From NCBI GenBank assembly GCA_014302835.1, contig CP060294.1:3373067-3437066 (forward strand): a DNA stretch of 64,000 nt. The letters are read 5' to 3'. Under the pieces are notes generated by a model. The model was not told where the DNA came from and did not search any database. It saw only the letters and a program-made list of their open reading frames with translations. Source of the DNA: Pedobacter sp. PAMC26386. Its GTDB lineage: Bacteria; Bacteroidota; Bacteroidia; Sphingobacteriales; Sphingobacteriaceae. How positions within the stretch are numbered: the stretch's first letter is position 1; each line of letters starts with the position of its first letter. Below, one piece after another: positions 1-64,000 of the stretch. The position numbers and the translations under genes are program-made.

Positions 1-368
1 CTTGAATAGATTTCACCTGCGGTATTTGGATCCCATAACGAGGCAATCAGAGTATTGGGTGCTCCATAAGATTCATCTGGTGTCTGCTGAAGTCCATTAT
101 ACCCTCCTGAGAAATTATTCACGGAGAAATATTCCTTATCAGCAGACTTGGTGATTTTGATCTTTTGCATTTTAAGGATTGCATCCGATGGAAAAGAGAA
201 AAAAAGATGTTCTGACGGAGCTGCATTCTCGCCTGTAGCAGCAGTTACTGCGGTTTGATTTGTGGATTTTCCAGATGGAGAAACTGCAGATTTTGTACAT
301 CCGGTAAAGAACATTAGCGCATAGGCTAACAGGCCCACCGGCAAAAGAGTTTTAGTTAAGTTTTTCAT
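1..368 (-). CDS. putative lipoprotein, 5' part only (DUF3472-like?)
   Basis: The reading frame opens with ATG at 366-368 and runs off the left edge, so only about 122 N-terminal residues are visible. It begins MKNLTKTLLP and has a hydrophobic stretch ending in FFTGC, a lipobox, so a lipidated exported protein is expected. A short Ser/Thr/Ala-rich linker follows, then a domain with the segments FFSFPSDAIL and NNFSGGYNGLQQTPDE. The GGYNGLQQTPD segment reminds me of DUF3472-containing secreted proteins, but this is recall from a fragment. The lipoprotein call is firm; the domain call is tentative. Confidence 0.65.
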   Translation of the reverse strand, partial: MKNLTKTLLPVGLLAYALMFFTGCTKSAVSPSGKSTNQTAVTAATGENAAPSEHLFFSFPSDAILKMQKIKITKSADKEYFSVNNFSGGYNGLQQTPDESYGAPNTLIASLWDPNTAGEIYS

Positions 369-465
369 AGGTATAAGGTTAGGTATATATCCCATAATTT
401 AGAAAAACAACACTATACATTGAAATTAAAAGTCTGCGCAAACGTTTGATTTACAAGACGATTGC

Positions 466-867
466 TTATTTACAAATTTTAACCACTCCCGTCTTATACA
501 ATTCAATAGCTCGTTTTAAGATTGTATTTATAGTAGCGATTGGCAGGTCTTGCCCCACATCGAAAAGCATAATTTTCATTCTTGCTCTTTTCTCGATGAT
601 AAGATCTGGGTGATCCAATCTTTTTCCTTCAACCAGGCCAAGATAAGGCCGATGAAGTTTTTTGTGTACCCATAAATAACAGAACATTTTTCCCCGATAA
701 CAAAAAAATGGCATTCCATATTTCCAGGCAGCAGTAATATCCTTGTCTTGTTTCATGATGATTTCTCTGAGTGCAAGCAGACAGCCCTGAACAGGTTCTT
801 TTTGCTGCAAATAAAAATGATCAAGCTCTTTGGACATCCCTGATTGGTAATTCATGAATGTAAACAT
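466..867 (-). CDS. DUF1801 (YdhG-like) domain protein
   Basis: A 133-aa cytosolic protein with no signal peptide or TM segment. The segments LREIIMKQDKDITAAWKYGM, PFFCYRG and HKKLHRPYLGLVEG fit the DUF1801/YdhG-like fold, which resembles a small alpha/beta domain of unknown role. Met5 and Met11 are alternative starts and the sequence does not decide between them. It lies 32 bp downstream of the GH25 lysozyme gene on the same strand and may be co-transcribed with it. No biochemical function can be assigned. Confidence 0.7.
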   Translation of the reverse strand: MFTFMNYQSGMSKELDHFYLQQKEPVQGCLLALREIIMKQDKDITAAWKYGMPFFCYRGKMFCYLWVHKKLHRPYLGLVEGKRLDHPDLIIEKRARMKIMLFDVGQDLPIATINTILKRAIELYKTGVVKICK

Positions 868-899
868 ATTTTACGTCTTCTAAAGAAAACAGCCAGTAT

Positions 900-1832
900 C
901 TACCTGATCAGCATTTGTTGAAAAGCCAAACTATCCCCTCTAAAAGCATTGAAATCGACTACATGATTAATCCCGGTAATCCTGGCTTTATCAGAATGCT
1001 GCCAGAAAGACCATTTTGTATTCACACCTGCCCTTAATTCAGCTTTATAATAATGTGCAATCCATAAAGGATAACCATCAAAATGTCCTTTCAAATAGTC
1101 TTTATAGAAGACCAATCCAGAATAAATAATAGGCTTCACTCCTGTTTTCCTTTCCACATGTACTATAAAATCTTTCAACTCTAACCGCATCTTTTCAGGC
1201 GATACACCAGTTAGCTGTTCTACATCAATGACCGGCGGTAAATCGCCTTTCTCAAATTTAACAGTTTGCAGAAAGAACCTGGCCTGCCATAAACCGGATT
1301 TTTTAGGGATAAAATAATGATAGGCCCCACAAACGATACCTGCTTTAGGTGCCTCTCTCCAGTTTCGCTGAAAATAAGGATCAATACTGGAAACACCCTC
1401 TGTAGCTTTAATGAAAGCAAATTTGATGCTTACATCATCATCTTTCATCTCCTTTACTTTATTCCAGTCAATCTTCCCCTGGTAATAGGAAACATCTATC
1501 CCATGAATACTATAACGTTTCGGGATTTGAATAGCATAACTTTTATAAGTACGATAGTTCGGATCTTCGCCTATATCCAGGATCCATCTGGTGGTAGATG
1601 TAAATAGTTTGAGCACATATCCATAATACAATGGAGAAAACAGGATAAGTAACAACCCCGCGATTACAAATTTCCATTGTAACGAAAGACCTTTTTTCTT
1701 TTTTGGGACAGGTTTTTTACGCTTTACAGGAGCTTTTGGGACAAGAGGTTTATCATCAAAGAGTTTTCCCTGGGTTGCAATTGTTTTCTTAATCGGTGGA
1801 GGCACGGGGTAAAAATACAAAAGGGCAGCCAT
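900..1832 (-). CDS. GH25 family lysozyme (N-acetylmuramidase), membrane-anchored
   Basis: A 310-aa protein predicted to cleave the MurNAc-GlcNAc beta-1,4 bond of peptidoglycan. Residues 35-48 are very Lys/Pro-rich, a TM segment spans about 54-73, and the GH25 barrel fills about 109-305. The family acidic residues are present: D113 in HGIDVSYYQGKIDW and the D203/E205 pair in PPVIDVEQL. The C-terminal VVDFNAF segment is also typical. The basic N-terminus before the single TM suggests the catalytic domain lies on the periplasmic side. The ATG sits in the loop of a hairpin that looks like the terminator of the upstream dipeptidase gene, so either the start or the expression mode is unusual. Confidence 0.88.
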   Translation of the reverse strand: MAALLYFYPVPPPIKKTIATQGKLFDDKPLVPKAPVKRKKPVPKKKKGLSLQWKFVIAGLLLILFSPLYYGYVLKLFTSTTRWILDIGEDPNYRTYKSYAIQIPKRYSIHGIDVSYYQGKIDWNKVKEMKDDDVSIKFAFIKATEGVSSIDPYFQRNWREAPKAGIVCGAYHYFIPKKSGLWQARFFLQTVKFEKGDLPPVIDVEQLTGVSPEKMRLELKDFIVHVERKTGVKPIIYSGLVFYKDYLKGHFDGYPLWIAHYYKAELRAGVNTKWSFWQHSDKARITGINHVVDFNAFRGDSLAFQQMLIR

Positions 1833-1845
1833 TTGGCCACCCTTT
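1811..1845 (-). terminator. hairpin downstream of the M20 peptidase gene, overlapping the GH25 start
   Basis: The arms AAAGGG (1820-1825) and CCCTTT (1840-1845) plus inner GCC/GGC enclose the loop ATTT. Read on the minus strand the hairpin is followed by a T-rich run (1811-1820). It fits a rho-independent terminator of the M20 gene ending at 1866, but the loop contains the GH25 start codon at 1830-1832. Confidence 0.5.
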
Positions 1846-1865
1846 GTTTATAGAATAATCTAAAA

Positions 1866-3236
1866 TTATTTACTTAGTTCCGCAAAGTACTTGTGGAATA
1901 AAGGCAAAGTTTCAATTCCTTTATAGTAATTAAAGATATCGTATTTCTCATTTGGTGAGTGTAAAGCATCACTATCAAGACCAAAACCTAACAATACAGA
2001 TTTAATACCTAAGACATCTTCAAACAAAGCAACAATAGGAATACTTCCACCTCCTCTTGTAGGAATTGGTTTTTTACCAAAACTTGTTAAAATAGCTTTT
2101 TCAGCAGCACGGTAAGCTACACTGTCTGTAGGTGTTACCACTGGCTCTCCGCCGTGATGAGCAGTTACTTTTACTTTTACAAACTCAGGAGCAATGCTTT
2201 CAAAATGTTTCTGGAAAATTGCAGAGATTTCATCGGAATTTTGATGAGGTACCAAACGCATAGAAATTTTAGCACTTGCTTTTGAAGGCAGTACTGTTTT
2301 AGCACCCTCACCAATATAACCACCCCAGATACCGTTTACCTCTAAAGTAGGTCTTGTTCCGGTACGTTCTAAAGTAGAATATCCTTTTTCACCCCATTCA
2401 GCACTGATATCAAGATCTTTTTTATAATCATTCAGATCAAAAGGAGCCGAATTTAAAGCTGCTTTTTCATCTGCTGTCAATTCTACAACTTTATCATAGA
2501 AAGCAGGAATAGTAATATGGTTGTTTTCATCATGCAGTGAAGCAATCATTTTACACAAAATAGTGATTGGGTTTGCAACAGCTCCACCATAAACACCTGA
2601 GTGAAGATCTCTGTTCGGGCCGGTAACTTCTACCTCCATATAGGCTAATCCACGTAATCCAGTTTCAATAGAAGGATTTTCCATACTGATCATTGAAGTA
2701 TCTGAAATCAGAACTACATCAGCTTTTAAACGTTCCTGATTAGCATTAACAAAGATTCCAAGGTTGCTTGAACCTACTTCTTCTTCTCCTTCGATCATGA
2801 ATTTCACATTACACGCAAGTGTATTGGTTTTCATCATTAGTTCAAAAGCTTTCACATGCATATAGAACTGGCCTTTATCATCACAAGCTCCGCGTGCATA
2901 AATCTTTCCGTCACGCACTGTAGGTTCAAAAGGAGGTGTATGCCATAATTCCAATGGATCTGCCGGCTGCACATCGTAGTGGCCATAGATCAGAACAGTA
3001 GGCAATGTTGCATCAATAATTTTCTCGCCATATATAATAGGATAACCAGCAGTCTCGCAAATTTCCACTTTATCGGCACCCGCTTCTTTCAGCTTATCCG
3101 CAACAAAAGCAGCAGTTTTCAATACATCACCTTTGTATTTTGGGTCTGCGCTCACTGAAGGAAAACGTAATAATTCAAACAACTCGTCTAAAAAACGTTG
3201 TTTGTTATCTTCTACATATTTTTTGATCTCTTGCAT
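1866..3236 (-). CDS. M20 family dipeptidase/metallopeptidase
   Basis: A cytosolic dizinc peptidase of 456 aa with no signal peptide, predicted to cleave dipeptides or related amide bonds. Metal-binding motifs of the M20 family are visible: LIYGHYDVQPADP (His and catalytic Asp), GACDDKG, the GEEEVGS glutamate pair and LLGFGLDSDALHSPNE near the end. The lid domain lies between them (LHSGVYGG onward). I chose the ATG at 3234-3236 (MQEIKKYVED) over a TTG start 16 codons upstream, because a consensus promoter lies at 3253-3287 and would overlap the longer form. The gene is divergent from uvrD. The exact substrate is not determined. Confidence 0.9.
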   Translation of the reverse strand: MQEIKKYVEDNKQRFLDELFELLRFPSVSADPKYKGDVLKTAAFVADKLKEAGADKVEICETAGYPIIYGEKIIDATLPTVLIYGHYDVQPADPLELWHTPPFEPTVRDGKIYARGACDDKGQFYMHVKAFELMMKTNTLACNVKFMIEGEEEVGSSNLGIFVNANQERLKADVVLISDTSMISMENPSIETGLRGLAYMEVEVTGPNRDLHSGVYGGAVANPITILCKMIASLHDENNHITIPAFYDKVVELTADEKAALNSAPFDLNDYKKDLDISAEWGEKGYSTLERTGTRPTLEVNGIWGGYIGEGAKTVLPSKASAKISMRLVPHQNSDEISAIFQKHFESIAPEFVKVKVTAHHGGEPVVTPTDSVAYRAAEKAILTSFGKKPIPTRGGGSIPIVALFEDVLGIKSVLLGFGLDSDALHSPNEKYDIFNYYKGIETLPLFHKYFAELSK

Positions 3237-3252
3237 AACAAATGATTTTTGA

Positions 3253-3287
3253 CAAATATAGAATAAATAAAAACCCACCCACAAAAA
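3253..3287 (-). promoter_or_regulatory. Bacteroidota-type promoter of the M20 peptidase gene
   Basis: On the minus strand, TATATTTG (3253-3260) matches the -7 consensus TAnnTTTG exactly and is preceded, 21 bases upstream, by a TTTG -33-like element (3282-3285). It stands 16 bp before the chosen ATG. Confidence 0.65.
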
Positions 3288-3336
3288 TGATAAGCTGCAA
3301 TTTTATCAACATGCTGAAATAAGCGTATACTTTTCT

Positions 3337-3344
3337 TATTTTTG
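3337..3344 (+). promoter_or_regulatory. -7 element of the uvrD gene
   Basis: TATTTTTG matches TAnnTTTG exactly, 31 bp upstream of the TTG start. No clear -33 TTTG was seen at the usual distance. Confidence 0.5.
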
Positions 3345-3375
3345 TACCTTTTCATACGCAAAACAGTATTTCAAT

Positions 3376-5682
3376 TTGGATTATTTAGCAGGATTAAACC
3401 CTCAGCAACGTGCAGCAGTAGAGAATACTAAAGGACCGGCAATGATTGTCGCTGGTGCGGGATCAGGTAAAACAAGGGTAATTACATACAGAGTGGCACA
3501 TCTGATCGAAAAAGGTGTGGATGCTTTCAATATTTTAGTTTTAACCTTTACCAACAAAGCTTCTAAAGATATGCGTGAGCGTATTTCGAAAGTTGTGGGT
3601 ACAGAAGCAAAGAATTTGTGGATGGGAACATTTCACTCGGTATTTGCTAAAATATTACGTGTAGAAGCAGAAAAGATAGGTTATCCTTCTAATTTCACCA
3701 TTTATGATACAGATGATAGTAAAAGTCTGATCAGAGCTATCTTGCGTGAAATGCAGCTGGATGATAAGTTATATAATGCAAACTTTGTATACAACCGGAT
3801 TTCTTCTGCAAAGAACAACCTGGTTAGTCATGTAGAATACATGAAAAGTGCAGAGATTCAGGCAGAAGATATCAGTAATAAACGCCCTTTGATAGGTTCT
3901 ATTTATGAAACTTATACTAAAAGATGTTTCAAAGCTGGTGCGATGGATTTTGATGATTTGCTATTCAAAACCAACGTCCTTTTAAAAGATCATCCGGATG
4001 TATTAAATAAATACCAACAGAAATTTAAATACCTGATGGTAGATGAGTACCAGGATACTAACTTTTCTCAATATACGATTGTAAAAAAACTAGCCGCAGC
4101 TTATCAGAATATCTGTGTGGTTGGTGATGATGCACAAAGTATCTACGGTTTCCGTGGGGCTAATATTCAGAATATCCTGAATTTTGAAAAAGATTACCCG
4201 GATTTGAAAGTCTATAAATTAGAGCAAAACTATCGCTCTACACAAAACATAGTTGATGTAGCGAACAGTATCATTGCGAATAATAAAAATCAACTGGAGA
4301 AAAATGTCTTCTCCGAGAATGAATCAGGAGATAGGATTAAGGTATCCCGAGCTTTTACAGACAATGAGGAAGGTAAAATAGTAGCCGAATCTATTGTTCA
4401 GGAGCGGACTTCAAAAGGATTAAATTATAGTGATTTTGCTATTCTTTACCGGACCAACGCACAATCAAGGGCAATGGAGGAAGGCTTAAGAAAGCTGAAT
4501 GTACCTTATAAAATATTTGGCGGACTATCTTTCTATCAGCGCAAAGAGATCAAAGATTTAATCGGTTATTTCCGTTTAACCTTCAATCCGAGCGATGAGG
4601 AAGCTATCAAAAGAGTAATCAATTATCCAAAAAGAGGATTAGGTGATACAACTGTCGAAAAGATAATTGTAGCCGCCGATCAGCATGATATTACCATGTG
4701 GCAGGTGATCTGTGAACCGCAAACCTATATTGCCGGCCGGATCGCTAACCAGTTGAATGACTTCTCGATGCTGATCAAAAGTTTCCAGGCAGAGTCAAAA
4801 AAACTGGATGCTTATGAAACAGCTTTATATATCGCACAGCATTCCGGTATTTTAAAAGAACTGCACACAGATGATAGTGTAGAGGGACGCAGCAGGTATG
4901 AAAATATTCAGGAGTTATTAAACGGTATCAAGGAATTTGCTGAACGTGAAGATATTGAAGATAGAAGTCTGGCTATTTTCATGCAGGATATTGCCTTGCT
5001 AACGAATGACGACAGACAGGATGATAAAGAAAAAGATACCGTTTCCTTAATGACGATTCACTCGGCAAAAGGACTGGAATTTAAGAACGTATTTGTAGTC
5101 GGGCTCGAAGAAAATCTGTTCCCTTCACAAATGTCATTGAATTCAAGAACCGATCTGGAAGAAGAACGCAGGTTATTTTATGTAGCCATTACACGGGCAG
5201 AGAAAAAGCTGACCTTAACTTATGCTACTTCACGTTACCGCTGGGGTACACTGACCAATTGTGAACCAAGCCGGTTTATCAGTGAGATCAGTGCTAAATT
5301 CCTGGAGCTGGAAGTGGTAAAAGCGCCAAAAACGACAAGCACTTCTGATAGTTTTGATGGAGAACGCAGGTCATGGTCACAACAGAGAGATTCTTTCAGT
5401 AAACCTAAACCAGCAGCTTCAGGTTCAACCACGCAAACTGCTCCGCCAAGACCTGCAACCAGGACAATCTTGCCTACTGCACATATCCCAACACCTGGCT
5501 TTGCGCCTGATGCAGCGAGTGCTTTTCAAAATGGCATGGAGGTTGAACATGAGAAATTTGGATTCGGTAAAATCATTAACCTGGAGGGTACTTTACCTGA
5601 TGTAAAAGCGACGGTATTTTTCCAGGGATTAGGAAACAAGCAATTGTTATTAAAATTTGCTAAATTGCGGATTGTAAAATAA
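3376..5682 (+). CDS. UvrD/PcrA-type ATP-dependent DNA helicase (SF1)
   Basis: A 768-aa 3'-5' DNA helicase for repair and replication-fork maintenance. SF1A motifs appear in order: Q-motif LNPQQ (8-12), Walker A AGAGSGKT (26-33), motif Ia TFTNKA, Walker B DEYQDT (223-228), QSIYGFRGA, LEQNYRS, then LMTIHSAKGLEF and FYVAITRAE near the end of the helicase core. A Ser/Thr/Pro/Ala-rich linker leads to a C-terminal Tudor-like module with VEHEKFGFGKI, as in PcrA/UvrD, where it contacts RNA polymerase. Initiation is at TTG (3376); there is no nearby in-frame ATG, and residue 2 begins the conserved DYLAGLNPQQ. It is probably transcribed with the DUF4290 and murA genes. Confidence 0.93.
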   Translation: MDYLAGLNPQQRAAVENTKGPAMIVAGAGSGKTRVITYRVAHLIEKGVDAFNILVLTFTNKASKDMRERISKVVGTEAKNLWMGTFHSVFAKILRVEAEKIGYPSNFTIYDTDDSKSLIRAILREMQLDDKLYNANFVYNRISSAKNNLVSHVEYMKSAEIQAEDISNKRPLIGSIYETYTKRCFKAGAMDFDDLLFKTNVLLKDHPDVLNKYQQKFKYLMVDEYQDTNFSQYTIVKKLAAAYQNICVVGDDAQSIYGFRGANIQNILNFEKDYPDLKVYKLEQNYRSTQNIVDVANSIIANNKNQLEKNVFSENESGDRIKVSRAFTDNEEGKIVAESIVQERTSKGLNYSDFAILYRTNAQSRAMEEGLRKLNVPYKIFGGLSFYQRKEIKDLIGYFRLTFNPSDEEAIKRVINYPKRGLGDTTVEKIIVAADQHDITMWQVICEPQTYIAGRIANQLNDFSMLIKSFQAESKKLDAYETALYIAQHSGILKELHTDDSVEGRSRYENIQELLNGIKEFAEREDIEDRSLAIFMQDIALLTNDDRQDDKEKDTVSLMTIHSAKGLEFKNVFVVGLEENLFPSQMSLNSRTDLEEERRLFYVAITRAEKKLTLTYATSRYRWGTLTNCEPSRFISEISAKFLELEVVKAPKTTSTSDSFDGERRSWSQQRDSFSKPKPAASGSTTQTAPPRPATRTILPTAHIPTPGFAPDAASAFQNGMEVEHEKFGFGKIINLEGTLPDVKATVFFQGLGNKQLLLKFAKLRIVK

Positions 5683-5768
5683 GGTTTATCTTTAAACCAT
5701 ATTACAGTAAAACAAGGCTAGGAGCCTTTATAATCCCCCTTCAGCGAATACCACAAGAAATAAATAGA

Positions 5769-6458
5769 ATGAATTTCGATTACAATACCACAAGAAACGA
5801 GTTAATTCTTGCAGAATACGGACGTAATGTACAAAACATGGTGAAGTACATTTGCGAACTACCGGATCTGGAAGAGCGCAATAAATATGCTCAGGCAGTG
5901 ATAGATTTAATGGGTTTTTTAAACCCTCATCTAAGGGATGTTGCCGATTTCAAGCATAAGTTATGGGATCATTTACACATTATCTCCGGTTATAAAATCG
6001 ACGTGGATAGTCCATATCCCAAGCCAACTCCAGAAATGGCATTGGTTAAACCTTCGCATATCGGTTATCCGCAGCAAAGGATAAAATATAAGCATTACGG
6101 TAAAACTGTTGAAGTGATGATCGAAAGAGCCATCGCAGTAGAAGAACCGGAACGTAGAGCAGCCCTGGTTCAGGGCATCGCTAACTTTATGAAAATGGCC
6201 TATGTGACCTGGAATAAAGATAGTGTTGCTGATGAAACTATCCTGAAAAATCTAAGCGAATTGTCAGGTGGATTACTTCAGCTGGAAGAAAACATCAACC
6301 TGAACAAGGTAGAATTCAGACCTCCTGTAAACAGAGCATCTACAAATACCAACCGCGGACGCAATAACAACAATAATAAGGGAAGGCAAAACAATAACAA
6401 CAACAATAATAATAACCGCCCGCGCAGCAGCAATCCCAACCCAAAACAAAGACATTAA
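5769..6458 (+). CDS. DUF4290 domain protein with Asn-rich tail
   Basis: A 229-aa soluble protein. Residues 1-180 match my memory of DUF4290, a family confined to Bacteroidota and often found next to murA: NTTRNELILAEYGRNVQ, LMGFLNPHLRD, FKHKLWDHLHIISGY. The last 40 residues form a tail of Asn, Arg and Gly (NRGRNNNNNKGRQ and a longer Asn run) ending in basic residues, encoded by AAC/AAT trinucleotide repeats. This resembles RNA-binding disordered tails, an inference only. It lies 86 bp after uvrD and 34 bp before murA. Function unknown. Confidence 0.8.
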   Translation: MNFDYNTTRNELILAEYGRNVQNMVKYICELPDLEERNKYAQAVIDLMGFLNPHLRDVADFKHKLWDHLHIISGYKIDVDSPYPKPTPEMALVKPSHIGYPQQRIKYKHYGKTVEVMIERAIAVEEPERRAALVQGIANFMKMAYVTWNKDSVADETILKNLSELSGGLLQLEENINLNKVEFRPPVNRASTNTNRGRNNNNNKGRQNNNNNNNNNRPRSSNPNPKQRH

Positions 6459-6492
6459 AAGAGCAGATTTAAATAATATAGGTTAATAGCAC

Positions 6493-7818
6493 ATGAACGC
6501 ATTTGAAATTATTGGTGGGAAGAAGTTAAAAGGTGAAATCCATCCTCAGGGAGCTAAGAATGAAGCGTTGCAGATTATATCTGCCGTTTTACTTACAGAA
6601 GAAAAAATCACTGTAAGTAATATCCCTGACATCAAAGATGTAAATAAACTGATTGAACTTCTAGGTGATTTAGGCGTTGAAGTGCACCGCTTATCAAAAG
6701 ACACTTACACGTTTGAAGCAAAGAATATCGATCTTGAATTCTTTAAATCAGCCACTTTTAAATCTAAAGGCGGAAGTTTAAGAGGATCAATTATGATCGT
6801 TGGACCACTTCTTGCGCGTTTCGGACAAGCTGCTATTCCTAAACCAGGTGGTGATAAAATCGGTCGCAGAAGATTAGATACGCACTTCCTTGGCTTTGAA
6901 AAATTAGGAGCAAAATTCGTTTATGACGCTAAAGAATCATTCTTTAACGTAGATGCCACTAACCTTAAAGGTGCTTATATCTTATTGGATGAAGCTTCTG
7001 TAACAGGTACAGCAAACATTGTTATGGCTGCGGTACTTGCAAAAGGAATTACAACCATCTATAACGCTGCCTGTGAGCCTTATTTACAGCAGCTGTGTAA
7101 AATGCTTAACCGCATGGGTGCCAAAATATCCGGAATCGGATCTAACCTGTTAACTATTGAAGGGGTAACCAAACTGGGTGGTACTGAGCACAGAATGTTA
7201 CCGGATATGATTGAGATTGGTTCTTTTATCGGCCTTGCTGCCATGACTGAATCAGAAATCACAATCAAAAACGTTTGTTACGAAGAATTGGGTGTTATCC
7301 CTGATGTATTCAGAAAATTAGGTATCAATTTTGAACGCAGGGGTGATGATATTTATATTCCTTCGCAAAAACATTATATCATCGATACTTTCATTGATGG
7401 ATCTATCCTGACTATTGCAGATTCACCATGGCCAGGCTTCACTCCTGACTTATTGAGTATTGTACTGGTTATTGCTACACAAGCTAAAGGATCTATATTA
7501 ATCCATCAGAAAATGTTTGAAAGCCGTTTATTCTTTGTGGATAAACTGATTGAAATGGGCGCTCAGATTATTTTATGTGATCCGCACAGAGCTACTGTAA
7601 ACGGAATCAACAAACAGTATAAATTAAGAGGTATCAGTATGACCTCTCCTGATATCAGAGCTGGAGTTTCCCTTTTAATCGCAGCTTTATCTGCTGAAGG
7701 AACTTCAACTATCTATAATATCGAACAGATTGAACGTGGTTACCAGGATATCGATACGCGTTTACGCGCATTGGGTGCACAAATTAAACGTGTGGATGCA
7801 AATTCACCATCTCACTAA
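6493..7818 (+). CDS. murA: UDP-N-acetylglucosamine 1-carboxyvinyltransferase (MurA)
   Basis: A cytosolic enzyme that transfers enolpyruvate from PEP to UDP-GlcNAc, the first committed step of peptidoglycan synthesis. At 441 aa it is slightly longer than the usual ~420. The family signatures are clear: GAKNEALQIISAVLL (20-34), SLRGSIMIVGPLLARFGQA (95-113), EGTSTIYNIEQIERGYQDID near the C-terminus. The catalytic-loop residue that is Cys115 in E. coli is Asp here (D121 in PGGDKIG, codon GAT 6853-6855). Cys-to-Asp MurA is active and not alkylated by fosfomycin in other bacteria, so intrinsic resistance of this enzyme is predicted. A strong terminator follows. Confidence 0.96.
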   Translation: MNAFEIIGGKKLKGEIHPQGAKNEALQIISAVLLTEEKITVSNIPDIKDVNKLIELLGDLGVEVHRLSKDTYTFEAKNIDLEFFKSATFKSKGGSLRGSIMIVGPLLARFGQAAIPKPGGDKIGRRRLDTHFLGFEKLGAKFVYDAKESFFNVDATNLKGAYILLDEASVTGTANIVMAAVLAKGITTIYNAACEPYLQQLCKMLNRMGAKISGIGSNLLTIEGVTKLGGTEHRMLPDMIEIGSFIGLAAMTESEITIKNVCYEELGVIPDVFRKLGINFERRGDDIYIPSQKHYIIDTFIDGSILTIADSPWPGFTPDLLSIVLVIATQAKGSILIHQKMFESRLFFVDKLIEMGAQIILCDPHRATVNGINKQYKLRGISMTSPDIRAGVSLLIAALSAEGTSTIYNIEQIERGYQDIDTRLRALGAQIKRVDANSPSH

Positions 7819-7836
7819 ATAAGAGCCTTTATCTAG

Positions 7837-7867
7837 AAAAGCCAGGATTTATCTCCTGGCTTTTTTT
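7837..7867 (+). terminator. rho-independent terminator of murA
   Basis: Perfect 7-bp stem GCCAGGA (7841-7847) / TCCTGGC (7854-7860), 6-nt loop, then seven T; preceded by AAAA. Confidence 0.9.
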
Positions 7868-7971
7868 GTGTCTTATCATTTATGCTAATTCAAACAGGAA
7901 TCCTTTAGTGTTGTCTTTACTTTTTGTAACTTGATGAACAAACCTTCGTTTCATTACAAAAAAACAATCAA

Positions 7972-9507
7972 ATGCGTTCCATCTCTCAACCACAGGCAAC
8001 TAACTTACTTATTTTCTTATTTGCGTTAATTAGTCTGAGTCTTCATTTAATCGGCTTAAATAACTACGGCATTCACCGGGACGAATTTCTACATATCGCT
8101 CTTGGTAATCACCTGGCTCCCGGATATATGGAAGTTCCTCCTTTTATTGCATGGGTAGCCAGATTTTCTATTACTTTTTTTGGCGACAGCACTTTCGCAA
8201 TCAGGGTCATTCCAGCTATTTTTGCTGCTTCAACTGTTCTGACTGCAGGCTTCATCGTGAAAGAAATCGGTGGCAAACATTTTGCCATTACTGTATGCGG
8301 GCTTGCGCTTTGTTTATCTCCAGCATTTTTAGCTACAGGATATCTGTTACAGCCAGTCGTGTTTGATCAATTTTGGTGGGTTCTAACTTATTATCTTTTG
8401 ATCAAATATAATTATACCACGCAAAATAAATATTTACTTCTTCTGGGACCTGTAATCGGTTTTGGTTTATTGACCAAATATTCGATCCTGTTTGTGATCA
8501 TTGCCATCATAGTTGGTCTTTTATTGAGTAAACAACGCAAAATCTTATTAAAAAAGCAGGTTTACCTAGCCGCCTTAATTGCTTTCCTGATTTTCCTTCC
8601 CAATCTGATCTGGCAATATCTTCATCAATGGCCTGTGCTAACCCATATGAAGGAGCTTACAGAAACACAATTGGTTCACAATACAATTGGGGGATTTATC
8701 GAAGCTCAGTTGATTTCTAACGGAACCGCATTTTTTCTCTGGATACCAGGTTTACTATTGCTGTTTTTTAATAAAAAATTGTCGCAGTTAAGTTGGATTG
8801 GCTTTAGTTATATCCTGCTGTTGCTCCTTCTGATCTACTTTAAAGGAAAGCCATACTATGCTTTTGGTGTATATCCAGTATTATTTGCTCTAAGTGCTTA
8901 TGGTATTGAAGTGGTTACCCTGCGCATCAATGTCTATTTAAAATATACAATAGCCTTTCTTCTGCTCTTACCCAACTCGATATACATGCCTGCTTCTATC
9001 CCCATCTTACCTATTGATGATGCAGTTGAATATTTCAAACCCCTGCATTTAGATGGTTTTCTGTATTGGGAAGATGGAAAAAAGCATCAGACCTCACAAG
9101 ACTATGCGGATATGATAGGTTGGGAAGAAATGACCGGAATAACATCCCGGGCCTATCAGAAAATCCCAAAAGATCAGCACAGTGCAACTACTATTTATAC
9201 AGAAAATTATGGAGAAGCCGGTGCAGTCGATCACCTGGGCAAGAAATACAAGCTTCCCGCTACGGTGTCTCTGAGTAGTAGTTTCACCCTTTGGGCCCCG
9301 GAAAGTATTCCTTACCAATATATCATCTATATTGATGATAAAGGTCAGGTAGAAAAGACAAAGCCTTTTTATAAAAAAGCAGAATTGATTGGTACAATCA
9401 GCAATAAGTTATCCAGGGAATATGGAACAAAAATCTGGCTGCTTACTGAACCCATAGGTGATGTCAATCCTGGTTATCAGTTATCACTGAAATCAAAAAG
9501 ACAATAG
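7972..9507 (+). CDS. GT39/ArnT-like membrane glycosyltransferase
   Basis: A 511-aa polytopic membrane protein with roughly ten hydrophobic segments in residues 10-350 and a soluble C-terminal domain (about 355-511). The first large loop carries NYGIHRDEFLHIALGNHL, the acidic DE pair used by GT-C enzymes of the ArnT/PMT type, which move a sugar from a polyprenyl-phosphate donor to an acceptor at the periplasmic face. Donor and acceptor cannot be told from sequence. It stands alone between two terminators, with a near-consensus -7 element TACTTTTTG at 7918-7926. Confidence 0.8.
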   Translation: MRSISQPQATNLLIFLFALISLSLHLIGLNNYGIHRDEFLHIALGNHLAPGYMEVPPFIAWVARFSITFFGDSTFAIRVIPAIFAASTVLTAGFIVKEIGGKHFAITVCGLALCLSPAFLATGYLLQPVVFDQFWWVLTYYLLIKYNYTTQNKYLLLLGPVIGFGLLTKYSILFVIIAIIVGLLLSKQRKILLKKQVYLAALIAFLIFLPNLIWQYLHQWPVLTHMKELTETQLVHNTIGGFIEAQLISNGTAFFLWIPGLLLLFFNKKLSQLSWIGFSYILLLLLLIYFKGKPYYAFGVYPVLFALSAYGIEVVTLRINVYLKYTIAFLLLLPNSIYMPASIPILPIDDAVEYFKPLHLDGFLYWEDGKKHQTSQDYADMIGWEEMTGITSRAYQKIPKDQHSATTIYTENYGEAGAVDHLGKKYKLPATVSLSSSFTLWAPESIPYQYIIYIDDKGQVEKTKPFYKKAELIGTISNKLSREYGTKIWLLTEPIGDVNPGYQLSLKSKRQ

Positions 9508-9539
9508 GGCCAGATCAAAAGCCTGAAATTAGCCGTTAT

Positions 9540-9577
9540 AAAAAAAGCTTCCCGATATCGATCTGGAAGCTTTTTTT
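9540..9577. terminator. bidirectional terminator between convergent genes
   Basis: Stem AGCTTCC (9546-9552) / GGAAGCT (9565-9571) flanked by an A-run on the left and a T-run on the right. It can serve the GT39-like gene (plus) and the CBS-type gene (minus). Confidence 0.85.
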
Positions 9578-9598
9578 ATAACGGGATAATACGATCTG

Positions 9599-10960
9599 CT
9601 AACCAGAAATCGCGTTAATAATATCATACTGCGTAATGATTTCAAAATTACCTTTCTCATCTTCAACCAGTACCGCACTGTTCTCTTTATTGATTAATGC
9701 AGAGATCTTATCAATAGAAGTATTCATATCCACGAACGGGAAAGTTGCAGACATAATCTCTTTTACCGGTGCAGATTTCAGTGAAGGATTTTCCAATAAC
9801 GCTTTCAGAATATCTCCTTCTGCTAATTTACCAACAACCATTCCATGCTGTGTAACGGGAATCTGAGAGATATTTAGCATATTCATGGTATTGATCGCCT
9901 CTACAATTGTTTTCTCGCAATCAATAGTTACAATCTCAGATTGCTCTTTCTTAGCCAGGATAGATTTAGCGGTTAGTTTTTCATCCGTAAGGAAACCACG
10001 TTCTCTTAACCAGTCTTCGTTATACATTTTACCCATATAACGGCTTCCATGATCATGAAAAATTACCACAACCACATCTTCAGGTTTTAGTTTATCTTTC
10101 AATTGCAATAAACCCGCAATCGCAGATCCGGCAGAGTTACCTACAAATATTCCCTCTTTACGAGCGATATCCCGGGTCATTAACGCTGCGTCTTTATCTG
10201 TTACTTTTTCAAAAAGATCAATAACATCAAAATTGACGTTTTTAGGAAGAAAATCTTCTCCGATTCCTTCAGTGATATATGGATAGATCTCATTTTTATC
10301 CAGAATACCTGTCTCTTTGTATTTCTTGAAAACTGATCCGTAAGTGTCAATTCCCCATACTTTAATATCAGGATTCTGTTCTTTTAAATATTTTCCAGTA
10401 CCGGATATAGTTCCACCAGTTCCTACACCTACTACAAGGTGAGTGATTTTACCTTCTGTCTGAGCCCAGATTTCTGGTCCTGTCTGCTCATAATGTGCTT
10501 CTGAGTTGGCCAGATTATCGTATTGGTTCGGCTTCCATGAGTTCGGAACTTCACGCTCCAAACGAGAAGAAACAGAATAATAAGAACGGGGGTCTTCAGG
10601 CTCTACGTTAGTTGGGCATACGATTACTTCTGCACCAAAAGCACGTAAAGCATCTACTTTTTCCTTTGACTGTTTATCTGTTGTAGTGAAAATACATTTA
10701 TAACCTTTTATAATAGCAGCCATAGCCAGGCCCATACCTGTATTTCCTGATGTACCCTCAATAATAGTTCCCCCAGGTTTCAGCTTGCCACTTCTTTCTG
10801 CGTCTTCGATCATCTTTAAAGCCATACGGTCTTTAATAGAGTTGCCCGGATTGGTAGTCTCTACCTTAGCCAGTACAGTCGCCTTAATTTCTTTCGTAAC
10901 ATTGTTCAATCGCACCAATGGTGTATTGCCAATAGTTTCTAATATATTATTATACCACAT
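9599..10960 (-). CDS. cystathionine beta-synthase-type PLP enzyme with two CBS domains
   Basis: A 453-aa enzyme joining L-serine (or O-acetylserine) and homocysteine or sulfide, a step in transsulfuration or cysteine synthesis. Residues 1-320 form the fold type II PLP domain: ETIGNTPLVRL, the PLP lysine K43 in NPGNSIKDR, the phosphate loop EGTSGNTG (68-75), and GVGTGGTISGTGKYLKE. Residues about 335-453 form a pair of CBS regulatory domains (ISQIPVTQHGMVVGKLAEGD; INKENSAVLVEDEKGN). The domain order matches eukaryote-like CBS without the heme module. A -7 element ends only 4 bp before the start codon, suggesting a leaderless transcript. Cysteine synthase activity is an alternative. Confidence 0.9.
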   Translation of the reverse strand: MWYNNILETIGNTPLVRLNNVTKEIKATVLAKVETTNPGNSIKDRMALKMIEDAERSGKLKPGGTIIEGTSGNTGMGLAMAAIIKGYKCIFTTTDKQSKEKVDALRAFGAEVIVCPTNVEPEDPRSYYSVSSRLEREVPNSWKPNQYDNLANSEAHYEQTGPEIWAQTEGKITHLVVGVGTGGTISGTGKYLKEQNPDIKVWGIDTYGSVFKKYKETGILDKNEIYPYITEGIGEDFLPKNVNFDVIDLFEKVTDKDAALMTRDIARKEGIFVGNSAGSAIAGLLQLKDKLKPEDVVVVIFHDHGSRYMGKMYNEDWLRERGFLTDEKLTAKSILAKKEQSEIVTIDCEKTIVEAINTMNMLNISQIPVTQHGMVVGKLAEGDILKALLENPSLKSAPVKEIMSATFPFVDMNTSIDKISALINKENSAVLVEDEKGNFEIITQYDIINAISG

Positions 10961-10964
10961 GATA

Positions 10965-10972
10965 CAAAACTA
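10965..10972 (-). promoter_or_regulatory. -7 element directly before the CBS-type gene
   Basis: TAGTTTTG on the minus strand matches TAnnTTTG exactly and lies 4 bp from the ATG. If used, transcription would begin at or within the start codon region. Confidence 0.45.
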
Positions 10973-11117
10973 CGACTTGATTCCTAGAATTTTATTCCTA
11001 TTAAATATTCGTAATCATATTTCGAATAAATACATATAATAAAATTATATTCTGATTACCAACCAACAAGCTAGCCTTCACATAGATATTATATGGCAAA
11101 ACGAATAAGACAAAGGC

Positions 11118-12209
11118 TCAAATCAGCTGATATATCTTCCCCGGAAGCGATATCAGAACACCTTTCATCTCCAGATTGAGTAAATGCAGTGCTAACTTAT
11201 GCTGCTGGATACCAGCTTTTAGCCCGAGTTCGTCAATTCCTAAAGGAGTGATTTGGAGTAAGCTCACCAGTGCAATTTCCGCAGCCGAAAGAGCTACCGG
11301 TATGCCGGTCGGGATTGCTGGAATGACTAATTGAACAGCTTCCCACCCCATATAATAGACCAGATCTTTAGCCTCGTTAATCAGCCCTGCACGGTTAGTT
11401 TTCAGCAGAAAATTACAACCCTGACTATATTGGTCTGTAGTCCTGCCTGGAAAGGCAAATACGTCCCGGTGATAGGATTCAGCAATACCAGCTGTGATTA
11501 GTGATCCGCCCTTAATAGCTGATTCTACCACAACCACCACATCTGCAAGACCGGCAATCACCCTGTTTCGCATAGGAAAATTCCCCTTTTCAGGTACCGT
11601 ATTCAAAGGAAATTCGGTCAGTAAGCCTCCATTTTTAAGCATTTCACCTGCCGTTTGGCGGTGAACGGCAGGATAGATCTGGTCAAGCCCATGACCCAAT
11701 ACCCCAATAGTTGGGATCTTGTACGCTAAACTTTGTCTGTGCGCTTCAATATCAATTCCATGCGCAAGACCGCTGACCACCAGTACATCATAATGCTGTA
11801 ATAAGCTAACAAGCTGCTGGCAAAGCATTCTTCCATAAGAGGTGGCCCTTCTGGAGCCTACAATGCTGACTATTCTTGAATGGTTTAGACTAGCAGTTCC
11901 CTTATAATATAACAAGACAGGAGCATCATAACAGTCCTTTAAACGCTGCGGATAGTTGGCTTCTGTATAAAAAAGAACTTCGATCTGATGTTTATTCAGG
12001 AATTCCAGTTGCGCTGCGGCAACGGTAAGGGCGTTGGTCCGGAGAATTTCATTGGCTTTGAGGCCGCTCAGCCCCTCTACCTGCATTAACTGTGCTTCGC
12101 TTGCTGCAAAAATAGCTTCAGCAGTTCCGAAATGATCCAGCAGGCATTTAGCAGTTATATGACCCACATTTTTAATAAGGGTCAGACCAATTTGATAAAT
12201 TAAACTCAT
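11118..12209 (-). CDS. dprA: DNA-processing protein DprA
   Basis: A 363-aa cytosolic protein that binds incoming single-stranded DNA and loads RecA during natural transformation. An N-terminal helix-hairpin-helix-like region (1-65) precedes the Rossmann-like DprA fold, with IVSIVGSRRATSYG (113-126), VVSGLAHGIDIEAH, and GNFPMRNRVIAGLADVVVVVESA. A C-terminal winged-helix domain (about 300-363) contains LLQITPLGIDELGLKAGI. Length and domain order are standard. The start codon lies in one arm of an inverted repeat (12208-12233). rsmG lies 75 bp upstream on the same strand. Confidence 0.93.
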   Translation of the reverse strand: MSLIYQIGLTLIKNVGHITAKCLLDHFGTAEAIFAASEAQLMQVEGLSGLKANEILRTNALTVAAAQLEFLNKHQIEVLFYTEANYPQRLKDCYDAPVLLYYKGTASLNHSRIVSIVGSRRATSYGRMLCQQLVSLLQHYDVLVVSGLAHGIDIEAHRQSLAYKIPTIGVLGHGLDQIYPAVHRQTAGEMLKNGGLLTEFPLNTVPEKGNFPMRNRVIAGLADVVVVVESAIKGGSLITAGIAESYHRDVFAFPGRTTDQYSQGCNFLLKTNRAGLINEAKDLVYYMGWEAVQLVIPAIPTGIPVALSAAEIALVSLLQITPLGIDELGLKAGIQQHKLALHLLNLEMKGVLISLPGKIYQLI

Positions 12210-12233
12210 GGGCTAAATTAATACTTAGCCCAT
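12208..12233 (-). repeat. 9-bp inverted repeat overlapping the dprA start codon
   Basis: ATGGGCTAA (12208-12216) and TTAGCCCAT (12225-12233) form a perfect inverted repeat with an 8-nt loop. In the dprA mRNA the first two bases of the AUG would be paired. There is no T-run after it on the minus strand, so it is not a good terminator. Confidence 0.55.
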
Positions 12234-12284
12234 TCATCGTGGTAATTTATTTAACAGCCGTTTAAATTTAAACAGGCTCTTATA

Positions 12285-12917
12285 TTAACAAGGAATATAA
12301 ACGACAAATTTTGTCTCAAAAAAGTCTTCTTCAAAATAATCAGCTAAAGGATAGAGCTCTGCTTTTAATCTTGACTCTTTAATTTCTTCCGCTAATTCTC
12401 CTCCTTTTAAATACAAAATACCATTAGCGATTGCATTTTTAGAGTCCTTATTGAACTTATCTTTGATCCATGGATAGAAATCTATTAAACGCGTTACCGC
12501 ACGCGAAACAACGAAATCGTATTTATCATCTACCTGCTCTGCTCTTAAATGGGAAGCTTTCACATTGGTTAAACCAAGTGCAGCAGCTACTTCAGTCACT
12601 ACTTTAATCTTTTTACCAATAGAATCAACGAGATGAAATTGTGTTTCTGGAAATAGAATGGCTAAAGGAATTCCAGGAAAACCACCTCCAGTACCTACAT
12701 CAAGGACTTTCTCTCCTGGTTTGAATGTACAGAATTTAGCAATCCCAAGAGAATGCAGGATATGGCGTTCATATAGTTCTTCAATATCTTTCCGGGAGAT
12801 CACATTTATCTGCGCATTCCAGAAACTATATAAATCAAACAACTGATCAAAATTGCGGATCTGAGCTTCACTGAGATCTTTAAAATACTTTTGTACGAGG
12901 GCTGAGCTTATTTCCAC
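12285..12917 (-). CDS. rsmG: 16S rRNA (guanine(527)-N(7))-methyltransferase RsmG
   Basis: A 210-aa SAM-dependent methyltransferase that makes m7G527 in 16S rRNA. The SAM-binding motif VLDVGTGGGFPGIPLAILFP (71-90) and the preceding NVISRKDIEELYERHILHSL (38-57) are diagnostic. VVSRAVTRL is the motif IV region. Length matches the family (~207). Its start overlaps the end of the upstream GT2 gene by 10 bp, so the two are probably translated from one transcript. In other bacteria loss of RsmG gives low-level streptomycin resistance. Confidence 0.95.
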   Translation of the reverse strand: MEISSALVQKYFKDLSEAQIRNFDQLFDLYSFWNAQINVISRKDIEELYERHILHSLGIAKFCTFKPGEKVLDVGTGGGFPGIPLAILFPETQFHLVDSIGKKIKVVTEVAAALGLTNVKASHLRAEQVDDKYDFVVSRAVTRLIDFYPWIKDKFNKDSKNAIANGILYLKGGELAEEIKESRLKAELYPLADYFEEDFFETKFVVYIPC

Positions 12918-14053
12918 TTTACTTTTTTAACAAATATAGACAGAATGCCATTAAACACTAAGAAAATGAACAGGAGTATATCCAAAATAGGAAACCACCA
13001 TCTCAAATCGGGGTAATTTAAGCGTTTAAGCAAACGGGGGTAAATGAAACTTCTAATGATCAGACTAAGGGCGAAAACGCCTCCAGCAATATAATTAGAA
13101 GGTTTAAAAAACATTAATGCAATAAACAGGGCATAAAACAAGAACTGAAATATGATCTGTAAGGATAAAATAAATTTATGTTTAGCCTTGTAAAATTTAC
13201 CGGCTCCAAAATGTCTTTTTTTCTGCCTCAGATAGCCTGAAAAGGTGGTATTTGGTGCAGACCATACGTGTGTGCTGCGGTTTAACCGAATCTCCGTATT
13301 GTCACGATGTGCATGTGCGTTTACAAACAAATCATCATCTCCCGATGGGATATGCATATGTGCCGCAAAACCTTTATTTTTAAAAAATAAAGACTTTTTA
13401 TAGGCCATATTCCTGCCTACACCCATATAAGGCATTCCTTTAATGGCAAAAGAAAGATAATTGACCGCAGTAAAAAAGGTTTCAAAACGAATCAGGCTGT
13501 TTAATAGGCCACGTTTACGGATATATGGAGAATAACCCAGCACAATTGCAGCGTCTTCGTTATCCGGCTGCTGCATTCCCAACAACCAGTTTTCTGAAGC
13601 AGGAACACAATCTGCATCAGTAAACACAAGCCATTCGTTTGATGCAGCCTTAATTCCCATGGTCACAGCGAATTTCTTACCGGCTATAAACTTTTCTCCT
13701 TCAGCAACAGTAACTACTTTAAGGTGCTTATATTGAGCAACAAAGCCTTTCAAAACTTCCCTGGTTTGATCCCATGAACGGTCGTTCACCACAATAACTT
13801 CAAAGTCAGGGTATTTCTGCTGCAAGACAGCAGGCAGATATTGAGTGAGGTTTTCTGCCTCATTACGTGCACAAATAATTACACTCAAGGGCTTAGTAGC
13901 CTTTTCAGGCAACTCTTCTACTTTAATAAGGGCCAGTTTTAAATGTATAGCTAAACTAAAATACAGCTGAACGGCAAAACAAAAAACGAGGGCACCCAGC
14001 AGGCAACTCTCTAGTAAGGTTAATTCCACGATGGTTTTTTTGACAAGCGTCAA
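12908..14053 (-). CDS. GT2 family membrane glycosyltransferase
   Basis: A 381-aa inner-membrane protein with an N-terminal TM (about 13-38), a cytosolic GT-A domain (55-290) and three to four C-terminal TM segments. Motifs: SVIICARNEAENL (57-69), VIVVNDRSWDQT, the metal-binding FTDADC (144-149), GDDDLF and QKKRHF, the last resembling the QxxRW acceptor motif of processive enzymes. Substrate unknown; lipid or polysaccharide glycosylation is expected. Initiation is at TTG (14051-14053), with GTG at codon 9 as an alternative; no early ATG exists. It overlaps rsmG. Confidence 0.85.
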   Translation of the reverse strand: MTLVKKTIVELTLLESCLLGALVFCFAVQLYFSLAIHLKLALIKVEELPEKATKPLSVIICARNEAENLTQYLPAVLQQKYPDFEVIVVNDRSWDQTREVLKGFVAQYKHLKVVTVAEGEKFIAGKKFAVTMGIKAASNEWLVFTDADCVPASENWLLGMQQPDNEDAAIVLGYSPYIRKRGLLNSLIRFETFFTAVNYLSFAIKGMPYMGVGRNMAYKKSLFFKNKGFAAHMHIPSGDDDLFVNAHAHRDNTEIRLNRSTHVWSAPNTTFSGYLRQKKRHFGAGKFYKAKHKFILSLQIIFQFLFYALFIALMFFKPSNYIAGGVFALSLIIRSFIYPRLLKRLNYPDLRWWFPILDILLFIFLVFNGILSIFVKKVKWK

Positions 14054-14178
14054 ATTTCTGATTTTTAATCTGTAATGCAGCCCTATGTTGATAAAAAATT
14101 AAACAATTTGTCGAAAAAATTAAAGACGGCTTCTCAGGCCCTGTTTAAATTTATATCGGTAAACCGGGTGTTTTTTCA

Positions 14179-14186
14179 TACTTTTG
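14179..14186 (+). promoter_or_regulatory. -7 element of the tgt operon
   Basis: TACTTTTG matches TAnnTTTG exactly, 29 bp before the tgt ATG. Confidence 0.55.
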
Positions 14187-14215
14187 CCGAGATTTTTTGA
14201 AGCGTACACACATTT

Positions 14216-15346
14216 ATGAAATTTACTTTACAGGCAAACGACCCGCAGTCAAAAGCAAGGGCCGGAACAGTTACTACCGCTCATGGCGACATCCAAACAC
14301 CGATTTTCATGCCTGTGGGCACCGCTGGAACGGTAAAAGCAGTTCATCAGCGGGAACTTAAAAATGATATTGATGCCCAGATTATTTTAGGAAATACTTA
14401 TCATTTATACTTAAGACCAGGACTTAATGTACTGGAAGGAGCCGGTGGTTTGCATAAATTTATAGGCTGGGACCGCCCGATTTTAACAGATAGCGGAGGC
14501 TACCAGGTCTATTCTTTGAGTAAAGTAAACAAGATTAAAGAAGAAGGTGTAACCTTCCGCTCACATATTGACGGTTCAAAACACTTATTCAGTCCTGAAT
14601 ATGCAATGGACATTCAACGTACTATCGGTGCCGATATTATTATGGCTTTTGATGAATGTACACCTTATCCTTGTGATTATAAATACGCAGCGAATTCTAT
14701 CAATATGACACACCGGTGGTTAAAGCGCTGCTGTACGCGTTTTGATACAACTGAACCTAAATATGGTTTCGATCAAACCTTATTTCCAATTGTACAAGGT
14801 TCTGTTTATAAAGACCTGAGAAAGAAATCTGCTGAATTTATCGCGTCGATGGGCCGTGAAGGAAACGCTATTGGCGGTCTTTCTGTAGGCGAACCGGCAG
14901 AAGAAATGTATGGCATGACCGAGGTTGTTTGTGATATTTTACCTGCAGATAAACCACGTTATCTGATGGGTGTGGGTACGCCGATCAATATTCTGGAAAA
15001 TATAGCGTTAGGAGTAGATATGTTCGACTGTGTTATGCCCACAAGAAATGCGAGAAACGGGATGTTGTTTACCAGGAACGGAATCATCAACATCGGGAAT
15101 AAAAAATGGGCAGATGACTTTTCCCCTATTGATGCAGAAAGTGACCTTCATGCTGACCAGGTTTATTCAAAAGCATATCTGAGACATTTGATGCACTCTA
15201 AAGAGATGCTGGGTGCACAAATTGCTACTTTACATAATCTTCATTTCTATATGTGGCTGGTTAAACAAGCTAGAGAAAAGATCATCAGCGGGGAGTTTTA
15301 CGCCTGGAAGAACAAAATGGTGACTATATTAGGGAATAAATTATAA
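14216..15346 (+). CDS. tgt: tRNA-guanine transglycosylase (Tgt)
   Basis: A 376-aa enzyme that exchanges G34 for a 7-deazaguanine base (preQ1 in bacteria) in tRNAs with GUN anticodons. Core motifs are intact: TDSGGYQVYSLS (catalytic base D92), GGLSVGEP (220-227), and FDCVMPTRNARNG, whose D271 corresponds to the nucleophile. The C-terminal zinc motif CxCxxC of the E. coli and Zymomonas enzymes is absent: the aligned stretch reads ESDLHAD (308-314), while H340 in LHNLHF remains. The protein therefore probably folds without structural zinc. It heads a tight cluster: the next gene begins at the base after the tgt stop. Confidence 0.95.
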   Translation: MKFTLQANDPQSKARAGTVTTAHGDIQTPIFMPVGTAGTVKAVHQRELKNDIDAQIILGNTYHLYLRPGLNVLEGAGGLHKFIGWDRPILTDSGGYQVYSLSKVNKIKEEGVTFRSHIDGSKHLFSPEYAMDIQRTIGADIIMAFDECTPYPCDYKYAANSINMTHRWLKRCCTRFDTTEPKYGFDQTLFPIVQGSVYKDLRKKSAEFIASMGREGNAIGGLSVGEPAEEMYGMTEVVCDILPADKPRYLMGVGTPINILENIALGVDMFDCVMPTRNARNGMLFTRNGIINIGNKKWADDFSPIDAESDLHADQVYSKAYLRHLMHSKEMLGAQIATLHNLHFYMWLVKQAREKIISGEFYAWKNKMVTILGNKL

Positions 15347-16450
15347 ATGAATATCCTCAGAGGCAGATTTAAAATTATTGACCGCTTTATTATAGGCAAA
15401 TACCTGGGTACATTCATTTATACCCTGAGTGTCTTTGTAGTCATAATTGTTATTTTTGATTTATCGGAGAAAATGGACGACTTCCTGAGAAGTAAATTAT
15501 CTGCCTGGGAGGTAATCTGCCAGTATTATGCAGGTTCCATTCCTTTCTACGTCAACATGCTCTCGCCTCTGATTAACTTTATTGCGGTAATCTTCTTTAC
15601 GGCAAAAATGGCCGACCAGACAGAAATCGTTCCTATTTTGAGCGGAGGTGTAAGTTTCAATCGCTTTTTACAGCCTTATTTCATCTCCGCATTTATTATA
15701 TTTTCGTTTAATCTGACCTCTAACTTATACATTCTTCCTTATACAAATCAGCTCAAAAACACTTTTGAGAACACCTATGTAAAGAAGAACGATCCGACAA
15801 GTAAACTCCAGATTCACATGAAACTTGATGACAATACGTACATCTATATGGAGAGTTTTGAAAACAAATCAAAAACAGGATACCGTTTTATGCTGGATAA
15901 TTTCAGAGGGGATGTATTAACCAAAAAGGTAATTGCCGACCAGATTAAATGGGATTCTTTAAAACGCAGCTGGAAATTGACCAACTACTCAATCAGAACA
16001 ATAAACGGACTGAAAGAAAACATGTTCAGAAGCATCGATAAACCTAAGGATACGATACTGGACATGCGTCCCGATGACTTTTCTGCCTATGATAATGTGT
16101 ATGAAATTTTAACGAACAGGGAGCTTTCTGATAAGATTAAAAAGGAAAAGACCAGAGGAACGGGTATAGAAAACGACCTGCTTTTTGAGCAATATAAACG
16201 TTGGCTACAACCTTTATCTGCCTTTGTACTGACACTGATTGGTGTTGCGCTCTCCTCCAGAAAGGTAAGAGGAGGGGTAGGACTGCCCCTTGGTATTGGG
16301 ATTATACTTAGCTTTCTCTACATAGTCATGAATCAGTTTGCTAAAATGTTCTCGCTAAAGGGTGGTATTCCCCCCCTGCTTGCAGTCATGATTCCAACTA
16401 TATTTTTTGGTTTACTAGGTCTTTACCTATTAAAAAAAGCACCTAAATAA
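15347..16450 (+). CDS. LptF/LptG family permease (YjgP/YjgQ)
   Basis: A 367-aa inner-membrane protein, predicted to be a permease half of the LptB2FG ABC transporter that extracts LPS from the inner membrane. The N-terminus IIDRFIIGKYLGTFIYTL with YAGSIPFYVNMLSPL is typical. Three TM segments flank a periplasmic beta-jellyroll region (about 125-265), followed by three TM segments (VLTLIGVALSSRKVRGGVGLPLGIGI in two parts). It abuts tgt without a gap and overlaps the EamA gene by one base. Whether it is LptF or LptG cannot be decided here; no second copy lies nearby. Confidence 0.88.
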   Translation: MNILRGRFKIIDRFIIGKYLGTFIYTLSVFVVIIVIFDLSEKMDDFLRSKLSAWEVICQYYAGSIPFYVNMLSPLINFIAVIFFTAKMADQTEIVPILSGGVSFNRFLQPYFISAFIIFSFNLTSNLYILPYTNQLKNTFENTYVKKNDPTSKLQIHMKLDDNTYIYMESFENKSKTGYRFMLDNFRGDVLTKKVIADQIKWDSLKRSWKLTNYSIRTINGLKENMFRSIDKPKDTILDMRPDDFSAYDNVYEILTNRELSDKIKKEKTRGTGIENDLLFEQYKRWLQPLSAFVLTLIGVALSSRKVRGGVGLPLGIGIILSFLYIVMNQFAKMFSLKGGIPPLLAVMIPTIFFGLLGLYLLKKAPK

Positions 16451-17343
16451 TGGAAAGACTCTCTCCTTCTGAGGTCAATAGGAATCTGCTTATTCTTCAT
16501 TCTACAGTTTTTATCTGGGGATTTACAGGCATTCTGGGAGCACTGATTTCAGTGGGCCCGGTAGAAATGGTCTGGTATCGGGTTTTGATTGCCAGTATTA
16601 CCTTACTTATCTATTTTAAAGTTACTAAATTCAGTATCCGGGTAACTAGAACCGAATTTCTTCAATTCTTCTTTACAGGCAGTATCGTGGCCCTTCACTG
16701 GATCCTGTTCTTTCAGGCCATCAAAGTCTCAACGGTTTCTGTAACACTGGTATGCCTCTCCTCTTTTACCTTGTTCACGGCTATCCTTGAGCCTATCATT
16801 AAAAAGACGGCAGTTCAGCTCAGTGATATCTTTATTGGAATAGTGATTATTTTTGGGATTTACCTGATCTTTCACTTTGAATCTAATTATACACAAGGCA
16901 TTATTTTCGGCCTTTCCGCAGCTGTAGCTTCGAGTTTATTCTCCATTATCAACTCTAATTTCGCCCAAAAAAGTGATGCTAAAGTGATCAGTTTTTATGA
17001 GCTTTCCGGTGCTTTTTTCTGGATCACTATCTACCGGTTATTTGACCAGAGCCTGCTTCATGAGAGTTTCAATCTGAGTGTTTCCGATTGGATTTACCTG
17101 CTGATACTGGGTACAGTTTGTACCGCTCTTGCCTACATTGCAGGCGTCTCTGTGATGCGTACATTGTCTGCTTTCCGGGTAGCACTGATCAGTAATCTTG
17201 AACCCGTTTACGGGATCATCCTGGCCTTTCTTTTCTTTGGTCATAAAGAGACCATGTCAGTTGGATTTTACATGGGATCTGCCCTGATTCTAGGTGCAGT
17301 ATTCTTATATCCTATCTATAAAAAACGTCAGATCAGGAGCTAA
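16450..17343 (+). CDS. EamA/DMT-superfamily transporter
   Basis: A 297-aa protein with ten hydrophobic segments in two similar halves, each an EamA repeat: LHSTVFIWGFTGILGALIS in the first, and IIFGLSAAVASSLFSIINSN through YIAGVSVMRTLSAFRVALIS and NLEPVYGIILAFLFFGHKE in the second. Members export or import small metabolites such as amino acids. The substrate is unknown. The start codon overlaps the preceding stop (TAATG), indicating translational coupling in the tgt-lptF/G-eamA operon. Confidence 0.88.
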   Translation: MERLSPSEVNRNLLILHSTVFIWGFTGILGALISVGPVEMVWYRVLIASITLLIYFKVTKFSIRVTRTEFLQFFFTGSIVALHWILFFQAIKVSTVSVTLVCLSSFTLFTAILEPIIKKTAVQLSDIFIGIVIIFGIYLIFHFESNYTQGIIFGLSAAVASSLFSIINSNFAQKSDAKVISFYELSGAFFWITIYRLFDQSLLHESFNLSVSDWIYLLILGTVCTALAYIAGVSVMRTLSAFRVALISNLEPVYGIILAFLFFGHKETMSVGFYMGSALILGAVFLYPIYKKRQIRS

Positions 17344-17675
17344 TTCAGTTCATTTTTCTTCCTTTTATTCCAAGTGTTTTCCAAATAAAAATAGCAATTA
17401 TTTTTCTTCAGACCCCTTTACTTTGAAAGGAATAAGTGTATCTTCAGCACTGCGTAAAAAGTCCATTAAAATATCGGTTTTTTTAAAAACCAATATCAAG
17501 CACTTACAGGGAATAAAAACAATAAAAAACAGCAAATAAAACCAAAAAAATATAAAAATAAAATAACATAAAATACTATATATCAAATATTTAAATACAA
17601 CAACATCATTCAATATGATGCGTAAAATAAATTTACATCCTCCCAGAAAACTAATTATTTTAGCAACACTAAATA
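17344..17675 (+). other. AT-rich intergenic stretch without a recognised gene
   Basis: A 332-bp, strongly AT-rich region between the EamA gene and the 936-aa exported protein. It likely holds the promoter of the latter; TATTTTAG at about 17654-17661 is one base off the -7 consensus. A 71-codon minus-strand frame (17398-17613) is hydrophobic mainly because of A/T composition, and I do not call it. Confidence 0.5.
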
Positions 17676-20486
17676 ATGCAGCATAAAATAAATAATAACA
17701 AACTTATAATCAGTATATTAATATTAATAAGTTCAATCTCAGCAACAGATAAAGCATATGCACAGATTTTCGGAGGAGAACAAAACCCGTTTAGTGTAAA
17801 CTGGAGACAAATTAACACCTCTGGATTCAAAATAATCTACCCTATAGAGCTGGAGTCTGAAGCACAGCGGATGGCCAACAATATCCGCTATATCTTTCCA
17901 AAGGTTGGCCGTAGTCTGAATGTAAAAAAAACAACGATCCCTATTATCTTTCAAAACCAGGGAGTGATTGCAAATGGCTTTGTACAGCTTGGTCCTAAAA
18001 AATCAGAATTCAACACAACACCGCCTCAGTCATTTGACAGCCAGGATTGGCTAAACAACCTTGCGGTTCATGAACTTCGACATGTTGCTCAGTTTGATAA
18101 ACTGACTAACGGAAGAGCTTATCCTTTTCCAGAAGAAGTATACTTTGCGTGGATGGGTGTCAGTATTCCTTTGTGGTTTTTTGAGGGGGATGCAGTGTCC
18201 AATGAGACTTCCCTTACCCATGCCGGACGCGGACGTCAGCCCAGCTGGATTATGCCCTACAGAACAGCCTTACTGCAGGGGAAAAACCTATCCTACAGTA
18301 AAGCCAATTTCGGCTCTCAGAAAGATGTCACACCTGGTTATTATCAGGTCGGTTATCTGCTGGCTTCTCATATCCGTGAGGCTGCCGGAAAATTTGTCTT
18401 CGACAGTGTCCTGACCGATATCAAAAACCATCCGCTTCGCATTTACCCATTTGCTGGAAGTCTCAAAAAATTCAGCGGTAAAACTGGTAAGGGGTGGTAC
18501 GACTATACTGCACAAAAAATCAAAGCAGACTGGGAGAAACAAGCTAAACTAAACCCCGCAACAGACTACCCTGTTTGGAATCAGGAGGCAAAATACGCAA
18601 CAGATTATTCCCTTCCGGTCAAAATACGGGATGGCCGGATTTTAGTACTTAAACAAAGTAAAGCTGCACCTGCCGCTTTTACGCTGATAGACAAAGATAA
18701 AAGAGAGTACAGGTTGCAGGGAATCGGCCAGCAGGAACAGCCTTGGTTCAGTTATGCGAACGATTTGGTAGTCTGGGATGAAATCAGGTTTGATCCCAGG
18801 TTCCAGCAAAGGACTTATAGCGTGATCTGCACCTATAACCTCCAGACTAAAAAAATTAATCAACTGAGCACCAGATCCAGAATCTTCTCCCCTACCCTCT
18901 CTACCGATGGTTCTAAGGTAGTTGCTATTCAAATTGACCTGAGCAATAAAGTGCAGATGATTGTCATGGATGCTATTACTGGTCACATCATCCGGACTTA
19001 TCCGAATCCTGAAAACCTAATCCTGCAAACCCCTGCCTTCAACAGAGATGGATCAATGATCTCCTATATTAGCGTTTCGGAAAAAGGAAAAGCGCTCTGG
19101 ACAGTTGACACAGCGGGTAAAACCGAAAAACTGATCGGTGAAACACAGCAGCAGTTAAGCAGACCAGTATTCATTGGCTCGCACATCGCATTTAACGCGC
19201 ACTACAACGGAATTAACAACATTTACGACATAGATGTCACTTCGAAAAAAATAAGCGCACTGAGCGCCTCAAAATACGGAGCATTTAATCCTTCGGTCAT
19301 TAATGGGACAGACAGCATTTTATTCAACAATTATAATCTGTTTGGCTACGAAGTGGCCAGTACAAAAATAGATGAACAGCAAACCGGCAAAGACAATTTC
19401 GTTTTCTTTGGAGCTGCTGCCGAAAAACAGGAGAACACAGGAAATGTATTTGATCATATTCCCGATAGTAGTTTTACTTCTACGCCTTACCGGAAGCTTG
19501 GTCACCTGATTAACATCCACAGTTTAATCCCGGTAATTGCAGATGAGTACAAAGGAGGTTTACAGTTAAGGTCAAATAATCTTCTGAATACTTTTGATGC
19601 TTATGCTGGCGTAAACTACCAGCGTGACCTTGGGAGATTCGAATACAATGCAGGCGCCAGTTTCAAAAGTTTTTATCCGGTCTTCAATGTCACTTACAGT
19701 AACAGGCCGCGCAGAACTTTTTATGCAAGTAGTCAGGGAGTCAAACAAGGAGACTGGAGAGAAAATTATGTCAAGCTTCAGGCAGTGGTTCCTATCAGTC
19801 TGAGTGCTCAGAACAATAATTACAACTTTTCCATTAATGCAGGAACAAGTTATACGAAAAGATACGATGCGGAAAATATGCCTGCCAATTTTGTTACTGC
19901 TATCAAATTTCCTTTGGAAACTGGATTTACCTTTACGCATACCACTCGCACTGCAGAAAGAGACATTGCTCCTAAATGGGCACAGGTCTTGAAGTTCAAT
20001 TATTTCAGCCAGCCTTTTGATCCGCAGCTTAGTGGCGATTTATTCGCTGCCGCGGGTTTCTTCTACTTTCCCGGACTGGCAAAAAACCACAGTTTCCTTG
20101 CTAATTTTAATTTTCAGGAGGCAACAGGAATCCGTACTTATGACAACGAGATCAATACGGTTTACGGATACAACAATATTCTGGCGAAAAGCAAGCTTAA
20201 AAACACTTTACTCCTGAATTACCGCTTCCCTATTTTTTACCCCGACGCAGAGATCGGCCCGCTGGCTTATATCAGAAATATCAGGGGCGGTGTCTTTTGT
20301 CATTATGAGAATCTGGGTTCAGACAGCAATATTTCACAGCCCAAAACCTACGGATTTGAACTCCACGGGAACATGAACCTGCTTCGCTATCAGCCAAACG
20401 TTGATTTAGGTACAAGATTTGTGTTTGTAAACAAGGAATATCATCATAATCCTATCTTTGAATTAATTGTTAACTATACTTTCTAA
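17676..20486 (+). CDS. exported HEXXH peptidase-like protein with beta-propeller and C-terminal barrel
   Basis: A 936-aa protein with a signal peptide (1-29, cleavage after AYA). Residues about 40-260 resemble a gluzincin of the peptidase MA type: HELRH (132-136) gives the two zinc histidines and catalytic Glu, and WFFEGDA (E170) is a candidate third ligand. Residues about 310-560 show repeats of the TolB/WD40-like propeller kind (SPTLSTDGSKVVAIQI, PAFNRDGSMISYISV). From about 600 onward alternating beta-strands end in ELIVNYTF with a terminal Phe, typical of an outer-membrane barrel. It is probably surface- or periplasm-facing and outer-membrane-inserted; the substrate is unknown. lapA follows after 4 bp. 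Confidence 0.75.
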   Translation: MQHKINNNKLIISILILISSISATDKAYAQIFGGEQNPFSVNWRQINTSGFKIIYPIELESEAQRMANNIRYIFPKVGRSLNVKKTTIPIIFQNQGVIANGFVQLGPKKSEFNTTPPQSFDSQDWLNNLAVHELRHVAQFDKLTNGRAYPFPEEVYFAWMGVSIPLWFFEGDAVSNETSLTHAGRGRQPSWIMPYRTALLQGKNLSYSKANFGSQKDVTPGYYQVGYLLASHIREAAGKFVFDSVLTDIKNHPLRIYPFAGSLKKFSGKTGKGWYDYTAQKIKADWEKQAKLNPATDYPVWNQEAKYATDYSLPVKIRDGRILVLKQSKAAPAAFTLIDKDKREYRLQGIGQQEQPWFSYANDLVVWDEIRFDPRFQQRTYSVICTYNLQTKKINQLSTRSRIFSPTLSTDGSKVVAIQIDLSNKVQMIVMDAITGHIIRTYPNPENLILQTPAFNRDGSMISYISVSEKGKALWTVDTAGKTEKLIGETQQQLSRPVFIGSHIAFNAHYNGINNIYDIDVTSKKISALSASKYGAFNPSVINGTDSILFNNYNLFGYEVASTKIDEQQTGKDNFVFFGAAAEKQENTGNVFDHIPDSSFTSTPYRKLGHLINIHSLIPVIADEYKGGLQLRSNNLLNTFDAYAGVNYQRDLGRFEYNAGASFKSFYPVFNVTYSNRPRRTFYASSQGVKQGDWRENYVKLQAVVPISLSAQNNNYNFSINAGTSYTKRYDAENMPANFVTAIKFPLETGFTFTHTTRTAERDIAPKWAQVLKFNYFSQPFDPQLSGDLFAAAGFFYFPGLAKNHSFLANFNFQEATGIRTYDNEINTVYGYNNILAKSKLKNTLLLNYRFPIFYPDAEIGPLAYIRNIRGGVFCHYENLGSDSNISQPKTYGFELHGNMNLLRYQPNVDLGTRFVFVNKEYHHNPIFELIVNYTF

Positions 20487-20490
20487 GCTC

Positions 20491-20781
20491 ATGCGTACTA
20501 AAACCATCCTGATTATTATTCTCACTGTATTAATCACCATTTTTCTGATGATGAATACAGACGCAGTTCAATTCGATTTTATATTCGTTAAAAAGGACAT
20601 TTCCAAATTACTGGTCGTAGGAATATGCACTTTTACTGGTTTCCTGCTAGGTTACTGGGCAGGCCGTCCAAGAACTGTCATCAGTACTTACGACAGAAAC
20701 GAAGATGAAATCCTTCCAATAACTCCGCCTCCTTCAACCAAAGATACATTGAGTGACGAAGACAGAGATTATATCAGCTAA
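20491..20781 (+). CDS. LapA-domain (DUF1049) small membrane protein
   Basis: A 96-aa protein with two TM segments (about 5-21 and 39-60) and a charged cytosolic tail. MMNTDAVQFDFIFVKKDIS between the helices and FTGFLLGYWAGRP after them match the LapA/DUF1049 pattern, whose E. coli member takes part in LPS assembly control with LapB. ATG 20491 (MRTKT) was chosen over an in-frame ATG that overlaps the upstream gene. Its stop codon overlaps the convergent PqqB-like gene by 4 bp. Confidence 0.75.
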   Translation: MRTKTILIIILTVLITIFLMMNTDAVQFDFIFVKKDISKLLVVGICTFTGFLLGYWAGRPRTVISTYDRNEDEILPITPPPSTKDTLSDEDRDYIS

Positions 20782-21737
20782 AGCTCGAATACATCATCAA
20801 ACCGGGCAATATGGAATCCATTTTTAAGGACAATTTTCGTTTGCCCGCTTTCTGGATTCAGCAGCGGATTAGTATGGTTCAGGTGAATAAAATAAATCTT
20901 ATCTTTCTGTTGTTTTGAAAGTTGCTTAAATAACGTCATACTTTCCACGACCAAAGGATGTGGAATCTCAGTAAGTGGTCTGTTATTCATTTCAGCAGCG
21001 TCGTAAAAAGTTGCATCAATAAAAGCATAATCCACTTTACCTATCTCATCAATTATATTTTTATTCCATTTAGACCATTTGTCTATGTCAGGAATAAATA
21101 ATGCTTTTTTATGTGGTCCTTCAATCAGGTAACCAACTGTTTCAGAGAACTCATCACGATGCGGAACCTTGAATGCCGTCACTTTGATATTGGATGAAAG
21201 AACATTTACCTTTTGGTCCTGAATTGGCCTGATGCTGATATTTTTGAGACTTACCAATTGACTCCATGGCCCATTTTGCTCCAAAAAAGACTTCATTTTC
21301 GGCATGGCATAAACCGGCACTTGCTTAGCGTTGAGTGCTTCTCTGCCCAGATACATTAAACCTGCATAATGCCCGATATGTGCATGTGTAATAAAAATAC
21401 CGTCTGGGACTTCCTTAGTGCTAAATTCAGATTGCTTTTTCAGGTTTTTAATTTGAAAAGGAAGATCTGGTGTCGCATCAAATAACCAATTCAATTTATT
21501 CTCAGGATCAATGACGCCTAAAGAAGAAACCATCAGGGTTGGGTCCGGGTGTTCAAACAAATCTTTACAACATGCTTTAGTACAACCTATATGCGGTGCC
21601 CCTCCGTCCTGAACATTGCCTAATACAATTATGGATGGAACAACAATTTTTAATTTAGGTTGTGTATGAATTATTGACTGTGCTTTTACATTGGCAAAAA
21701 ACAAAGACAAGAACAGTATAATTGATGGTATTCTCAT
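20778..21737 (-). CDS. exported PqqB-like metallo-beta-lactamase-fold hydrolase
   Basis: A 319-aa protein with an N-terminal signal peptide (MRIPSIILFLSLFFANVKAQ), so it acts in the periplasm. The start of the mature part, IIVLGNVQDGGAPHIGC (C52) with the CC pair C56/C57, resembles PqqB, a metallo-beta-lactamase-fold protein that hydroxylates tyrosine in a PQQ precursor. The metal motif reads THAHIGHYAGL (H118, H120, H123), with Gly where many family members have Asp. PHRDEFSETVGYLIEG and HLNHTNPLL supply other conserved His. No other pqq genes are nearby, so a role outside PQQ synthesis is likely. Confidence 0.75.
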   Translation of the reverse strand: MRIPSIILFLSLFFANVKAQSIIHTQPKLKIVVPSIIVLGNVQDGGAPHIGCTKACCKDLFEHPDPTLMVSSLGVIDPENKLNWLFDATPDLPFQIKNLKKQSEFSTKEVPDGIFITHAHIGHYAGLMYLGREALNAKQVPVYAMPKMKSFLEQNGPWSQLVSLKNISIRPIQDQKVNVLSSNIKVTAFKVPHRDEFSETVGYLIEGPHKKALFIPDIDKWSKWNKNIIDEIGKVDYAFIDATFYDAAEMNNRPLTEIPHPLVVESMTLFKQLSKQQKDKIYFIHLNHTNPLLNPESGQTKIVLKNGFHIARFDDVFEL

Positions 21738-21774
21738 AAAAAAATAGTTATCACTCAGTGGATATATTTAAAAG

Positions 21775-21782
21775 CAAAATTA
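21775..21782 (-). promoter_or_regulatory. -7 element of the PqqB-like gene
   Basis: TAATTTTG on the minus strand matches TAnnTTTG, 37 bp before the start, just after the metZ terminator. Confidence 0.5.
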
Positions 21783-21794
21783 AGCCCGCTTTAA

Positions 21795-21823
21795 CAAAAA
21801 AGGGCGCCCTTTTGAACACCCTT
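21795..21823 (-). terminator. rho-independent terminator of metZ
   Basis: CACCCTT (21817-21823) pairs with AAGGGCG (21800-21806) with one wobble; a T-run follows on the minus strand. An AAAAGGGC/GCCCTTTT palindrome offers an alternative fold. Confidence 0.7.
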
Positions 21824-21845
21824 ATAAATAACTAGTCTGAGCTGA

Positions 21846-23012
21846 TTAAGCTAAAGCCTGCTCAATATCAGCTATAATATCATTAATATGCTCCAGTCCG
21901 ATAGAAAGACGGACAGTCCCTTGCTCAATACCAACCTGCAATCTTTCTTCTTCAGTCAGTTTAGCGTGGGTGCTTGTAGCCGGATGCGTCGCAATAGAAC
22001 GGGTATCACCAAGATTCGCCGAAATAGAAAACATTTTCAGTTTATCCATAAAACTACCTGCTGCTTTTACTCCGCCATCCACAATCAAAGTCACGATACC
22101 ACCGCCAAGCTTCATTTGTTTCTTCGCAATGTCATATTGTGGGTGAGAAGGTAAAAACGGATATCTTACTTGTTTCACTTTAGGATGTGCTTCTAAAAAC
22201 TCCGCAACTTTCAAAGCGCTTTCACAGTGTCTGTCCATACGAACAGCTAATGTTTCTAAACTTTTAGAAAGGATCCATGCGTTAAATGGGGACATTGCTG
22301 GTCCGCTATGTCTTGCAAAACCTTCAATTTGTCTGATCAGTTTGTCTGATCCTAAAATTACGCCACCCAAAGTACGTCCCTGGCCATCGATAAATTTCGT
22401 AGCAGAATGTATCGAGATATCAGCACCATATTTTAGTGGCTGCTGTAAATAAGGAGTAGCAAAACAGTTATCAACTACCAGTAAAATATTATGTTTTTTT
22501 GCCAGTTGTCCTATCCATTCCAGATCAATAATATCAATTCCGGGATTAGATGGTGTCTCCACAAAAATCATCTTTGTATTTGGCTGAATACCGTTCTCCC
22601 ACTGTTCTTTTTTATCCAGATCAGCATAGGTATAAGAAATATTCCATTTAGGAAAGATTCCATTCAGCAATTGATGTGATGATCCAAAAACAGAACGACT
22701 TGACAAGATATGATCTCCTGCTCCTAGAAACGTAGCGAAAGTGGTAAAAATCGCTGCCATACCTGTAGCGGTTACCCAACCTGTCTCTGCACCTTCCAGT
22801 GCTGCCATCTTTTCAATCAGCTCTGAAGTATTTGGATTTGCATAACGGCTGTATACATTTCCTTCTTTTTCATTGGCAAACAAGGCCCGCATTTCTTCAG
22901 AATCGTCAAACTTATAACTAGAAGTCAGGTATAGTGGTACTGAGTGTTCTTTATACTGACTGCGTTCCGCTTGCAAACGGATGGCCAGGGTTTCAAAATT
23001 ATCTTCTTGCAT
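21846..23012 (-). CDS. metZ: O-succinylhomoserine sulfhydrylase-type PLP enzyme (MetZ-like)
   Basis: A 388-aa Cys/Met-metabolism PLP enzyme of fold type I. Motifs: the substrate/PLP-neighbour tyrosine in YSRYANPNT (54-62), ATGMAAI (82-88), FVETPSNPGIDI, VVDNCFATPYLQQPL, and the PLP lysine K206 in IHSATKFIDGQGRTLGG. The DGQGR segment after the lysine favours O-succinyl- or O-acetylhomoserine sulfhydrylase (homocysteine synthesis) over cystathionine gamma-lyase, but substrate choice in this family needs assay. It is third in an ispE-osmC-metZ cluster, 4 bp after osmC. Confidence 0.87.
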   Translation of the reverse strand: MQEDNFETLAIRLQAERSQYKEHSVPLYLTSSYKFDDSEEMRALFANEKEGNVYSRYANPNTSELIEKMAALEGAETGWVTATGMAAIFTTFATFLGAGDHILSSRSVFGSSHQLLNGIFPKWNISYTYADLDKKEQWENGIQPNTKMIFVETPSNPGIDIIDLEWIGQLAKKHNILLVVDNCFATPYLQQPLKYGADISIHSATKFIDGQGRTLGGVILGSDKLIRQIEGFARHSGPAMSPFNAWILSKSLETLAVRMDRHCESALKVAEFLEAHPKVKQVRYPFLPSHPQYDIAKKQMKLGGGIVTLIVDGGVKAAGSFMDKLKMFSISANLGDTRSIATHPATSTHAKLTEEERLQVGIEQGTVRLSIGLEHINDIIADIEQALA

Positions 23013-23016
23013 GGTA

Positions 23017-23433
23017 TTAATTATGGATAGTGTAGGAAAATTTGATGGTTGCTGAACGGCCTAAAATATTTGAAACTGAACAATATTTTTCAAAGGTTAA
23101 CGCCAGGGCTCTTTCTACCTTCTGTTCATTCAGGCTTCCGTAAAGATTAAAATGGATATCGATTACATCGAATATCGGAGGAACTTCTTCATCCTTACGT
23201 GTTGCATTGATTTTAATTTTAATATCGTCTAATGGTTCCTTCTGCTTGGTCAATACATTGACTACATCAATCCCACTGCATCCGCCTAAGCCAACCAGCA
23301 GCATTTCCATTGGTCTAAAACCTTTACCTTCCCCGCCTATCTTTGGGTTTGCGTCAAGTTCGACTGTTTTTCCTCCCGAATTTTCGGCTTCAAAATTGAA
23401 TTTTCCACTCTTACGTATTAAGTTGATTTCCAT
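23017..23433 (-). CDS. OsmC/Ohr-family protein
   Basis: A 138-aa cytosolic protein of the OsmC fold, whose members reduce organic hydroperoxides with a Cys pair. Both Cys are present: in LLVGLGGCSGIDV and in FEKYCSVSNIL. The SGKFNFEAENSGG and GFRPMEMLLVGLGG segments are typical of the YhfA-like branch. It lies between ispE (6 bp upstream) and metZ (4 bp downstream), so it is probably translated from the same mRNA. The physiological peroxide or thiol partner is unknown. Confidence 0.88.
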   Translation of the reverse strand: MEINLIRKSGKFNFEAENSGGKTVELDANPKIGGEGKGFRPMEMLLVGLGGCSGIDVVNVLTKQKEPLDDIKIKINATRKDEEVPPIFDVIDIHFNLYGSLNEQKVERALALTFEKYCSVSNILGRSATIKFSYTIHN

Positions 23434-23439
23434 TGCTAG

Positions 23440-24243
23440 CTAAATATTGTAAAATACTTTGTTTTCTTTTTCTAGTTGCGGTAAAGTTACTGCAGCCTCA
23501 AATATCGCAAATACACTTGAACCACTACCACTCATTAACGCAAATGTAGCACCCGCATGATAAAGCTGCTCTTTTATTTGAGAAATTTCAGGATATTTTG
23601 AAAAAACAGGTTCTTCAAAATCATTTCTCAGTGAATTTCTCCACTCGCTTACAGGGAGTTTGATCAGTTCTTTTAATCCGGTTTCTGGAAAAGCGGGCTC
23701 CAGAGAGCCATATGCTGTTGCCGTAGAAACATGTAGAGGAGGTTTGACAAGAACCATGAAGTATTTGGATAAGTCTAAATTTAAAGATGAAAACTGATCT
23801 CCTTTTCCCATTGCAAATACAGGTTCATTTCTGATAAAGAAAGCGCAGTCTGCACCTAAAATCCTTGCATAATCTTCCATTGCTTCTATTGTTAATCCCA
23901 ATTTGAATTTAGTATTCAGCAATTTAATCAGAAATGCGCCATCAGCAGATCCACCACCCAAACCTGCGCCAACAGGAATATGTTTTAAAAGCGTAATTTG
24001 CTGAGCCGGTATTTTGAAGTCCTGCTGAATTAATCTGAATGCTTTCAAACAGATATTATCAGTCATTTCTCCGGGAATAACTATCCCCCTGATCTGACAC
24101 GAAGTTTCTGCAGCATCAGTAATTTCTAATGTATCATATAACTTTACCGGGTAAAAGACTGTTTCCAGATTATGATATCCGTCAGTTCTTTTCTCCAGAA
24201 CATTTAAGCCAAGATTGATTTTGGCATTGGCGAATGCGAGCAT
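23440..24243 (-). CDS. ispE: 4-diphosphocytidyl-2-C-methyl-D-erythritol kinase (IspE)
   Basis: A 267-aa GHMP kinase that phosphorylates CDP-ME in the MEP pathway to isoprenoids. Motif 1 is FANAKINLGLNVLEKR (Lys8 region), the glycine-rich ATP loop is PVGAGLGGGSADGAFL (about 90-105), and motif 3 is ALMSGSGSSVFAIF near the C-terminus. I chose the ATG at 24241-24243 because the family starts directly before the FANAKINLGL motif; the longer form adds nine residues without similarity. It leads the ispE-osmC-metZ cluster and is divergent from thyA. Confidence 0.95.
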   Translation of the reverse strand: MLAFANAKINLGLNVLEKRTDGYHNLETVFYPVKLYDTLEITDAAETSCQIRGIVIPGEMTDNICLKAFRLIQQDFKIPAQQITLLKHIPVGAGLGGGSADGAFLIKLLNTKFKLGLTIEAMEDYARILGADCAFFIRNEPVFAMGKGDQFSSLNLDLSKYFMVLVKPPLHVSTATAYGSLEPAFPETGLKELIKLPVSEWRNSLRNDFEEPVFSKYPEISQIKEQLYHAGATFALMSGSGSSVFAIFEAAVTLPQLEKENKVFYNI

Positions 24244-24269
24244 TGTCGTGTTTTTAAAGGTATGGAGCA

Positions 24270-24277
24270 CAAACTTA
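24270..24277 (-). promoter_or_regulatory. -7 element of the ispE cluster
   Basis: TAAGTTTG on the minus strand matches TAnnTTTG, 26 bp before the chosen ATG, and argues for the shorter IspE. Confidence 0.5.
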
Positions 24278-24335
24278 CAAAAGGAAGGAATATTCTGCTC
24301 TATTATATTCGTCTATTTTTTAATATAATTTGTTT

Positions 24336-24343
24336 TAGTTTTG
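24336..24343 (+). promoter_or_regulatory. -7 element of thyA-folA
   Basis: TAGTTTTG matches TAnnTTTG, 26 bp before the thyA ATG. Confidence 0.55.
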
Positions 24344-24369
24344 TACTTTAAGCGAAATTATCCTCCAAC

Positions 24370-25164
24370 ATGAAACAATATCTGGACTTAATGCAATACG
24401 TGCTGGACCATGGAGCACAGAAACACGACCGGACGGGAACAGGGACCATCAGTACATTTGGCTATCAGATGCGTTTTAACCTTCAGGAAGGGTTTCCTAT
24501 GGTAACCACAAAAAAACTACACCTTAAATCAATCATCCATGAGCTTATCTGGTTTTTGACCGGTGACACTAACATCAAATATCTGAAAGACAATAATGTC
24601 AGGATATGGGATGAATGGGCAGACGAAAATGGCGACTTAGGACCGGTTTATGGCTCACAATGGCGGTCATGGCCAACGCCCGACGGCAGACTAATCGACC
24701 AGATCAGCAATATCATCAACACGATCAAAACTAATCCGGATTCAAGAAGGATTATTGTTTCTGCGTGGAATGTGGCTGATATCGATCAAATGGCTCTTCC
24801 CCCATGTCATGCGCTCTTTCAGTTTTATGTCGCCGATGGCAAACTAAGCTGTCAGCTCTATCAACGCAGTGCTGATATATTTTTAGGCGTACCTTTTAAT
24901 ATAGCTTCTTATGCGCTGTTAACAATGATGGTAGCACAGGTATGTAATCTTAAATATGGCGAATTCATCCATACCCTGGGTGATGCACATTTATATAACA
25001 ACCATATTGAACAGGCAAAACTGCAATTAAGCAGGGACACCAAAACTTTACCTGTCATGGAAATTAATCCCGAAGTAAAAGACATTTTCAGTTTCAAATT
25101 TGAAGACTTCAACCTGAAAAACTACGAACCACATCCGCACATTAAAGGAATTGTTGCCGTATGA
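24370..25164 (+). CDS. thyA: thymidylate synthase ThyA
   Basis: A 264-aa enzyme, the exact size of E. coli ThyA, that methylates dUMP to dTMP using methylene-tetrahydrofolate, giving dihydrofolate. Catalytic C146 lies in [12 protein letters not shown]; the phosphate-binding RTGTGT (21-26) and [11 protein letters not shown] (124-134) segments and the C-terminal [11 protein letters not shown] are intact. Its last four bases overlap folA, whose product recycles the dihydrofolate made here, so coupled translation makes functional sense. Confidence 0.98.
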
Positions 25165-25646
25165 TCGTCTCTATCATTGTTGCCATTGCTGAAAATAATG
25201 GAATAGGAAAAGATAATCAGTTATTATGGCATCTTCCTGCTGATCTCAAACACTTCAAAAACACAACTAGTGGCCATACAGTGATCATGGGTCGCAAAAC
25301 ATTCGATTCTGTGGGAAAACCACTTCCCAACCGGCGTAATATTATAATTACAAGGAAAGCAACACTGGAAATACCGGGTGTTGACGTAGTGAACACACTG
25401 GATGCAGCAATTGCACTCTGTGATCAGAATGAAGAAGTGTTTATTGTAGGCGGCGCGGAAATCTATAAACTGGCGATGGACATTGCAGATAAAATATATC
25501 TGACGGTTGTTAAGGGCACTTTTGACGCGGATACTTTTTTCCCGGCTATAGACCCTGATACATGGAAAGAGGAAAGCAGCAACAGCTATGAGCCGGACGA
25601 AAAAAACCTCATTGGTTATACAATTTCAACCCTTGTTCGTAAATAG
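25161..25646 (+). CDS. folA: dihydrofolate reductase FolA
   Basis: A 161-aa NADPH-dependent enzyme that reduces dihydrofolate to tetrahydrofolate. The N-terminus [28 protein letters not shown] (in parts) carries the Trp-loop and substrate Asp; [22 protein letters not shown] and [16 protein letters not shown] are the cofactor regions. It overlaps thyA by 4 bp (ATGA). The active site looks complete. Trimethoprim sensitivity cannot be judged by eye. Confidence 0.97.
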
Positions 25647-25700
25647 TTCCAAATCCTCAATAAATATTATATAAGGCTGACTATTAATTAAAAAATTAAT

Positions 25701-25708
25701 TAGATTTG
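25701..25708 (+). promoter_or_regulatory. -7 element of secDF
   Basis: TAGATTTG matches TAnnTTTG, 50 bp before the secDF ATG. Confidence 0.5.
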
Positions 25709-25758
25709 CCGACTTGTTGAAAAAAATATACAGCATAGACAAATAATTACAAACAAAA

Positions 25759-28707
25759 ATGCAAGGTAAAGGTTTCATTAAATTTATGGCAATACTTTTA
25801 GGTATTGTCTGCGTGTATTCCCTCTCGTTCAATTTCGTTACGTCGAAGGTAGAAAAAGACGCTAAAGCGTATGCTAAAGGCGATCCGGCTAAGGAAAAAG
25901 CTTATTTGGACTCCATGTCAACCGTCCCGGTTTATCCGATATTCGGGTTTGACTATCAGTTCTGTAAAGGGAAAGAAATCAACTTAGGTCTTGACCTTAA
26001 AGGTGGTATGAACGTAACGATGGAAATATCGTTAGGTGAGTTAGTAAAATCTTTAGCAAACCATACGGATGATGCTAATTTTAACAAAGCACTCGCTACT
26101 GCCCAAACTCAGCTGAATGCTGGTGGTAAAGATTTCATCAGTTTGTTTGTTAATGAATTTGAAAAAATCAGTCCAAACGTAAAACTTGCAGATTATTTCT
26201 CTAACCAGGATAATGCACAGCAGTTAAAAGCTAATGCGAGCAATGCTGATGTGAAAAGCTACTTATCTAAAGAAGCAACAAGCGCAATTGACCGTTCATT
26301 TATCATTATCAGAAGTCGTATCGACGGATTTGGTGTGGTAAGTCCTAACATGCAAAAACAAGAAGGTACTAACCGTATCCTGATTGAGATGCCAGGTGTT
26401 CAGGATAAAGAAAGGGTTCATAAATTATTACAAGGTTCTGCAGAATTACAATTCTGGCAGGTGTATCAAAATGAAGAGGTTTACTCGATCATGGAGAACA
26501 TCAACAAAACTCTTGCTTCGACATTGAAAGACACTGCTGCTACAGCAGTAAAAGATACAGCTACAAAAGCAAAAAGTGCTTTAGCGAATTTAGCCAAGAA
26601 AGGTACTACAGGAAAAGATTCTACAGATTTAAAAACTAAAGAACTTTCTAAATCAAATCCATTATTTGCTGTTCTAAATATCCCAACTTACCAGAATCAA
26701 CAAGGACAACCTGCTTTACGTCCTGGTCCAACTGTTGGATGGGTTCTTCCGAAAGATACGGCTAAAGTTAATTCATACTTCAGAAGACCTGAGGTTGCAG
26801 CAATTATTCCTCAAAGTTTCAAATTCATGTGGGGCGTAAGACCTACAGAGCTTGGTGCTGCTAAAGTTTTTGAACTTTATGCAATCAAATCTGTATCTCC
26901 TGATGGAAAACCTGATTTAGGTGGTGAAGCGATCAGTGATGCCCGTCATGATTACGATCAGAAAGGTAAGCCTGAGGTAACCATGTACATGACTGGCGAA
27001 GGTGCTCAGAAATGGAAAAAAATTACAGCAGAAGCTTCTGCTGATGCAAACAACAAGAAATCTATTGCTATCGTTCTCGACAACGCAGTTTACTCTGCTC
27101 CTACTGTTCAAAATGAAATTCCTAACGGGATCTCTTCAATCACGGGTAACTTTACAGTGAACGAAACACAAGATTTAGCGAATATCTTAAAAGCAGGTAA
27201 ATTACCGGCTCCGGCACGTATTGTTGGTGAGTTTGTTGTTGGTCCGTCATTAGGAGAAGCAGCAATTCATAACGGTTTAATGTCATTTGTATTGGCGTTC
27301 ATTGTGATCCTTGTGTTCATGGCCTTGTATTACAACAAAGCGGGTTGGGTAGCTAACCTTGCCTTAGTGATCAATTTATTGTTCATCATGGGTATCCTGG
27401 TTTCACTGGGTGCGGTGTTAACTTTACCTGGTATTGCTGGTATTATTCTGGTAATTGGTTTATCGGTTGATGCGAACATCCTGATCTTTGAACGTGTAAG
27501 AGAGGAACTCAACCATGGTAAATCAACGGCAGTTTCAATCAAAGAAGGTTTCAAACATGCAATGCCTTCTATCATTGACTCAAACGTTACGGTATTAATT
27601 TTAGGTGTTATTCTTTACATATTCGGTAGCGGTCCGGTTCAGGGTTTCGCAACTACGTTATGTATCGGTATCTTATCTTCATTATTCTGTGCAGTATTAA
27701 TTTCCCGTTTAGTGTTTGATTCATTGCTGAATAAAAATGCAAATATCACATTCGGTAACAAAGCAACAATCCACGCCTTTAAAAATATTGCATTCAACTT
27801 TGTTGGACGCAGAAAGATCTATTATACAATCTCTTCGATCATCATTATTTTAGGTATCATTTTCTACTTTAAAAACGGTGGATTAAGATTAGGTATTGAC
27901 TTTAAAGGAGGAAGAACCTATATCGTTCATTTCGATAAAGGAATGGATACTGAAGATGTAAAAGCGAAATTAGCGCCAAGCTTCCAGAACGAAGAAATTC
28001 AGGTCAAAACTGCAGGTGCTGACAATGAATTAAAGATCACAACTACTTATCATATTACTGACCAGGATGCTGGTGCAGATAAAATAGTTGAAGATGCATT
28101 GAGAGCTGGTTTAGCTAAAACAGGTACAAAATACACCATTGAAAGTAACCAGAAAGTAGGACCGATTATCGCAAGTGACCTTGTTTACAGCGCTTACGGA
28201 GCTATCTTATTCTCTTGTCTGCTGATGTTTGTTTACATCATTGTAAGGTTTAAAAAACTAAACTATGGTTTAGGTGCGGTTATCGCATTATTCCATGATG
28301 TGTTACTTGTATTATCATTCTATACTATTCTTGATGGTGTTTTACCTTTCTCTTTAGAAATTGGTCAGGATTTCATCGCAGCAATCTTAACGGTTATGTC
28401 TTACACAATGACTGAAACAGTAGTTGTATTTGACCGTATCCGTGAGAAATTAGCAGAGGCTGGTAAAGACGATTTATATGGTGAAGAGCGTAATACTTTA
28501 ATCAACTTCGCTTTAAACAGTACATTAAGTCGTACCATATTAACTTCGTTAACTGTATTCTTCGTTTTACTTGTAGTCTTCATCTTCGGTGGAGAAAGCA
28601 TTCGTGGATTTATCTTCGCCTTATTAATTGGTCGTGTTATCGGTACATACTCTTCATTATGTATCTCTACCCCAATTGTAATTGACTTAGGTAAGAAACA
28701 CGCATAA
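25759..28707 (+). CDS. secDF: fused protein translocase subunit SecDF
   Basis: A 982-aa inner-membrane protein in which SecD (about 1-640) and SecF (about 660-982) are fused, as is usual in Bacteroidota. It uses the proton gradient to help pull secreted proteins through SecYEG. SecD has an N-terminal TM (8-27), the NLGLDLKGGMNVTMEI motif, a large periplasmic domain, and TM segments with GIILVIGLSVDANILIFERV. SecF has RLGIDFKGGRTYIVHF and MSYTMTETVVVFDRIREKL. An Ala/Lys/Thr-rich insertion (about 255-295) sits inside the periplasmic P1 region. It is a single transcription unit closed by a strong terminator. Confidence 0.96.
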   Translation: MQGKGFIKFMAILLGIVCVYSLSFNFVTSKVEKDAKAYAKGDPAKEKAYLDSMSTVPVYPIFGFDYQFCKGKEINLGLDLKGGMNVTMEISLGELVKSLANHTDDANFNKALATAQTQLNAGGKDFISLFVNEFEKISPNVKLADYFSNQDNAQQLKANASNADVKSYLSKEATSAIDRSFIIIRSRIDGFGVVSPNMQKQEGTNRILIEMPGVQDKERVHKLLQGSAELQFWQVYQNEEVYSIMENINKTLASTLKDTAATAVKDTATKAKSALANLAKKGTTGKDSTDLKTKELSKSNPLFAVLNIPTYQNQQGQPALRPGPTVGWVLPKDTAKVNSYFRRPEVAAIIPQSFKFMWGVRPTELGAAKVFELYAIKSVSPDGKPDLGGEAISDARHDYDQKGKPEVTMYMTGEGAQKWKKITAEASADANNKKSIAIVLDNAVYSAPTVQNEIPNGISSITGNFTVNETQDLANILKAGKLPAPARIVGEFVVGPSLGEAAIHNGLMSFVLAFIVILVFMALYYNKAGWVANLALVINLLFIMGILVSLGAVLTLPGIAGIILVIGLSVDANILIFERVREELNHGKSTAVSIKEGFKHAMPSIIDSNVTVLILGVILYIFGSGPVQGFATTLCIGILSSLFCAVLISRLVFDSLLNKNANITFGNKATIHAFKNIAFNFVGRRKIYYTISSIIIILGIIFYFKNGGLRLGIDFKGGRTYIVHFDKGMDTEDVKAKLAPSFQNEEIQVKTAGADNELKITTTYHITDQDAGADKIVEDALRAGLAKTGTKYTIESNQKVGPIIASDLVYSAYGAILFSCLLMFVYIIVRFKKLNYGLGAVIALFHDVLLVLSFYTILDGVLPFSLEIGQDFIAAILTVMSYTMTETVVVFDRIREKLAEAGKDDLYGEERNTLINFALNSTLSRTILTSLTVFFVLLVVFIFGGESIRGFIFALLIGRVIGTYSSLCISTPIVIDLGKKHA

Positions 28708-28730
28708 GCAAAGAAACAATTTCATATGCA

Positions 28731-28764
28731 AAGCCTCCTTCTGAGATCAGAAGGAGGCTTTTTC
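28731..28764 (+). terminator. rho-independent terminator of secDF
   Basis: Stem AAGCCTCCTTCT (28731-28742) / AGAAGGAGGCTT (28749-28760), 6-nt loop, followed by T-rich sequence. Confidence 0.9.
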
Positions 28765-28944
28765 GTTAAATGGATTATCGAAACTACAGATCATCAACCC
28801 CTTAACCAATCCCTTCACCACAAAAAAGTTAATCATTTAGCCAATATGAGTTAATCATTTCAGGACAGACTTCTTTTCTTTTGTACTAAGCTAAATCAAT
28901 TTGTAGCCTGCAAAGCCTAAAGAACCTAACCTAAATTCAGAAAA

Positions 28945-30300
28945 ATGATAACAAAAAAACTAAAGCTATTATTACTGATTACGCTGTTCACCTCTACAGG
29001 CCTGTTCGCCCAAAAGATGATCGGTAATGAAACTGCGGCTCAGAAGCAGAAACGAATGGAATGGTGGACGCAAGACCGTTTCGGAATGTTTATTCACTGG
29101 GGTCTGTATGCTCAGCCCGCCAGACATGAATGGGTGAAAAGTATGGAAGGATTATCTAACGAGCAATACCAAAAATACTTTGATCAGTTTAACCCGGATT
29201 TATTCGAACCGAAAAAATGGGCCAAACAAGCTAAAGCAGCAGGGATGAAATATGCTGTGCTAACCACTAAACATCATGAAGGTTTTTGTCTGTTTGATTC
29301 AAAGTTCACAGCTTATAAAGCTACCAATACACAAGCGAAACGTGACCTCGTCAAAGAATATGTAGATGCATTCAGAGCAGAAGGTATCAAAGTTGGTTTT
29401 TATTATTCTTTATTAGATTGGCATCATCCGGACTATACCATGGACGAAAACCACCCGCTTACCAAAAAAGACAAAAGTGATGCAGCTTATGCCCGTCTCA
29501 ATAAAGGCAGAGATATGGCAAAATACCGAGCCTACATGCGTAACCAGATTACCGAACTCCTGACAAAATATGGCAAGATAGATATCCTGTGGCTTGATTT
29601 CTCTTTCCCTCATCCAAACGGAAGGGGAAAAGGAAAAGATGACTGGGCTTCGGTTGAATTACTAAAAATGATCCGGAAATTACAGCCTGGTATTATAGTA
29701 GATAACAGACTGGATCTTGGTGAATATAAAGATGGAGCTGACTTTGAAACACCAGAACAGGTTGGAACAGCAGAACTAGCTAAATACAAAGGAAAAACGT
29801 GGGAAACCTGTCAGACATTTTCCGGATCATGGGGATACCACCGCGACGAGAACACCTGGAAAACGCATAGACAATTACTGGATCTGCTGATTACTTCTGT
29901 GAGTAATGGCGGTAATCTGATTCTCAATGTCGGACCAACGGCAAGGGGTGAATTTGATCGCAGGGCAACGAATGCTCTGGATAGCATGAGCCACTGGATG
30001 CATGCAAATGATAAAGCGATTTACAACTGTACTTATGCACCAGACGGATATAACACCCCAGAAAACACTAAACTTACTTATAACCCTCAAACAAAACGGT
30101 TATATGTACATCTTTTTGAATACCCGTCAGATGGTAAACTAGTTTTATCAGGCTATAAGGATAAAGTGAAATATGTCCAGTTTTTGAACGACAGTTCTGA
30201 GCTTCTGTATAAAGAGACAGGATCGAACGACCTGGTCGTGACACTCCCGGCAAAAAAACCAGATTTCTCCATACCAGTTGTAGAGCTTTCTCTTCAATAG
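28945..30300 (+). CDS. GH29 alpha-L-fucosidase, exported
   Basis: A 451-aa protein with a signal peptide (1-22, ending LFAQ) predicted to release L-fucose from glycans in the periplasm. The GH29 barrel shows WWTQDRFGMFIHWGLYA (40-56), AVLTTKHHEGFCLFDSKFT (104-122), GFYYSLLDWHHPDY (151-164), and IDILWLDFS (D218, the position expected for the nucleophile). VSNGGNLILNVGPTARGEF closes the catalytic part and a short beta-sandwich follows. No SusC/SusD pair or other fucose genes are adjacent. Linkage specificity is not predictable here. Confidence 0.93.
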   Translation: MITKKLKLLLLITLFTSTGLFAQKMIGNETAAQKQKRMEWWTQDRFGMFIHWGLYAQPARHEWVKSMEGLSNEQYQKYFDQFNPDLFEPKKWAKQAKAAGMKYAVLTTKHHEGFCLFDSKFTAYKATNTQAKRDLVKEYVDAFRAEGIKVGFYYSLLDWHHPDYTMDENHPLTKKDKSDAAYARLNKGRDMAKYRAYMRNQITELLTKYGKIDILWLDFSFPHPNGRGKGKDDWASVELLKMIRKLQPGIIVDNRLDLGEYKDGADFETPEQVGTAELAKYKGKTWETCQTFSGSWGYHRDENTWKTHRQLLDLLITSVSNGGNLILNVGPTARGEFDRRATNALDSMSHWMHANDKAIYNCTYAPDGYNTPENTKLTYNPQTKRLYVHLFEYPSDGKLVLSGYKDKVKYVQFLNDSSELLYKETGSNDLVVTLPAKKPDFSIPVVELSLQ

Positions 30301-30317
30301 GTCAAGAGCTTATTAAA

Positions 30318-30355
30318 AGGGCAGAATTTTCAAAATGAGAACCTGCCCTATTTTT
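30318..30355 (+). terminator. putative terminator of the GH29 gene
   Basis: Stem AGGGCAG (30318-30324) / CTGCCCT (30343-30349) followed by ATTTTTG. The 18-nt loop has a small internal AATTTT/AAAAT pairing. Confidence 0.7.
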
Positions 30356-30416
30356 GTTATTTCGTATTTTTACTTACATTGAGCTGTCACACAAATAACC
30401 AGCGTGTTTTAATAAT

Positions 30417-31283
30417 ATGAGTCAGAAAGCTATTAAACTAATCGAATGTCCAAGAGATGCAATGCAGGGTATTCACGATTTTATTCCAACAGAGTTAAAA
30501 GCTGCTTATATCAATTTACTCTTACAAGTTGGTTTTGATACCATAGATTTTGGCAGTTTTGTATCACCAAAGGCAATACCTCAGCTAACTGATACCAAAG
30601 AAGTTCTGGCACAATTAGACCTCAGCAATTCCAAAAGTAAGTTACTGGCTATTGTAGCTAATTTGCGTGGCGCTGAAAGTGCGATTCTTTTCCCTGAAAT
30701 TACTTATGTAGGATTTCCTTTTTCTATCTCTGAAACTTTTCAGCAAAGGAATACAAATTCCAGTATCAGTGATTCATTAAATACGGTAGAACAAATGCTG
30801 GAACTGTGTGATAAAAATCAAAAAACTGCCGTTGTGTATCTGTCTATGGGATTTGGAAATCCTTATGGAGATGCCTACAATACTGAAATTGTAGAACAAT
30901 GGGCTGCTGCTCTGGTAAAAAGAGGAACCAAAATACTTTCTCTTTCAGATACTACCGGCGTATCTACTCCAGAAAAAATTAAAGAATTACTGCCACTACT
31001 CATCCAGAGCTTTCCGCAAACAGAGATAGGCTTACATCTACATAGTACTCCGGATACACGTAAGGAGAAGATTGAAGCAGCTTACACAAATGGGTGCAGA
31101 AGATTTGATAGTGCCTTAAAAGGATTTGGAGGATGTCCAATGGCTGCCGACGATCTAACCGGCAATCTGGCTACTGAAGATTTGATTGCTTATCTTGCAC
31201 AACAAGGTGAAACATTAAACCTGAATATGGATAAATGGCAGCAGGCAATCCAACTGTCATCTCAGGTATTTCAAGGAATGTAA
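30417..31283 (+). CDS. hydroxymethylglutaryl-CoA lyase
   Basis: A 288-aa TIM-barrel enzyme that splits HMG-CoA into acetyl-CoA and acetoacetate, the last step of leucine breakdown. Family features: ECPRDAMQG (R13/D14-type catalytic pair), VGFDTIDFGSFVSPKAIPQ, STPDTRKEKIEAAY with the metal-binding HLHST just before it, and FGGCPMA containing the mobile-loop Cys. HMGL-like aldolases for other acyl-CoAs share the fold, but the Cys loop favours HMG-CoA lyase. It stands alone; a leucine dehydrogenase gene for the first leucine step lies about 19 kb away. Confidence 0.88.
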   Translation: MSQKAIKLIECPRDAMQGIHDFIPTELKAAYINLLLQVGFDTIDFGSFVSPKAIPQLTDTKEVLAQLDLSNSKSKLLAIVANLRGAESAILFPEITYVGFPFSISETFQQRNTNSSISDSLNTVEQMLELCDKNQKTAVVYLSMGFGNPYGDAYNTEIVEQWAAALVKRGTKILSLSDTTGVSTPEKIKELLPLLIQSFPQTEIGLHLHSTPDTRKEKIEAAYTNGCRRFDSALKGFGGCPMAADDLTGNLATEDLIAYLAQQGETLNLNMDKWQQAIQLSSQVFQGM

Positions 31284-31317
31284 AATTATATCCCTGATTA
31301 GTTTATTCCTTCCTTTC

Positions 31318-31740
31318 TTATTTCTTTACCATTCTGAGATGCTGTATTCCAGCTTCTTCAAACTGCTCACCTTCTACTGCAAAGCCAAATTTTGCATACA
31401 GGCTAACTGCTTCCACCTGCGCGTTTAAATAGATATCATTGGCACTATCCGGTATATCTGCTAATGCAGCGGCAACCAGGGCCTGCCCTACTCTTTTCCC
31501 CCTGTATTCTTTTAATACAGCAAAACGTTCCAGTTTATATCCTTTATCAGTTTTTCTCCACCGGCAGGCACCACAAGGATGATTATCCATTAAAGCAAGA
31601 AAATGATGAGAAACATCCTCATTCTCCCATTCCAGCTCAGGCGGACACCCTTGTTCTTCAACAAATACTTGTTTGCGAATCGCAAATGCACTTTCCAGTT
31701 CTTCCTGCGTTCTTATTTTATTTACCTGAAGTAGTTCCAT
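31318..31740 (-). CDS. GNAT family N-acetyltransferase (ElaA-like)
   Basis: A 140-aa single-domain acetyltransferase. The acetyl-CoA loop is KEYRGKRVGQALVAAAL (R/Q-x-x-G-x-G/A type), and the N-terminal AIRKQVFVEEQGCPPELEWE is typical of ElaA/YitI-type proteins. Substrate unknown. The start overlaps the end of the upstream iron-permease-like gene by 23 bp, so both are probably co-transcribed. Confidence 0.85.
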   Translation of the reverse strand: MELLQVNKIRTQEELESAFAIRKQVFVEEQGCPPELEWENEDVSHHFLALMDNHPCGACRWRKTDKGYKLERFAVLKEYRGKRVGQALVAAALADIPDSANDIYLNAQVEAVSLYAKFGFAVEGEQFEEAGIQHLRMVKK

Positions 31741-32206
31741 GATTTTTAGGTTTAAATAAATGCTTCGCTTTGATTAAGCTGATTTCTTGCGCAGCATCAA
31801 TGGAATGAGAACAATGAATATCGGTCTCTTGTTTTGCAAGCGCCGATAATTTGACATAGAACTTATGTAACTGATCCAGTTCCGCTTCAGTCAGGTCTTC
31901 AATATCTACCATCCTGTTACTTGCCCGTTCATGTGCAGCAAGTAGCTCATTCAACTTCAACTGTATTGCTTTTCCATCCTTATTCTGAGCTTTCTGAATT
32001 AAGAAGACCATTAGGAAAGTAATTATTGTTGTCCCTGTGTTGATGACCAGCTGCCAGGTCTCTGAATAATGAAAAATCGGACCACTGATCCCCCATACAA
32101 TTACAATCAGCAAAGCGATAATAAACGCAGAAGAACTACCAGTAAATCTTGTTGCCGCATTCGAGAACCGTTCAAACAAGTTATTTTTATTTTCTGTTGA
32201 TTTCAT
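31718..32206 (-). CDS. low-affinity iron permease family protein
   Basis: A 162-aa membrane protein of the low-affinity iron permease family, named after yeast Fet4 similarity; bacterial members are short and their transport activity is largely untested. Signature: FERFSNAATRFTGSSSAFIIAL (N-terminal, part), IVIVWGISGPIFHYSETWQLVINTGT (two parts) and FLMVFLIQKAQNKD, with two TM helices (about 25-43, 58-76), then a helical cytosolic tail (LNELLAAHERASNRMVDIED). ATG 32206 was chosen over an ATG twenty codons upstream, which adds a segment without family similarity. Confidence 0.82.
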   Translation of the reverse strand: MKSTENKNNLFERFSNAATRFTGSSSAFIIALLIVIVWGISGPIFHYSETWQLVINTGTTIITFLMVFLIQKAQNKDGKAIQLKLNELLAAHERASNRMVDIEDLTEAELDQLHKFYVKLSALAKQETDIHCSHSIDAAQEISLIKAKHLFKPKNHGTTSGK

Positions 32207-32280
32207 AGTTATATTTTTACAACTAAAGTTCCTAATAAAAACCCAATTTAATCTGAGAATTAACAAAAATACACCACAAA

Positions 32281-32314
32281 AAAAGCGCTTCAGGATTAAT
32301 CCTGAAGCGCTTTT
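32281..32314. terminator. 34-bp perfect palindrome, bidirectional terminator of fbaA
   Basis: The 17-base arm AAAAGCGCTTCAGGATT is followed directly by its exact reverse complement. It lies 18 bp after the aldolase stop codon and has T-runs in both orientations. Confidence 0.88.
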
Positions 32315-32332
32315 AAAGAGTTCTCTTTCGAA

Positions 32333-33412
32333 TTACAATTTATCACTTGCGTTTCTGCAGTTCAAATCTTCAAAAGCCTGAGTTAAACGTTTAACAAAAG
32401 CTTCTTCTCCTTTGCGCAACCAAACACGAGGATCATAATATTTTTTATTTGGTTTATCATCTCCATCAGGATTTCCAATTTGTCCCTGAAGATAAGCTTC
32501 ATTTGCTTTGTAATAATCCAATACGCCTTCCCATAATGCCCATTGCATATCGGTATCAATGTTCATTTTGATTGCACCATAAGAAATAGCTTCTCTGATT
32601 TCTTCCTGAGAAGAACCTGATCCACCATGGAATACAAAGTTGATGGGTTTTTCTGCTGTTAATCCTAATTTCTCTTTGATATAATCCTGAGAATTTTTAA
32701 GAATTACCGGCTGCAATTTAACGTTACCTGGTTTATAAACACCGTGTACATTACCAAAAGCTGCCGCTACAGTAAATTTATCACTTACTTTACTCAATTC
32801 TTCATAAGCATAAGCTACTTCAGAAGGTTGAGTATATAATTTAGAACTATCTACATCACTGTTATCTACACCATCTTCTTCACCACCAGTTACACCCAGC
32901 TCAATTTCGATAGTCATGCCCATTTTAGCCATACGTGCTAAATATTTAGCTGAGATCTCCATGTTTTCTTCAATTGATTCTTCAGAAAGATCAAGCATAT
33001 GTGAAGAGAACAATGGTTTACCAGTTTCAGCAAAGAATTTTTCTCCGTGATCTAAAAGACCGTCAATCCATGGCAATAATTTTTTAGCAGCATGGTCAGT
33101 ATGTAATACTACCGCAACACCATAATGTTCCGCTAATAAATGAACATGTTTTGCTGCAGATACTGCGCCCAATACACATGCATTTAAGTTATCATTATTT
33201 AATGTCTTACCTGCATAAAACTGCGCGCCACCATTTGATAACTGGATCATGACTGGTGAATTCACCGCTTTAGCAGTTTCCATAACCGCGTTGATTGTAT
33301 TTGTTCCGGTAACATTAACTGCAGGCAATGCAAACTGATGTTTTTTAGCCTGCTCAAATAATTCCTGAACGGCATCTCCGTAAATTACGCCTTTATAGCC
33401 TTTTAAACTCAT
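32333..33412 (-). CDS. fbaA: class II fructose-bisphosphate aldolase
   Basis: A 359-aa zinc-dependent aldolase of glycolysis and gluconeogenesis (fructose 1,6-bisphosphate to DHAP and glyceraldehyde 3-phosphate). Length and sequence fit the class IIA type: VVLHTDHAAKKLLPW (zinc H107 and catalytic D106), EIELGVTGGEEDGVDN, FGNVHGVYKPGNVKL with a zinc His, VFHGGSGSSQEEI and MNIDTDMQWA. It stands alone with a consensus promoter element and a strong terminator. Confidence 0.96.
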   Translation of the reverse strand: MSLKGYKGVIYGDAVQELFEQAKKHQFALPAVNVTGTNTINAVMETAKAVNSPVMIQLSNGGAQFYAGKTLNNDNLNACVLGAVSAAKHVHLLAEHYGVAVVLHTDHAAKKLLPWIDGLLDHGEKFFAETGKPLFSSHMLDLSEESIEENMEISAKYLARMAKMGMTIEIELGVTGGEEDGVDNSDVDSSKLYTQPSEVAYAYEELSKVSDKFTVAAAFGNVHGVYKPGNVKLQPVILKNSQDYIKEKLGLTAEKPINFVFHGGSGSSQEEIREAISYGAIKMNIDTDMQWALWEGVLDYYKANEAYLQGQIGNPDGDDKPNKKYYDPRVWLRKGEEAFVKRLTQAFEDLNCRNASDKL

Positions 33413-33461
33413 TGTTATTAGATTTTATGTATGCCGAAGTTAGGAAAAATATTAGCCCGGG

Positions 33462-33469
33462 CAAACCTA
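33462..33469 (-). promoter_or_regulatory. -7 element of fbaA
   Basis: TAGGTTTG on the minus strand matches TAnnTTTG, 49 bp before the start. Confidence 0.5.
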
Positions 33470-33647
33470 AGAAGGTATTATTTTCACCGGTATAAAGCTA
33501 ACGTCATTCAGCAGGAAAGCTACAGCAGCTTACCTGGCTTTTTGAGATTAATAAATATTTAAAACACTATGCAATTTATACGAAATCTAGGTAAAGCGGT
33601 TCTGATTTTTTTTCGTTTCTTTGTAATCGCATTTTTCAACGAATAAC

Positions 33648-34493
33648 ATGGCTTGGTTTAAGAGAGAAAAAAAAGGTATCAGTACGCTGACAGAAGAAAA
33701 AAAAGAAGCGCCGGATGGCTTATGGAACAAGTGTCCTAATTGCAAAAAAGCATTACACAGCGCAGATCTTATAGAAAATAAATACGTTTGTCACTATTGT
33801 GATTATCATTTGAGAGTTGGTTCCAAAGAATATTTTCAAGTATTATTTGATAACAATGAATTCAAAGAGCTTTTTGCAGATCTGACTTCTGGAGATCCAT
33901 TGAACTTTACTGACAGTAAACCTTATACAGAACGCTTAGTTGATACCATGGCTAAAACAGGCCTGAAAGACGCTATCCGTTCAGGAGTAGGTAAAATAGA
34001 AGGTGAAGACCTGGTAATTGCCTGTATGGATTTCAATTTCATTGGTGGTTCAATGGGTTCTGTTGTAGGAGAAAAGATTGCAAGATCAATCGATTACAGT
34101 ATTAAACATAAAATCCCATTTCTAATGATCTCCAAATCTGGAGGAGCCAGAATGATGGAAGCTGCATTTTCATTAATGCAAATGGCTAAAACATCGGCTA
34201 AATTGGCTTTGCTGAATCAAGCGAAAATACCTTATATATCTTTATTAACTGATCCAACTACAGGAGGTGTTACCGCATCTTATGCTATGCTTGGCGATAT
34301 TAACATCGCAGAACCGGGCGCACTGATCGGATTTGCCGGTCCGAGGGTAATTAAAGAAACTATCAAAAAAGATTTACCTAAAGGTTTCCAAACCGCAGAA
34401 TTTGTGCAAGAACATGGTTTCCTTGACTTTATTGTAGACCGCAGAGGCATGAAAGCGAAATTGGCTACTTTCCTTAAAATGGTGAAGAACTAG
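33648..34493 (+). CDS. accD: acetyl-CoA carboxylase carboxyltransferase subunit beta
   Basis: A 281-aa subunit that with AccA transfers the carboxyl group from carboxybiotin to acetyl-CoA, forming malonyl-CoA for fatty acid synthesis. The N-terminal zinc ribbon has C29, C32, C48 and C51 (CPNC, CHYC). The crotonase-like carboxyltransferase domain includes [40 protein letters not shown] and [18 protein letters not shown]. It stands alone, as is common for accD. A TTTCTTTG element about 33 bp upstream is one base from the -7 consensus. Confidence 0.97.
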
Positions 34494-34511
34494 AAATTAA
34501 TATAACATAAG

Positions 34512-34565
34512 AAATCCCCTGTAGAAAGATAGCTTGAACGCTTTCTTTTCTGCAGGGGATTTTTC
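34512..34565 (+). terminator. terminator of accD
   Basis: AAATCCCCTGTAGAAAG pairs with the downstream CTTTC...CTGCAGGGGATTT segment (one small bulge), followed by a T-run. Confidence 0.8.
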
Positions 34566-34591
34566 TTTGCTCATAAAAGCGGTACCGTTGA

Positions 34592-35224
34592 TTACAAATA
34601 GAACTGCAATCCTAAACGTGGATTAAAAAAGTCAGCTCCAATATTAAAGGACTTGAAATGGCTCTTCACATCTTTTTGATATTCGTCATTCTGCTTCAAA
34701 AACTGAAATCCTGTAAACATCAGTTCAATTCCAATCTTTTTAGATGGAAATACCGCAAAACCAGGTGATAAAGCTGCTGAATAAAAATTACTGCTTAATT
34801 TTTCCGGCGAAACTGTTCCGTCCCGATCAATAGATCTAGATTTTCTCCAGTTCATTAAAACTCCTGCTTCGCTAAAAAACTTAATTGCTGGTGTCAGTGT
34901 GACATAGTATCTTGCAAATGGTCTGACATTGATAACATCTGATTTACTCCCCATAGACCAGGAAACATTAGGATTCGGAGAAATAATTGGTTGAAGATTT
35001 GAATGTACAAATCCTATTCCGGTTCCAATAACCAGATTATTGGCAACAAAGAAACCTATGTTAGGATTAACTCCAAATGAAGTTGAGTTTTTAGTTATTA
35101 TCCCGGATTTTTTAGAACTAATTTCGAAAGATCCACCCAAAAATATTTTCCCCTTTTCAGTTTGCGCTATACAACTGGTTGATATTGCTATAAAGGCAAT
35201 AAAAATTACTGCTGTTTTTTTCAT
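34592..35224 (-). CDS. outer-membrane beta-barrel protein (paralogue B)
   Basis: A 210-aa protein with a signal peptide (MKKTAVIFIAFIAISTSCIAQ) and alternating beta-strands ending in NPRLGLQFYL, a typical small porin-like or PorT/OmpW-sized barrel. The start of the mature part, TEKGKIFLGGSFEISSKKSG, parallels TEKGKVILGGTIGYSESKNE in the next gene upstream, and both end RxGxQFxx. The pair looks like a tandem duplication. The genes are 17 bp apart and co-directional. Function unknown. Confidence 0.8.
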   Translation of the reverse strand: MKKTAVIFIAFIAISTSCIAQTEKGKIFLGGSFEISSKKSGIITKNSTSFGVNPNIGFFVANNLVIGTGIGFVHSNLQPIISPNPNVSWSMGSKSDVINVRPFARYYVTLTPAIKFFSEAGVLMNWRKSRSIDRDGTVSPEKLSSNFYSAALSPGFAVFPSKKIGIELMFTGFQFLKQNDEYQKDVKSHFKSFNIGADFFNPRLGLQFYL

Positions 35225-35241
35225 ATGCTGCAGATAAAGTG

Positions 35242-35892
35242 CTAAAAATGAAACTGAATACCAATTCTCGGAGCAAGAAAATTAGTTCCTAAATTAAAGG
35301 CATTATCCTTATCGCCCTTATCTAAAGAATTATTCATCTTATTTACTCTTTTATTCCATACATAAGAAAGTCCATTTACAGAAAGCTGTATACCGATCTT
35401 TTTAGTTGGAAAATAGGCCAGACCTGGCTCTATGCTTACACCAATTGAGGTATTTTTAGATTTGAATGTATTGGTATCATCTGCTACTCCCTCCTTTGGA
35501 ACTACCTTCGAATTTCCCCACTTCATTGGTACAGAAAGCTGACTGAAGAATTTGAATTTCTCCGATATATTAACATAATGACGAACAAAAGGGCTTACCA
35601 TAAAATAATCCGTAGTGGTTTTAACATTATAAAAATCCGATTCGGCTGACTTCTGCTCCAGCGAATATCTTGAATAACCAGCGCCGAGTCCAAGTGCAAG
35701 ATTATCCCGTACAAAATATCCCGCAGTAGGGAGTAAATCTAAATTGGTTTGTGTACTGTTATACAGAAGGTTTTCGTTTTTACTCTCAGAGTAACCTATA
35801 GTTCCTCCTAAAATAACCTTCCCCTTTTCAGTTTGTGCATTCACTGCTATAGCGGATGCACATAGCATCGCTAATGTTAATAATTTTTTCAT
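35242..35892 (-). CDS. outer-membrane beta-barrel protein (paralogue A)
   Basis: A 216-aa exported protein (signal peptide MKKLLTLAMLCASAIAVNAQ) with beta-hairpin-rich sequence: AGYFVRDNLALGLGAGYSRY, MVSPFVRHYVNISEKFKFFS, IEPGLAYFPTKKIGIQLSV, APRIGIQFHF with a terminal Phe. This is consistent with an 8- to 10-stranded outer-membrane barrel. It is the first gene of the two-gene tandem unit with its paralogue. No ligand or function can be inferred. Confidence 0.8.
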   Translation of the reverse strand: MKKLLTLAMLCASAIAVNAQTEKGKVILGGTIGYSESKNENLLYNSTQTNLDLLPTAGYFVRDNLALGLGAGYSRYSLEQKSAESDFYNVKTTTDYFMVSPFVRHYVNISEKFKFFSQLSVPMKWGNSKVVPKEGVADDTNTFKSKNTSIGVSIEPGLAYFPTKKIGIQLSVNGLSYVWNKRVNKMNNSLDKGDKDNAFNLGTNFLAPRIGIQFHF

Positions 35893-36216
35893 ACAATGGT
35901 TTCATTTGTGTACTCAATATTAAACATATAAAATGAAATATCAATACTATTAGTAAAATAAAATTAACACAACAAACCAATAAATTAATGCTAAAAAATT
36001 AATTAATCAATAATTTAAACCATACAAATACCTGTAGTTAATTTAAATTAACTACAGGCTCCAATAATATTCATAAATAATTCTAAAACAAGAGAATACA
36101 TAAGCTTTTTAATGACTCTAAAAGAAAAAGGTCCGATAATCTCATTTTATCAAATGAAATTATCGGACCTTTAATATAAAACACCCGTGTACTAAATTCT
36201 ACGGGAGTTCTCTTCT
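35893..36216 (-). other. AT-rich intergenic stretch
   Basis: A 324-bp region between the barrel-protein gene starts and the GH92 gene end. It holds the GH92 terminator (36121-36172) and presumably the promoter of the barrel pair; TATGTTTA near 35925 is one base off the -7 consensus. No coding sequence was seen. Confidence 0.6.
36121..36172 (-). terminator. rho-independent terminator of the GH92 gene
   Basis: Perfect 14-bp stem AAAGGTCCGATAAT (36127-36140) / ATTATCGGACCTTT (36159-36172) with a further 5-bp inner pairing; T-run on the minus strand. Confidence 0.9.
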
Positions 36217-38511
36217 TTACTTTTTCTCCGTTGACATCGAATAAGGAAAATCTGCTTCCACAACTCCTCTCTGTTTATTAGGGGTTGAAGTCATATCGAA
36301 ATCAAGCGTTGCTCCCTTTACCAGATCGCTATGGCTTAACCAGTTTTTATCATAATCTTTACCATTGTATTTCAATGAATTGATATACTTGTTATCAGCA
36401 CTATTTGAAGCAGCATTGATCACAACTTGTTTCCCGTTATCCAGATTCAATGTTACTTTTCTGAACAACGGCGCACCAATTACATATTGATCTGTAGCTG
36501 GCGTAACCGGATAAAAACCAAGCGAAGAGAAAACATACCATGCAGAAGTCTGCCCGTTATCCTCATCTCCGCAATATCCATCAGGTGTAGCCTTATATAA
36601 CTTGTTCATGGTTTCTCTAACCCAGTATTGTGCTTTCCATGGTTGTCCGGCATAGTTATATAAATAAATCATGTGCTGTATAGGTTGATTTCCATGTGCA
36701 TACTGTCCCATATTGGCAATTTGCATTTCCCTGATTTCATGGATCACAGAGCCATAATAACTGGCATCAAAAACCGGAGGCATAGTAAACACAGAATCTA
36801 GTTTTTCTACAAACTTGTTCTTCCCACCCATTAGTCCTACTAATCCATTTATATCCTGAAAAACTGACCAGGAATAATGCCAGCTATTTCCTTCGGTAAA
36901 AGCATCTCCCCATTTAAATGGATTAAACGGTGATTGAAATGACCCATCCTTATTCTTTCCACGCATTAAACCTGTCGAAGGATCGAAAAGGTTTTTATAG
37001 TTCATCGCTCTTTTACCATAAATATCAATTTCAGCAGCTGGCTTTTTCAATGCTCTGCCCAATTGATAAATAGTGAAATCATCGTAAGCGTATTCTAAAG
37101 TTCTTGCTGCATTTTCATTTAGTTTCACATCATAAGGCACATAACCAAGCTCATTATAATACTTCACACCTGCCCTGCCTACTGCTTCATTTGGCCCTTC
37201 ATTATTTGCTCCATGTTTAAGCGCTTCATACAAAGTTTCAATATCATATCCGCGAAGACCTTTAATATAAGCATCTGCCACTACAGAGGCCGAATTATTG
37301 CCTATCATACAGTTCGCATATCCCGGACTCGACCATTCAGGCAACCAGCCCCCCTCTTTATAATCATTCGCTAAGCCTTCCTGCATTTCTTTATTGATCG
37401 CAGGATAAACCAGGTTTAAAAACGGATATAATGCTCTGAATGTATCCCAGAATCCTGTACCCGCAAACATATAGCCCGGCATGGTCTTACCATTATAAGG
37501 ACTCCAGTGAACAATTTTATTTTTTGCATCTATCTCGTATAACTTATTCGGAAAAAACAAAGTCCGATACAAACTCGAGTAAAAAGTACGTGTCTGATCA
37601 ACAGTTCCACCTTCTATAGAAATCTTACTTAAGGTCTTATTCCATACCGCTCTTGATTTCTGCTGTGTGGCCTCAAAAGTATCATTAGCAAGTTCTCTCT
37701 TTAAACTAATCTCCGCCTGTTCCACACTGATAAAAGAAGAGGCTACCTTCATCCCAACTTTTTCTCCCTTTTCAGTCTTAAAACCTACTATAGCACCAGA
37801 ATGATCACTTTTCAGCTCCAGTGTATCTTTTGCCAGCGCATTTCCATGCCAGGTGTTTGCAGAAGTAATCGCCTTATCAAAATAGATAACGAAATAGTTC
37901 TTAAAGTTTGCTGGCAGTGGACCACTCGCATAACGTGTACTGTAACCTATAATTTTTCTTTCCTTAGGGATAACCTTAATATAAGATCCTTTATCAAAAG
38001 CATCAATTACAACATAAGAACTATCTGATTTAGGAAAAGTAAAACGGAACTGTGCTGCTCTTTCTGTAGGTGTAATTTCAGTAGTCACATCGGCATCAGC
38101 CAGATAAACACTGTAATAATATGGTTTTACTATTTCAGCTTTATGAGAAAACCAGCTTGCGCGGTCATCCTGGTTAAACTTCATTTTCCCAGTCACAGGC
38201 ATTACAGAAAACTGTCCATAGTCGTTCATCCATGGAGAAGGCTGATGTGTCTGTTTGAATCCCCTGATCTTGTCGGCATCATAAGTATAAGCCCATCCAT
38301 CTCCCATTTTACCGGTCTGAGGAGTCCAGAAATTCATTCCCCATGGAACTGCAATAGTAGGATAAGTATTACCATTAGACAAGCTGGGTTTACTCGCAGT
38401 CCCCATGAGTGGATTAACCCAGTCTACCGGATCTGTCAACTTACCTGTCTGCTGTGCCAGTACCGGCATCGCTGCAGAAATAAGTAACGCTGATAAGAAA
38501 TATTTCATCAT
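36217..38511 (-). CDS. GH92 family alpha-mannosidase-like glycosidase, exported
   Basis: A 764-aa protein with a signal peptide (1-20). GH92 enzymes are Ca2+-dependent inverting exo-alpha-mannosidases. The N-terminal beta-sandwich (WVNPLMGTASKPSLSNGNTY, 31-50; GFKQTHQPSPWMNDYGQ) and the (alpha/alpha)6 barrel (YMFAGTGFWDTFRALYPFLN, PDGYCGDEDNGQTSAWYVFS) are clear. The acidic base region GDEDNG (648-653) is intact. The stretch that reads HGNEPSH in typical members is HGNQPIQ here, with Q609 (codon 36685-36687) replacing the general acid Glu. From memory, Gln at this place is known in a GH92 acting on mannose phosphodiesters, so a good-leaving-group substrate is possible. No SusC/D genes are near. 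Confidence 0.92.
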   Translation of the reverse strand: MMKYFLSALLISAAMPVLAQQTGKLTDPVDWVNPLMGTASKPSLSNGNTYPTIAVPWGMNFWTPQTGKMGDGWAYTYDADKIRGFKQTHQPSPWMNDYGQFSVMPVTGKMKFNQDDRASWFSHKAEIVKPYYYSVYLADADVTTEITPTERAAQFRFTFPKSDSSYVVIDAFDKGSYIKVIPKERKIIGYSTRYASGPLPANFKNYFVIYFDKAITSANTWHGNALAKDTLELKSDHSGAIVGFKTEKGEKVGMKVASSFISVEQAEISLKRELANDTFEATQQKSRAVWNKTLSKISIEGGTVDQTRTFYSSLYRTLFFPNKLYEIDAKNKIVHWSPYNGKTMPGYMFAGTGFWDTFRALYPFLNLVYPAINKEMQEGLANDYKEGGWLPEWSSPGYANCMIGNNSASVVADAYIKGLRGYDIETLYEALKHGANNEGPNEAVGRAGVKYYNELGYVPYDVKLNENAARTLEYAYDDFTIYQLGRALKKPAAEIDIYGKRAMNYKNLFDPSTGLMRGKNKDGSFQSPFNPFKWGDAFTEGNSWHYSWSVFQDINGLVGLMGGKNKFVEKLDSVFTMPPVFDASYYGSVIHEIREMQIANMGQYAHGNQPIQHMIYLYNYAGQPWKAQYWVRETMNKLYKATPDGYCGDEDNGQTSAWYVFSSLGFYPVTPATDQYVIGAPLFRKVTLNLDNGKQVVINAASNSADNKYINSLKYNGKDYDKNWLSHSDLVKGATLDFDMTSTPNKQRGVVEADFPYSMSTEKK

Positions 38512-38856
38512 TTGTTGTGTGGTTTATAATATTAGGCCGGTTATAGCTAAAGTCCGGATACTGTTTATATATGGTTATCGCATTAAAAACGATTTAGCAA
38601 ATCAATAAACCCTTATCATACTTTTCAAGTAAAAACTAAATCTAACCTCTAATGTAATGGAGAAAACGTAAACAGCCAAATTAATCCGGTAATATTTACA
38701 GGATATAACACTGCCGGTTCCGGCTCTAAACAAAAAAACCTGAATCAACTATTGAATCAGGGCTTTCTATTTATAATCACCAAGGCTTAACAAGCCAGAG
38801 AAGATACGATTTAGAATATCTCACCACAAAATCAGATGATCTTTCAAAGACAACAA
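38512..38856 (-). other. intergenic stretch with a terminator, no gene seen
   Basis: A 345-bp region between the GH92 gene start and the GNAT gene end. It contains the GNAT terminator (38732-38761) and presumably the GH92 promoter, for which no exact TAnnTTTG was found. No convincing coding sequence. Confidence 0.6.
38732..38761 (-). terminator. terminator of the GNAT gene
   Basis: CCTGAATCAA (38739-38748) pairs with TTGAATCAGG (38752-38761) with one mismatch; seven T follow on the minus strand. Confidence 0.75.
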
Positions 38857-39393
38857 TTACCTCGCCAGCGGATGATATAAGTAAACCTGTTTTTTAACAA
38901 CACGGATAATTTCATTGAAATATAATTCTTCTCTTTCCGCCACATTAGTCATCAAGACCAAAGCATGTGATACATGTGAATCATGGTACGAAGGCTGCAA
39001 ATAATCAAAGGGCAATGAAACCAGCCCTAGTCTTTCATAAAAACTAACTCTGCGTATTGAATCCACAGATAATGGCGGTTCTACTTCCAGTAATAACTTA
39101 CCTTTTACCAAAAAGTCTTTCATAACCCGCTCTCCATACTTCTTCCCCCTGTTAACAGGATCAATAGCCAGGTGTTCAACAAAACACCATTTCTCAAAAG
39201 TCCAGCTAATGATAAAACCAATTGCTTTTTCTTCTGCTATAATCACTTGAAAAGACATTTCCGGAACCGTCCCAATCATTTTCACTAATTGTTCCCAGTT
39301 CCTTCTTTCTTCTAATGGAAAAGCAGAATGGTATAATTCTTCTACAAAGGACAGATATGAACTTTTATGGTTCTCTATTGATAAGTAATGCAT
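38857..39393 (-). CDS. GNAT family N-acetyltransferase
   Basis: A 178-aa protein with the GNAT core: IGFIISWTFEKWCFVEHLAI (strands 3-4), the acetyl-CoA loop DPVNRGKKYGERVMKDFL, and SIRRVSFYERLGLVSLPFDY (strands and helix near the acceptor site). It has an N-terminal helix FVEELYHSAFPLEERRNWEQ and a C-terminal extension with VYLYHPLA. Substrate unknown. Its promoter side abuts the terminator of the cysteine desulfurase gene, so it is an independent unit. Confidence 0.82.
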   Translation of the reverse strand: MHYLSIENHKSSYLSFVEELYHSAFPLEERRNWEQLVKMIGTVPEMSFQVIIAEEKAIGFIISWTFEKWCFVEHLAIDPVNRGKKYGERVMKDFLVKGKLLLEVEPPLSVDSIRRVSFYERLGLVSLPFDYLQPSYHDSHVSHALVLMTNVAEREELYFNEIIRVVKKQVYLYHPLAR

Positions 39394-39404
39394 AATTAAT
39401 CAGT

Positions 39405-39439
39405 TAAAAAAAAAGCTCTGACCGCTGGCCAGAGCTTTT
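39405..39439 (-). terminator. terminator of the glmM-cysteine desulfurase unit
   Basis: Perfect stem AAAAGCTCTG (39411-39420) / CAGAGCTTTT (39430-39439) with a long T-run on the minus strand. Confidence 0.9.
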
Positions 39440-39456
39440 CCTCCATAAATAAATTG

Positions 39457-40605
39457 TTAGACTGTGATATTCTGCTCCACAATATGTTTCACTTTTTCTA
39501 TCACATAATCGATTTCCTCTTTCGTATTGTATTTACTGAAAGAGAACCTAACCGATGGACGATCAGGATCGATACCTACAGCAGTAAGTACATGTGAACC
39601 GATATTAGAACCAGAAGAACAGGCACTGCCGCCAGAGGCAGAGATCCCATTAATATCCAGATTAAACAACAACATATCAGACATATCCATTGCCGGGAAT
39701 GACACATTCAATACGGTATATAAACTTTTCTCCGGATCAGTTTCGCCATTAAAAGTAATCGCAGGAATTTCTGTAACCAGGCGATCTTTCATGTAAGTTT
39801 TAAGTTCCTGGATATAAGCCTGATGTTCTGCCATATGTTCATATGCCATTTCCAATGCTTTAGCCAGACCTACAATTCCATATACATTTTCTGTTCCACC
39901 ACGCATATTACGCTCTTGTGCCCCTCCAAAAATCATTGGACTGATTTTCACAGCATGGTTTACAAATAAAAAGCCCACTCCTTTCGGACCGTGCAATTTA
40001 TGCGCCGCACAAACAATAAAGTGCGCTTTTATCTTTCTGACATCATGTACGTAATGCCCCATAGTCTGTACAGTATCACAATGATAAATTGCTTCATAAC
40101 GTTCGCAGATATCACCAACCTTTTCCATATCAGTCAGGGTGGCTAATTCATTATTTGCATGCATTAAAGAGACAAATGAACGTGAATTATCCTTTAGCAG
40201 CTGCTCCAGATGGTCATAATCAACATTACCTTTCGTATCAATATTTACAAAACTAAGCTTGTCAATAACCCCGTCTTTTAACAATTGACCCAATGTGTGC
40301 TCTACCGCATGATGCTCAATTTTTGAAGTAATCGCATGTTTAATTCCAAAAGCAGCAATACCACAACGAATAGCTGTATTATCAGCCTCGGTTCCACCCG
40401 ATGTGAAAAAGATCTCAGCAGGTGTCGCATTCAGTAAACCAGCTACAGTCTTACGGGCCTTCTCTACCAATGTACGTACCTCACGGCCCTGCGCATGAAT
40501 TGAAGATGGATTACCATAGTAATTCTCCATCACATTAATCATTTCAGCCATCACCTCTTTGTCAAGAGGCGTTGTTGCAGCATTATCTAAATAGATCCTG
40601 TTCAT
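39457..40605 (-). CDS. cysteine desulfurase (NifS/IscS-type, group I)
   Basis: A 382-aa PLP enzyme that takes sulfur from cysteine as a persulfide for Fe-S clusters and thiolated tRNA. Motifs: YLDNAATTPL (5-14), FFTSGGTEADNTAI, SKIEHHAVEH, the PLP lysine K203 in CAAHKLHGPKGVGFLF, and the active Cys loop SASGGSACSSGSNIGSHVL (Cys near 327). The loop length fits NifS/IscS rather than SufS. It follows glmM after 5 bp and ends at a strong terminator. No iscU or iscA lies nearby. Confidence 0.93.
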   Translation of the reverse strand: MNRIYLDNAATTPLDKEVMAEMINVMENYYGNPSSIHAQGREVRTLVEKARKTVAGLLNATPAEIFFTSGGTEADNTAIRCGIAAFGIKHAITSKIEHHAVEHTLGQLLKDGVIDKLSFVNIDTKGNVDYDHLEQLLKDNSRSFVSLMHANNELATLTDMEKVGDICERYEAIYHCDTVQTMGHYVHDVRKIKAHFIVCAAHKLHGPKGVGFLFVNHAVKISPMIFGGAQERNMRGGTENVYGIVGLAKALEMAYEHMAEHQAYIQELKTYMKDRLVTEIPAITFNGETDPEKSLYTVLNVSFPAMDMSDMLLFNLDINGISASGGSACSSGSNIGSHVLTAVGIDPDRPSVRFSFSKYNTKEEIDYVIEKVKHIVEQNITV

Positions 40606-40610
40606 CTGTA

Positions 40611-41999
40611 TTAATTCAATTTTAAAATTTCTTTGATGTCTGATATTATTTTGTTCGCCAGATTTTCAGCTACAGTTTCATTTTCCGCCTCACTGTAGAT
40701 ACGGATAATTGGTTCTGTATTTGATCTGCGCAAGTGAACCCACTCATTATCAAACTCTATTTTTAATCCATCAATCGTACTGTTTGGCTGGCTTTTATAC
40801 TTTTCCTTTACCTTAACCAACAAAGCATCAATATCCATTTCAGGAGTTAGTGTTATCTTATTCTTCGAAATATGATAATTCGGATAGCTGCTTCTTAACA
40901 AGGATACAGATTTTCCAAATTTAGCCAGATGCGTTAAAAACAAAGCGATTCCAACCAAAGCATCACGGCCATAATGCAATTCAGGGTAAATAATACCACC
41001 ATTACCTTCACCACCAATAATTGCATTCGTTGCCTTCATTTGGTTAACCACATTTACTTCACCTACAGCTGCAGCATGGTATTCTCCACCTGCTCTCAGT
41101 GTAACATCTTTTAAAGCTCTTGTAGATGACAGGTTAGAAACCGTATTACCCTTTTGATTTTTAAGGATGTAATCCGCTACCGCCACCAAAGTGTATTCCT
41201 CCCCAAACATAGTACCGTCTTCACATACAAAACATAAACGGTCTACATCTGGATCCACAACGATACCCAGATCCGCCTGTTTACTTTGTACTACTTTCGC
41301 AATTTCAGTCAGGTTTTCTGGCAATGGTTCCGGATTATGCGGGAACTCACCATTAGGCTCACAGTATAATTCAAATACTGTTTTCACCCCTAATGCTTTT
41401 AACAGCGCAGGGATAAAAATACCTCCCGTAGAATTTACACAGTCAATCGCAATTTTAAAATTCGCTTTTTTGATCAATTCAACATCAACCAGGGGTAAAG
41501 CAAGAATTACATCGATATGTTTTTTAAGATAAGAATCATCATAAATAACTTTCCCCAGGTCATTCACTTCAGCAAAAGAGAAATCTGCTCTTTCAGCAAT
41601 TTCTAATACTTCCTTACCATTTTCATCATTGATAAATTCACCTTTCTCATTTAAGAGTTTCAAGGCATTCCATTGTTTAGGATTATGGCTGGCCGTCAGA
41701 ATAATTCCACCACCTGCTTTTTCCATTGGAACAGCAATTTCTACAGTAGGAGTAGTCGATAAACCTAAGTCTATGACTTCAATACCTAATCCCTGTAAAG
41801 TACCAGTTACCAGATTATTCACCATATCTCCCGAGATGCGTGCATCCCGTCCGAGTACGATTTTTTTAATATTCGTATTTTTAATTACCCACGAGCCATA
41901 AGCCGCGGTAAATTTCACTATATCAATAGGTGTTAGCCCATTTCCAGCGATTCCGCCGATAGTTCCCCTGATTCCTGAAATAGATTTTATAAGTGTCAA
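40611..41999 (-). CDS. glmM: phosphoglucosamine mutase / phosphohexomutase (GlmM-type)
   Basis: A 462-aa alpha-D-phosphohexomutase, most likely converting glucosamine 6-phosphate to glucosamine 1-phosphate for UDP-GlcNAc. The catalytic phosphoserine is S104 in ILTASHNPKQWNALKLL; the metal loop is VVDPDVDRLCFV; the sugar loop GEGNGGIIYPELHYGRDAL and the phosphate-binding RRSNTEPIIRIYSEA are intact. GEGNGG rather than GEMSGH fits GlmM-like enzymes of Bacteroidota, though phosphomannomutase activity is possible. Initiation is at TTG (41997-41999) with a consensus -7 element 20 bp upstream; there is no nearby in-frame ATG. A cysteine desulfurase follows. Confidence 0.9.
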   Translation of the reverse strand: MTLIKSISGIRGTIGGIAGNGLTPIDIVKFTAAYGSWVIKNTNIKKIVLGRDARISGDMVNNLVTGTLQGLGIEVIDLGLSTTPTVEIAVPMEKAGGGIILTASHNPKQWNALKLLNEKGEFINDENGKEVLEIAERADFSFAEVNDLGKVIYDDSYLKKHIDVILALPLVDVELIKKANFKIAIDCVNSTGGIFIPALLKALGVKTVFELYCEPNGEFPHNPEPLPENLTEIAKVVQSKQADLGIVVDPDVDRLCFVCEDGTMFGEEYTLVAVADYILKNQKGNTVSNLSSTRALKDVTLRAGGEYHAAAVGEVNVVNQMKATNAIIGGEGNGGIIYPELHYGRDALVGIALFLTHLAKFGKSVSLLRSSYPNYHISKNKITLTPEMDIDALLVKVKEKYKSQPNSTIDGLKIEFDNEWVHLRRSNTEPIIRIYSEAENETVAENLANKIISDIKEILKLN

Positions 42000-42019
42000 C
42001 TGCTATGAATTTTGTTTTC

Positions 42020-42027
42020 CAAAAATA
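42020..42027 (-). promoter_or_regulatory. -7 element of glmM
   Basis: TATTTTTG on the minus strand matches TAnnTTTG, 20 bp before the TTG start, and supports that start. Confidence 0.5.
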
Positions 42028-42157
42028 GTAAAAATTTAAGAAGGGGCTATCATAATAAGCATCTGTTTCCAGCAATATGAAAAAGATTATTACATTAATA
42101 TTAAACAGCCATCAAGATAATTGAGCTGATTATCCACCCAGTTGCATTCCTAATCAC

Positions 42158-42165
42158 TATATTTG
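42158..42165 (+). promoter_or_regulatory. -7 element of the methyltransferase-PAP2-ZIP unit
   Basis: TATATTTG matches TAnnTTTG, 24 bp before the methyltransferase ATG. Confidence 0.55.
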
Positions 42166-42189
42166 TTTTTTTAAATTAAGACAGTCTTT

Positions 42190-42921
42190 ATGCAACGAAA
42201 GTGGTTTCAGTATTGGTTCAATTCTCCCTATTATCATATTTTATATAGTCAGCGTAATGACGCTGAAGCAGAGTTTTTAATTGATAACCTGACTGCTTAT
42301 TTAAAACCAGCATTGCATTCCCGTATACTCGATATAGCTTGTGGAAGAGGCCGTCATGCCGTTTATTTAAATAAAAAAGGATTTGATGTTACTGGGATTG
42401 ATCTTTCTGAACAAAGTATAAAGTATGCTAAACAGTTTGAACAAAAACATCTGCACTTCTTTGTGCATGATATGCGTAAACTGGGTTACATCAATTATTA
42501 TGATATTGCACTGAACCTGTTCACCAGTTTCGGATACTTTGATACAGAAAAAGACCATGTAAATGCATTGAAATCTTTCAGAAAAAGTATCAAAGAAGAT
42601 GGAACAGTAGTTATTGATTATTTCAACACACAGAAAATCATCAGTAACCTGACCCACAGAGAAACAAAAACTGTAGAAGGAATAGATTTTGATCTTCATA
42701 AATTCGTGGCAGAAGGAAAGATCATTAAACATATCAACTTCGAGCATAAGAGTAAACATTATGCCTTTGAAGAACGTGTACAGGCATTCACATTAGCAGA
42801 TTTTGAGCGTATGTTTGAAAAAAGCGGGTTAACCATCGTTGATACTTTCGGGAGCTATAACCTGGAAGCCTTTGACCAGGCCAAATCCGACAGGTTAATC
42901 CTTGTTTGTAAAAAAGCATGA
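42190..42921 (+). CDS. class I SAM-dependent methyltransferase
   Basis: A 243-aa protein with a Rossmann methyltransferase fold. SAM motif I is RILDIACGRGRHAVYL (43-58), followed by GFDVTGIDLS (motif II acid) and FHFFVHDMRKLGY-like motif III (LHFFVHDMRK). The N-terminus WFQYWFNSPYYHILYSQRND resembles a Bacteroidota subgroup often annotated as methyltransferase type 11/25. The methyl acceptor is unknown. Its end overlaps the PAP2 gene by 4 bp, so it is translationally coupled to an envelope-lipid phosphatase. Confidence 0.88.
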   Translation: MQRKWFQYWFNSPYYHILYSQRNDAEAEFLIDNLTAYLKPALHSRILDIACGRGRHAVYLNKKGFDVTGIDLSEQSIKYAKQFEQKHLHFFVHDMRKLGYINYYDIALNLFTSFGYFDTEKDHVNALKSFRKSIKEDGTVVIDYFNTQKIISNLTHRETKTVEGIDFDLHKFVAEGKIIKHINFEHKSKHYAFEERVQAFTLADFERMFEKSGLTIVDTFGSYNLEAFDQAKSDRLILVCKKA

Positions 42922-43481
42922 TAGAAAGCTTACATACCTTTGATGTAGAACTGTTTCTAAAAATTCACAGAGGACTTTCCAATGGCTTTTTTGACTGGTT
43001 TCTCCCACTGATGCGCAATCGTTTCTTCTGGGCTCCGTTATACCTCTTTATTATCATTTTCTGCTTCAAAGAATATAAAAAAAGAGGCTGGTATATCATT
43101 GGCGGTATCCTCTTGACTTTCGCCTTAGGTGATCTGATCTCCTCCAGGTTCATTAAACCCTTTGTCAGCAGATTAAGACCTTGTAATGAACCCAGTCTCG
43201 TTAACGACATCATTCACCGAGTACCCTGTGGCAGCGGATATAGTTTCCCTTCAGCACATGCAACCAACCACTTTGGTATCGCTGTGTTTATGATTGTGGT
43301 TTTCTATCCGAAATGGAAACCCATCCTGCCAATTGGCCTTGCCTGGGCATTTATTATTTCTTTTGCACAAATATATGTTGGCGTACACTACCCGATAGAT
43401 ACCATTGCAGGAGCTGCTTTGGGTTCAACTATCGGGATTTTAGTAGCTCTGCTTTATAAAAAATTACAACCAGTACCTTAA
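42918..43481 (+). CDS. PAP2-family membrane phosphatase
   Basis: A 187-aa inner-membrane protein with about five TM segments and the three acid phosphatase motifs: KPFVSRLRP, YSFPSAHATN (PSAH) and SFAQIYVGVHYPIDTIAG (His nucleophile). PAP2 members dephosphorylate undecaprenyl diphosphate, phosphatidic acid or lipid A. Undecaprenyl-diphosphate phosphatase is a plausible role given its size, but this is inference. It is the middle gene of a tightly overlapping trio (4-bp overlap upstream, 1-bp overlap downstream). Confidence 0.88.
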   Translation: MIESLHTFDVELFLKIHRGLSNGFFDWFLPLMRNRFFWAPLYLFIIIFCFKEYKKRGWYIIGGILLTFALGDLISSRFIKPFVSRLRPCNEPSLVNDIIHRVPCGSGYSFPSAHATNHFGIAVFMIVVFYPKWKPILPIGLAWAFIISFAQIYVGVHYPIDTIAGAALGSTIGILVALLYKKLQPVP

Positions 43482-44206
43482 TGGAAGTTTGGAAAATCTT
43501 AATACTATTCTTTTGCGCCTTTTTTGGAGGGCTCTCTATATTTTTAGTAAAAAGTGATAAATCACAATTACTAAAGCTGATACTATCATTCAGCGGAGCC
43601 TACTTATTTGCAATTACCGTACTGCACTTGATACCGGATGCCTATAGCGGTCCGGATCACGCCCAAATTGGTATATACATTCTGGTTGGATTCCTTTTAC
43701 AAATCTTACTGGAACAGTTTTCTGAAGGAGTAGAACACGGCCATATCCACAAACACAGTGACACCCAGATTTTTCCTTACGGAATCATGATCAGCTTATG
43801 TTTACATGCTTTTCTAGAAGGAATGCCTCTTGCCGCAGACCAGCATAACGCTTTGATATTCGGTATCTCTTTACACCATATTCCCGCCGCTTTTGCTTTG
43901 GCGAGTATATTGATGCAAAATAAATTCAAACCAGGAGGAATCATCTTTTATCTGGCCATTTTTGCAATTATGGCTCCACTTGGTTTTTGGGTCAGCAATG
44001 GGATCAGTACAGGAAGTATTGGAGGTATTGAAATTTACTTCCATAAAATGATGGGAATTGTGATCGGGATATTTTTACATATCTCAACCACTATTTTATT
44101 CGAATCCAGCGTAGATCATAAAGTTTCAAAGCGAAAAATGATGGCTGTCTTACTTGGAATTGCAATTGCACTGATTGGGTTTTACACCTCAAGACACAGC
44201 CATTAG
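43481..44206 (+). CDS. ZIP family divalent metal transporter
   Basis: A 241-aa protein with eight hydrophobic segments. The ZIP metal-binding helices are visible: AITVLHLIPDAY (TM2), SLCLHAFLEGMPLA (TM4, HxxxEG) and SLHHIPAAFALASIL (TM5, HHxPxA). A His-rich loop GVEHGHIHKHSDTQ lies between TM3 and TM4. Zinc or another divalent cation is the likely substrate; direction is not predictable. It is the last gene in the unit with the methyltransferase and PAP2 genes and is convergent with a MarR gene 6 bp away. Confidence 0.9.
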   Translation: MEVWKILILFFCAFFGGLSIFLVKSDKSQLLKLILSFSGAYLFAITVLHLIPDAYSGPDHAQIGIYILVGFLLQILLEQFSEGVEHGHIHKHSDTQIFPYGIMISLCLHAFLEGMPLAADQHNALIFGISLHHIPAAFALASILMQNKFKPGGIIFYLAIFAIMAPLGFWVSNGISTGSIGGIEIYFHKMMGIVIGIFLHISTTILFESSVDHKVSKRKMMAVLLGIAIALIGFYTSRHSH

Positions 44207-44212
44207 ACCAGC

Positions 44213-44668
44213 TCAATCATCGCCTCTGGCTTTTTCCAGTAACGAAGTTAACAGTTCAGCTTCCTGCCTGGTTAAATTACCAGAAAGGACGGCAGATAAA
44301 TCCATTTCCCTATCCATTTTTTTAAGCAGTGCGAGCCCCTTCTCATTAATCAGAATATCTACCGCTCGTTTATCATAAGGATTGATTTTTTTACAAATCA
44401 ACTCCTTCTGTACCAAGCGGTCTACTATTCTGGACGCATCACACATTTTATCCAGCATTCTGTATTTCAATAAATTGATAGTAGAAGGATTCGGGTATTG
44501 GCCACGCAATATTCTCAGCACATTGAACTGCTGATTTGTAATTTCATAAGATGAAACCGCCTGTTTCACCTGTTCATTGCACCAATTCTGCGTGAAAGCA
44601 ACATTTACCATAGTTTCATGGAATGCACTTTCATAACGGGGAGCTTTTTTTTCTTTCTGCAGCTGCAT
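44213..44668 (-). CDS. MarR family transcriptional regulator
   Basis: A 151-aa winged-helix DNA-binding protein. ITNQQFNVLRILRGQYPNPS is the second and third helix region, STINLLKYRMLDKMCDASRIVDRLVQKELI contains the recognition helix (in two parts), and NPYDKRAVDILINEKGLALLKKMD is the wing (the D-x-R motif is present). Members usually repress stress or efflux genes and respond to small ligands. It is the last gene of the minus-strand cluster, after the 56-aa Cys-rich gene; its target is not evident. Confidence 0.88.
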   Translation of the reverse strand: MQLQKEKKAPRYESAFHETMVNVAFTQNWCNEQVKQAVSSYEITNQQFNVLRILRGQYPNPSTINLLKYRMLDKMCDASRIVDRLVQKELICKKINPYDKRAVDILINEKGLALLKKMDREMDLSAVLSGNLTRQEAELLTSLLEKARGDD

Positions 44669-44676
44669 CAGTTGAT

Positions 44677-44847
44677 CTATTTTTCTTTAGTTAATTCATT
44701 ATCATTACCATCTTTCTTCTTTCTGCCGTATTTCCAGGGACAGTGTTTACAGCCATTCTTACAGCAATAACCACGTTTAAGATGGTATGCTTCAGTAAAA
44801 ACCATCAGCCCATCTTCATTGAAATAGTAATCGGCACTCTGTGTCAT
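44677..44847 (-). CDS. small Cys-rich protein (DUF5522-like), 56 aa
   Basis: A short frame with ATG at 44845-44847 and TAG at 44677-44679. It translates to a 56-residue protein: MTQSADYYFNEDGLMVFTEA, then YHLKRGYCCKNGCKHCPWKY, then a Lys/Asp/Asn-rich tail. The CC-x3-C-x2-C arrangement (C28, C29, C33, C36) in the YHLxRGxCCxxGCxHCP context matches my memory of DUF5522, a conserved family of unknown role; metal binding is plausible. Its start overlaps the stop of the MBL gene (TAATG), which supports real translation. MarR begins 8 bp downstream. Confidence 0.8.
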   Translation of the reverse strand: MTQSADYYFNEDGLMVFTEAYHLKRGYCCKNGCKHCPWKYGRKKKDGNDNELTKEK

Positions 44848-45788
44848 TAGTTAAGCAATTTAACAGTAATAATGTTTGTAAAATAACTTTTCAGCTGAAT
44901 CCCACTCCCATGTGTAGTCCAGATCTCTTTTGGCTTGATTTTGTCTATAGTATAAATAATATCATCCCAATCCACATGATCAGAAATAAACAACTGCAAC
45001 TCATTATTATGCTGTAAATGTTTCCATCCAGTAGCAAAAACCCGGATTACATTCACCGCTCTGATATAACTTCTGTAAACTAGAGGCGGAACAAGATAAA
45101 TCATATCAGTTTTAGTGTTTTTCATCACCTTCCGATCGTAAACCTCATATTTCCCCATATCAATTCCCATTTGTTCATAAATTTTCACGAATGGAAGGAT
45201 ACTATGGTGTACCAGGATTCTCCTTTGCGGACAGTGGTCACTAATCAATTTAATCAAACGCTGACTTTTACCTAAAGCATAAGCACCCAGCATGATATTA
45301 CTCGTAGTTGAATTTAGCTTTTTGATCTCCAGTTCTACATCCGGATGTTTAGTGTCCGGATTCGCAAAAGTAGTTTCAGTAATCAGTACATCAGCTTCTG
45401 CAAATTCTATTGGCTCACAAGTTGTGTCCGGTTGTAATTTATAATCACCAGTATATAAATACTTCACCCCTTTATATTCCATCATCACCAATGCTGAGCC
45501 TAATATATGACCAGCAGGAATAAAGCTGATCTTCACACCATTGAGTATAAATTCAGTATGAAAAGCATAAAGATGAAATTCACCAGCGGCAAACTTCTTA
45601 TAACGTTGTATCATGAATAACGAGGTCGCTTCAGTACAATACACATTAAAGTTACCACTAACTGCATGATCACCATGTGCATGTGAAATTACCGCATCCT
45701 TTACCATTTCTTTCGGGTCAAGGTAAAAATTGCCATAAGCGCAATACAGTCCAATTTTCGTTGGCACTAAAAAATCCTCTAATATCAT
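44847..45788 (-). CDS. MBL-fold hydrolase, nuclease-like (ligase-associated exonuclease type)
   Basis: A 313-aa cytosolic metallo-beta-lactamase-fold protein. Zinc motif: VISHAHGDHAVSG (HxHxDH); AGHILGSALVMMEYKGVKYLYTGDYK carries the next His and Asp ligands; VLITETTFANPDTKHP and the late WTTHGSG supply the rest. These match the RNA/DNA-processing branch (CPSF73/YSH1-like), and a similar Bacteroidota protein is often encoded beside a DNA ligase. No ligase is present here, so the substrate is open. It abuts coaE and overlaps the 56-aa gene by one base. Confidence 0.8.
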   Translation of the reverse strand: MILEDFLVPTKIGLYCAYGNFYLDPKEMVKDAVISHAHGDHAVSGNFNVYCTEATSLFMIQRYKKFAAGEFHLYAFHTEFILNGVKISFIPAGHILGSALVMMEYKGVKYLYTGDYKLQPDTTCEPIEFAEADVLITETTFANPDTKHPDVELEIKKLNSTTSNIMLGAYALGKSQRLIKLISDHCPQRRILVHHSILPFVKIYEQMGIDMGKYEVYDRKVMKNTKTDMIYLVPPLVYRSYIRAVNVIRVFATGWKHLQHNNELQLFISDHVDWDDIIYTIDKIKPKEIWTTHGSGIQLKSYFTNIITVKLLN

Positions 45789-46385
45789 TTATTTTGTAAG
45801 GTTTATAAATTGATGGTGAAGCTCCAGTACCTGGAGTATCACCGGTTGGCTTTCGTCATTCGTAATCACAAAATCGGCCATTTTATTCTTTTCATCATCA
45901 CTTAACTGCTTATCCATTCTAGCTATGACTTGCTCCCTGGTTACCCCGTCACGCTCCATTACACGCTGTATTTTAACATCCGCAGGTGCGGTCACCAAAA
46001 TACTCCTATCACACATTTGATAAGAACCACTCTCAAATAAAAGGGCTGCTTCCTTTAAAGTATAAGGAACATCGGCAGGTACAGTTTCCAGCCAGCTCTC
46101 AAATGCCCTGAATACTGCTGGATGAACCAGACCATTCAGTTTTTCCAGCTCTTGCTTATCATTGAATACAAGCTGTGCGATATATTTATTATTCAATTTT
46201 CCCGACAGCTCATAACTCTCTTTTCCAAAAGCAGCAATAATCCCTTCCCTCAACACCGGGTCAGTTATCATAATTTCTTTAGCCACAGTATCCGCATAAA
46301 ATACAGGAATACCCAATTTTTCAAATATTCTGCAAACCGTGGTTTTACCACTTCCTATACCACCAGTAATCCCTATCTTAATCAT
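45789..46385 (-). CDS. coaE: dephospho-CoA kinase CoaE
   Basis: A 198-aa P-loop kinase that phosphorylates the 3'-hydroxyl of dephospho-CoA, the last step of coenzyme A synthesis. Walker A is GITGGIGSGKTTV (5-17); FYADTVAKEI (D/A motif), LVHPAVFRAFESW, LLFESGSY and QVIARMDKQLSDDEKNKMADFVI are standard. The start overlaps the end of the YbbR gene (TAATG), and the MBL gene follows directly, so all three are probably translated from one mRNA. Confidence 0.95.
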   Translation of the reverse strand: MIKIGITGGIGSGKTTVCRIFEKLGIPVFYADTVAKEIMITDPVLREGIIAAFGKESYELSGKLNNKYIAQLVFNDKQELEKLNGLVHPAVFRAFESWLETVPADVPYTLKEAALLFESGSYQMCDRSILVTAPADVKIQRVMERDGVTREQVIARMDKQLSDDEKNKMADFVITNDESQPVILQVLELHHQFINLTK

Positions 46386-47332
46386 TATTTTTCTATGATA
46401 AAGTCAATTTTCTCCGGATCCATTCTGACTTTCCTGCAGTAATCAGGAAAGCGCATTAATTTTACACTCAGCTGCGCATGGTGTTTTAACTTCCATTCAT
46501 TCAGATCCACTACAGCTTCGATGAAATCTTCATTGACCTGCTGATAACTGGACAAAGCAACCATAAAGGTGATCTTTACCTTTTTCGGGTAGAGTTTAAC
46601 ATTATAGTATTCATTGTTATTGATAATCTTCAATGGCACTTCCAGTGTTTTTTCAGTAAACTCATCTACAGGTAGTTTAACTTCAACACTGGCAGGAAAT
46701 ATATTTACATTCTTGAGTAAATTCTGCTTCATTGCAACCCTGGTGACCGCCTGATTCTGAATATCGCGAAGAATTAAAGTATCCGTCTTCCATTCACTAA
46801 TCTTTTCCAGCTCTTCCTGCGGGCCGGATACAGTTACATAATTAGGCGTACACTGAATCACATCAGAAATACCAAACTGTTTGGTAAAAGACAGGTTAGA
46901 CACTAATTTAACTGGAACTCTTTTGACTGTCCGTTTAGAGAAATCAAAATATAAAGTATCCGGGCGGACAGAGATAATTTTCTGCGAAGTTTCCAGCTGA
47001 TTATTTACACTATATAACTGTTCTGAAAAAAGAATATAATTCCTGTTATTCAACTTATCAAGACTAATACTGATAAACTGCGGATTCACCCTTAAACGAG
47101 CAAATAACAATTGCCAGCCAGTTCCTTCAACCAATAAATCCACTGTATCTGACTGCAAAGGATGAAAAGCCTTTTTCTGAGGAAAATTTTTATAAATCAA
47201 AACTGTTTTGGCCGTATAAACATATTTATTGTTTAATGCCAGAAAAAGCCATCCCGCAATTGCCAGAAGCACGCAAGTGATCAATACCAAAAAGCGCTTT
47301 TGCTCTATTTTTGTCAGTTTAATGAATGGCAT
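46385..47332 (-). CDS. YbbR/CdaR-like domain protein
   Basis: A 315-aa protein with an N-terminal TM (about 15-33: FLVLITCVLLAIAGWLFLAL) and an extracytoplasmic part of YbbR-like repeats (VPVKLVSNLSFTKQFGISD, PNYVTVSGPQEELEKI, LEVPLKIINNNEYYNVKLYP, KKVKITFMVAL). In Firmicutes such proteins (CdaR) regulate a diadenylate cyclase; in Bacteroidota the role is unclear. ATG 47330-47332 was chosen because the terminator of yajC (47362-47392) lies inside the longer frame. The yajC-YbbR-coaE order is, from memory, common in this phylum. Confidence 0.82.
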   Translation of the reverse strand: MPFIKLTKIEQKRFLVLITCVLLAIAGWLFLALNNKYVYTAKTVLIYKNFPQKKAFHPLQSDTVDLLVEGTGWQLLFARLRVNPQFISISLDKLNNRNYILFSEQLYSVNNQLETSQKIISVRPDTLYFDFSKRTVKRVPVKLVSNLSFTKQFGISDVIQCTPNYVTVSGPQEELEKISEWKTDTLILRDIQNQAVTRVAMKQNLLKNVNIFPASVEVKLPVDEFTEKTLEVPLKIINNNEYYNVKLYPKKVKITFMVALSSYQQVNEDFIEAVVDLNEWKLKHHAQLSVKLMRFPDYCRKVRMDPEKIDFIIEK

Positions 47333-47361
47333 GGCTGTAAAGTAATCAAATTTAATAAAAC

Positions 47362-47392
47362 AAAAAAGCCGCACCAAATAATGGAGCGGCTT
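47362..47392 (-). terminator. terminator of the LeuDH-nusB-yajC unit
   Basis: Stem AAGCCGC (47366-47372) / GCGGCTT (47386-47392), then six T on the minus strand. It separates yajC from the YbbR gene. Confidence 0.85.
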
Positions 47393-47410
47393 ATAATGTC
47401 TGTTAACGAA

Positions 47411-47734
47411 TTAAGCCTTAGGCAATTCAGTAGATGCTTTAGTTGCATCCAATGAAATTGCAGACTTGTCAAAACGGATTTTAGTGCCGCCTTCAACTTC
47501 GATTAAGAAAGTAAGTTCATTCATATCTACGATTCTGCCATGGATACCAGCAGTAGTAACTATTTTATCGCCTTTTTTCAAGTCAGCAACTAATTTCTTG
47601 TGATCTTTAGCCTTTTTAACTTGTGGTCTGATCATGAAGAAATAGAAAACTACCATGATTAATACCATTGGAACCAAGGTACTTAACATACTGCTTCCGC
47701 CGGCAGCAGCATCTAAAATTACTGTTAATGTCAT
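47411..47734 (-). CDS. yajC: preprotein translocase subunit YajC
   Basis: A 107-aa inner-membrane protein that associates with SecDF-YidC. One TM (about 17-35: LSTLVPMVLIMVVFYFFMIR in part) is followed by the conserved FFMIRPQVKKAKDHKKLVADLKKGD (in parts), then VTTAGIHGRIVDMNE and FLIEVEGGTKIRFDKSAI. Its partner secDF is about 19 kb away. It follows the DUF1573 gene after 21 bp. Confidence 0.95.
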   Translation of the reverse strand: MTLTVILDAAAGGSSMLSTLVPMVLIMVVFYFFMIRPQVKKAKDHKKLVADLKKGDKIVTTAGIHGRIVDMNELTFLIEVEGGTKIRFDKSAISLDATKASTELPKA

Positions 47735-47755
47735 ATTGATTGTATTATTATATAA

Positions 47756-48199
47756 TTATGTTCGTTCTTTAACCTCACCAATCAGGTGAACTTCGCTTGT
47801 CGAAGGATTACCGTTTGAGGTAATTGTAATCACTTTATCTTGCATTCCCATTTTACCAGCACTGTTAAATACTACTTTAATCACGCCTTCGCCACCTGGT
47901 TTAATTGGTGCTTCTGGTTTTTCCGGAATAGTACAGCCACAAGTTGCCGTTGCATTGGTAACAATCAGCGGGCTTTTCCCTGTGTTTTTGAACTTGAATT
48001 CGTAATGTATTGATTCCCCCTGTACAATTTTCCCGAAGTTATACATTCCTTTTTCAAAGCTCATCACCGGTGCATCTGGTGAAGCGACTACTGAAGTAAC
48101 AGCGGTTTTAGCTACACTATCAGCAGCAGCGGTAGGTTTTGTTTGTTGGCATGCAGCTAATGATACTGCTGTAAATGCAAGTAAAAAGATCTTCTTCAT
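47756..48199 (-). CDS. DUF1573 lipoprotein
   Basis: A 147-aa protein with a lipoprotein signal (MKKIFLLAFTAVSLAAC, Cys17). The mature part has a Thr/Ala/Val-rich linker and a single immunoglobulin-like DUF1573 domain: SFEKGMYNFGKIVQGESIHY, FKFKNTGKSPLIVTNATATC, GCTIPEKPEAPIKPGGEGVI, VITITSNGNPSTSEVHLIGE. The Cys-Gly-Cys pair is characteristic. These domains resemble ASH/MSP-like folds; the function in Bacteroidota is unknown. It sits between nusB and yajC. Confidence 0.9.
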   Translation of the reverse strand: MKKIFLLAFTAVSLAACQQTKPTAAADSVAKTAVTSVVASPDAPVMSFEKGMYNFGKIVQGESIHYEFKFKNTGKSPLIVTNATATCGCTIPEKPEAPIKPGGEGVIKVVFNSAGKMGMQDKVITITSNGNPSTSEVHLIGEVKERT

Positions 48200-48211
48200 T
48201 AATATGATTTT

Positions 48212-49162
48212 TTATTCTTCTATTAATCCGCGGCCAATTTTCTTGATACTGTTCGTACGCTTTAAATCGCCTAAAATTTTGTCTAATATACCGTTAATAA
48301 ATGAATTACTTTTCGGAGTACTGTAATCTTTTGATAAGTCAAGATACTCATTGATGGTCACTTTAACCGGAATTGAAGGGAAATTCATCAACTCACAAAT
48401 CGCCATCTTCATCAGGATAGTATCCATTAATGCAATACGTTCAGATTCCCAGTTTTTAGTACGTTCAGCAATTAAATTCTGGTATTCAGTATTATTTTTC
48501 AGTGTATAGGTAAAAAGATCTTCTACAAATTTGCTATCCTCTTTCCAGTCTGCACTAATTGGAGTAAGCTTATTCTTGAATGGATCTTCTGAAGTAAAAT
48601 TTTTCAGTGTTTTTGCAACCATACCTTGCATCACTTCTTTATCTACCGGCCAGTTTATAAACTTATCTTCAAAAGCCTGAATAATATTCTGACTCTTCAG
48701 AATGATTTTTCTAAAGATAAATTTGATAATTTCTTTTGATCCTTCAAGACTATCATCTGCATCTTCCAGATAAGCAATGTACTCAGGAGTAGCTTTAAGC
48801 TTATTGTAGATTGTTTTGATGAATTCAGGATCTGCATGCCAGTTGATCTGGTATTTGTTTACAGCCGATTTAAATTCAGGATTTTCCTGCAGCATGACAA
48901 TAAATTTGTTGCGCAGTAATTTCTTGTTAGGATTCAAATCCTCAGCAGTAGGAAAGTGCTTGTTAGCTCTTTCAATAGCATCCACTGATGTGTATTCAGT
49001 AATTTCAGAAAGTAATGCCAGCATTCTGACGTACATTTCATAAACATTATCAATACTGTGCATCAATTCTTTCTTTGCAGAAAGTAGATCCTTTTTGTCT
49101 GTCATTTGCCACGCAAAAATGTTTTGCAGGACTTTAATTCGTAGGTGCCTTCTATTTAACAT
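48212..49162 (-). CDS. nusB: transcription antitermination factor NusB (long form)
   Basis: A 316-aa protein; E. coli NusB is about 140 aa. The NusB domain is C-terminal (about 200-300): FVEDLFTYTLKNNTEYQNLI, MDTILMKMAICELMNFPSIP, VKVTINEYLDLSKDYSTPKS and SFINGILDKILGDLKR. The N-terminal RRHLRIKVLQNIFAWQM is the usual family start, and a long helical insertion (about 35-190) lies between. Long NusB is normal in Bacteroidota. It binds NusE/S10 and boxA RNA to promote rRNA transcription. It is 33 bp downstream of the leucine dehydrogenase gene. Confidence 0.9.
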   Translation of the reverse strand: MLNRRHLRIKVLQNIFAWQMTDKKDLLSAKKELMHSIDNVYEMYVRMLALLSEITEYTSVDAIERANKHFPTAEDLNPNKKLLRNKFIVMLQENPEFKSAVNKYQINWHADPEFIKTIYNKLKATPEYIAYLEDADDSLEGSKEIIKFIFRKIILKSQNIIQAFEDKFINWPVDKEVMQGMVAKTLKNFTSEDPFKNKLTPISADWKEDSKFVEDLFTYTLKNNTEYQNLIAERTKNWESERIALMDTILMKMAICELMNFPSIPVKVTINEYLDLSKDYSTPKSNSFINGILDKILGDLKRTNSIKKIGRGLIEE

Positions 49163-49195
49163 GAATGTAAGAACGAGTTGGTAATATACCGGTTA

Positions 49196-50284
49196 TTAAA
49201 ATGATGATTTTATTTTTTTGATGTCTATTATTCTTTGTTCTGCAATCCTGTTTGCTGCCAGGATAGTTGGGATATTTTCTGCCTTGGACAATTTAATCAC
49301 ATTGCGTGTTGCCTGGTAGATATTTTCTGTCAATTGCATGGTCCGTTTTCTGCCGAAGCCTGTCAATTCCGAATAGCAATTGATCAAACCACCAGCATTA
49401 ATCAGGTAATCCGGTGCAAAAAGTATATTCTTTTCCAAAAGCAATTTACCATGAACCTGCTCATCTGCAAGCTGATTATTTGCAGAACCAGCTATGATCG
49501 CAAATTTCATTCTCGGAATCGTTACGTCATTAACTGTAGCTCCCAATGCACATGGTGCATAAATATCTACGTCAAGACCAAATACTTTATTAGCCTCAAC
49601 AGGCTTAGCCTTATATTTTCTTGCGATATGATGTAAACGCTCCTCATTGATATCACTGATAAAAACTTCAACGTTTTCATTTCTCAGCAACTCAACCAGT
49701 TGTTCTCCCACATTACCTATTCCCTGAACAACTACAGAACGTCCAGCCAGCATATCAGTTCCAAAAACTTCTTTAACGCAAGCTTTTATTCCAAGGAAAA
49801 CACCTTTAGCAGTAGTTGGAGATGGATCTCCCATACCACCAATTGATTCAGGAACTCCTGTCACATGTTTGGTTTCCATGCGGATATACTCCATATCTTT
49901 AGTTGTCGTACCCACATCTTCAGCAGTGATAAATTCACCGTTCAGATTTTGAATAAAACGACCATAACTACGCATCATCGCTTCAGATTTACCTTTACGG
50001 GAATCACCTATGATGACTGCTTTACCACCCCCAAGATTCAGCCCGGTAATGGCAGCTTTATAAGTCATACTCCTCGATAACCGGAGCACATCTTCCAGTG
50101 CTTCAGTCTCAGTAGCATAATTTAACATCCTTGTACCACCTAAAGCAGGGCCTAATGTAGTATCATGAATAGCAATGATGGCTTTTAAGCCGGTATCGGG
50201 ATCATTACAAAAAACAACCTTTTTGTGTCCTAAAGCACTTAGTTGATCTAAAATTGAGGTTACCGCAGAACTATTACCAGACAT
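49196..50284 (-). CDS. leucine/valine-type amino acid dehydrogenase
   Basis: A 362-aa Glu/Leu/Phe/Val dehydrogenase that deaminates branched-chain amino acids with NAD+. LGPALGGTRMLNYATETEAL, the lysines K76 (SMTYKAA) and K88 in GLNLGGGKAVI, EDVGTTTKDMEYI and the Rossmann loop VVQGIGNVGEQL are typical of leucine dehydrogenase; GGTRM fits the leucine rather than glutamate class. Substrate preference among Leu/Val/Ile/Phe is not settled by sequence. It is divergent from the ABC exporter and leads the nusB cluster. Confidence 0.92.
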   Translation of the reverse strand: MSGNSSAVTSILDQLSALGHKKVVFCNDPDTGLKAIIAIHDTTLGPALGGTRMLNYATETEALEDVLRLSRSMTYKAAITGLNLGGGKAVIIGDSRKGKSEAMMRSYGRFIQNLNGEFITAEDVGTTTKDMEYIRMETKHVTGVPESIGGMGDPSPTTAKGVFLGIKACVKEVFGTDMLAGRSVVVQGIGNVGEQLVELLRNENVEVFISDINEERLHHIARKYKAKPVEANKVFGLDVDIYAPCALGATVNDVTIPRMKFAIIAGSANNQLADEQVHGKLLLEKNILFAPDYLINAGGLINCYSELTGFGRKRTMQLTENIYQATRNVIKLSKAENIPTILAANRIAEQRIIDIKKIKSSF

Positions 50285-50309
50285 AAGATTTCGTTTATCA
50301 GACAGCTCG

Positions 50310-50317
50310 CAAAACTA
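50310..50317 (-). promoter_or_regulatory. -7 element of the leucine dehydrogenase-nusB unit
   Basis: TAGTTTTG on the minus strand matches TAnnTTTG, 25 bp before the start. Confidence 0.55.
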
Positions 50318-50395
50318 AGGATAAAAAACATTATTTACATTGTTTTAACCAAACAGTTTTCAAAAATCATGTGCAATTGGCTAACTTTACGCCAC

Positions 50396-52186
50396 ATGAA
50401 GCACCTTCGTTTTTTAAATAAACATTTCTATAAATATAAATGGTGGATCATACCCGGGGTGTTTTTCGTTATTATCTCTAATATTTTCGGCGTAATTCCT
50501 GCTCAGGTCATTGGCCATGCCTTTAATTTAATTACTGAAAACATCCAGATTTACGGACTGTTTGACGGTTTCGAAAGACAACAGATTATTTATGATATTT
50601 TCAGTTATAGTCTTCTATATTTTGGTGCACTGGTACTCATTCTCTATTTAGTAAGGGGTTTATTCCTCTTTTTTATGCGGCAGACCTTAATATTAATGTC
50701 CCGGCATATCGAATTTGACATGAAGAATGAAATCTATGCACATTATCAAAAGCTGAGCCTTGGCTTTTACCGTCGTAACAATACAGGCGATTTAATGAAC
50801 CGGGCAACAGAAGATGTAAACAGAGTAAGAATGTATGTTGGTCCTGCAATTATGTATGCTATCAATACGCTCGTTTTGTTCCTGCTGATTATTACTTCCA
50901 TGTATTCCGTAAATGCCAAACTAGCGACTTTCAGTTTATTACCTCTACCGGTACTCGTGGTGATCATTTATTTTGTGAATACCCAGATTAATAATAAGAG
51001 TGAGCAGATTCAGGAACAGTTATCCAGTCTGTCAAGCTTTGTACAAGAGCGTTTTTCAGGTATCAGGGTTATCAAATCATATGTTCGGGAGGAGTACACC
51101 AGAGAAATTTTCGCCAATGAAAGCAACGCCTATAAAGGTAGCGCAATGGGGCTTGTACGTGTACAAGCGCTCTTCTACCCTACTATGCTTCTTTTAGTTG
51201 GACTGAGTACCATCCTAACTGTATATATAGGTGGAGAACAAGTACTTGATGGCTCCATTACCCCCGGTAATATCGCAGAATTCATTGTTTATGTCAATCA
51301 GCTTACCTTTCCTGTAACTATGCTTGGCTGGGTAACCACCCTGATTCAGCGGGCTTCAGCTTCTCAAAAAAGAATCAATGAATTCCTGGAATTACAGCCA
51401 GATATCCGTACAGGCGAAGCACCAGTGGAAGATCTTAGCGGAAATATCAATTTCAATCAAGTAAGCTTTACTTATCAGGACACAGGAATCAAAGCACTAC
51501 AAGACGTAAGTTTTGATATTAAAGCGGGACAGTTTGTAGCTATCATTGGCCGTACCGGTTCAGGAAAATCGACACTGGCCAATTTGATTATGAGGATGTA
51601 TGATACCGATTCGGGACAGATTTCGATCGATGGAACTTCAATAAAAAAGGTCAACCTGAATTCATTCAGAAATCAAGTCGGTTTCGTTCCGCAAGAAGTT
51701 TTTCTCTTTTCTGATAATATCAAGAATAATATCGCTTTTGGTTTAGATCAGGTGACTGATCTGGAAATCGAAACTGCGGCGAGAAATGCAGCCGTATACC
51801 ATAATATAATGGATTTTGAACTGAAATTTGACACCATGCTTGGGGAAAGAGGAATTACCCTTTCTGGTGGACAAAAACAACGTGTATCTATTGCCAGAGC
51901 ACTCATAAAAGAGCCCAAAATATTGATTTTCGATGATTGTCTTTCTGCGGTGGATACCAAAACTGAAGAAGAAATCTTAAATAATCTGGGTAATGTCATG
52001 AAAGGAAAGACCAGCATATTAATTGCTCACAGGATTTCCACTATCAAAAAAGCAGACAAAATTTTAGTTCTTGAAGAAGGGCGCATTGCCGAGCAAGGAA
52101 CTCATGATGAGCTAATTAGCCTTCATGGAATCTATGAAGAAATGTATCAAAACCAGTTATTGGAAGAAGAAAATAAATCTCTTTAA
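50396..52186 (+). CDS. ABC exporter (TM domain fused to ATPase), MsbA/BmrC-like
   Basis: A 596-aa half-transporter: six TM segments (about 1-310) and a nucleotide-binding domain (about 345-590). Walker A IGRTGSGKST, Q-loop VPQEVFLFSDN, signature LSGGQKQRVSIARAL, Walker B ILIFDD and the switch His in LIAHRIS are present. The residue after the Walker B Asp, normally the catalytic Glu, is Asp (D514; codon 51935-51937). The DDxLSAVD pattern recalls BmrC/YheI-type subunits, which act as heterodimers, yet no partner gene is adjacent. ATG 50396 was chosen because it starts the KHLRFLNKHF helix. Substrate unknown; lipid or drug export is likely. Confidence 0.9.
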   Translation: MKHLRFLNKHFYKYKWWIIPGVFFVIISNIFGVIPAQVIGHAFNLITENIQIYGLFDGFERQQIIYDIFSYSLLYFGALVLILYLVRGLFLFFMRQTLILMSRHIEFDMKNEIYAHYQKLSLGFYRRNNTGDLMNRATEDVNRVRMYVGPAIMYAINTLVLFLLIITSMYSVNAKLATFSLLPLPVLVVIIYFVNTQINNKSEQIQEQLSSLSSFVQERFSGIRVIKSYVREEYTREIFANESNAYKGSAMGLVRVQALFYPTMLLLVGLSTILTVYIGGEQVLDGSITPGNIAEFIVYVNQLTFPVTMLGWVTTLIQRASASQKRINEFLELQPDIRTGEAPVEDLSGNINFNQVSFTYQDTGIKALQDVSFDIKAGQFVAIIGRTGSGKSTLANLIMRMYDTDSGQISIDGTSIKKVNLNSFRNQVGFVPQEVFLFSDNIKNNIAFGLDQVTDLEIETAARNAAVYHNIMDFELKFDTMLGERGITLSGGQKQRVSIARALIKEPKILIFDDCLSAVDTKTEEEILNNLGNVMKGKTSILIAHRISTIKKADKILVLEEGRIAEQGTHDELISLHGIYEEMYQNQLLEEENKSL

Positions 52187-52256
52187 TTTCTATTTTGATC
52201 TTATCTAATTAATGCTTTATATTTACCCGAACCAAAAACCAACAGCAATACCAAAC

Positions 52257-52583
52257 ATGGGAGAATTCGACAACAAAGAGAGAGAAGAGGTTTTTTCTAA
52301 AAAAGTAAGGGCCGGTAAGAGGACTTATTTTTTCGACGTTAAAGCAACACGTTCAGGAGATTATTATTTAACTCTTACTGAAAGCAAGAAAAGACTGGAA
52401 GACGGTGTATTTGTAAAACATAAGATCTTTTTATACAAAGAAGATTTTGAGAAGTTTGCTGAAGGATTAAACGAAACAGTTGATTATATCAAGAATCACC
52501 AGGAAGTAGTTGAAAAACGCTACGAATATTCGGAAAACCATGAAGGTGCCGTAAAGAGCCAGAATGATGATTTTTCTTTCTAG
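52257..52583 (+). CDS. DUF3276 (PUR-alpha-like) protein
   Basis: A 108-aa cytosolic protein of the DUF3276 family, whose fold resembles PUR-alpha nucleic-acid-binding repeats. Segments: EREEVFSKKVRAGKRTYFFD, VKATRSGDYYLTLTESKKRL, HKIFLYKEDFEKFAEGLNET. ATG 52257 (MGEFDNKEREE) was chosen over an in-frame ATG 15 codons upstream because family members start with MG(E/D)-type residues. Binding of DNA or RNA is expected from the fold; the role is unknown. A terminator follows. Confidence 0.88.
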   Translation: MGEFDNKEREEVFSKKVRAGKRTYFFDVKATRSGDYYLTLTESKKRLEDGVFVKHKIFLYKEDFEKFAEGLNETVDYIKNHQEVVEKRYEYSENHEGAVKSQNDDFSF

Positions 52584-52600
52584 GATTTAAGACTTTTTAG

Positions 52601-52626
52601 AAGCTCCTTTCAGGGGCTTTTTTTTT
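52601..52626 (+). terminator. terminator of the DUF3276 gene
   Basis: AAGCTCCT (52601-52608) pairs with AGGGGCTT (52612-52619) with one T-G wobble; nine T follow. Confidence 0.8.
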
Positions 52627-52748
52627 GCCCGGATATTTTCACATGATCTGGCACAGATCCTGAGGATACCTTTCGATTTGCAGTGCCAAACGGATAAATA
52701 AGAAACAAAATATCTTATATTTATAAAAAAATTATCCGTTAGTATCAG

Positions 52749-54173
52749 ATGAAAAAGCTCCTGTTTATATTTCTAATCTCCATCCCATTTTTAACTAGAG
52801 CCCAGAACTGTAATTGCGGAGATAACTTCAAGTTTGTAGTTGAAAGAATAAAAAACAACTATCCTGGTTATAAAGACAAAGTAATTCCTGCCAAACAACA
52901 ACGCTTTGACTTTTTCACTGATAGTCTGCAAAAAGCAGCAAACTCAGCTGATAAAATTCAGTGCATGGACATTTGCACTGAATGGTTAGCCTTCTTTAAA
53001 GACAAACACATCGGGTTTTCATTTATCATCCAGGAAAACGCTTCCAAACAAGAAGTCAGAAATTACTTTACCAAGGCAGAAAAGACCTCATGGAATAAGC
53101 AGGATTTCAAAAGATATCTGGATCATAACAAGAATAAACTTGACGAAATGGAGGGCATATGGTTCTCTGATGGCGGTAATTATGAAATTGGAATTGTAAA
53201 AGATTCTGTACAGAGACCCAACGAGTTTATTGGTTTTATTATTAAAGCAGATAGCCTCAACTGGATGCCTGGGCAAGTAAAAATACGAATCAAAAAAACC
53301 GGAAACAGTTATAGAGTATTATATTATGGAACCATAAACCATATTAAATATTATCCCCCGTTCCTCAAAACCGGAGACACATTTAATCTTGGTTATTATG
53401 GAGACTGGTTTAAAAATGTCCCTAAAAAAGTTAATAAAGCAAGTAGCCAAAAAGAAACAGATTACAATCCATCATTTAAAATACTAGATAAGGAAACGAG
53501 TTTAATAATCTTGCCCAATTTTGCAATTCACTACAAAAAAGCCGTAGATAGTATTATTGAAGCAAATAAAACAGCACTCCAAAACAGTAAACACCTGATC
53601 ATTGACATCAGAAATAATTCTGGAGGTTCGACTTATACTTTCGAAAAACTATTACCTTATATCTATACCAATCCTATTTATACAGATGGAGGAGTCGTAT
53701 GGGCTACAGCAGGCAATATCAAAGATTGTTACTCCATAATAGATAACGATATTCCCGAAAAGAACAAAAAACGGGCAGAAGAAAATTTACTCCAACTCAA
53801 AGCACATCTAGGTGAACTCTATCCTCTCTATCCTGCCGATACGATTAAATTTGATAGTGTCTTGAAGAGCCCACAACGCGTTTCAGTCCTGATGAATGGT
53901 AATAGCGCCAGTTCCGCCGAACACTTTATTCTAAGAGCAGAACAAAGCAAAAAAGTAACCCTATTTGGCCAAAACAGTTCCGGTGCAATTGATTACACTG
54001 AAATTGTAACTGCAAAAATGCCTTGCAAATTATATACGGTCACTTACCCTGCTTTCAGATCAGACAGAATAAACAGACGCAAATTAGATAATGTTGGCAT
54101 TGCTCCAAATGTTCTGATTCCAGATAGTATCACGGATTGGGTAGAATTTGTCAGAAAATATCAAAAACCATAA
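52749..54173 (+). CDS. S41 family peptidase (C-terminal processing type), exported
   Basis: A 474-aa protein with a signal peptide (MKKLLFIFLISIPFLTRAQ). The peptidase half (about 245-465) has LIIDIRNNSGGSTYTFEKLL, SVLMNGNSASSAEHFILRAE with the candidate nucleophile Ser in SASSAEH, and LFGQNSSGAIDYTE. The N-terminal region (20-240) has CNCGDNF and no recognisable PDZ domain. It matches the many exported S41 proteins of Bacteroidota whose substrates are unknown. It stands alone. Confidence 0.85.
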   Translation: MKKLLFIFLISIPFLTRAQNCNCGDNFKFVVERIKNNYPGYKDKVIPAKQQRFDFFTDSLQKAANSADKIQCMDICTEWLAFFKDKHIGFSFIIQENASKQEVRNYFTKAEKTSWNKQDFKRYLDHNKNKLDEMEGIWFSDGGNYEIGIVKDSVQRPNEFIGFIIKADSLNWMPGQVKIRIKKTGNSYRVLYYGTINHIKYYPPFLKTGDTFNLGYYGDWFKNVPKKVNKASSQKETDYNPSFKILDKETSLIILPNFAIHYKKAVDSIIEANKTALQNSKHLIIDIRNNSGGSTYTFEKLLPYIYTNPIYTDGGVVWATAGNIKDCYSIIDNDIPEKNKKRAEENLLQLKAHLGELYPLYPADTIKFDSVLKSPQRVSVLMNGNSASSAEHFILRAEQSKKVTLFGQNSSGAIDYTEIVTAKMPCKLYTVTYPAFRSDRINRRKLDNVGIAPNVLIPDSITDWVEFVRKYQKP

Positions 54174-54270
54174 AAAATTGCAACGATGTACGGTTTTTCT
54201 TATGACTAGCTTTTCGCCTCTGCAGAAAATATACAATGAGCAGCCTTTTAATCAAACGAGTTCTATTTAT

Positions 54271-55047
54271 TTAATATCCTTCCAATTGAATCCAAACCGG
54301 TCCATGATCACTTGTTTTCTCCCATCCGCGAACATCGCGATCTACACCGCAAGCAGCCAGTTGATTGACAATTGACGGACTCAATAAAAAATGGTCAATC
54401 CTTAATCCTGCATCACGACCATAAGCATTACGGAAATAATCCCAATACGTATAAATCCGTTCTTCAGGATGAATCTTTCTTACCGCATCGGTCCAGCCTT
54501 GCGAAGTCAATGCTTTGAAAGCCTCACGAGATTCAGGTCTGAACAGCGCATCTTCGACCCAGCGCTCCGCCTTATAAGCATCCAACTCAGTCGGTATAAT
54601 GTTATAATCTCCAGCCAAAATCACTGGAATTCCACTTGCAATTAATTCTGCCGTATAAACCTTAAACCGTTCTATCCATTCCAGCTTATACTCGAATTTT
54701 GGTCCTGGCACAGGATTACCATTTGGCAAATAAAGACATCCAATCAAAACCCCATTAATTTTTGCTTCAATATAACGGCTCGGACTATCTTCCGGCTCCC
54801 CTGGCAATCCCCGTTTAACTTCAGTAATCTCCGCAGTGCGCGATAAAATAGCCACACCATTCCAGCTCTTCTGTCCATGCCAGACCACCTGATAGCCCGC
54901 ATCAAGTATTGCCTGCTCAGGAAATTTTTCCTGAGGCGCTTTTAGTTCCTGTAAACAAACCACATCAGGTGCAGTTTGTTCCAGCCAGCGAAGCAACACG
55001 GGCAGACGTGCATTTATTCCGTTTACATTATAAGTAGCTACTTTCAT
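54271..55047 (-). CDS. xth: exodeoxyribonuclease III
   Basis: A 258-aa Mg2+-dependent AP endonuclease/3'-5' exonuclease for base excision repair. Motifs: MKVATYNVNGINARLPVLLR, VCLQELKAPQEKFPE (catalytic Glu), KSWNGVAILSR, LAGDYNIIPTELDA (D-x-N), WTYWDYFR-like YTYWDYFRNA, RIDHFLLSPS and TSDHGPVWIQLE (catalytic His). Length is normal. It is convergent with the S41 gene. Confidence 0.95.
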   Translation of the reverse strand: MKVATYNVNGINARLPVLLRWLEQTAPDVVCLQELKAPQEKFPEQAILDAGYQVVWHGQKSWNGVAILSRTAEITEVKRGLPGEPEDSPSRYIEAKINGVLIGCLYLPNGNPVPGPKFEYKLEWIERFKVYTAELIASGIPVILAGDYNIIPTELDAYKAERWVEDALFRPESREAFKALTSQGWTDAVRKIHPEERIYTYWDYFRNAYGRDAGLRIDHFLLSPSIVNQLAACGVDRDVRGWEKTSDHGPVWIQLEGY

Positions 55048-55083
55048 TGTATGAATTTAAACAGACTCTAAGTTAAAAAATAT

Positions 55084-55125
55084 AAAAACAAAGGGTGACT
55101 TATTCGTTATAAGTCACCCTTTGTT
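55084..55125 (-). terminator. terminator of the three-gene coiled-coil/Ppx-like operon
   Basis: Perfect 17-bp stem: AACAAAGGGTGACTTAT (55087-55103) and its complement (55109-55125) around TCGTT; T-rich on the minus strand. Confidence 0.92.
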
Positions 55126-55167
55126 TTAAATAATCTTTGGTTTATTCAGGAACCTTAAACAAGGTTC

Positions 55168-56169
55168 TTACTTAACCGAAAGCAAGAATCCTATTGTAAA
55201 GTTAGCATCCCAGTCAAACACGAAGGTGTCACAATGAGTTGCATATTTGATCGCTTTATAAATATTTACTCCACTTTTAATCTTTACTTTATCCGTATTA
55301 TATTTTTCAGGATTATTCAATACTGTAAATCTTTCTTCACCAACACGAGTCTGTTTAGCCAACTCAAAAGGAACACCGCCAATAATAAAACAAACCTCAC
55401 GTTTAGCAGCTGGAATTTTTTCAGCAATAGCTTTAACCTCATCATATACCGCAGCATCTTTTAAATCTTTCTCATAATACTTAGCTCCCGGAGCTTCAGC
55501 AGATTTAACTATACCATCCATCCAGGAGATTTTTGTGTTACCAGAACCAATATCAACAACAAAAGAGTTATCATAATAAGAAGCTGGCAACACACATTTC
55601 AATGCTAATTTCCCCTCTTGTTCTGCAGTTACTAAATTAACTACATAACCCATTTTTTTAAGTTCAGAAGTAATAGCAGCTGTTTTAGGCTCTTTTTGAG
55701 CACCAGAACTAATTACAAAATGAATATTTTTAGACTTTACACCCTTATCAAACATTGCACCTATATAATCTTTTAATCCTGTACGGATATCTGCAGTGGA
55801 AGCCATCCCCTCATACACGAAAGATTTACCGAAATCTTTAGAAATGATCTCCCAGCGTTTTTCTTTATCAATATTAACTACAAAAGAGTTAAAACCAGAA
55901 GCACCCACCTCAACTACACCTTTGTATTCACCGTTAACTGGTTTTTCTGGCGTATAGTTAAAAGTACGTTTATCATCACTGCTTTTTACCGCAGAACCAG
56001 ATGTACTTACAGTTCTGCTGATGCCAGTACTGTCCGGAGCTGCTTTAGTTGTCATCCCATCCAGTTTTCCACTTTCAGATGCCCAGTAACCTAATCCTAT
56101 AATTGGAATGGCAATAATGATAGCTTTTATTGGCCAGCGTAATCTGCCCCATGTCGATTTCTCTTCCAT
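55168..56169 (-). CDS. membrane-anchored Ppx/GppA-like (actin-fold) protein
   Basis: A 333-aa protein: basic N-terminus, one TM (about 16-31), a low-complexity Ser/Thr linker (32-80), then one compact domain. The domain resembles the first half of Ppx/GppA exopolyphosphatases: phosphate-1-like VVEVGASGFNSFVV (85-98), LVTAEQEGKLAL (179-190, compare the ISGxEEAxLAY motif), phosphate-2-like FVVDIGSGNTKISWMDG (203-219), and FIIGGVPFELAKQ (261-273). The HD domain of full-size Ppx is absent. By the positive-inside rule the domain would lie outside the cytoplasm, where nucleotide is scarce. It is the last gene of the operon. Enzymatic activity is not proven by sequence. Confidence 0.7.
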   Translation of the reverse strand: MEEKSTWGRLRWPIKAIIIAIPIIGLGYWASESGKLDGMTTKAAPDSTGISRTVSTSGSAVKSSDDKRTFNYTPEKPVNGEYKGVVEVGASGFNSFVVNIDKEKRWEIISKDFGKSFVYEGMASTADIRTGLKDYIGAMFDKGVKSKNIHFVISSGAQKEPKTAAITSELKKMGYVVNLVTAEQEGKLALKCVLPASYYDNSFVVDIGSGNTKISWMDGIVKSAEAPGAKYYEKDLKDAAVYDEVKAIAEKIPAAKREVCFIIGGVPFELAKQTRVGEERFTVLNNPEKYNTDKVKIKSGVNIYKAIKYATHCDTFVFDWDANFTIGFLLSVK

Positions 56170-56226
56170 ATTTTTGTTTTTATAAATTGATATATTGATT
56201 TATTCCAGCCCAGACTGTTTATTTAT

Positions 56227-57336
56227 TTAATCTAATAAAGTAAAGCCTTTGTCTACTTTCTCTTCACTTTTCAGTTCATAAGAAGCATCTGACATCTGAC
56301 TAACATTCAGCATTTTAAGATTACGCTGATCTACCTTCTGAATAAACTCTTCCAGTTCACTTTGTGATGGTGCACCACCAACAGTGATATTATTATTCTG
56401 ATCAAGGAAATCCAGATTGGAACGGATAGACGCAATATTCTGACTGATTGCACCAGTTGCAGCGTTCATCGCCTCCTGGAATACCCAGCTATCTTTAATA
56501 TTAAACACTTCTGCTAAACCATCTGTAGCATTTTTCATTTTCTGAGTAGCTTCCAGTTTTTTAGAAATAATAGAAATACTGCTATCCAGTGTACTTACAT
56601 AAATACGGGCAGCACTTTCATTGTCTTTTAAAACTTCCAGTACCTTAGCAAACTGGTTAGCATACTGAACATAACTTCTTGCATTCTGTTCTTCCGACTC
56701 CCCTTCTTTTCCTAATAAAAATGCTTTGGTACGGGTTTCCTTTGCATCTCTGCCATAACCATTCGCTTTTTCAATATTATTATTTGCAGTTTCCACTTTA
56801 CCTTTTTCATCCAGATTTGCAGCTTCAACTGTAAAACGTTTAGCATAAGTATATTTCTCTTCTGCAGTTTTCTGTGCAGTTTCACCACTTTGAATCATAT
56901 CAATACGTACACCATCTACGTTCGTGATTTTTTCTTTTACACGCTTTAAAGTGTCTTTCGCATCTTTAGACAATAACTGAAGTGTTTCAATTGGGTTATT
57001 ACGGATAATCGCCTTCTCTCCTTTAAAAATAAGGATAGTCCCTAATCTGTGTAATAAAGCCGTAATTTTTGGCGCAAGCATGAGTAAAACAATCAGAATA
57101 ATGCTGAAAATCACTAGCAAAATACTTTTTGCAGCATATTCCAGCATAATAGGCAGGAACTTAAAAAAAGCAAATGAGCCACCTAAAACAAAAGCCCAGA
57201 AAAAAATATTGGACATTGTTTTTCTGGCTTCTGGTGTTTGCATCTGGCTAGGCAAATGATCACCAAGCACCTGGAATATAGGCAACTGGCTCTTCAGTTC
57301 GGCCGGTATATTTACAAATTGGGAGTTGTTTTCCAT
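56227..57336 (-). CDS. two-TM protein with long helical/coiled-coil tail, unknown family
   Basis: A 369-aa protein that I cannot assign to a named family. Residues 1-42 are soluble, two TM segments follow (about 43-66 and 71-88), then a basic stretch LLHRLGTILIFKGEKAIIRN (94-113, in part) and a long, charged, Ala-rich helical region (118-310) with heptad-like spacing, recalling PspA or SNARE-like tails. The C-terminus (320-369) is acidic and ends FTLLD. The positive-inside rule places both ends in the cytoplasm. It follows the coiled-coil gene by 7 bp and precedes the Ppx-like gene by 57 bp. Membrane scaffolding or remodelling is a guess. Confidence 0.6.
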   Translation of the reverse strand: MENNSQFVNIPAELKSQLPIFQVLGDHLPSQMQTPEARKTMSNIFFWAFVLGGSFAFFKFLPIMLEYAAKSILLVIFSIILIVLLMLAPKITALLHRLGTILIFKGEKAIIRNNPIETLQLLSKDAKDTLKRVKEKITNVDGVRIDMIQSGETAQKTAEEKYTYAKRFTVEAANLDEKGKVETANNNIEKANGYGRDAKETRTKAFLLGKEGESEEQNARSYVQYANQFAKVLEVLKDNESAARIYVSTLDSSISIISKKLEATQKMKNATDGLAEVFNIKDSWVFQEAMNAATGAISQNIASIRSNLDFLDQNNNITVGGAPSQSELEEFIQKVDQRNLKMLNVSQMSDASYELKSEEKVDKGFTLLD

Positions 57337-57343
57337 ATCTTTC

Positions 57344-58054
57344 TTAATTTATGTTTGTTTCAATTATGTTAAGGGCATTTTTAATATCGGTAATTACTTC
57401 GGCAACGGCAGTATTCCCAATAGCTATTTTTGCATCAATATCCTGAAGCTGCGGTTCATATTTACTATTGATCTCTTTCAGTTCTTTTTGTCTGGAGCCT
57501 AATTTTTCACGCAGCTCGTCAATATTCTGTTCAAGTCTTTGTATTTCGGCGCTCAGATTAGCCTTTTCTGCTACCTGATTTTGTTCAACATTCTCCTTTT
57601 GCAACTGCTTTTGACTAGTTTCCTTGTCAATAACCTTCTGCAGTTCAGCCGCATAATTCTGACCAGTCCTGATCAGTTTATCTTTATCTAATGTCTTATC
57701 TACATACTTCAAAGACGTAAATGCAGCTTTGATTGAGCCCGCATTCACACTCCCCATTTCCGCAGCAGCATTCCAGACTTCAAAAAAGTCCAGTCCTGGT
57801 TCATTAATCCTTTCCAGTATTTCCAGGACTTTAATCTTCATCTGTTTTACATCTGTAGGTGGTAAATCAGAAGTATTTTGTGTTAGATTAGTTTGAGGAT
57901 TTTTAGTTACGTTTTCACCTGTTTTAGTTTCCGCAGCCGATTGTGCTGCAATAGGCTGCACTTCAGAAACAAATGGCTCCGGGCTATCCTCAAAGATTAA
58001 TTTCTTTAAGCTTTTTAAAATCCCGAAGGAGTTATTTGCTGGTTCCTCACTCAT
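57344..58054 (-). CDS. soluble coiled-coil protein, unknown family
   Basis: A 236-aa cytosolic protein, first gene of the operon. Residues 1-66 are low-complexity; 68-142 form a small helical domain (MKIKVLEILERINEPGLDFF, EVWNAAAEMGSVNAGSIKAA, FTSLKYVDKTLDKDKL); 146-212 are a strong coiled coil (LSAEIQRLEQNIDELREKLG); 213-236 a final helix. No enzyme motif, no TM. The helical domain may be a protein-binding module that senses or couples to the two-TM partner, but this is inference. No homologue is recognised. Confidence 0.6.
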   Translation of the reverse strand: MSEEPANNSFGILKSLKKLIFEDSPEPFVSEVQPIAAQSAAETKTGENVTKNPQTNLTQNTSDLPPTDVKQMKIKVLEILERINEPGLDFFEVWNAAAEMGSVNAGSIKAAFTSLKYVDKTLDKDKLIRTGQNYAAELQKVIDKETSQKQLQKENVEQNQVAEKANLSAEIQRLEQNIDELREKLGSRQKELKEINSKYEPQLQDIDAKIAIGNTAVAEVITDIKNALNIIETNIN

Positions 58055-58299
58055 AATTTAATTTATCTATCTAAAAATAATAAAAAAACCAAGATAACAT
58101 ATCGATTTATTTAACCCGGTCTATTTCTTCAAAATTAATTTAAATTTAATAGATAAACAGAATTAAACAGAGCAGGTATTCTGGACATTAATTCAATAAA
58201 ATGCCAATTTCATCTACTATTTTGCCAAAAATAACAAAGAAAAATACTGGAAATTAGATCTTTAGCAACGCCAGAGAATGCACACAAAACAACGTGATT

Positions 58300-60189
58300 A
58301 TGAAAACACATTTAGCCAAAATGATTTCGCTGATACTTTCATTTTTAATAGTTCAGTTTCAATATCTACCGGTATCTGCTGCTATTCAACCTGGCCCACG
58401 TGCTCAAAAAACCATAATTATAGCCAGTCCGGATGGAAAAATTCATTTACTGCTGCAACAAAAAAACGGATCTTTAGCTTATGCAGTTAATTTCAACAAA
58501 AAACCTGTAATAGAATATTCTCATTTAGGAATGATTATCAATGGGAAGCTATTTGGAGATCAAGCTTCGACAGGTGAGGTTGAGAAATATACAATTAACG
58601 AAACATACCCATACAGAGGTGTACACAACCTGGCGAGGAACCACTGCAATGGGGTAAAAATCAATATAAATGCTACAGAATCCTCATTTGTCCTCGACGT
58701 TAGAGTTTTTAACGACGGTGTTGCCTTTCGCTACCTGATCAGCAATACAAACGAAGCAATTATTGAAAAAGACACCACAGAATTTGTAATCCCTTCCGGT
58801 AGCCTCGTATGGTCACAACCTAATATCAAATACTATGAAGGTATTTATAAGCAACATCAGATTGAAGCATTTAAACAAGATGACCTGGCTGGCCCACCCA
58901 TTACCATTTTATTACCAGAAAACAATGGGTATGCGGCAATCACAGAAGGCGGCCTGACAGATTTCGCAGGCATGGCACTACGTGCTGGGGGAAAGCGGAA
59001 TTTCTATGCCCACCTATCCGGAGTAACCAAAAAATCCGGACTTATTGAATCTCCCTGGAGAATTATTGAAATCGGTAAAGACCTCAATACATTGGTTAAC
59101 TGTGATATTATTGCCAATGTCTCCCCTTCTTTTGACCCTGTCATTTTTCCAAAAGGTTACGATACAGACTGGATCAAACCTGGCCGCAGTGTCTGGTCGT
59201 GGCTTGCAGGAAATGGTAAAGTCACTCTGGAAACTATGAAACGTTTTTCAGATTATGCCTCCGCCCTGGGTTTTGAATACAACCTCGTGGATGAAGGCTG
59301 GAGTAATTGGAAAGACGGAGACAAAAACCAGTGGGATCTGATGAAAGAACTGGTGGATTACTCAGCCAAAAAAAATGTAAAGATATGGGTATGGAAAGCC
59401 TATCCGGACAGAAAAGGAATAGCAGGTATCAAAGACCCTGAACAACGAAAAGCATTTTTCAGGAAATGCAAAGATTTAGGTATTGCAGGACTAAAAGTAG
59501 ATTTCTTTGATGCTGAATCCCAGGAAATCATAGACTTCTATCAGGCCGGGTTAAAGGATGCCGCAACTGATCAATTGATGATGGATTTTCATGGTGCCAA
59601 TAAACCGACCGGAGAAACACGTACCTGGCCAAACGAGATGACCAGAGAAGCAATCAAAGGTATGGAAGGTAAACCACCATGGGCACTGGGTAATACAACA
59701 CTTCCATTTACCCGCTATCTTGCCGGTCATGCAGATTACACTCCGGTTCACTTTGGAAAACGACTGGGAGAAATCAGCTGGGCACATCATATAGCCAGTA
59801 TGATCATCTTTACCTCCCCATTTTTATGTATAGCAGCCGATCCACAGAGTATCCTGGATAATCCCGCAAAAGCGATGATGCTCAGTATTCCATCTACTTG
59901 GGATGAAACAATTGTCCTCCCCCAAAGTAAAATAGGTGAGCTGGTTTTTTATGCCCGTCGAAAAGGCAAAGTCTGGTATCTGGCAGCAATGAATGGCCTA
60001 TCTACCACACAAACTATCAAACCTGATCTTTCATTTTTGGGTAATGGAAAATATAAGCTTTCTGCTGTCATGGACGACAAAGAAAAACAAGACCATGTTT
60101 TATTGGAAAACACAACCATTTCAGCAAAATCAGCACTCACTATAAAACTGAATGCTGAAGGAGGCTATGTTGGCCGGTTCAACCAATAA
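58300..60189 (+). CDS. GH97 family glycoside hydrolase, exported
   Basis: A 629-aa protein with a signal peptide (1-27). GH97 members are alpha-glucosidases (SusB, inverting) or alpha-galactosidases (retaining). The N-terminal beta-super-sandwich (41-290; ASPDGKIHLLLQQKNGSLAY) is followed by a TIM barrel: NLVDEGWSNWKDGDK, IAGLKVDFFDAESQEIIDFY and MMDFHGANKPTGETRTWPNE, then a C-terminal sandwich. Asp in KVDFFD (D401 from the ATG) is where retaining members have their nucleophile, so an alpha-galactosidase-like enzyme is more likely than SusB. ATG 58300 was chosen over GTG 58294. No Sus genes adjoin. Confidence 0.9.
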   Translation: MKTHLAKMISLILSFLIVQFQYLPVSAAIQPGPRAQKTIIIASPDGKIHLLLQQKNGSLAYAVNFNKKPVIEYSHLGMIINGKLFGDQASTGEVEKYTINETYPYRGVHNLARNHCNGVKININATESSFVLDVRVFNDGVAFRYLISNTNEAIIEKDTTEFVIPSGSLVWSQPNIKYYEGIYKQHQIEAFKQDDLAGPPITILLPENNGYAAITEGGLTDFAGMALRAGGKRNFYAHLSGVTKKSGLIESPWRIIEIGKDLNTLVNCDIIANVSPSFDPVIFPKGYDTDWIKPGRSVWSWLAGNGKVTLETMKRFSDYASALGFEYNLVDEGWSNWKDGDKNQWDLMKELVDYSAKKNVKIWVWKAYPDRKGIAGIKDPEQRKAFFRKCKDLGIAGLKVDFFDAESQEIIDFYQAGLKDAATDQLMMDFHGANKPTGETRTWPNEMTREAIKGMEGKPPWALGNTTLPFTRYLAGHADYTPVHFGKRLGEISWAHHIASMIIFTSPFLCIAADPQSILDNPAKAMMLSIPSTWDETIVLPQSKIGELVFYARRKGKVWYLAAMNGLSTTQTIKPDLSFLGNGKYKLSAVMDDKEKQDHVLLENTTISAKSALTIKLNAEGGYVGRFNQ

Positions 60190-60372
60190 ATTTCCATAGC
60201 AATTTAATTTTTTAGAAATCTATACCTTAAAAAAGAATGAAAGTTCATATTGTTTGGTTAAAGATTAAATATAACAACCAGTTTACGTTAATATTCAATA
60301 CATTGAAAATCATCAACATCAGTTCAGCCTAAAAACAACAGGTAAATCGCCTGAAATAAAATCTACAGAAAT
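60190..60372 (+). other. intergenic stretch before the 41-aa gene
   Basis: A 183-bp AT-rich region after the GH97 gene. No hairpin with a T-run and no exact TAnnTTTG was recognised; it may hold the promoter of the small gene. Confidence 0.4.
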
Positions 60373-60498
60373 ATGAATACAATACTATATATGGTGAATG
60401 GTACTAATATTGGGTTTTCAGAAATCATGATCATTACACTCGCCCTGATTATTGTCTTTTTGATTATGCGGAATATTATCTCTCCACCAAAATATTAA
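60373..60498 (+). CDS. putative 41-aa single-TM protein
   Basis: A 42-codon frame (ATG 60373-60375, TAA 60496-60498) encodes MNTILYMVNGTNIGFSEIMI followed by ITLALIIVFLIMRNIISPPK and Tyr. It has one hydrophobic helix (about 17-33) flanked by a polar N-terminus and a basic C-terminus. FSEIMIITLALIIVF recalls the start of TatA-type helices, but the amphipathic helix of TatA is missing. It stands alone between GH97 and OsmC genes. Coding status rests on composition only, so it could be spurious. Confidence 0.4.
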   Translation: MNTILYMVNGTNIGFSEIMIITLALIIVFLIMRNIISPPKY

Positions 60499-60522
60499 CA
60501 CCATCCTTAAAAATCAAAACAT

Positions 60523-60550
60523 AAAAAATGCCTTCTTCACAGAAAGCATT
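60523..60550 (-). terminator. terminator of the OsmC gene
   Basis: AATGCCTTCT (60527-60536) pairs with AGAAAGCATT (60541-60550) with one wobble; T-run on the minus strand. Confidence 0.75.
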
Positions 60551-60589
60551 CCTTAAAAAAATTATATTAATTAGTCGAACAGACAGGTT

Positions 60590-61000
60590 TTAAACTAAGC
60601 TTGCTTCCAGTGCTATAGCCACATTATAAGCTTTACTCACCGGGCAGTTTTCTTTTGCTCCGGCTGCAATTTCCTGGAACTGAGTTTCAGTGATTCCTGG
60701 GATACTAGCCTTCAATACCAAATTAGAACTGGTAATTACTCCATTGTCTAAGGATACAGTTGCTTTAGTTTCCAATGAGGTAGGATTAAACCCCGCTTCC
60801 GTCAAATCAAGACTTAATTTCATCGTAAAACATCCTGCGTGTGCAGCAGCCATCAACTCTTCGGGATTAGTCCCCACCCCATCTGCAAAACGGCTGTTAA
60901 ATGAATATTGAGTCTGGTTTAGAACAGTACTGTCAGTGGTTAAATGACCTTTACCTTCTTTGATTGTGCCATTCCAAACGGCTGTTGCATTACGTTTCAT
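60590..61000 (-). CDS. OsmC-type peroxiredoxin
   Basis: A 136-aa protein of the OsmC branch, a thiol peroxidase for organic hydroperoxides and some inorganic peroxides. The two active-site Cys are in AAAHAGCFTMKLSL and KENCPVSKAYNV, and TNPEELMAAAHAGC matches the classical OsmC motif closely. ATAVWNGTIKEGKGHLTTDS starts the fold. It differs from the other OsmC-fold protein at 23017-23433, which belongs to a different branch. Single gene with its own terminator. Confidence 0.92.
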   Translation of the reverse strand: MKRNATAVWNGTIKEGKGHLTTDSTVLNQTQYSFNSRFADGVGTNPEELMAAAHAGCFTMKLSLDLTEAGFNPTSLETKATVSLDNGVITSSNLVLKASIPGITETQFQEIAAGAKENCPVSKAYNVAIALEASLV

Positions 61001-61056
61001 ATCGTTTTGTTTTTTAAGATAATATTGAAGTAAACACTACTTTCGAAAATACATAA

Positions 61057-62265
61057 TTAATCCATTTTATGCTTCAGTAATTTAAATCCTGACGCACAAA
61101 CGACTAATAGCAAAATGAGCATAATCCACAACCAGTTATAACCATATTTCTCAGCGAGGTAAAAACCTGCAGAAGGGCCGATTACCTGCGAAACAGACCA
61201 GCTCAAAGTATACCCCGCCGCATATTGCCCGCGGTTAAATTCATTGGTTCGGCTCATTACAAAAGTATTGATAAAAGGAAGAGCGAACATTTCACCGATC
61301 GTAAATAGCAGTACAGATAATAAAGCAACTATTACAGGAGTGATTCCAGGTAATAACAACATGACGTAGGCACTGCCGATAAACAATACCCCCTTCACGA
61401 TATAATGAATCGGAGAACGTTTATTCTCTATCCGGTTAATCATTACCATTTCAAACAGGGCAATAATCAACCCATTCATCCCCAGGATCAAACCAATTTC
61501 CATCTCATTGATATGCCAAACTTCTTTATAAAATAATGGCACAACCCTGAACATCAGGTAAAAACAAGTGGTCAGCATCGTTGTCAACAATAAAAATTTA
61601 ATAAACAGCGTATCCTCCCAGGGTTTACGAACCTTCATCCCTTTAATTTTTTCAGCTACTGCTTTGCGTGCCCCTTTTACAGTTGCAGGCAAAAGAAGTA
61701 AAATAGAAAGACCGGAAAGTGCACTCACTGATCCATCCACTATAAAAAGTAACGGATAGCTAAAAGAAGCGACTATCCCGCCAACAGCACTCCCTACAGC
61801 AAAACCCATATTCGTTGCTAGTCTGTTTAAGGAATAAGACCTCGTTTGAGTCCCTTCTTTCGCGTAAGTCGCAATTGCAGCAAAATTTGCCGGTCTGAAT
61901 GCTTCAGAGAAGAAACTAATTACGACCGTTAGCATGCACAAAGTCTCGAAATGTGTGATGGTAGAGTACAGAATAAAAAACAATCCACCAACAATCGAAG
62001 ATATAATTTGTACTGCTCTGAAACCGATTACATCTGTCAGTTTTCCACCGGCAGTAGCCCCCATGATGGACCCTACTCCAAAAAGCGTAATAATCAGCCC
62101 CGCATCAGACGGTGGTCTGTGCAAATATTGCGTCATGTATAAACTCATAAATGGTACAGCCATGCTACTGCTTCTGTTGATGAGCATCACTATACTTAAT
62201 AACCAGGTTTCAGTACTTAGTCCGAAAAAAGAATCTTTATAGGTGATTAATATTTTTCTAATCAT
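61057..62265 (-). CDS. MFS transporter (drug/proton antiporter-like)
   Basis: A 402-aa membrane protein with twelve hydrophobic segments. The loop between TM2 and TM3, GGKLTDVIGFRAVQIIS, is the MFS motif A; FFSEAFRPANFAAIATYAKE and SLNRLATNMGFAVGSAVGG (TM4-5, motif C-like) fit the multidrug-efflux DHA group. The substrate is unknown. Its start overlaps the stop of the S9 peptidase gene by one base (TAATG), suggesting export or import of a peptide or of a product handled together with the peptidase. Confidence 0.88.
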   Translation of the reverse strand: MIRKILITYKDSFFGLSTETWLLSIVMLINRSSSMAVPFMSLYMTQYLHRPPSDAGLIITLFGVGSIMGATAGGKLTDVIGFRAVQIISSIVGGLFFILYSTITHFETLCMLTVVISFFSEAFRPANFAAIATYAKEGTQTRSYSLNRLATNMGFAVGSAVGGIVASFSYPLLFIVDGSVSALSGLSILLLLPATVKGARKAVAEKIKGMKVRKPWEDTLFIKFLLLTTMLTTCFYLMFRVVPLFYKEVWHINEMEIGLILGMNGLIIALFEMVMINRIENKRSPIHYIVKGVLFIGSAYVMLLLPGITPVIVALLSVLLFTIGEMFALPFINTFVMSRTNEFNRGQYAAGYTLSWSVSQVIGPSAGFYLAEKYGYNWLWIMLILLLVVCASGFKLLKHKMD

Positions 62266-64000
62266 TATTTGTATCGTTCAAAAAACTCCATAGTCCTCAA
62301 CATCTGGTCAGCACGCTGTCTGTTGTTTCCAGACCTGGTGAGCTCATGTGTAGCTCCAGGGTGTCTTACATATTCTACTTCTCTGCCTAAAACTTTCAGG
62401 GCTTTGTACATCATTTCGGATTGGATAACCCCTGTCCTCAAATCCGTTTCTCCATGAAAAATAATCAATGGTGTATGGATCTGGCTGACATAAGTGAAGG
62501 GTGATTCAGCTCTCAGCAATTCGCCAGCTTCTTTCTCCCATGGATAACCGCCAAAATAGAATGGAACAAGTCGCCAGGCATTACCCTCACCAAAAAAGGT
62601 ATTCAGGTCATACACTCCACGCTGCGCACAGGCAGCTTTAAACCTATCTGTATGAGAAACAATCCATGCGGTCAAATACCCTGCATAAGAACCTCCCGTA
62701 ATAAATTGTTTGGTCGTATCTGCCCAGCCTTCTTCAATGGTCAAATCTAAAGCTTTAATCACATCACGCATTGGCCCTGCCCCCCAGTCTTTAATATTTG
62801 CCCGCAAAAATGCCTCATTATACCCACCCGATCCGCGGGGATTAGCATAAACCACTCCATAACCTAAACCCGTATAGTACTGAAATTCGTGCCACATACT
62901 AGACTCACCAGGCCCCCACATTGCCGAAGGACCTCCATGGATTTCCAGTATGACAGGATATTTTTTACCTGCTTCCACTCCGGCAGGTTTCATTACCCAA
63001 TATTCCACTTCCATCCCCTGGTCATTTTTAAAAGTCTTTTTCACGGGTAAGCTCAGCATCTTCCCCCCCAGCCAGTCGGTATTCAAGCTGCTGATCATTT
63101 TCGACGTTTTATTCAGCAAATCTGCAAGATATATTTCTGAAGGATCCGAAATACCTGTTTGAGAAGAAACGATTTGTGTATTATTAATATCAAATGAAGT
63201 TATTCCTCTATCAAATGCCGATAACCTTTGAACAGACTTATCAGACAACTTATAACTATACAATACATTTCCTCCGTTTGAACCCACCGTAAAATAAAGG
63301 TTCTTACTGTCTTTACTCCAGGTAAAAGAATTGTAATTGCGTTCTAAGGGTATAGCCATTCGTTCTTTTTGATCGAAATTATAGACATAGGTCTTTCCTA
63401 TATTTATTCCTTCTACAGGAGTAATCGTAAAACTCATCCATTTTCCATCTTCAGAGATACTGCTTGCTTCAAAACGCTGTCCCGCACTACTTAAAACTAA
63501 TTCTGGTTTTCCGCCAGTTAAATTGATCCTGTAAATTGCAGATTCATTACTTCTGTCAGGATGTATTGCCTGATTGAGATCAGCATTGACCAATATATAT
63601 TTACTGTCAGGACTGATATCTACTAAATTATAGCTGTAAAAACCATTAGTTAATGCTACCGGAATAGCATTTTTTTGGATCAGCGATAGCGTAAATATCT
63701 GCGTAAAATTAAGTTCAGGATTAGTTGCTGCTTCTCCCTGAAAATCTAACCGGTTAAATACTTTCGCCTTTTTTTCTTTTTCGTTCTGCTGCAAATAAGC
63801 TCTGATTTCTTGTAAATTGCCATCAGCATTACCTTTGACCACATTACTATAAACTTGTTCGGCAGTAACTTTAGGTTTCTCCAGATTCCATGAAGGTGAT
63901 TTCTTTTCAGGATTCAAAATAGAATCCTTTTCCAGTTCCGCCAGGCTAATTGAAGCAGAAAACAGGAGTGTTTTGCCATCTGGACTAGCTATCGGATTAT
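62265..64000 (-). CDS. S9 family peptidase (prolyl oligopeptidase/acylaminoacyl peptidase type), N-terminus missing
   Basis: The frame is open through the right edge, where upstream codons read NPIASPDGKTLLFSASISLA, a typical propeller repeat, so a TTG at 63917 is internal. Visible parts are beta-propeller repeats (SPDSKYILVNADLNQ; SEDGKWMSFTI) and a C-terminal alpha/beta hydrolase. The nucleophile Ser lies in GGSYAGYLTAW (near 62690), the Asp in HGETDLRTGV, the His in HPGATHELTRSGN. GGPSAMWG forms the oxyanion region. It probably removes dipeptides or acyl-amino acids from peptides. Any signal peptide lies outside the window. It is coupled to the MFS gene. Confidence 0.9.
   Translation of the reverse strand, partial: NPIASPDGKTLLFSASISLAELEKDSILNPEKKSPSWNLEKPKVTAEQVYSNVVKGNADGNLQEIRAYLQQNEKEKKAKVFNRLDFQGEAATNPELNFTQIFTLSLIQKNAIPVALTNGFYSYNLVDISPDSKYILVNADLNQAIHPDRSNESAIYRINLTGGKPELVLSSAGQRFEASSISEDGKWMSFTITPVEGINIGKTYVYNFDQKERMAIPLERNYNSFTWSKDSKNLYFTVGSNGGNVLYSYKLSDKSVQRLSAFDRGITSFDINNTQIVSSQTGISDPSEIYLADLLNKTSKMISSLNTDWLGGKMLSLPVKKTFKNDQGMEVEYWVMKPAGVEAGKKYPVILEIHGGPSAMWGPGESSMWHEFQYYTGLGYGVVYANPRGSGGYNEAFLRANIKDWGAGPMRDVIKALDLTIEEGWADTTKQFITGGSYAGYLTAWIVSHTDRFKAACAQRGVYDLNTFFGEGNAWRLVPFYFGGYPWEKEAGELLRAESPFTYVSQIHTPLIIFHGETDLRTGVIQSEMMYKALKVLGREVEYVRHPGATHELTRSGNNRQRADQMLRTMEFFERYK

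What the first reader, a model, noticed from the sequence alone, without database searches (positions are those of the whole stretch)
55084..58054. Candidate undescribed three-gene membrane system: coiled-coil protein, two-TM helical protein, Ppx/GppA-like anchored protein
The three genes share one strand, with gaps of 7 and 57 bp, and end at a perfect 17-bp-stem terminator. All three are linked by topology: a cytosolic coiled coil, a membrane protein with about 190 residues of cytosolic helix, and a membrane-anchored actin-fold protein. This recalls envelope-stress or membrane-scaffold modules (PspA-type helices plus a sensor), but I recognise no named family for the first two.
Basis: partly seen in the sequence, partly recalled or inferred. 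Interest (0 to 1): 0.75.

Follow-up and report, generated by a model that had tools for sequence, protein, structure and literature searches.

The report
PspA-like membrane operon with outside domain
This bacterium carries a three-gene set, conserved in many relatives, that seems to tie a membrane-scaffold protein inside the cell to an enzyme-like domain on the outer side of the inner membrane; a sister version with a transporter in place of that domain occurs in related bacteria and in a giant phage.

Summary
In detail: three same-strand genes, gaps 7 and 57 bp, one strong terminator. It is a real, patchily conserved operon: 53 of 67 loci fetched with the third protein (P1) also hold P2 and P3.

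P2 is a TM-hairpin protein whose cytosolic part looks like a very remote PspA/Snf7 (bacterial ESCRT-III) relative: divergent members hit PspA_IM30 at up to E=3.5e-7 and the P2 profile finds true PspA genes. Against this, the window's own copy has no hit and profile-profile comparison does not exceed its control.

P1 has the Ppx/GppA fold (Z 21.5). Relatives with signal-peptide-like or lipoprotein-like starts put its domain in the periplasm, not the cytosol.

In other genomes, including two of the same genus, and in a 462-kb phage, P3-P2 is followed by a solute-binding/OmpA protein and an ABC permease, often with ABC ATPase and AAA+ ATPase. Ravi et al. 2024 describe operons of that kind. The exchangeable outer part (three changes on the P2 tree) is the interesting result. 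Function is inferred.

The parts
57344..58054 (-). P3: cytosolic coiled-coil protein, 236 aa, no TM segment
   Evidence: family alignment A6 of 37 members; Pfam scan gives scattered coiled-coil families
57992..58018 (-). P3 N-terminal motif LKSLKKLIF, basic and hydrophobic, possible membrane-touching segment (inference)
   Evidence: pattern found in 26 of 37 family members
56227..57336 (-). P2: TM-hairpin protein with long helical cytosolic part, probable remote PspA/Snf7 relative, 369 aa
   Evidence: against:
57070..57219 (-). P2 TM hairpin (residues 40-89)
   Evidence: hydropathy
56503..56994 (-). P2 predicted long alpha-hairpin (residues 115-278), opening with the (N/D)P motif that aligns with the EDP motif at the start of the PspA hairpin
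   Evidence: low-confidence model; alignment; (N/D)P present in 29 of 30 diverse P2 rows
56230..56247 (-). P2 C-terminal tail GFTLLD; in most rows aromatic-x-x-two hydrophobic-acidic, in the solute-binding type of the sister operons often ending after the two hydrophobic residues; possible partner-binding tail (inference)
   Evidence: last 14 residues of 30 members
55168..56169 (-). P1: membrane-tethered Ppx/GppA-fold protein, 333 aa
56080..56130 (-). P1 signal anchor (residues 14-30)
   Evidence: hydropathy
55171..55932 (-). P1 Ppx/GppA-like domain (residues 80-333), predicted periplasmic
   Evidence: VIA-align range 80-333, Z 21.5
55085..55127 (-). intrinsic terminator behind P1

Best explanation
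The operon makes an inner-membrane envelope module. P2 is a PspA/Snf7-like (ESCRT-III-type) scaffold protein in which the usual membrane-binding N-terminal helix is replaced by a fixed TM hairpin; it would assemble on the cytosolic face. P3 is its steady cytosolic coiled-coil partner. P1 displays a Ppx/GppA-fold domain in the periplasm, where it would bind, and perhaps hydrolyse, a phosphate-rich ligand such as a nucleotide or polyphosphate. Ligand state outside would then set the assembly of the P2/P3 scaffold inside, or P2/P3 would cluster and hold P1 at damaged or specialised membrane sites. Shown here: the operon, its conservation and co-occurrence, the predicted P1 fold, and the exchange of P1 for a solute-binding/OmpA protein plus ABC permease on the same P3-P2 pair. 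Supported by inference: periplasmic P1 and the PspA/Snf7 relationship of P2. Inferred only: assembly, ligand, signalling and role in envelope stress.
For: Order P3-P2-P1: 53 of 67 loci (52, plus L057 whose P2 and P3 are listed); median gaps 10 and 31.5 bp in the 52. Genus sample of 145 genomes: P2 at 89% identity or more in 24, and all 24 hold P1 next to it. G190 carries P3+P1 and P2 + a 4-TM gene on different contigs, so the parts stay together in the genome even when unlinked. P2 as PspA relative: PF04012 hits P2 genes in G072 (9.5e-8), G166 (1.2e-6), G037 (9.1e-4); 6 of 30 P2 members hit PF04012 at E<=0.01, best 3.5e-7, more members than any other family; in the 5 of 7 shown singly the match starts at profile position 22-23; conversely 7 of 11 weak hits of the P2 profile are PF04012 genes. 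The P2 groups join by profile comparison: window type with solute-binding type 99.6%, with the third group 97.5%, third with solute-binding type 91.5% over 91 columns. P1 fold: Foldseek 5.5e-13, Z 21.5, profile E 9.2e-8 to Aquifex PPX. P1 outside: DUF6799 fusion behind a signal-peptide-like start in two Hymenobacter loci, lipoprotein-like starts. Exchange of partner: 3 changes between P1 and PBP on a 41-row P2 tree.
Against: The window's own P2 has no PF04012 match at E<=1, and no P2 tested reaches the Pfam cut-off (30.5 of 33.9 bits at best). Profile-profile comparison with 29 PspA gives 8.5% for all P2, 11.6% for the other P2 groups and 0.1% for the window's own group, while controls give 0.3-4.5% (P2 against reversed PspA) and 9.2% (P3 against reversed PspA). 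The P2 model is weak (pLDDT 63.5, pTM 0.39); no Foldseek hit is below E 0.001; Z 10.1 to Vipp1 is under the 13 advised for helical models, and a chemoreceptor (11.0) and SMC arms (10.6) score higher. A coiled coil alone reaches E 7.1e-6 in Pfam (P3). P1 has no P2/P3 in the fetched DNA in 13 of 67 loci, and 5 of 29 genus genomes with P1 have no P2 match, so P1 has a life of its own. P1 departs from Ppx at the first motif (E87 where Ppx has D) in 40 of 40 rows. The orientation of P1 rests on hydropathy and reading by eye; no signal-peptide predictor was at hand.
Confidence: 0.6

Rival explanations
1. P2 and P3 are ordinary coiled-coil membrane scaffold proteins unrelated to PspA/Snf7; the resemblance is coiled-coil convergence, and the operon is a lineage-specific scaffold holding P1 in place.
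For: hhalign not above control, and 0.1% for the window's own P2 group; weak P2 model with non-specific helical structure matches; P3 gets chance Pfam hits down to 7.1e-6.
Against: The hits of P2 to PF04012 go both ways and recur in 6 of 30 divergent members, from the same profile position in the five shown, whereas P3 hits scatter over 61 families. Ravi et al. 2024 call a protein in the sister kind of operon a Snf7 homologue with a TM segment, though identity with P2 was not checked.
Confidence: 0.22
2. Nutrient scavenging: P1 is an active periplasmic nucleotide or polyphosphate hydrolase (like NTPDases), and P2/P3 only localise it, as the sister operon localises a solute transporter.
For: Fold close to PPX and to NTPDases (Z 21.5 and 17.7); the Glu in the EQEG motif (E185) is the same in 40 of 40 rows and aligns with EQEG of Aquifex PPX; in relatives the same place is held by a solute-binding/OmpA protein and ABC permease.
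Against: The first phosphate motif has E for D in 40 of 40 rows and the second reads mostly DIGSGNTK in place of DxGGGST, so catalysis is uncertain; no phosphate-uptake gene is among the eight neighbours scanned.
Confidence: 0.25
3. The first reader's picture taken as a cytosolic actin-fold sensor next to a cytosolic coiled coil.
For: Known Ppx/GppA are cytosolic (established knowledge).
Against: Net charge higher on the N-terminal side of the TM segment in 34 of 40 P1 rows; signal-peptide-like and lipoprotein-like versions; the exchangeable partner bears an OmpA domain, a peptidoglycan-binding type that works outside.
Confidence: 0.05

Closest known systems
PspA/Snf7 + AAA+ ATPase + ABC transporter + PBPB/OmpA operons (Ravi et al. 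2024, mSystems, PMC11237479; abstract, outline, sections 13 and 18 and search passages seen)
   Same: A TM-bearing Snf7-type coiled-coil protein with a periplasm-facing partner; the window's P3-P2 pair is homologous to the pair in the solute-binding/OmpA-type operons found here.
   Different: No solute-binding/OmpA protein, permease, ABC ATPase of that type or AAA+ ATPase in the window operon or among its eight scanned neighbours (one search finds an ABC exporter about 3 kb away); a Ppx/GppA-fold ectodomain stands in their place. 'Ppx' occurs 0 times in that paper's main text; its supplements were not seen. Whether its example OGG56892.1 is this family was not checked.
PspA/IM30 (Pfam PF04012), bacterial ESCRT-III
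   Same: Predicted long helix hairpin opening with an (N/D)P motif; sub-threshold profile hits both ways for divergent members.
   Different: Below the Pfam cut-off; TM hairpin where PspA has an amphipathic N-terminal helix; window copy without a hit.
Exopolyphosphatase / GppA (PF02541)
   Same: Same two-lobed fold in the model (Z 21.5), Glu of the EQEG motif, Asp of the second phosphate motif.
   Different: Membrane-tethered and probably exported; E for D in the first motif; below the Pfam cut-off (15.5 of 27 bits). The genome has two ordinary Ppx/GppA genes besides.
NTPDase/apyrase (same superfamily; ecto-enzymes by established knowledge)
   Same: Extracytoplasmic location and fold (Z 17.7).
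   Different: Lower structural score than PPX; no sequence match in the PDB profile search.
pspA-like gene next to terD in Jug huge phages (PMC12363816, passages seen)
   Different: TerD context; ABC transporter and OmpA have 0 occurrences in its main text.

Membership tests
PspA_IM30 (PF04012) | profile score over the curated cut-off (33.9 bits) | tested here: not met
   best P2 member 30.5 bits; window P2 no hit at E<=1
PspA_IM30 (PF04012) | detectable homology of the helical domain | tested here: inconclusive
   E 3.5e-7 and hits both ways for divergent members, but hhalign 0.1-11.6% against controls of 0.3-9.2%
PspA_IM30 / ESCRT-III | alpha1 + alpha2/3 hairpin, then alpha4 and alpha5 | tested here: inconclusive
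   model shows helices 115-184, 188-278, 284-308, 325-337, but pTM 0.39 and Z 10.1 to Vipp1
PspA_IM30 / ESCRT-III | peripheral membrane binding by an amphipathic N-terminal helix | tested here: not met
   two hydrophobic segments in that place in the window copy
PspA_IM30 / ESCRT-III | polymerisation on membranes | not testable with these tools
   needs protein
Snf7-TM/PspA + AAA+ + ABC + PBPB/OmpA operon (Ravi 2024) | PBP/OmpA and ABC transporter genes in the operon | tested here: not met
   absent from the window operon; present in other genomes and phages
Snf7-TM/PspA + AAA+ + ABC + PBPB/OmpA operon (Ravi 2024) | AAA+ ATPase partner beside the operon | tested here: not met
   none among eight scanned neighbours; in the own genome two partial matches to the AAA+ protein of G349, best 37% over about 144 aa
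Snf7-TM/PspA + AAA+ + ABC + PBPB/OmpA operon (Ravi 2024) | its own Snf7-TM protein is the same family as P2 | not tested
   the paper's sequences were not at hand; P2 of the window and of the solute-binding/OmpA operons found here are homologous (99.6%)
Ppx/GppA (PF02541) | two-lobed Ppx fold | tested here: met
   predicted model, Z 21.5, 244 residues, 3.4 A
Ppx/GppA (PF02541) | profile score over cut-off (27 bits) | tested here: not met
   15.5 bits
Ppx/GppA (PF02541) | conserved Glu of the EQEG-type motif | tested here: met
   E185 in 40 of 40 rows, aligned with Aquifex PPX; its catalytic role is recalled
Ppx/GppA (PF02541) | Asp of the first phosphate motif | tested here: not met
   E87 in 40 of 40 rows, opposite D in the PPX alignments
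Ppx/GppA (PF02541) | phosphohydrolase activity | not testable with these tools
   needs an assay
NTPDase (GDA1/CD39) | five apyrase conserved regions | not tested
   only the fold was compared

The most novel reading that the evidence does not exclude
A TM-anchored bacterial ESCRT-III-like scaffold whose periplasmic read-out is an exchangeable cartridge: in one set of lineages an exported actin-superfamily (Ppx/GppA-fold) domain, in another an OmpA-bearing solute receptor with an ABC transporter, the latter also carried by at least one jumbo phage. It would be a transmembrane way of coupling an outside phosphate-ligand state to membrane remodelling inside, without a AAA+ partner in the window's form.
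Probability: 0.5. Interest if true: 0.75.

Novelty: new variant of a known kind. Interest (0 to 1): 0.58.

Why it matters
Ravi et al. 2024 write that it is unknown how PspA homologues without an associated AAA ATPase regulate assembly. This operon is a small natural set, three genes without a neighbouring AAA+ gene, in culturable bacteria, in which a probable scaffold protein is fixed in the membrane and tied to an outside domain with a recognisable ligand-binding fold. The window's own genome (84.7% complete by the listed estimate) and 29 of 30 sampled relatives have no canonical PspA match, so the module may be one of the few of its kind there. The exchange of P1 for a transporter receptor makes the coupling testable by comparing harmless species of both types. 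The same pair in a 462-kb phage genome suggests that some large phages act on the host envelope with it.

Tried and rejected
Rejected: a phage origin of the window-type operon (P1 has no match in 50,697 phage records, and no pattern match in IMG/VR; the window P2 had 5 pattern matches there, none confirmed). Rejected: P2 as a TelA/XpaC protein; no such family came up in Pfam; phage tellurite-resistance proteins appear among non-significant Foldseek hits only. Led nowhere: PHROGs for the window proteins; PDB profiles for P2 and P3 give generic coiled coils, SNAREs, tektin; viral structure library; hhalign of P2 against PspA. A mutual exclusion of P2 and canonical PspA is not supported as a rule: 3 of the 14 P2 genomes (G084, G166, G289) also hold PspA over the cut-off, against 113 of the other 282. 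Literature: no title or abstract listed by the ten searches and no passage seen describes the P1-type operon; subscription papers and supplements were not searchable.

Rows dropped or counted with care. L007 (a chance match) was left out of the P2 alignments, though an early local P2 model had taken it in. A5 and A6 contain sequences from several of the 296 genomes, so matches there are by construction. P2 was found without a member of A5 in eight genomes: G064, G072, G084, G158, G162, G166, G178, G253 (G084 is a near copy of a member). Of the seven without G084, six show P3; G072 shows it only by a local model at 2.2e-8. In one search most PspA-like decoys that ranked high had been fetched because the P2 profile hit them, so I do not use that ranking as evidence. 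L067 and L073 have P1 and/or P2 split into fragments and are among the 52; L063 has P1 1367 bp away. G162 and G178 have a second P2 without a P3 found beside it; G037 has one P2 alone, and its P3 lies beside a degenerate P2 copy. The genus count of 24 leaves out G348 and G349, whose P2 matches at 24% identity and belongs to the solute-binding type; at E<=0.001 the count is 26 of 145. Family and genus names of G genomes are not given by the tools; 'Flavobacterium-like' and the like in my notes were guesses and are not used here.
Full report
WHAT IS THERE. On the minus strand, P3 (58054-57344, 236 aa), P2 (57336-56227, 369 aa) and P1 (56169-55168, 333 aa) follow each other with gaps of 7 and 57 bp and end at a strong hairpin terminator, 55127-55085, 19 pairs, z = -7.29. 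Behind the terminator, on the same strand, is an Exo_endo_phos gene (54271-55047); upstream is a divergent glycoside hydrolase 97 gene (58294-60189); the further neighbours scanned are an ABC exporter, DUF3276, peptidase S41, a Glu/Leu dehydrogenase, OsmC and an MFS protein. The genome is a single contig of 4.80 Mb; the nearest named relatives of P1 are Pedobacter cryoconitis strains, 94-95% identical, so the source is probably a Pedobacter.

CONSERVATION. A genome-contig scan with P1 gave 67 loci, among them Pedobacter, Sphingobacterium, Chitinophaga, Niabella, Taibaiella, Segetibacter, Dyadobacter, Larkinella and several MAGs. In 53 of 67 P3 and P2 lie upstream on the same strand (52; L057 by the list); one more has P2 without a P3 found (L051); 13 have neither in the DNA fetched, among them L074, which holds only a fragment of P1. 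In the 52 the median gaps are 10 bp (P3-P2) and 31.5 bp (P2-P1). Within the genus, P2 at 89% identity or more is in 24 of 145 genomes and all 24 hold P1 next to it; five more genomes hold P1 without a P2 match. The operon is conserved but patchy.

CO-OCCURRENCE. Across 296 genomes of the phylum the P2 profile finds 14 genomes at E below 1e-35, the P3 profile 13 at E of 1.1e-12 or better, all inside the 14 (Fisher 8.5e-22). P1 is strong (E of 6e-85 or better) in 6, of which 5 are in the 14. Some of these genomes had given sequences to the profiles; among seven that had not, six show P3. In G190 the parts are split, P3+P1 on one contig and P2 with a hydrophobic 168-aa gene (about 4 TM, by eye) on another; in G249 all four stand together.

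THE EXCHANGEABLE PART. In G084, G202 and G289 (one unnamed genus of family f4), in two genomes of the window's own genus (G348, G349), in G072 and G166 (f9) and in G253 (f2), P3-P2 is followed not by P1 but by a protein of about 600 aa and then a permease homologue. In the four of these eight tested (G084, G166, G253, G349) the 600-aa protein has a C-terminal OmpA domain at E 8.6e-19 to 2.4e-23, with sub-threshold NMT1-type similarity in G166; three phage copies also have OmpA, at 9.1e-15 to 2e-20. An ABC ATPase homologue follows in G084, G202, G289, G253, G348 and G349 but was not seen in G072 and G166. An AAA+ ATPase with AAA_lid_6 comes next in G084, G202 and G349; in G289 the next gene is something else. 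The same set is in phage record LR756500 (462 kb, with a terminase match): P3, P2, OmpA protein, permease (PF00528) and ABC ATPase (PF00005). IMG/VR loci L077, L078 and L080 show P3, P2, the OmpA-type protein and permease; L076 and L079 begin inside P2. L077, L078 and L079 carry an AAA-domain gene after the ABC ATPase, and L077 and L080 a phage-type DNA ligase. The three IMG/VR records searched for a terminase are fragments of 19-53 kb and gave no match. On a 41-row P2 tree the P1 and PBP states need 3 changes, the PBP group 3 in the bootstrap range 3-3, and the phage rows lie beside the f4 and own-genus PBP rows. The tree warns of long branches that meet, so the number of exchanges is approximate.

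P2. No curated family reaches its cut-off in the rows scanned singly. Four lines point to PspA/Snf7. (a) PF04012 over 296 genomes lists 13 places below its cut-off, and 3 of these are P2 genes, including the best one (9.5e-8). (b) The P2 profile has 11 weak hits outside P2, and 7 of them are PF04012 genes. (c) Six of 30 P2 members match PF04012 at E of 0.01 or better; seven were looked at singly, five match, all from profile position 22-23. The hhalign alignment, not significant in itself, puts the almost invariant P of P2 on the EDP motif of PspA. (d) The predicted layout is a long helix hairpin followed by shorter helices, with Vipp1 as the first Foldseek hit at E 0.012. Against this stand the weak model; hhalign values of 0.1% (window group), 8.5% (all) and 11.6% (other groups) with controls up to 9.2%; no direct hit for the window copy; and coiled-coil chance hits down to 7.1e-6 for P3. 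I put the relationship at about three in four, and do not file P2 as a PspA_IM30 member, since the cut-off and the N-terminal helix feature are not met.

P1. The model (pLDDT 85.2) matches Ppx/GppA structures: Foldseek 5.5e-13, Z 21.5 with 244 residues at 3.4 A, NTPDases Z 17.7. The profile hits Aquifex PPX at 9.2e-8 and aligns EQEG with EQEG. E87, G89, G92, S154-G156, E185, D206, G208 and N211-K213 are the same in 40 of 40 rows; E87 stands opposite the Asp of ordinary Ppx. All 40 rows have an N-terminal hydrophobic segment (one row a second one), with the net charge higher on its N side in 34. Two Hymenobacter copies (L070, L071) carry DUF6799 behind a signal-peptide-like start, and two copies in G088 have lipoprotein-like starts (only one fits the search pattern used). 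Signal peptides were judged by eye. Two more distant relatives with signal-peptide-like starts, L103 and L104 (both among the 40 rows), score over the Ppx-GppA cut-off and also have E in the first motif. The genome holds two ordinary Ppx/GppA genes elsewhere.

HOW IT MAY WORK. The layout is a scaffold-like protein fixed in the membrane (P2), a cytosolic partner nearly always at its side (P3), and a periplasmic domain that differs by lineage. The simplest reading is coupling between an outside ligand and the inside scaffold, or localisation of the outside domain by the scaffold. The C-terminal tail of P2 and the hydrophobic N-terminal motif of P3 (26 of 37 rows) are candidate contact points; that is inference.

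WHAT IS KNOWN. Ravi et al. 2024 (PMC11237479; abstract, outline, sections 13 and 18, and search passages seen; [quoted passage not shown] The solute-binding type found here fits that description; their sequences were not compared. 'Ppx' has no occurrence in its main text, nor have 'bacteriophage' and 'jumbo'. [quoted passage not shown] A huge-phage preprint notes a pspA-like gene beside terD (PMC12363816, passages); the 2020 huge-phage paper has no occurrence of 'transporter', 'OmpA' or 'PspA' (PMC7162821, word search of the main text). The P1 type was not seen in the listings of the ten answered searches.

VERDICT. Observation confirmed, interpretation partly supported, novelty as a new variant of a known kind.

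Noticed in passing
L075 10109-15798 (phage LR756500) and IMG/VR loci L077, L078, L080: Phage genomes carry the P3-P2-OmpA protein-permease-ATPase set of the sister operon; L077 and L080 have a DNA ligase near by, L077, L078 and L079 an AAA-domain gene.
   Followed up: partly
L103 5790-6866, L104 5379-6437, L105 5210-6664: Further probably exported Ppx/GppA-like proteins in the phylum: signal-peptide-like start + Ppx domain beside an apparent MFS transporter (by eye; L103, L104), and TPR + weak Ppx domain (L105). A wider set of extracytoplasmic Ppx-fold proteins seems to exist.
   Followed up: partly
L094 6535-7476 and 12204-13166: Genome G088 has two lipoprotein-like P1 copies about 5 kb apart and no P2 or P3 match.
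   Followed up: no
L043, L048, L205, L206: In several Pedobacter-group genomes a lone P1 sits beside a MutS-like gene and, on its other side next to it or up to two genes on, a gene that looks like tRNA hydroxylase MiaE (names recalled, no call).
   Followed up: no
L155-L158: Two separate P3-P2 pairs per genome in G064 and G158 with P1 elsewhere; one pair lies near a Na/Pi cotransporter with PhoU domains and a glycerol-3-phosphate dehydrogenase (each Pfam-tested in one of the two genomes).
   Followed up: partly
L061 7082-7582, L095 6332-6838, L097 5737-6240: A hydrophobic protein of about 167 aa follows P1 or P2 (Dyadobacter, G190, G249); no Pfam match for the L061 and L005/G190 copies tested; a possible fourth member.
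   Followed up: partly
window 50369-52583 and L156 8347-10632: DUF3276 and an ABC exporter lie near the operon in the window and also directly beside a P3-P2 pair in G064; chance or old neighbourhood is not decided.
   Followed up: no
L073 (Niabella defluvii) about 3907-7012: P1, P2 and P3 are split into several frames in this record, by decay or sequencing error.
   Followed up: no
L059 (record titled Williamsia MAG): A MAG titled with an actinobacterial name holds a P1 like those of Bacteroidota; the bin name is probably wrong.
   Followed up: no
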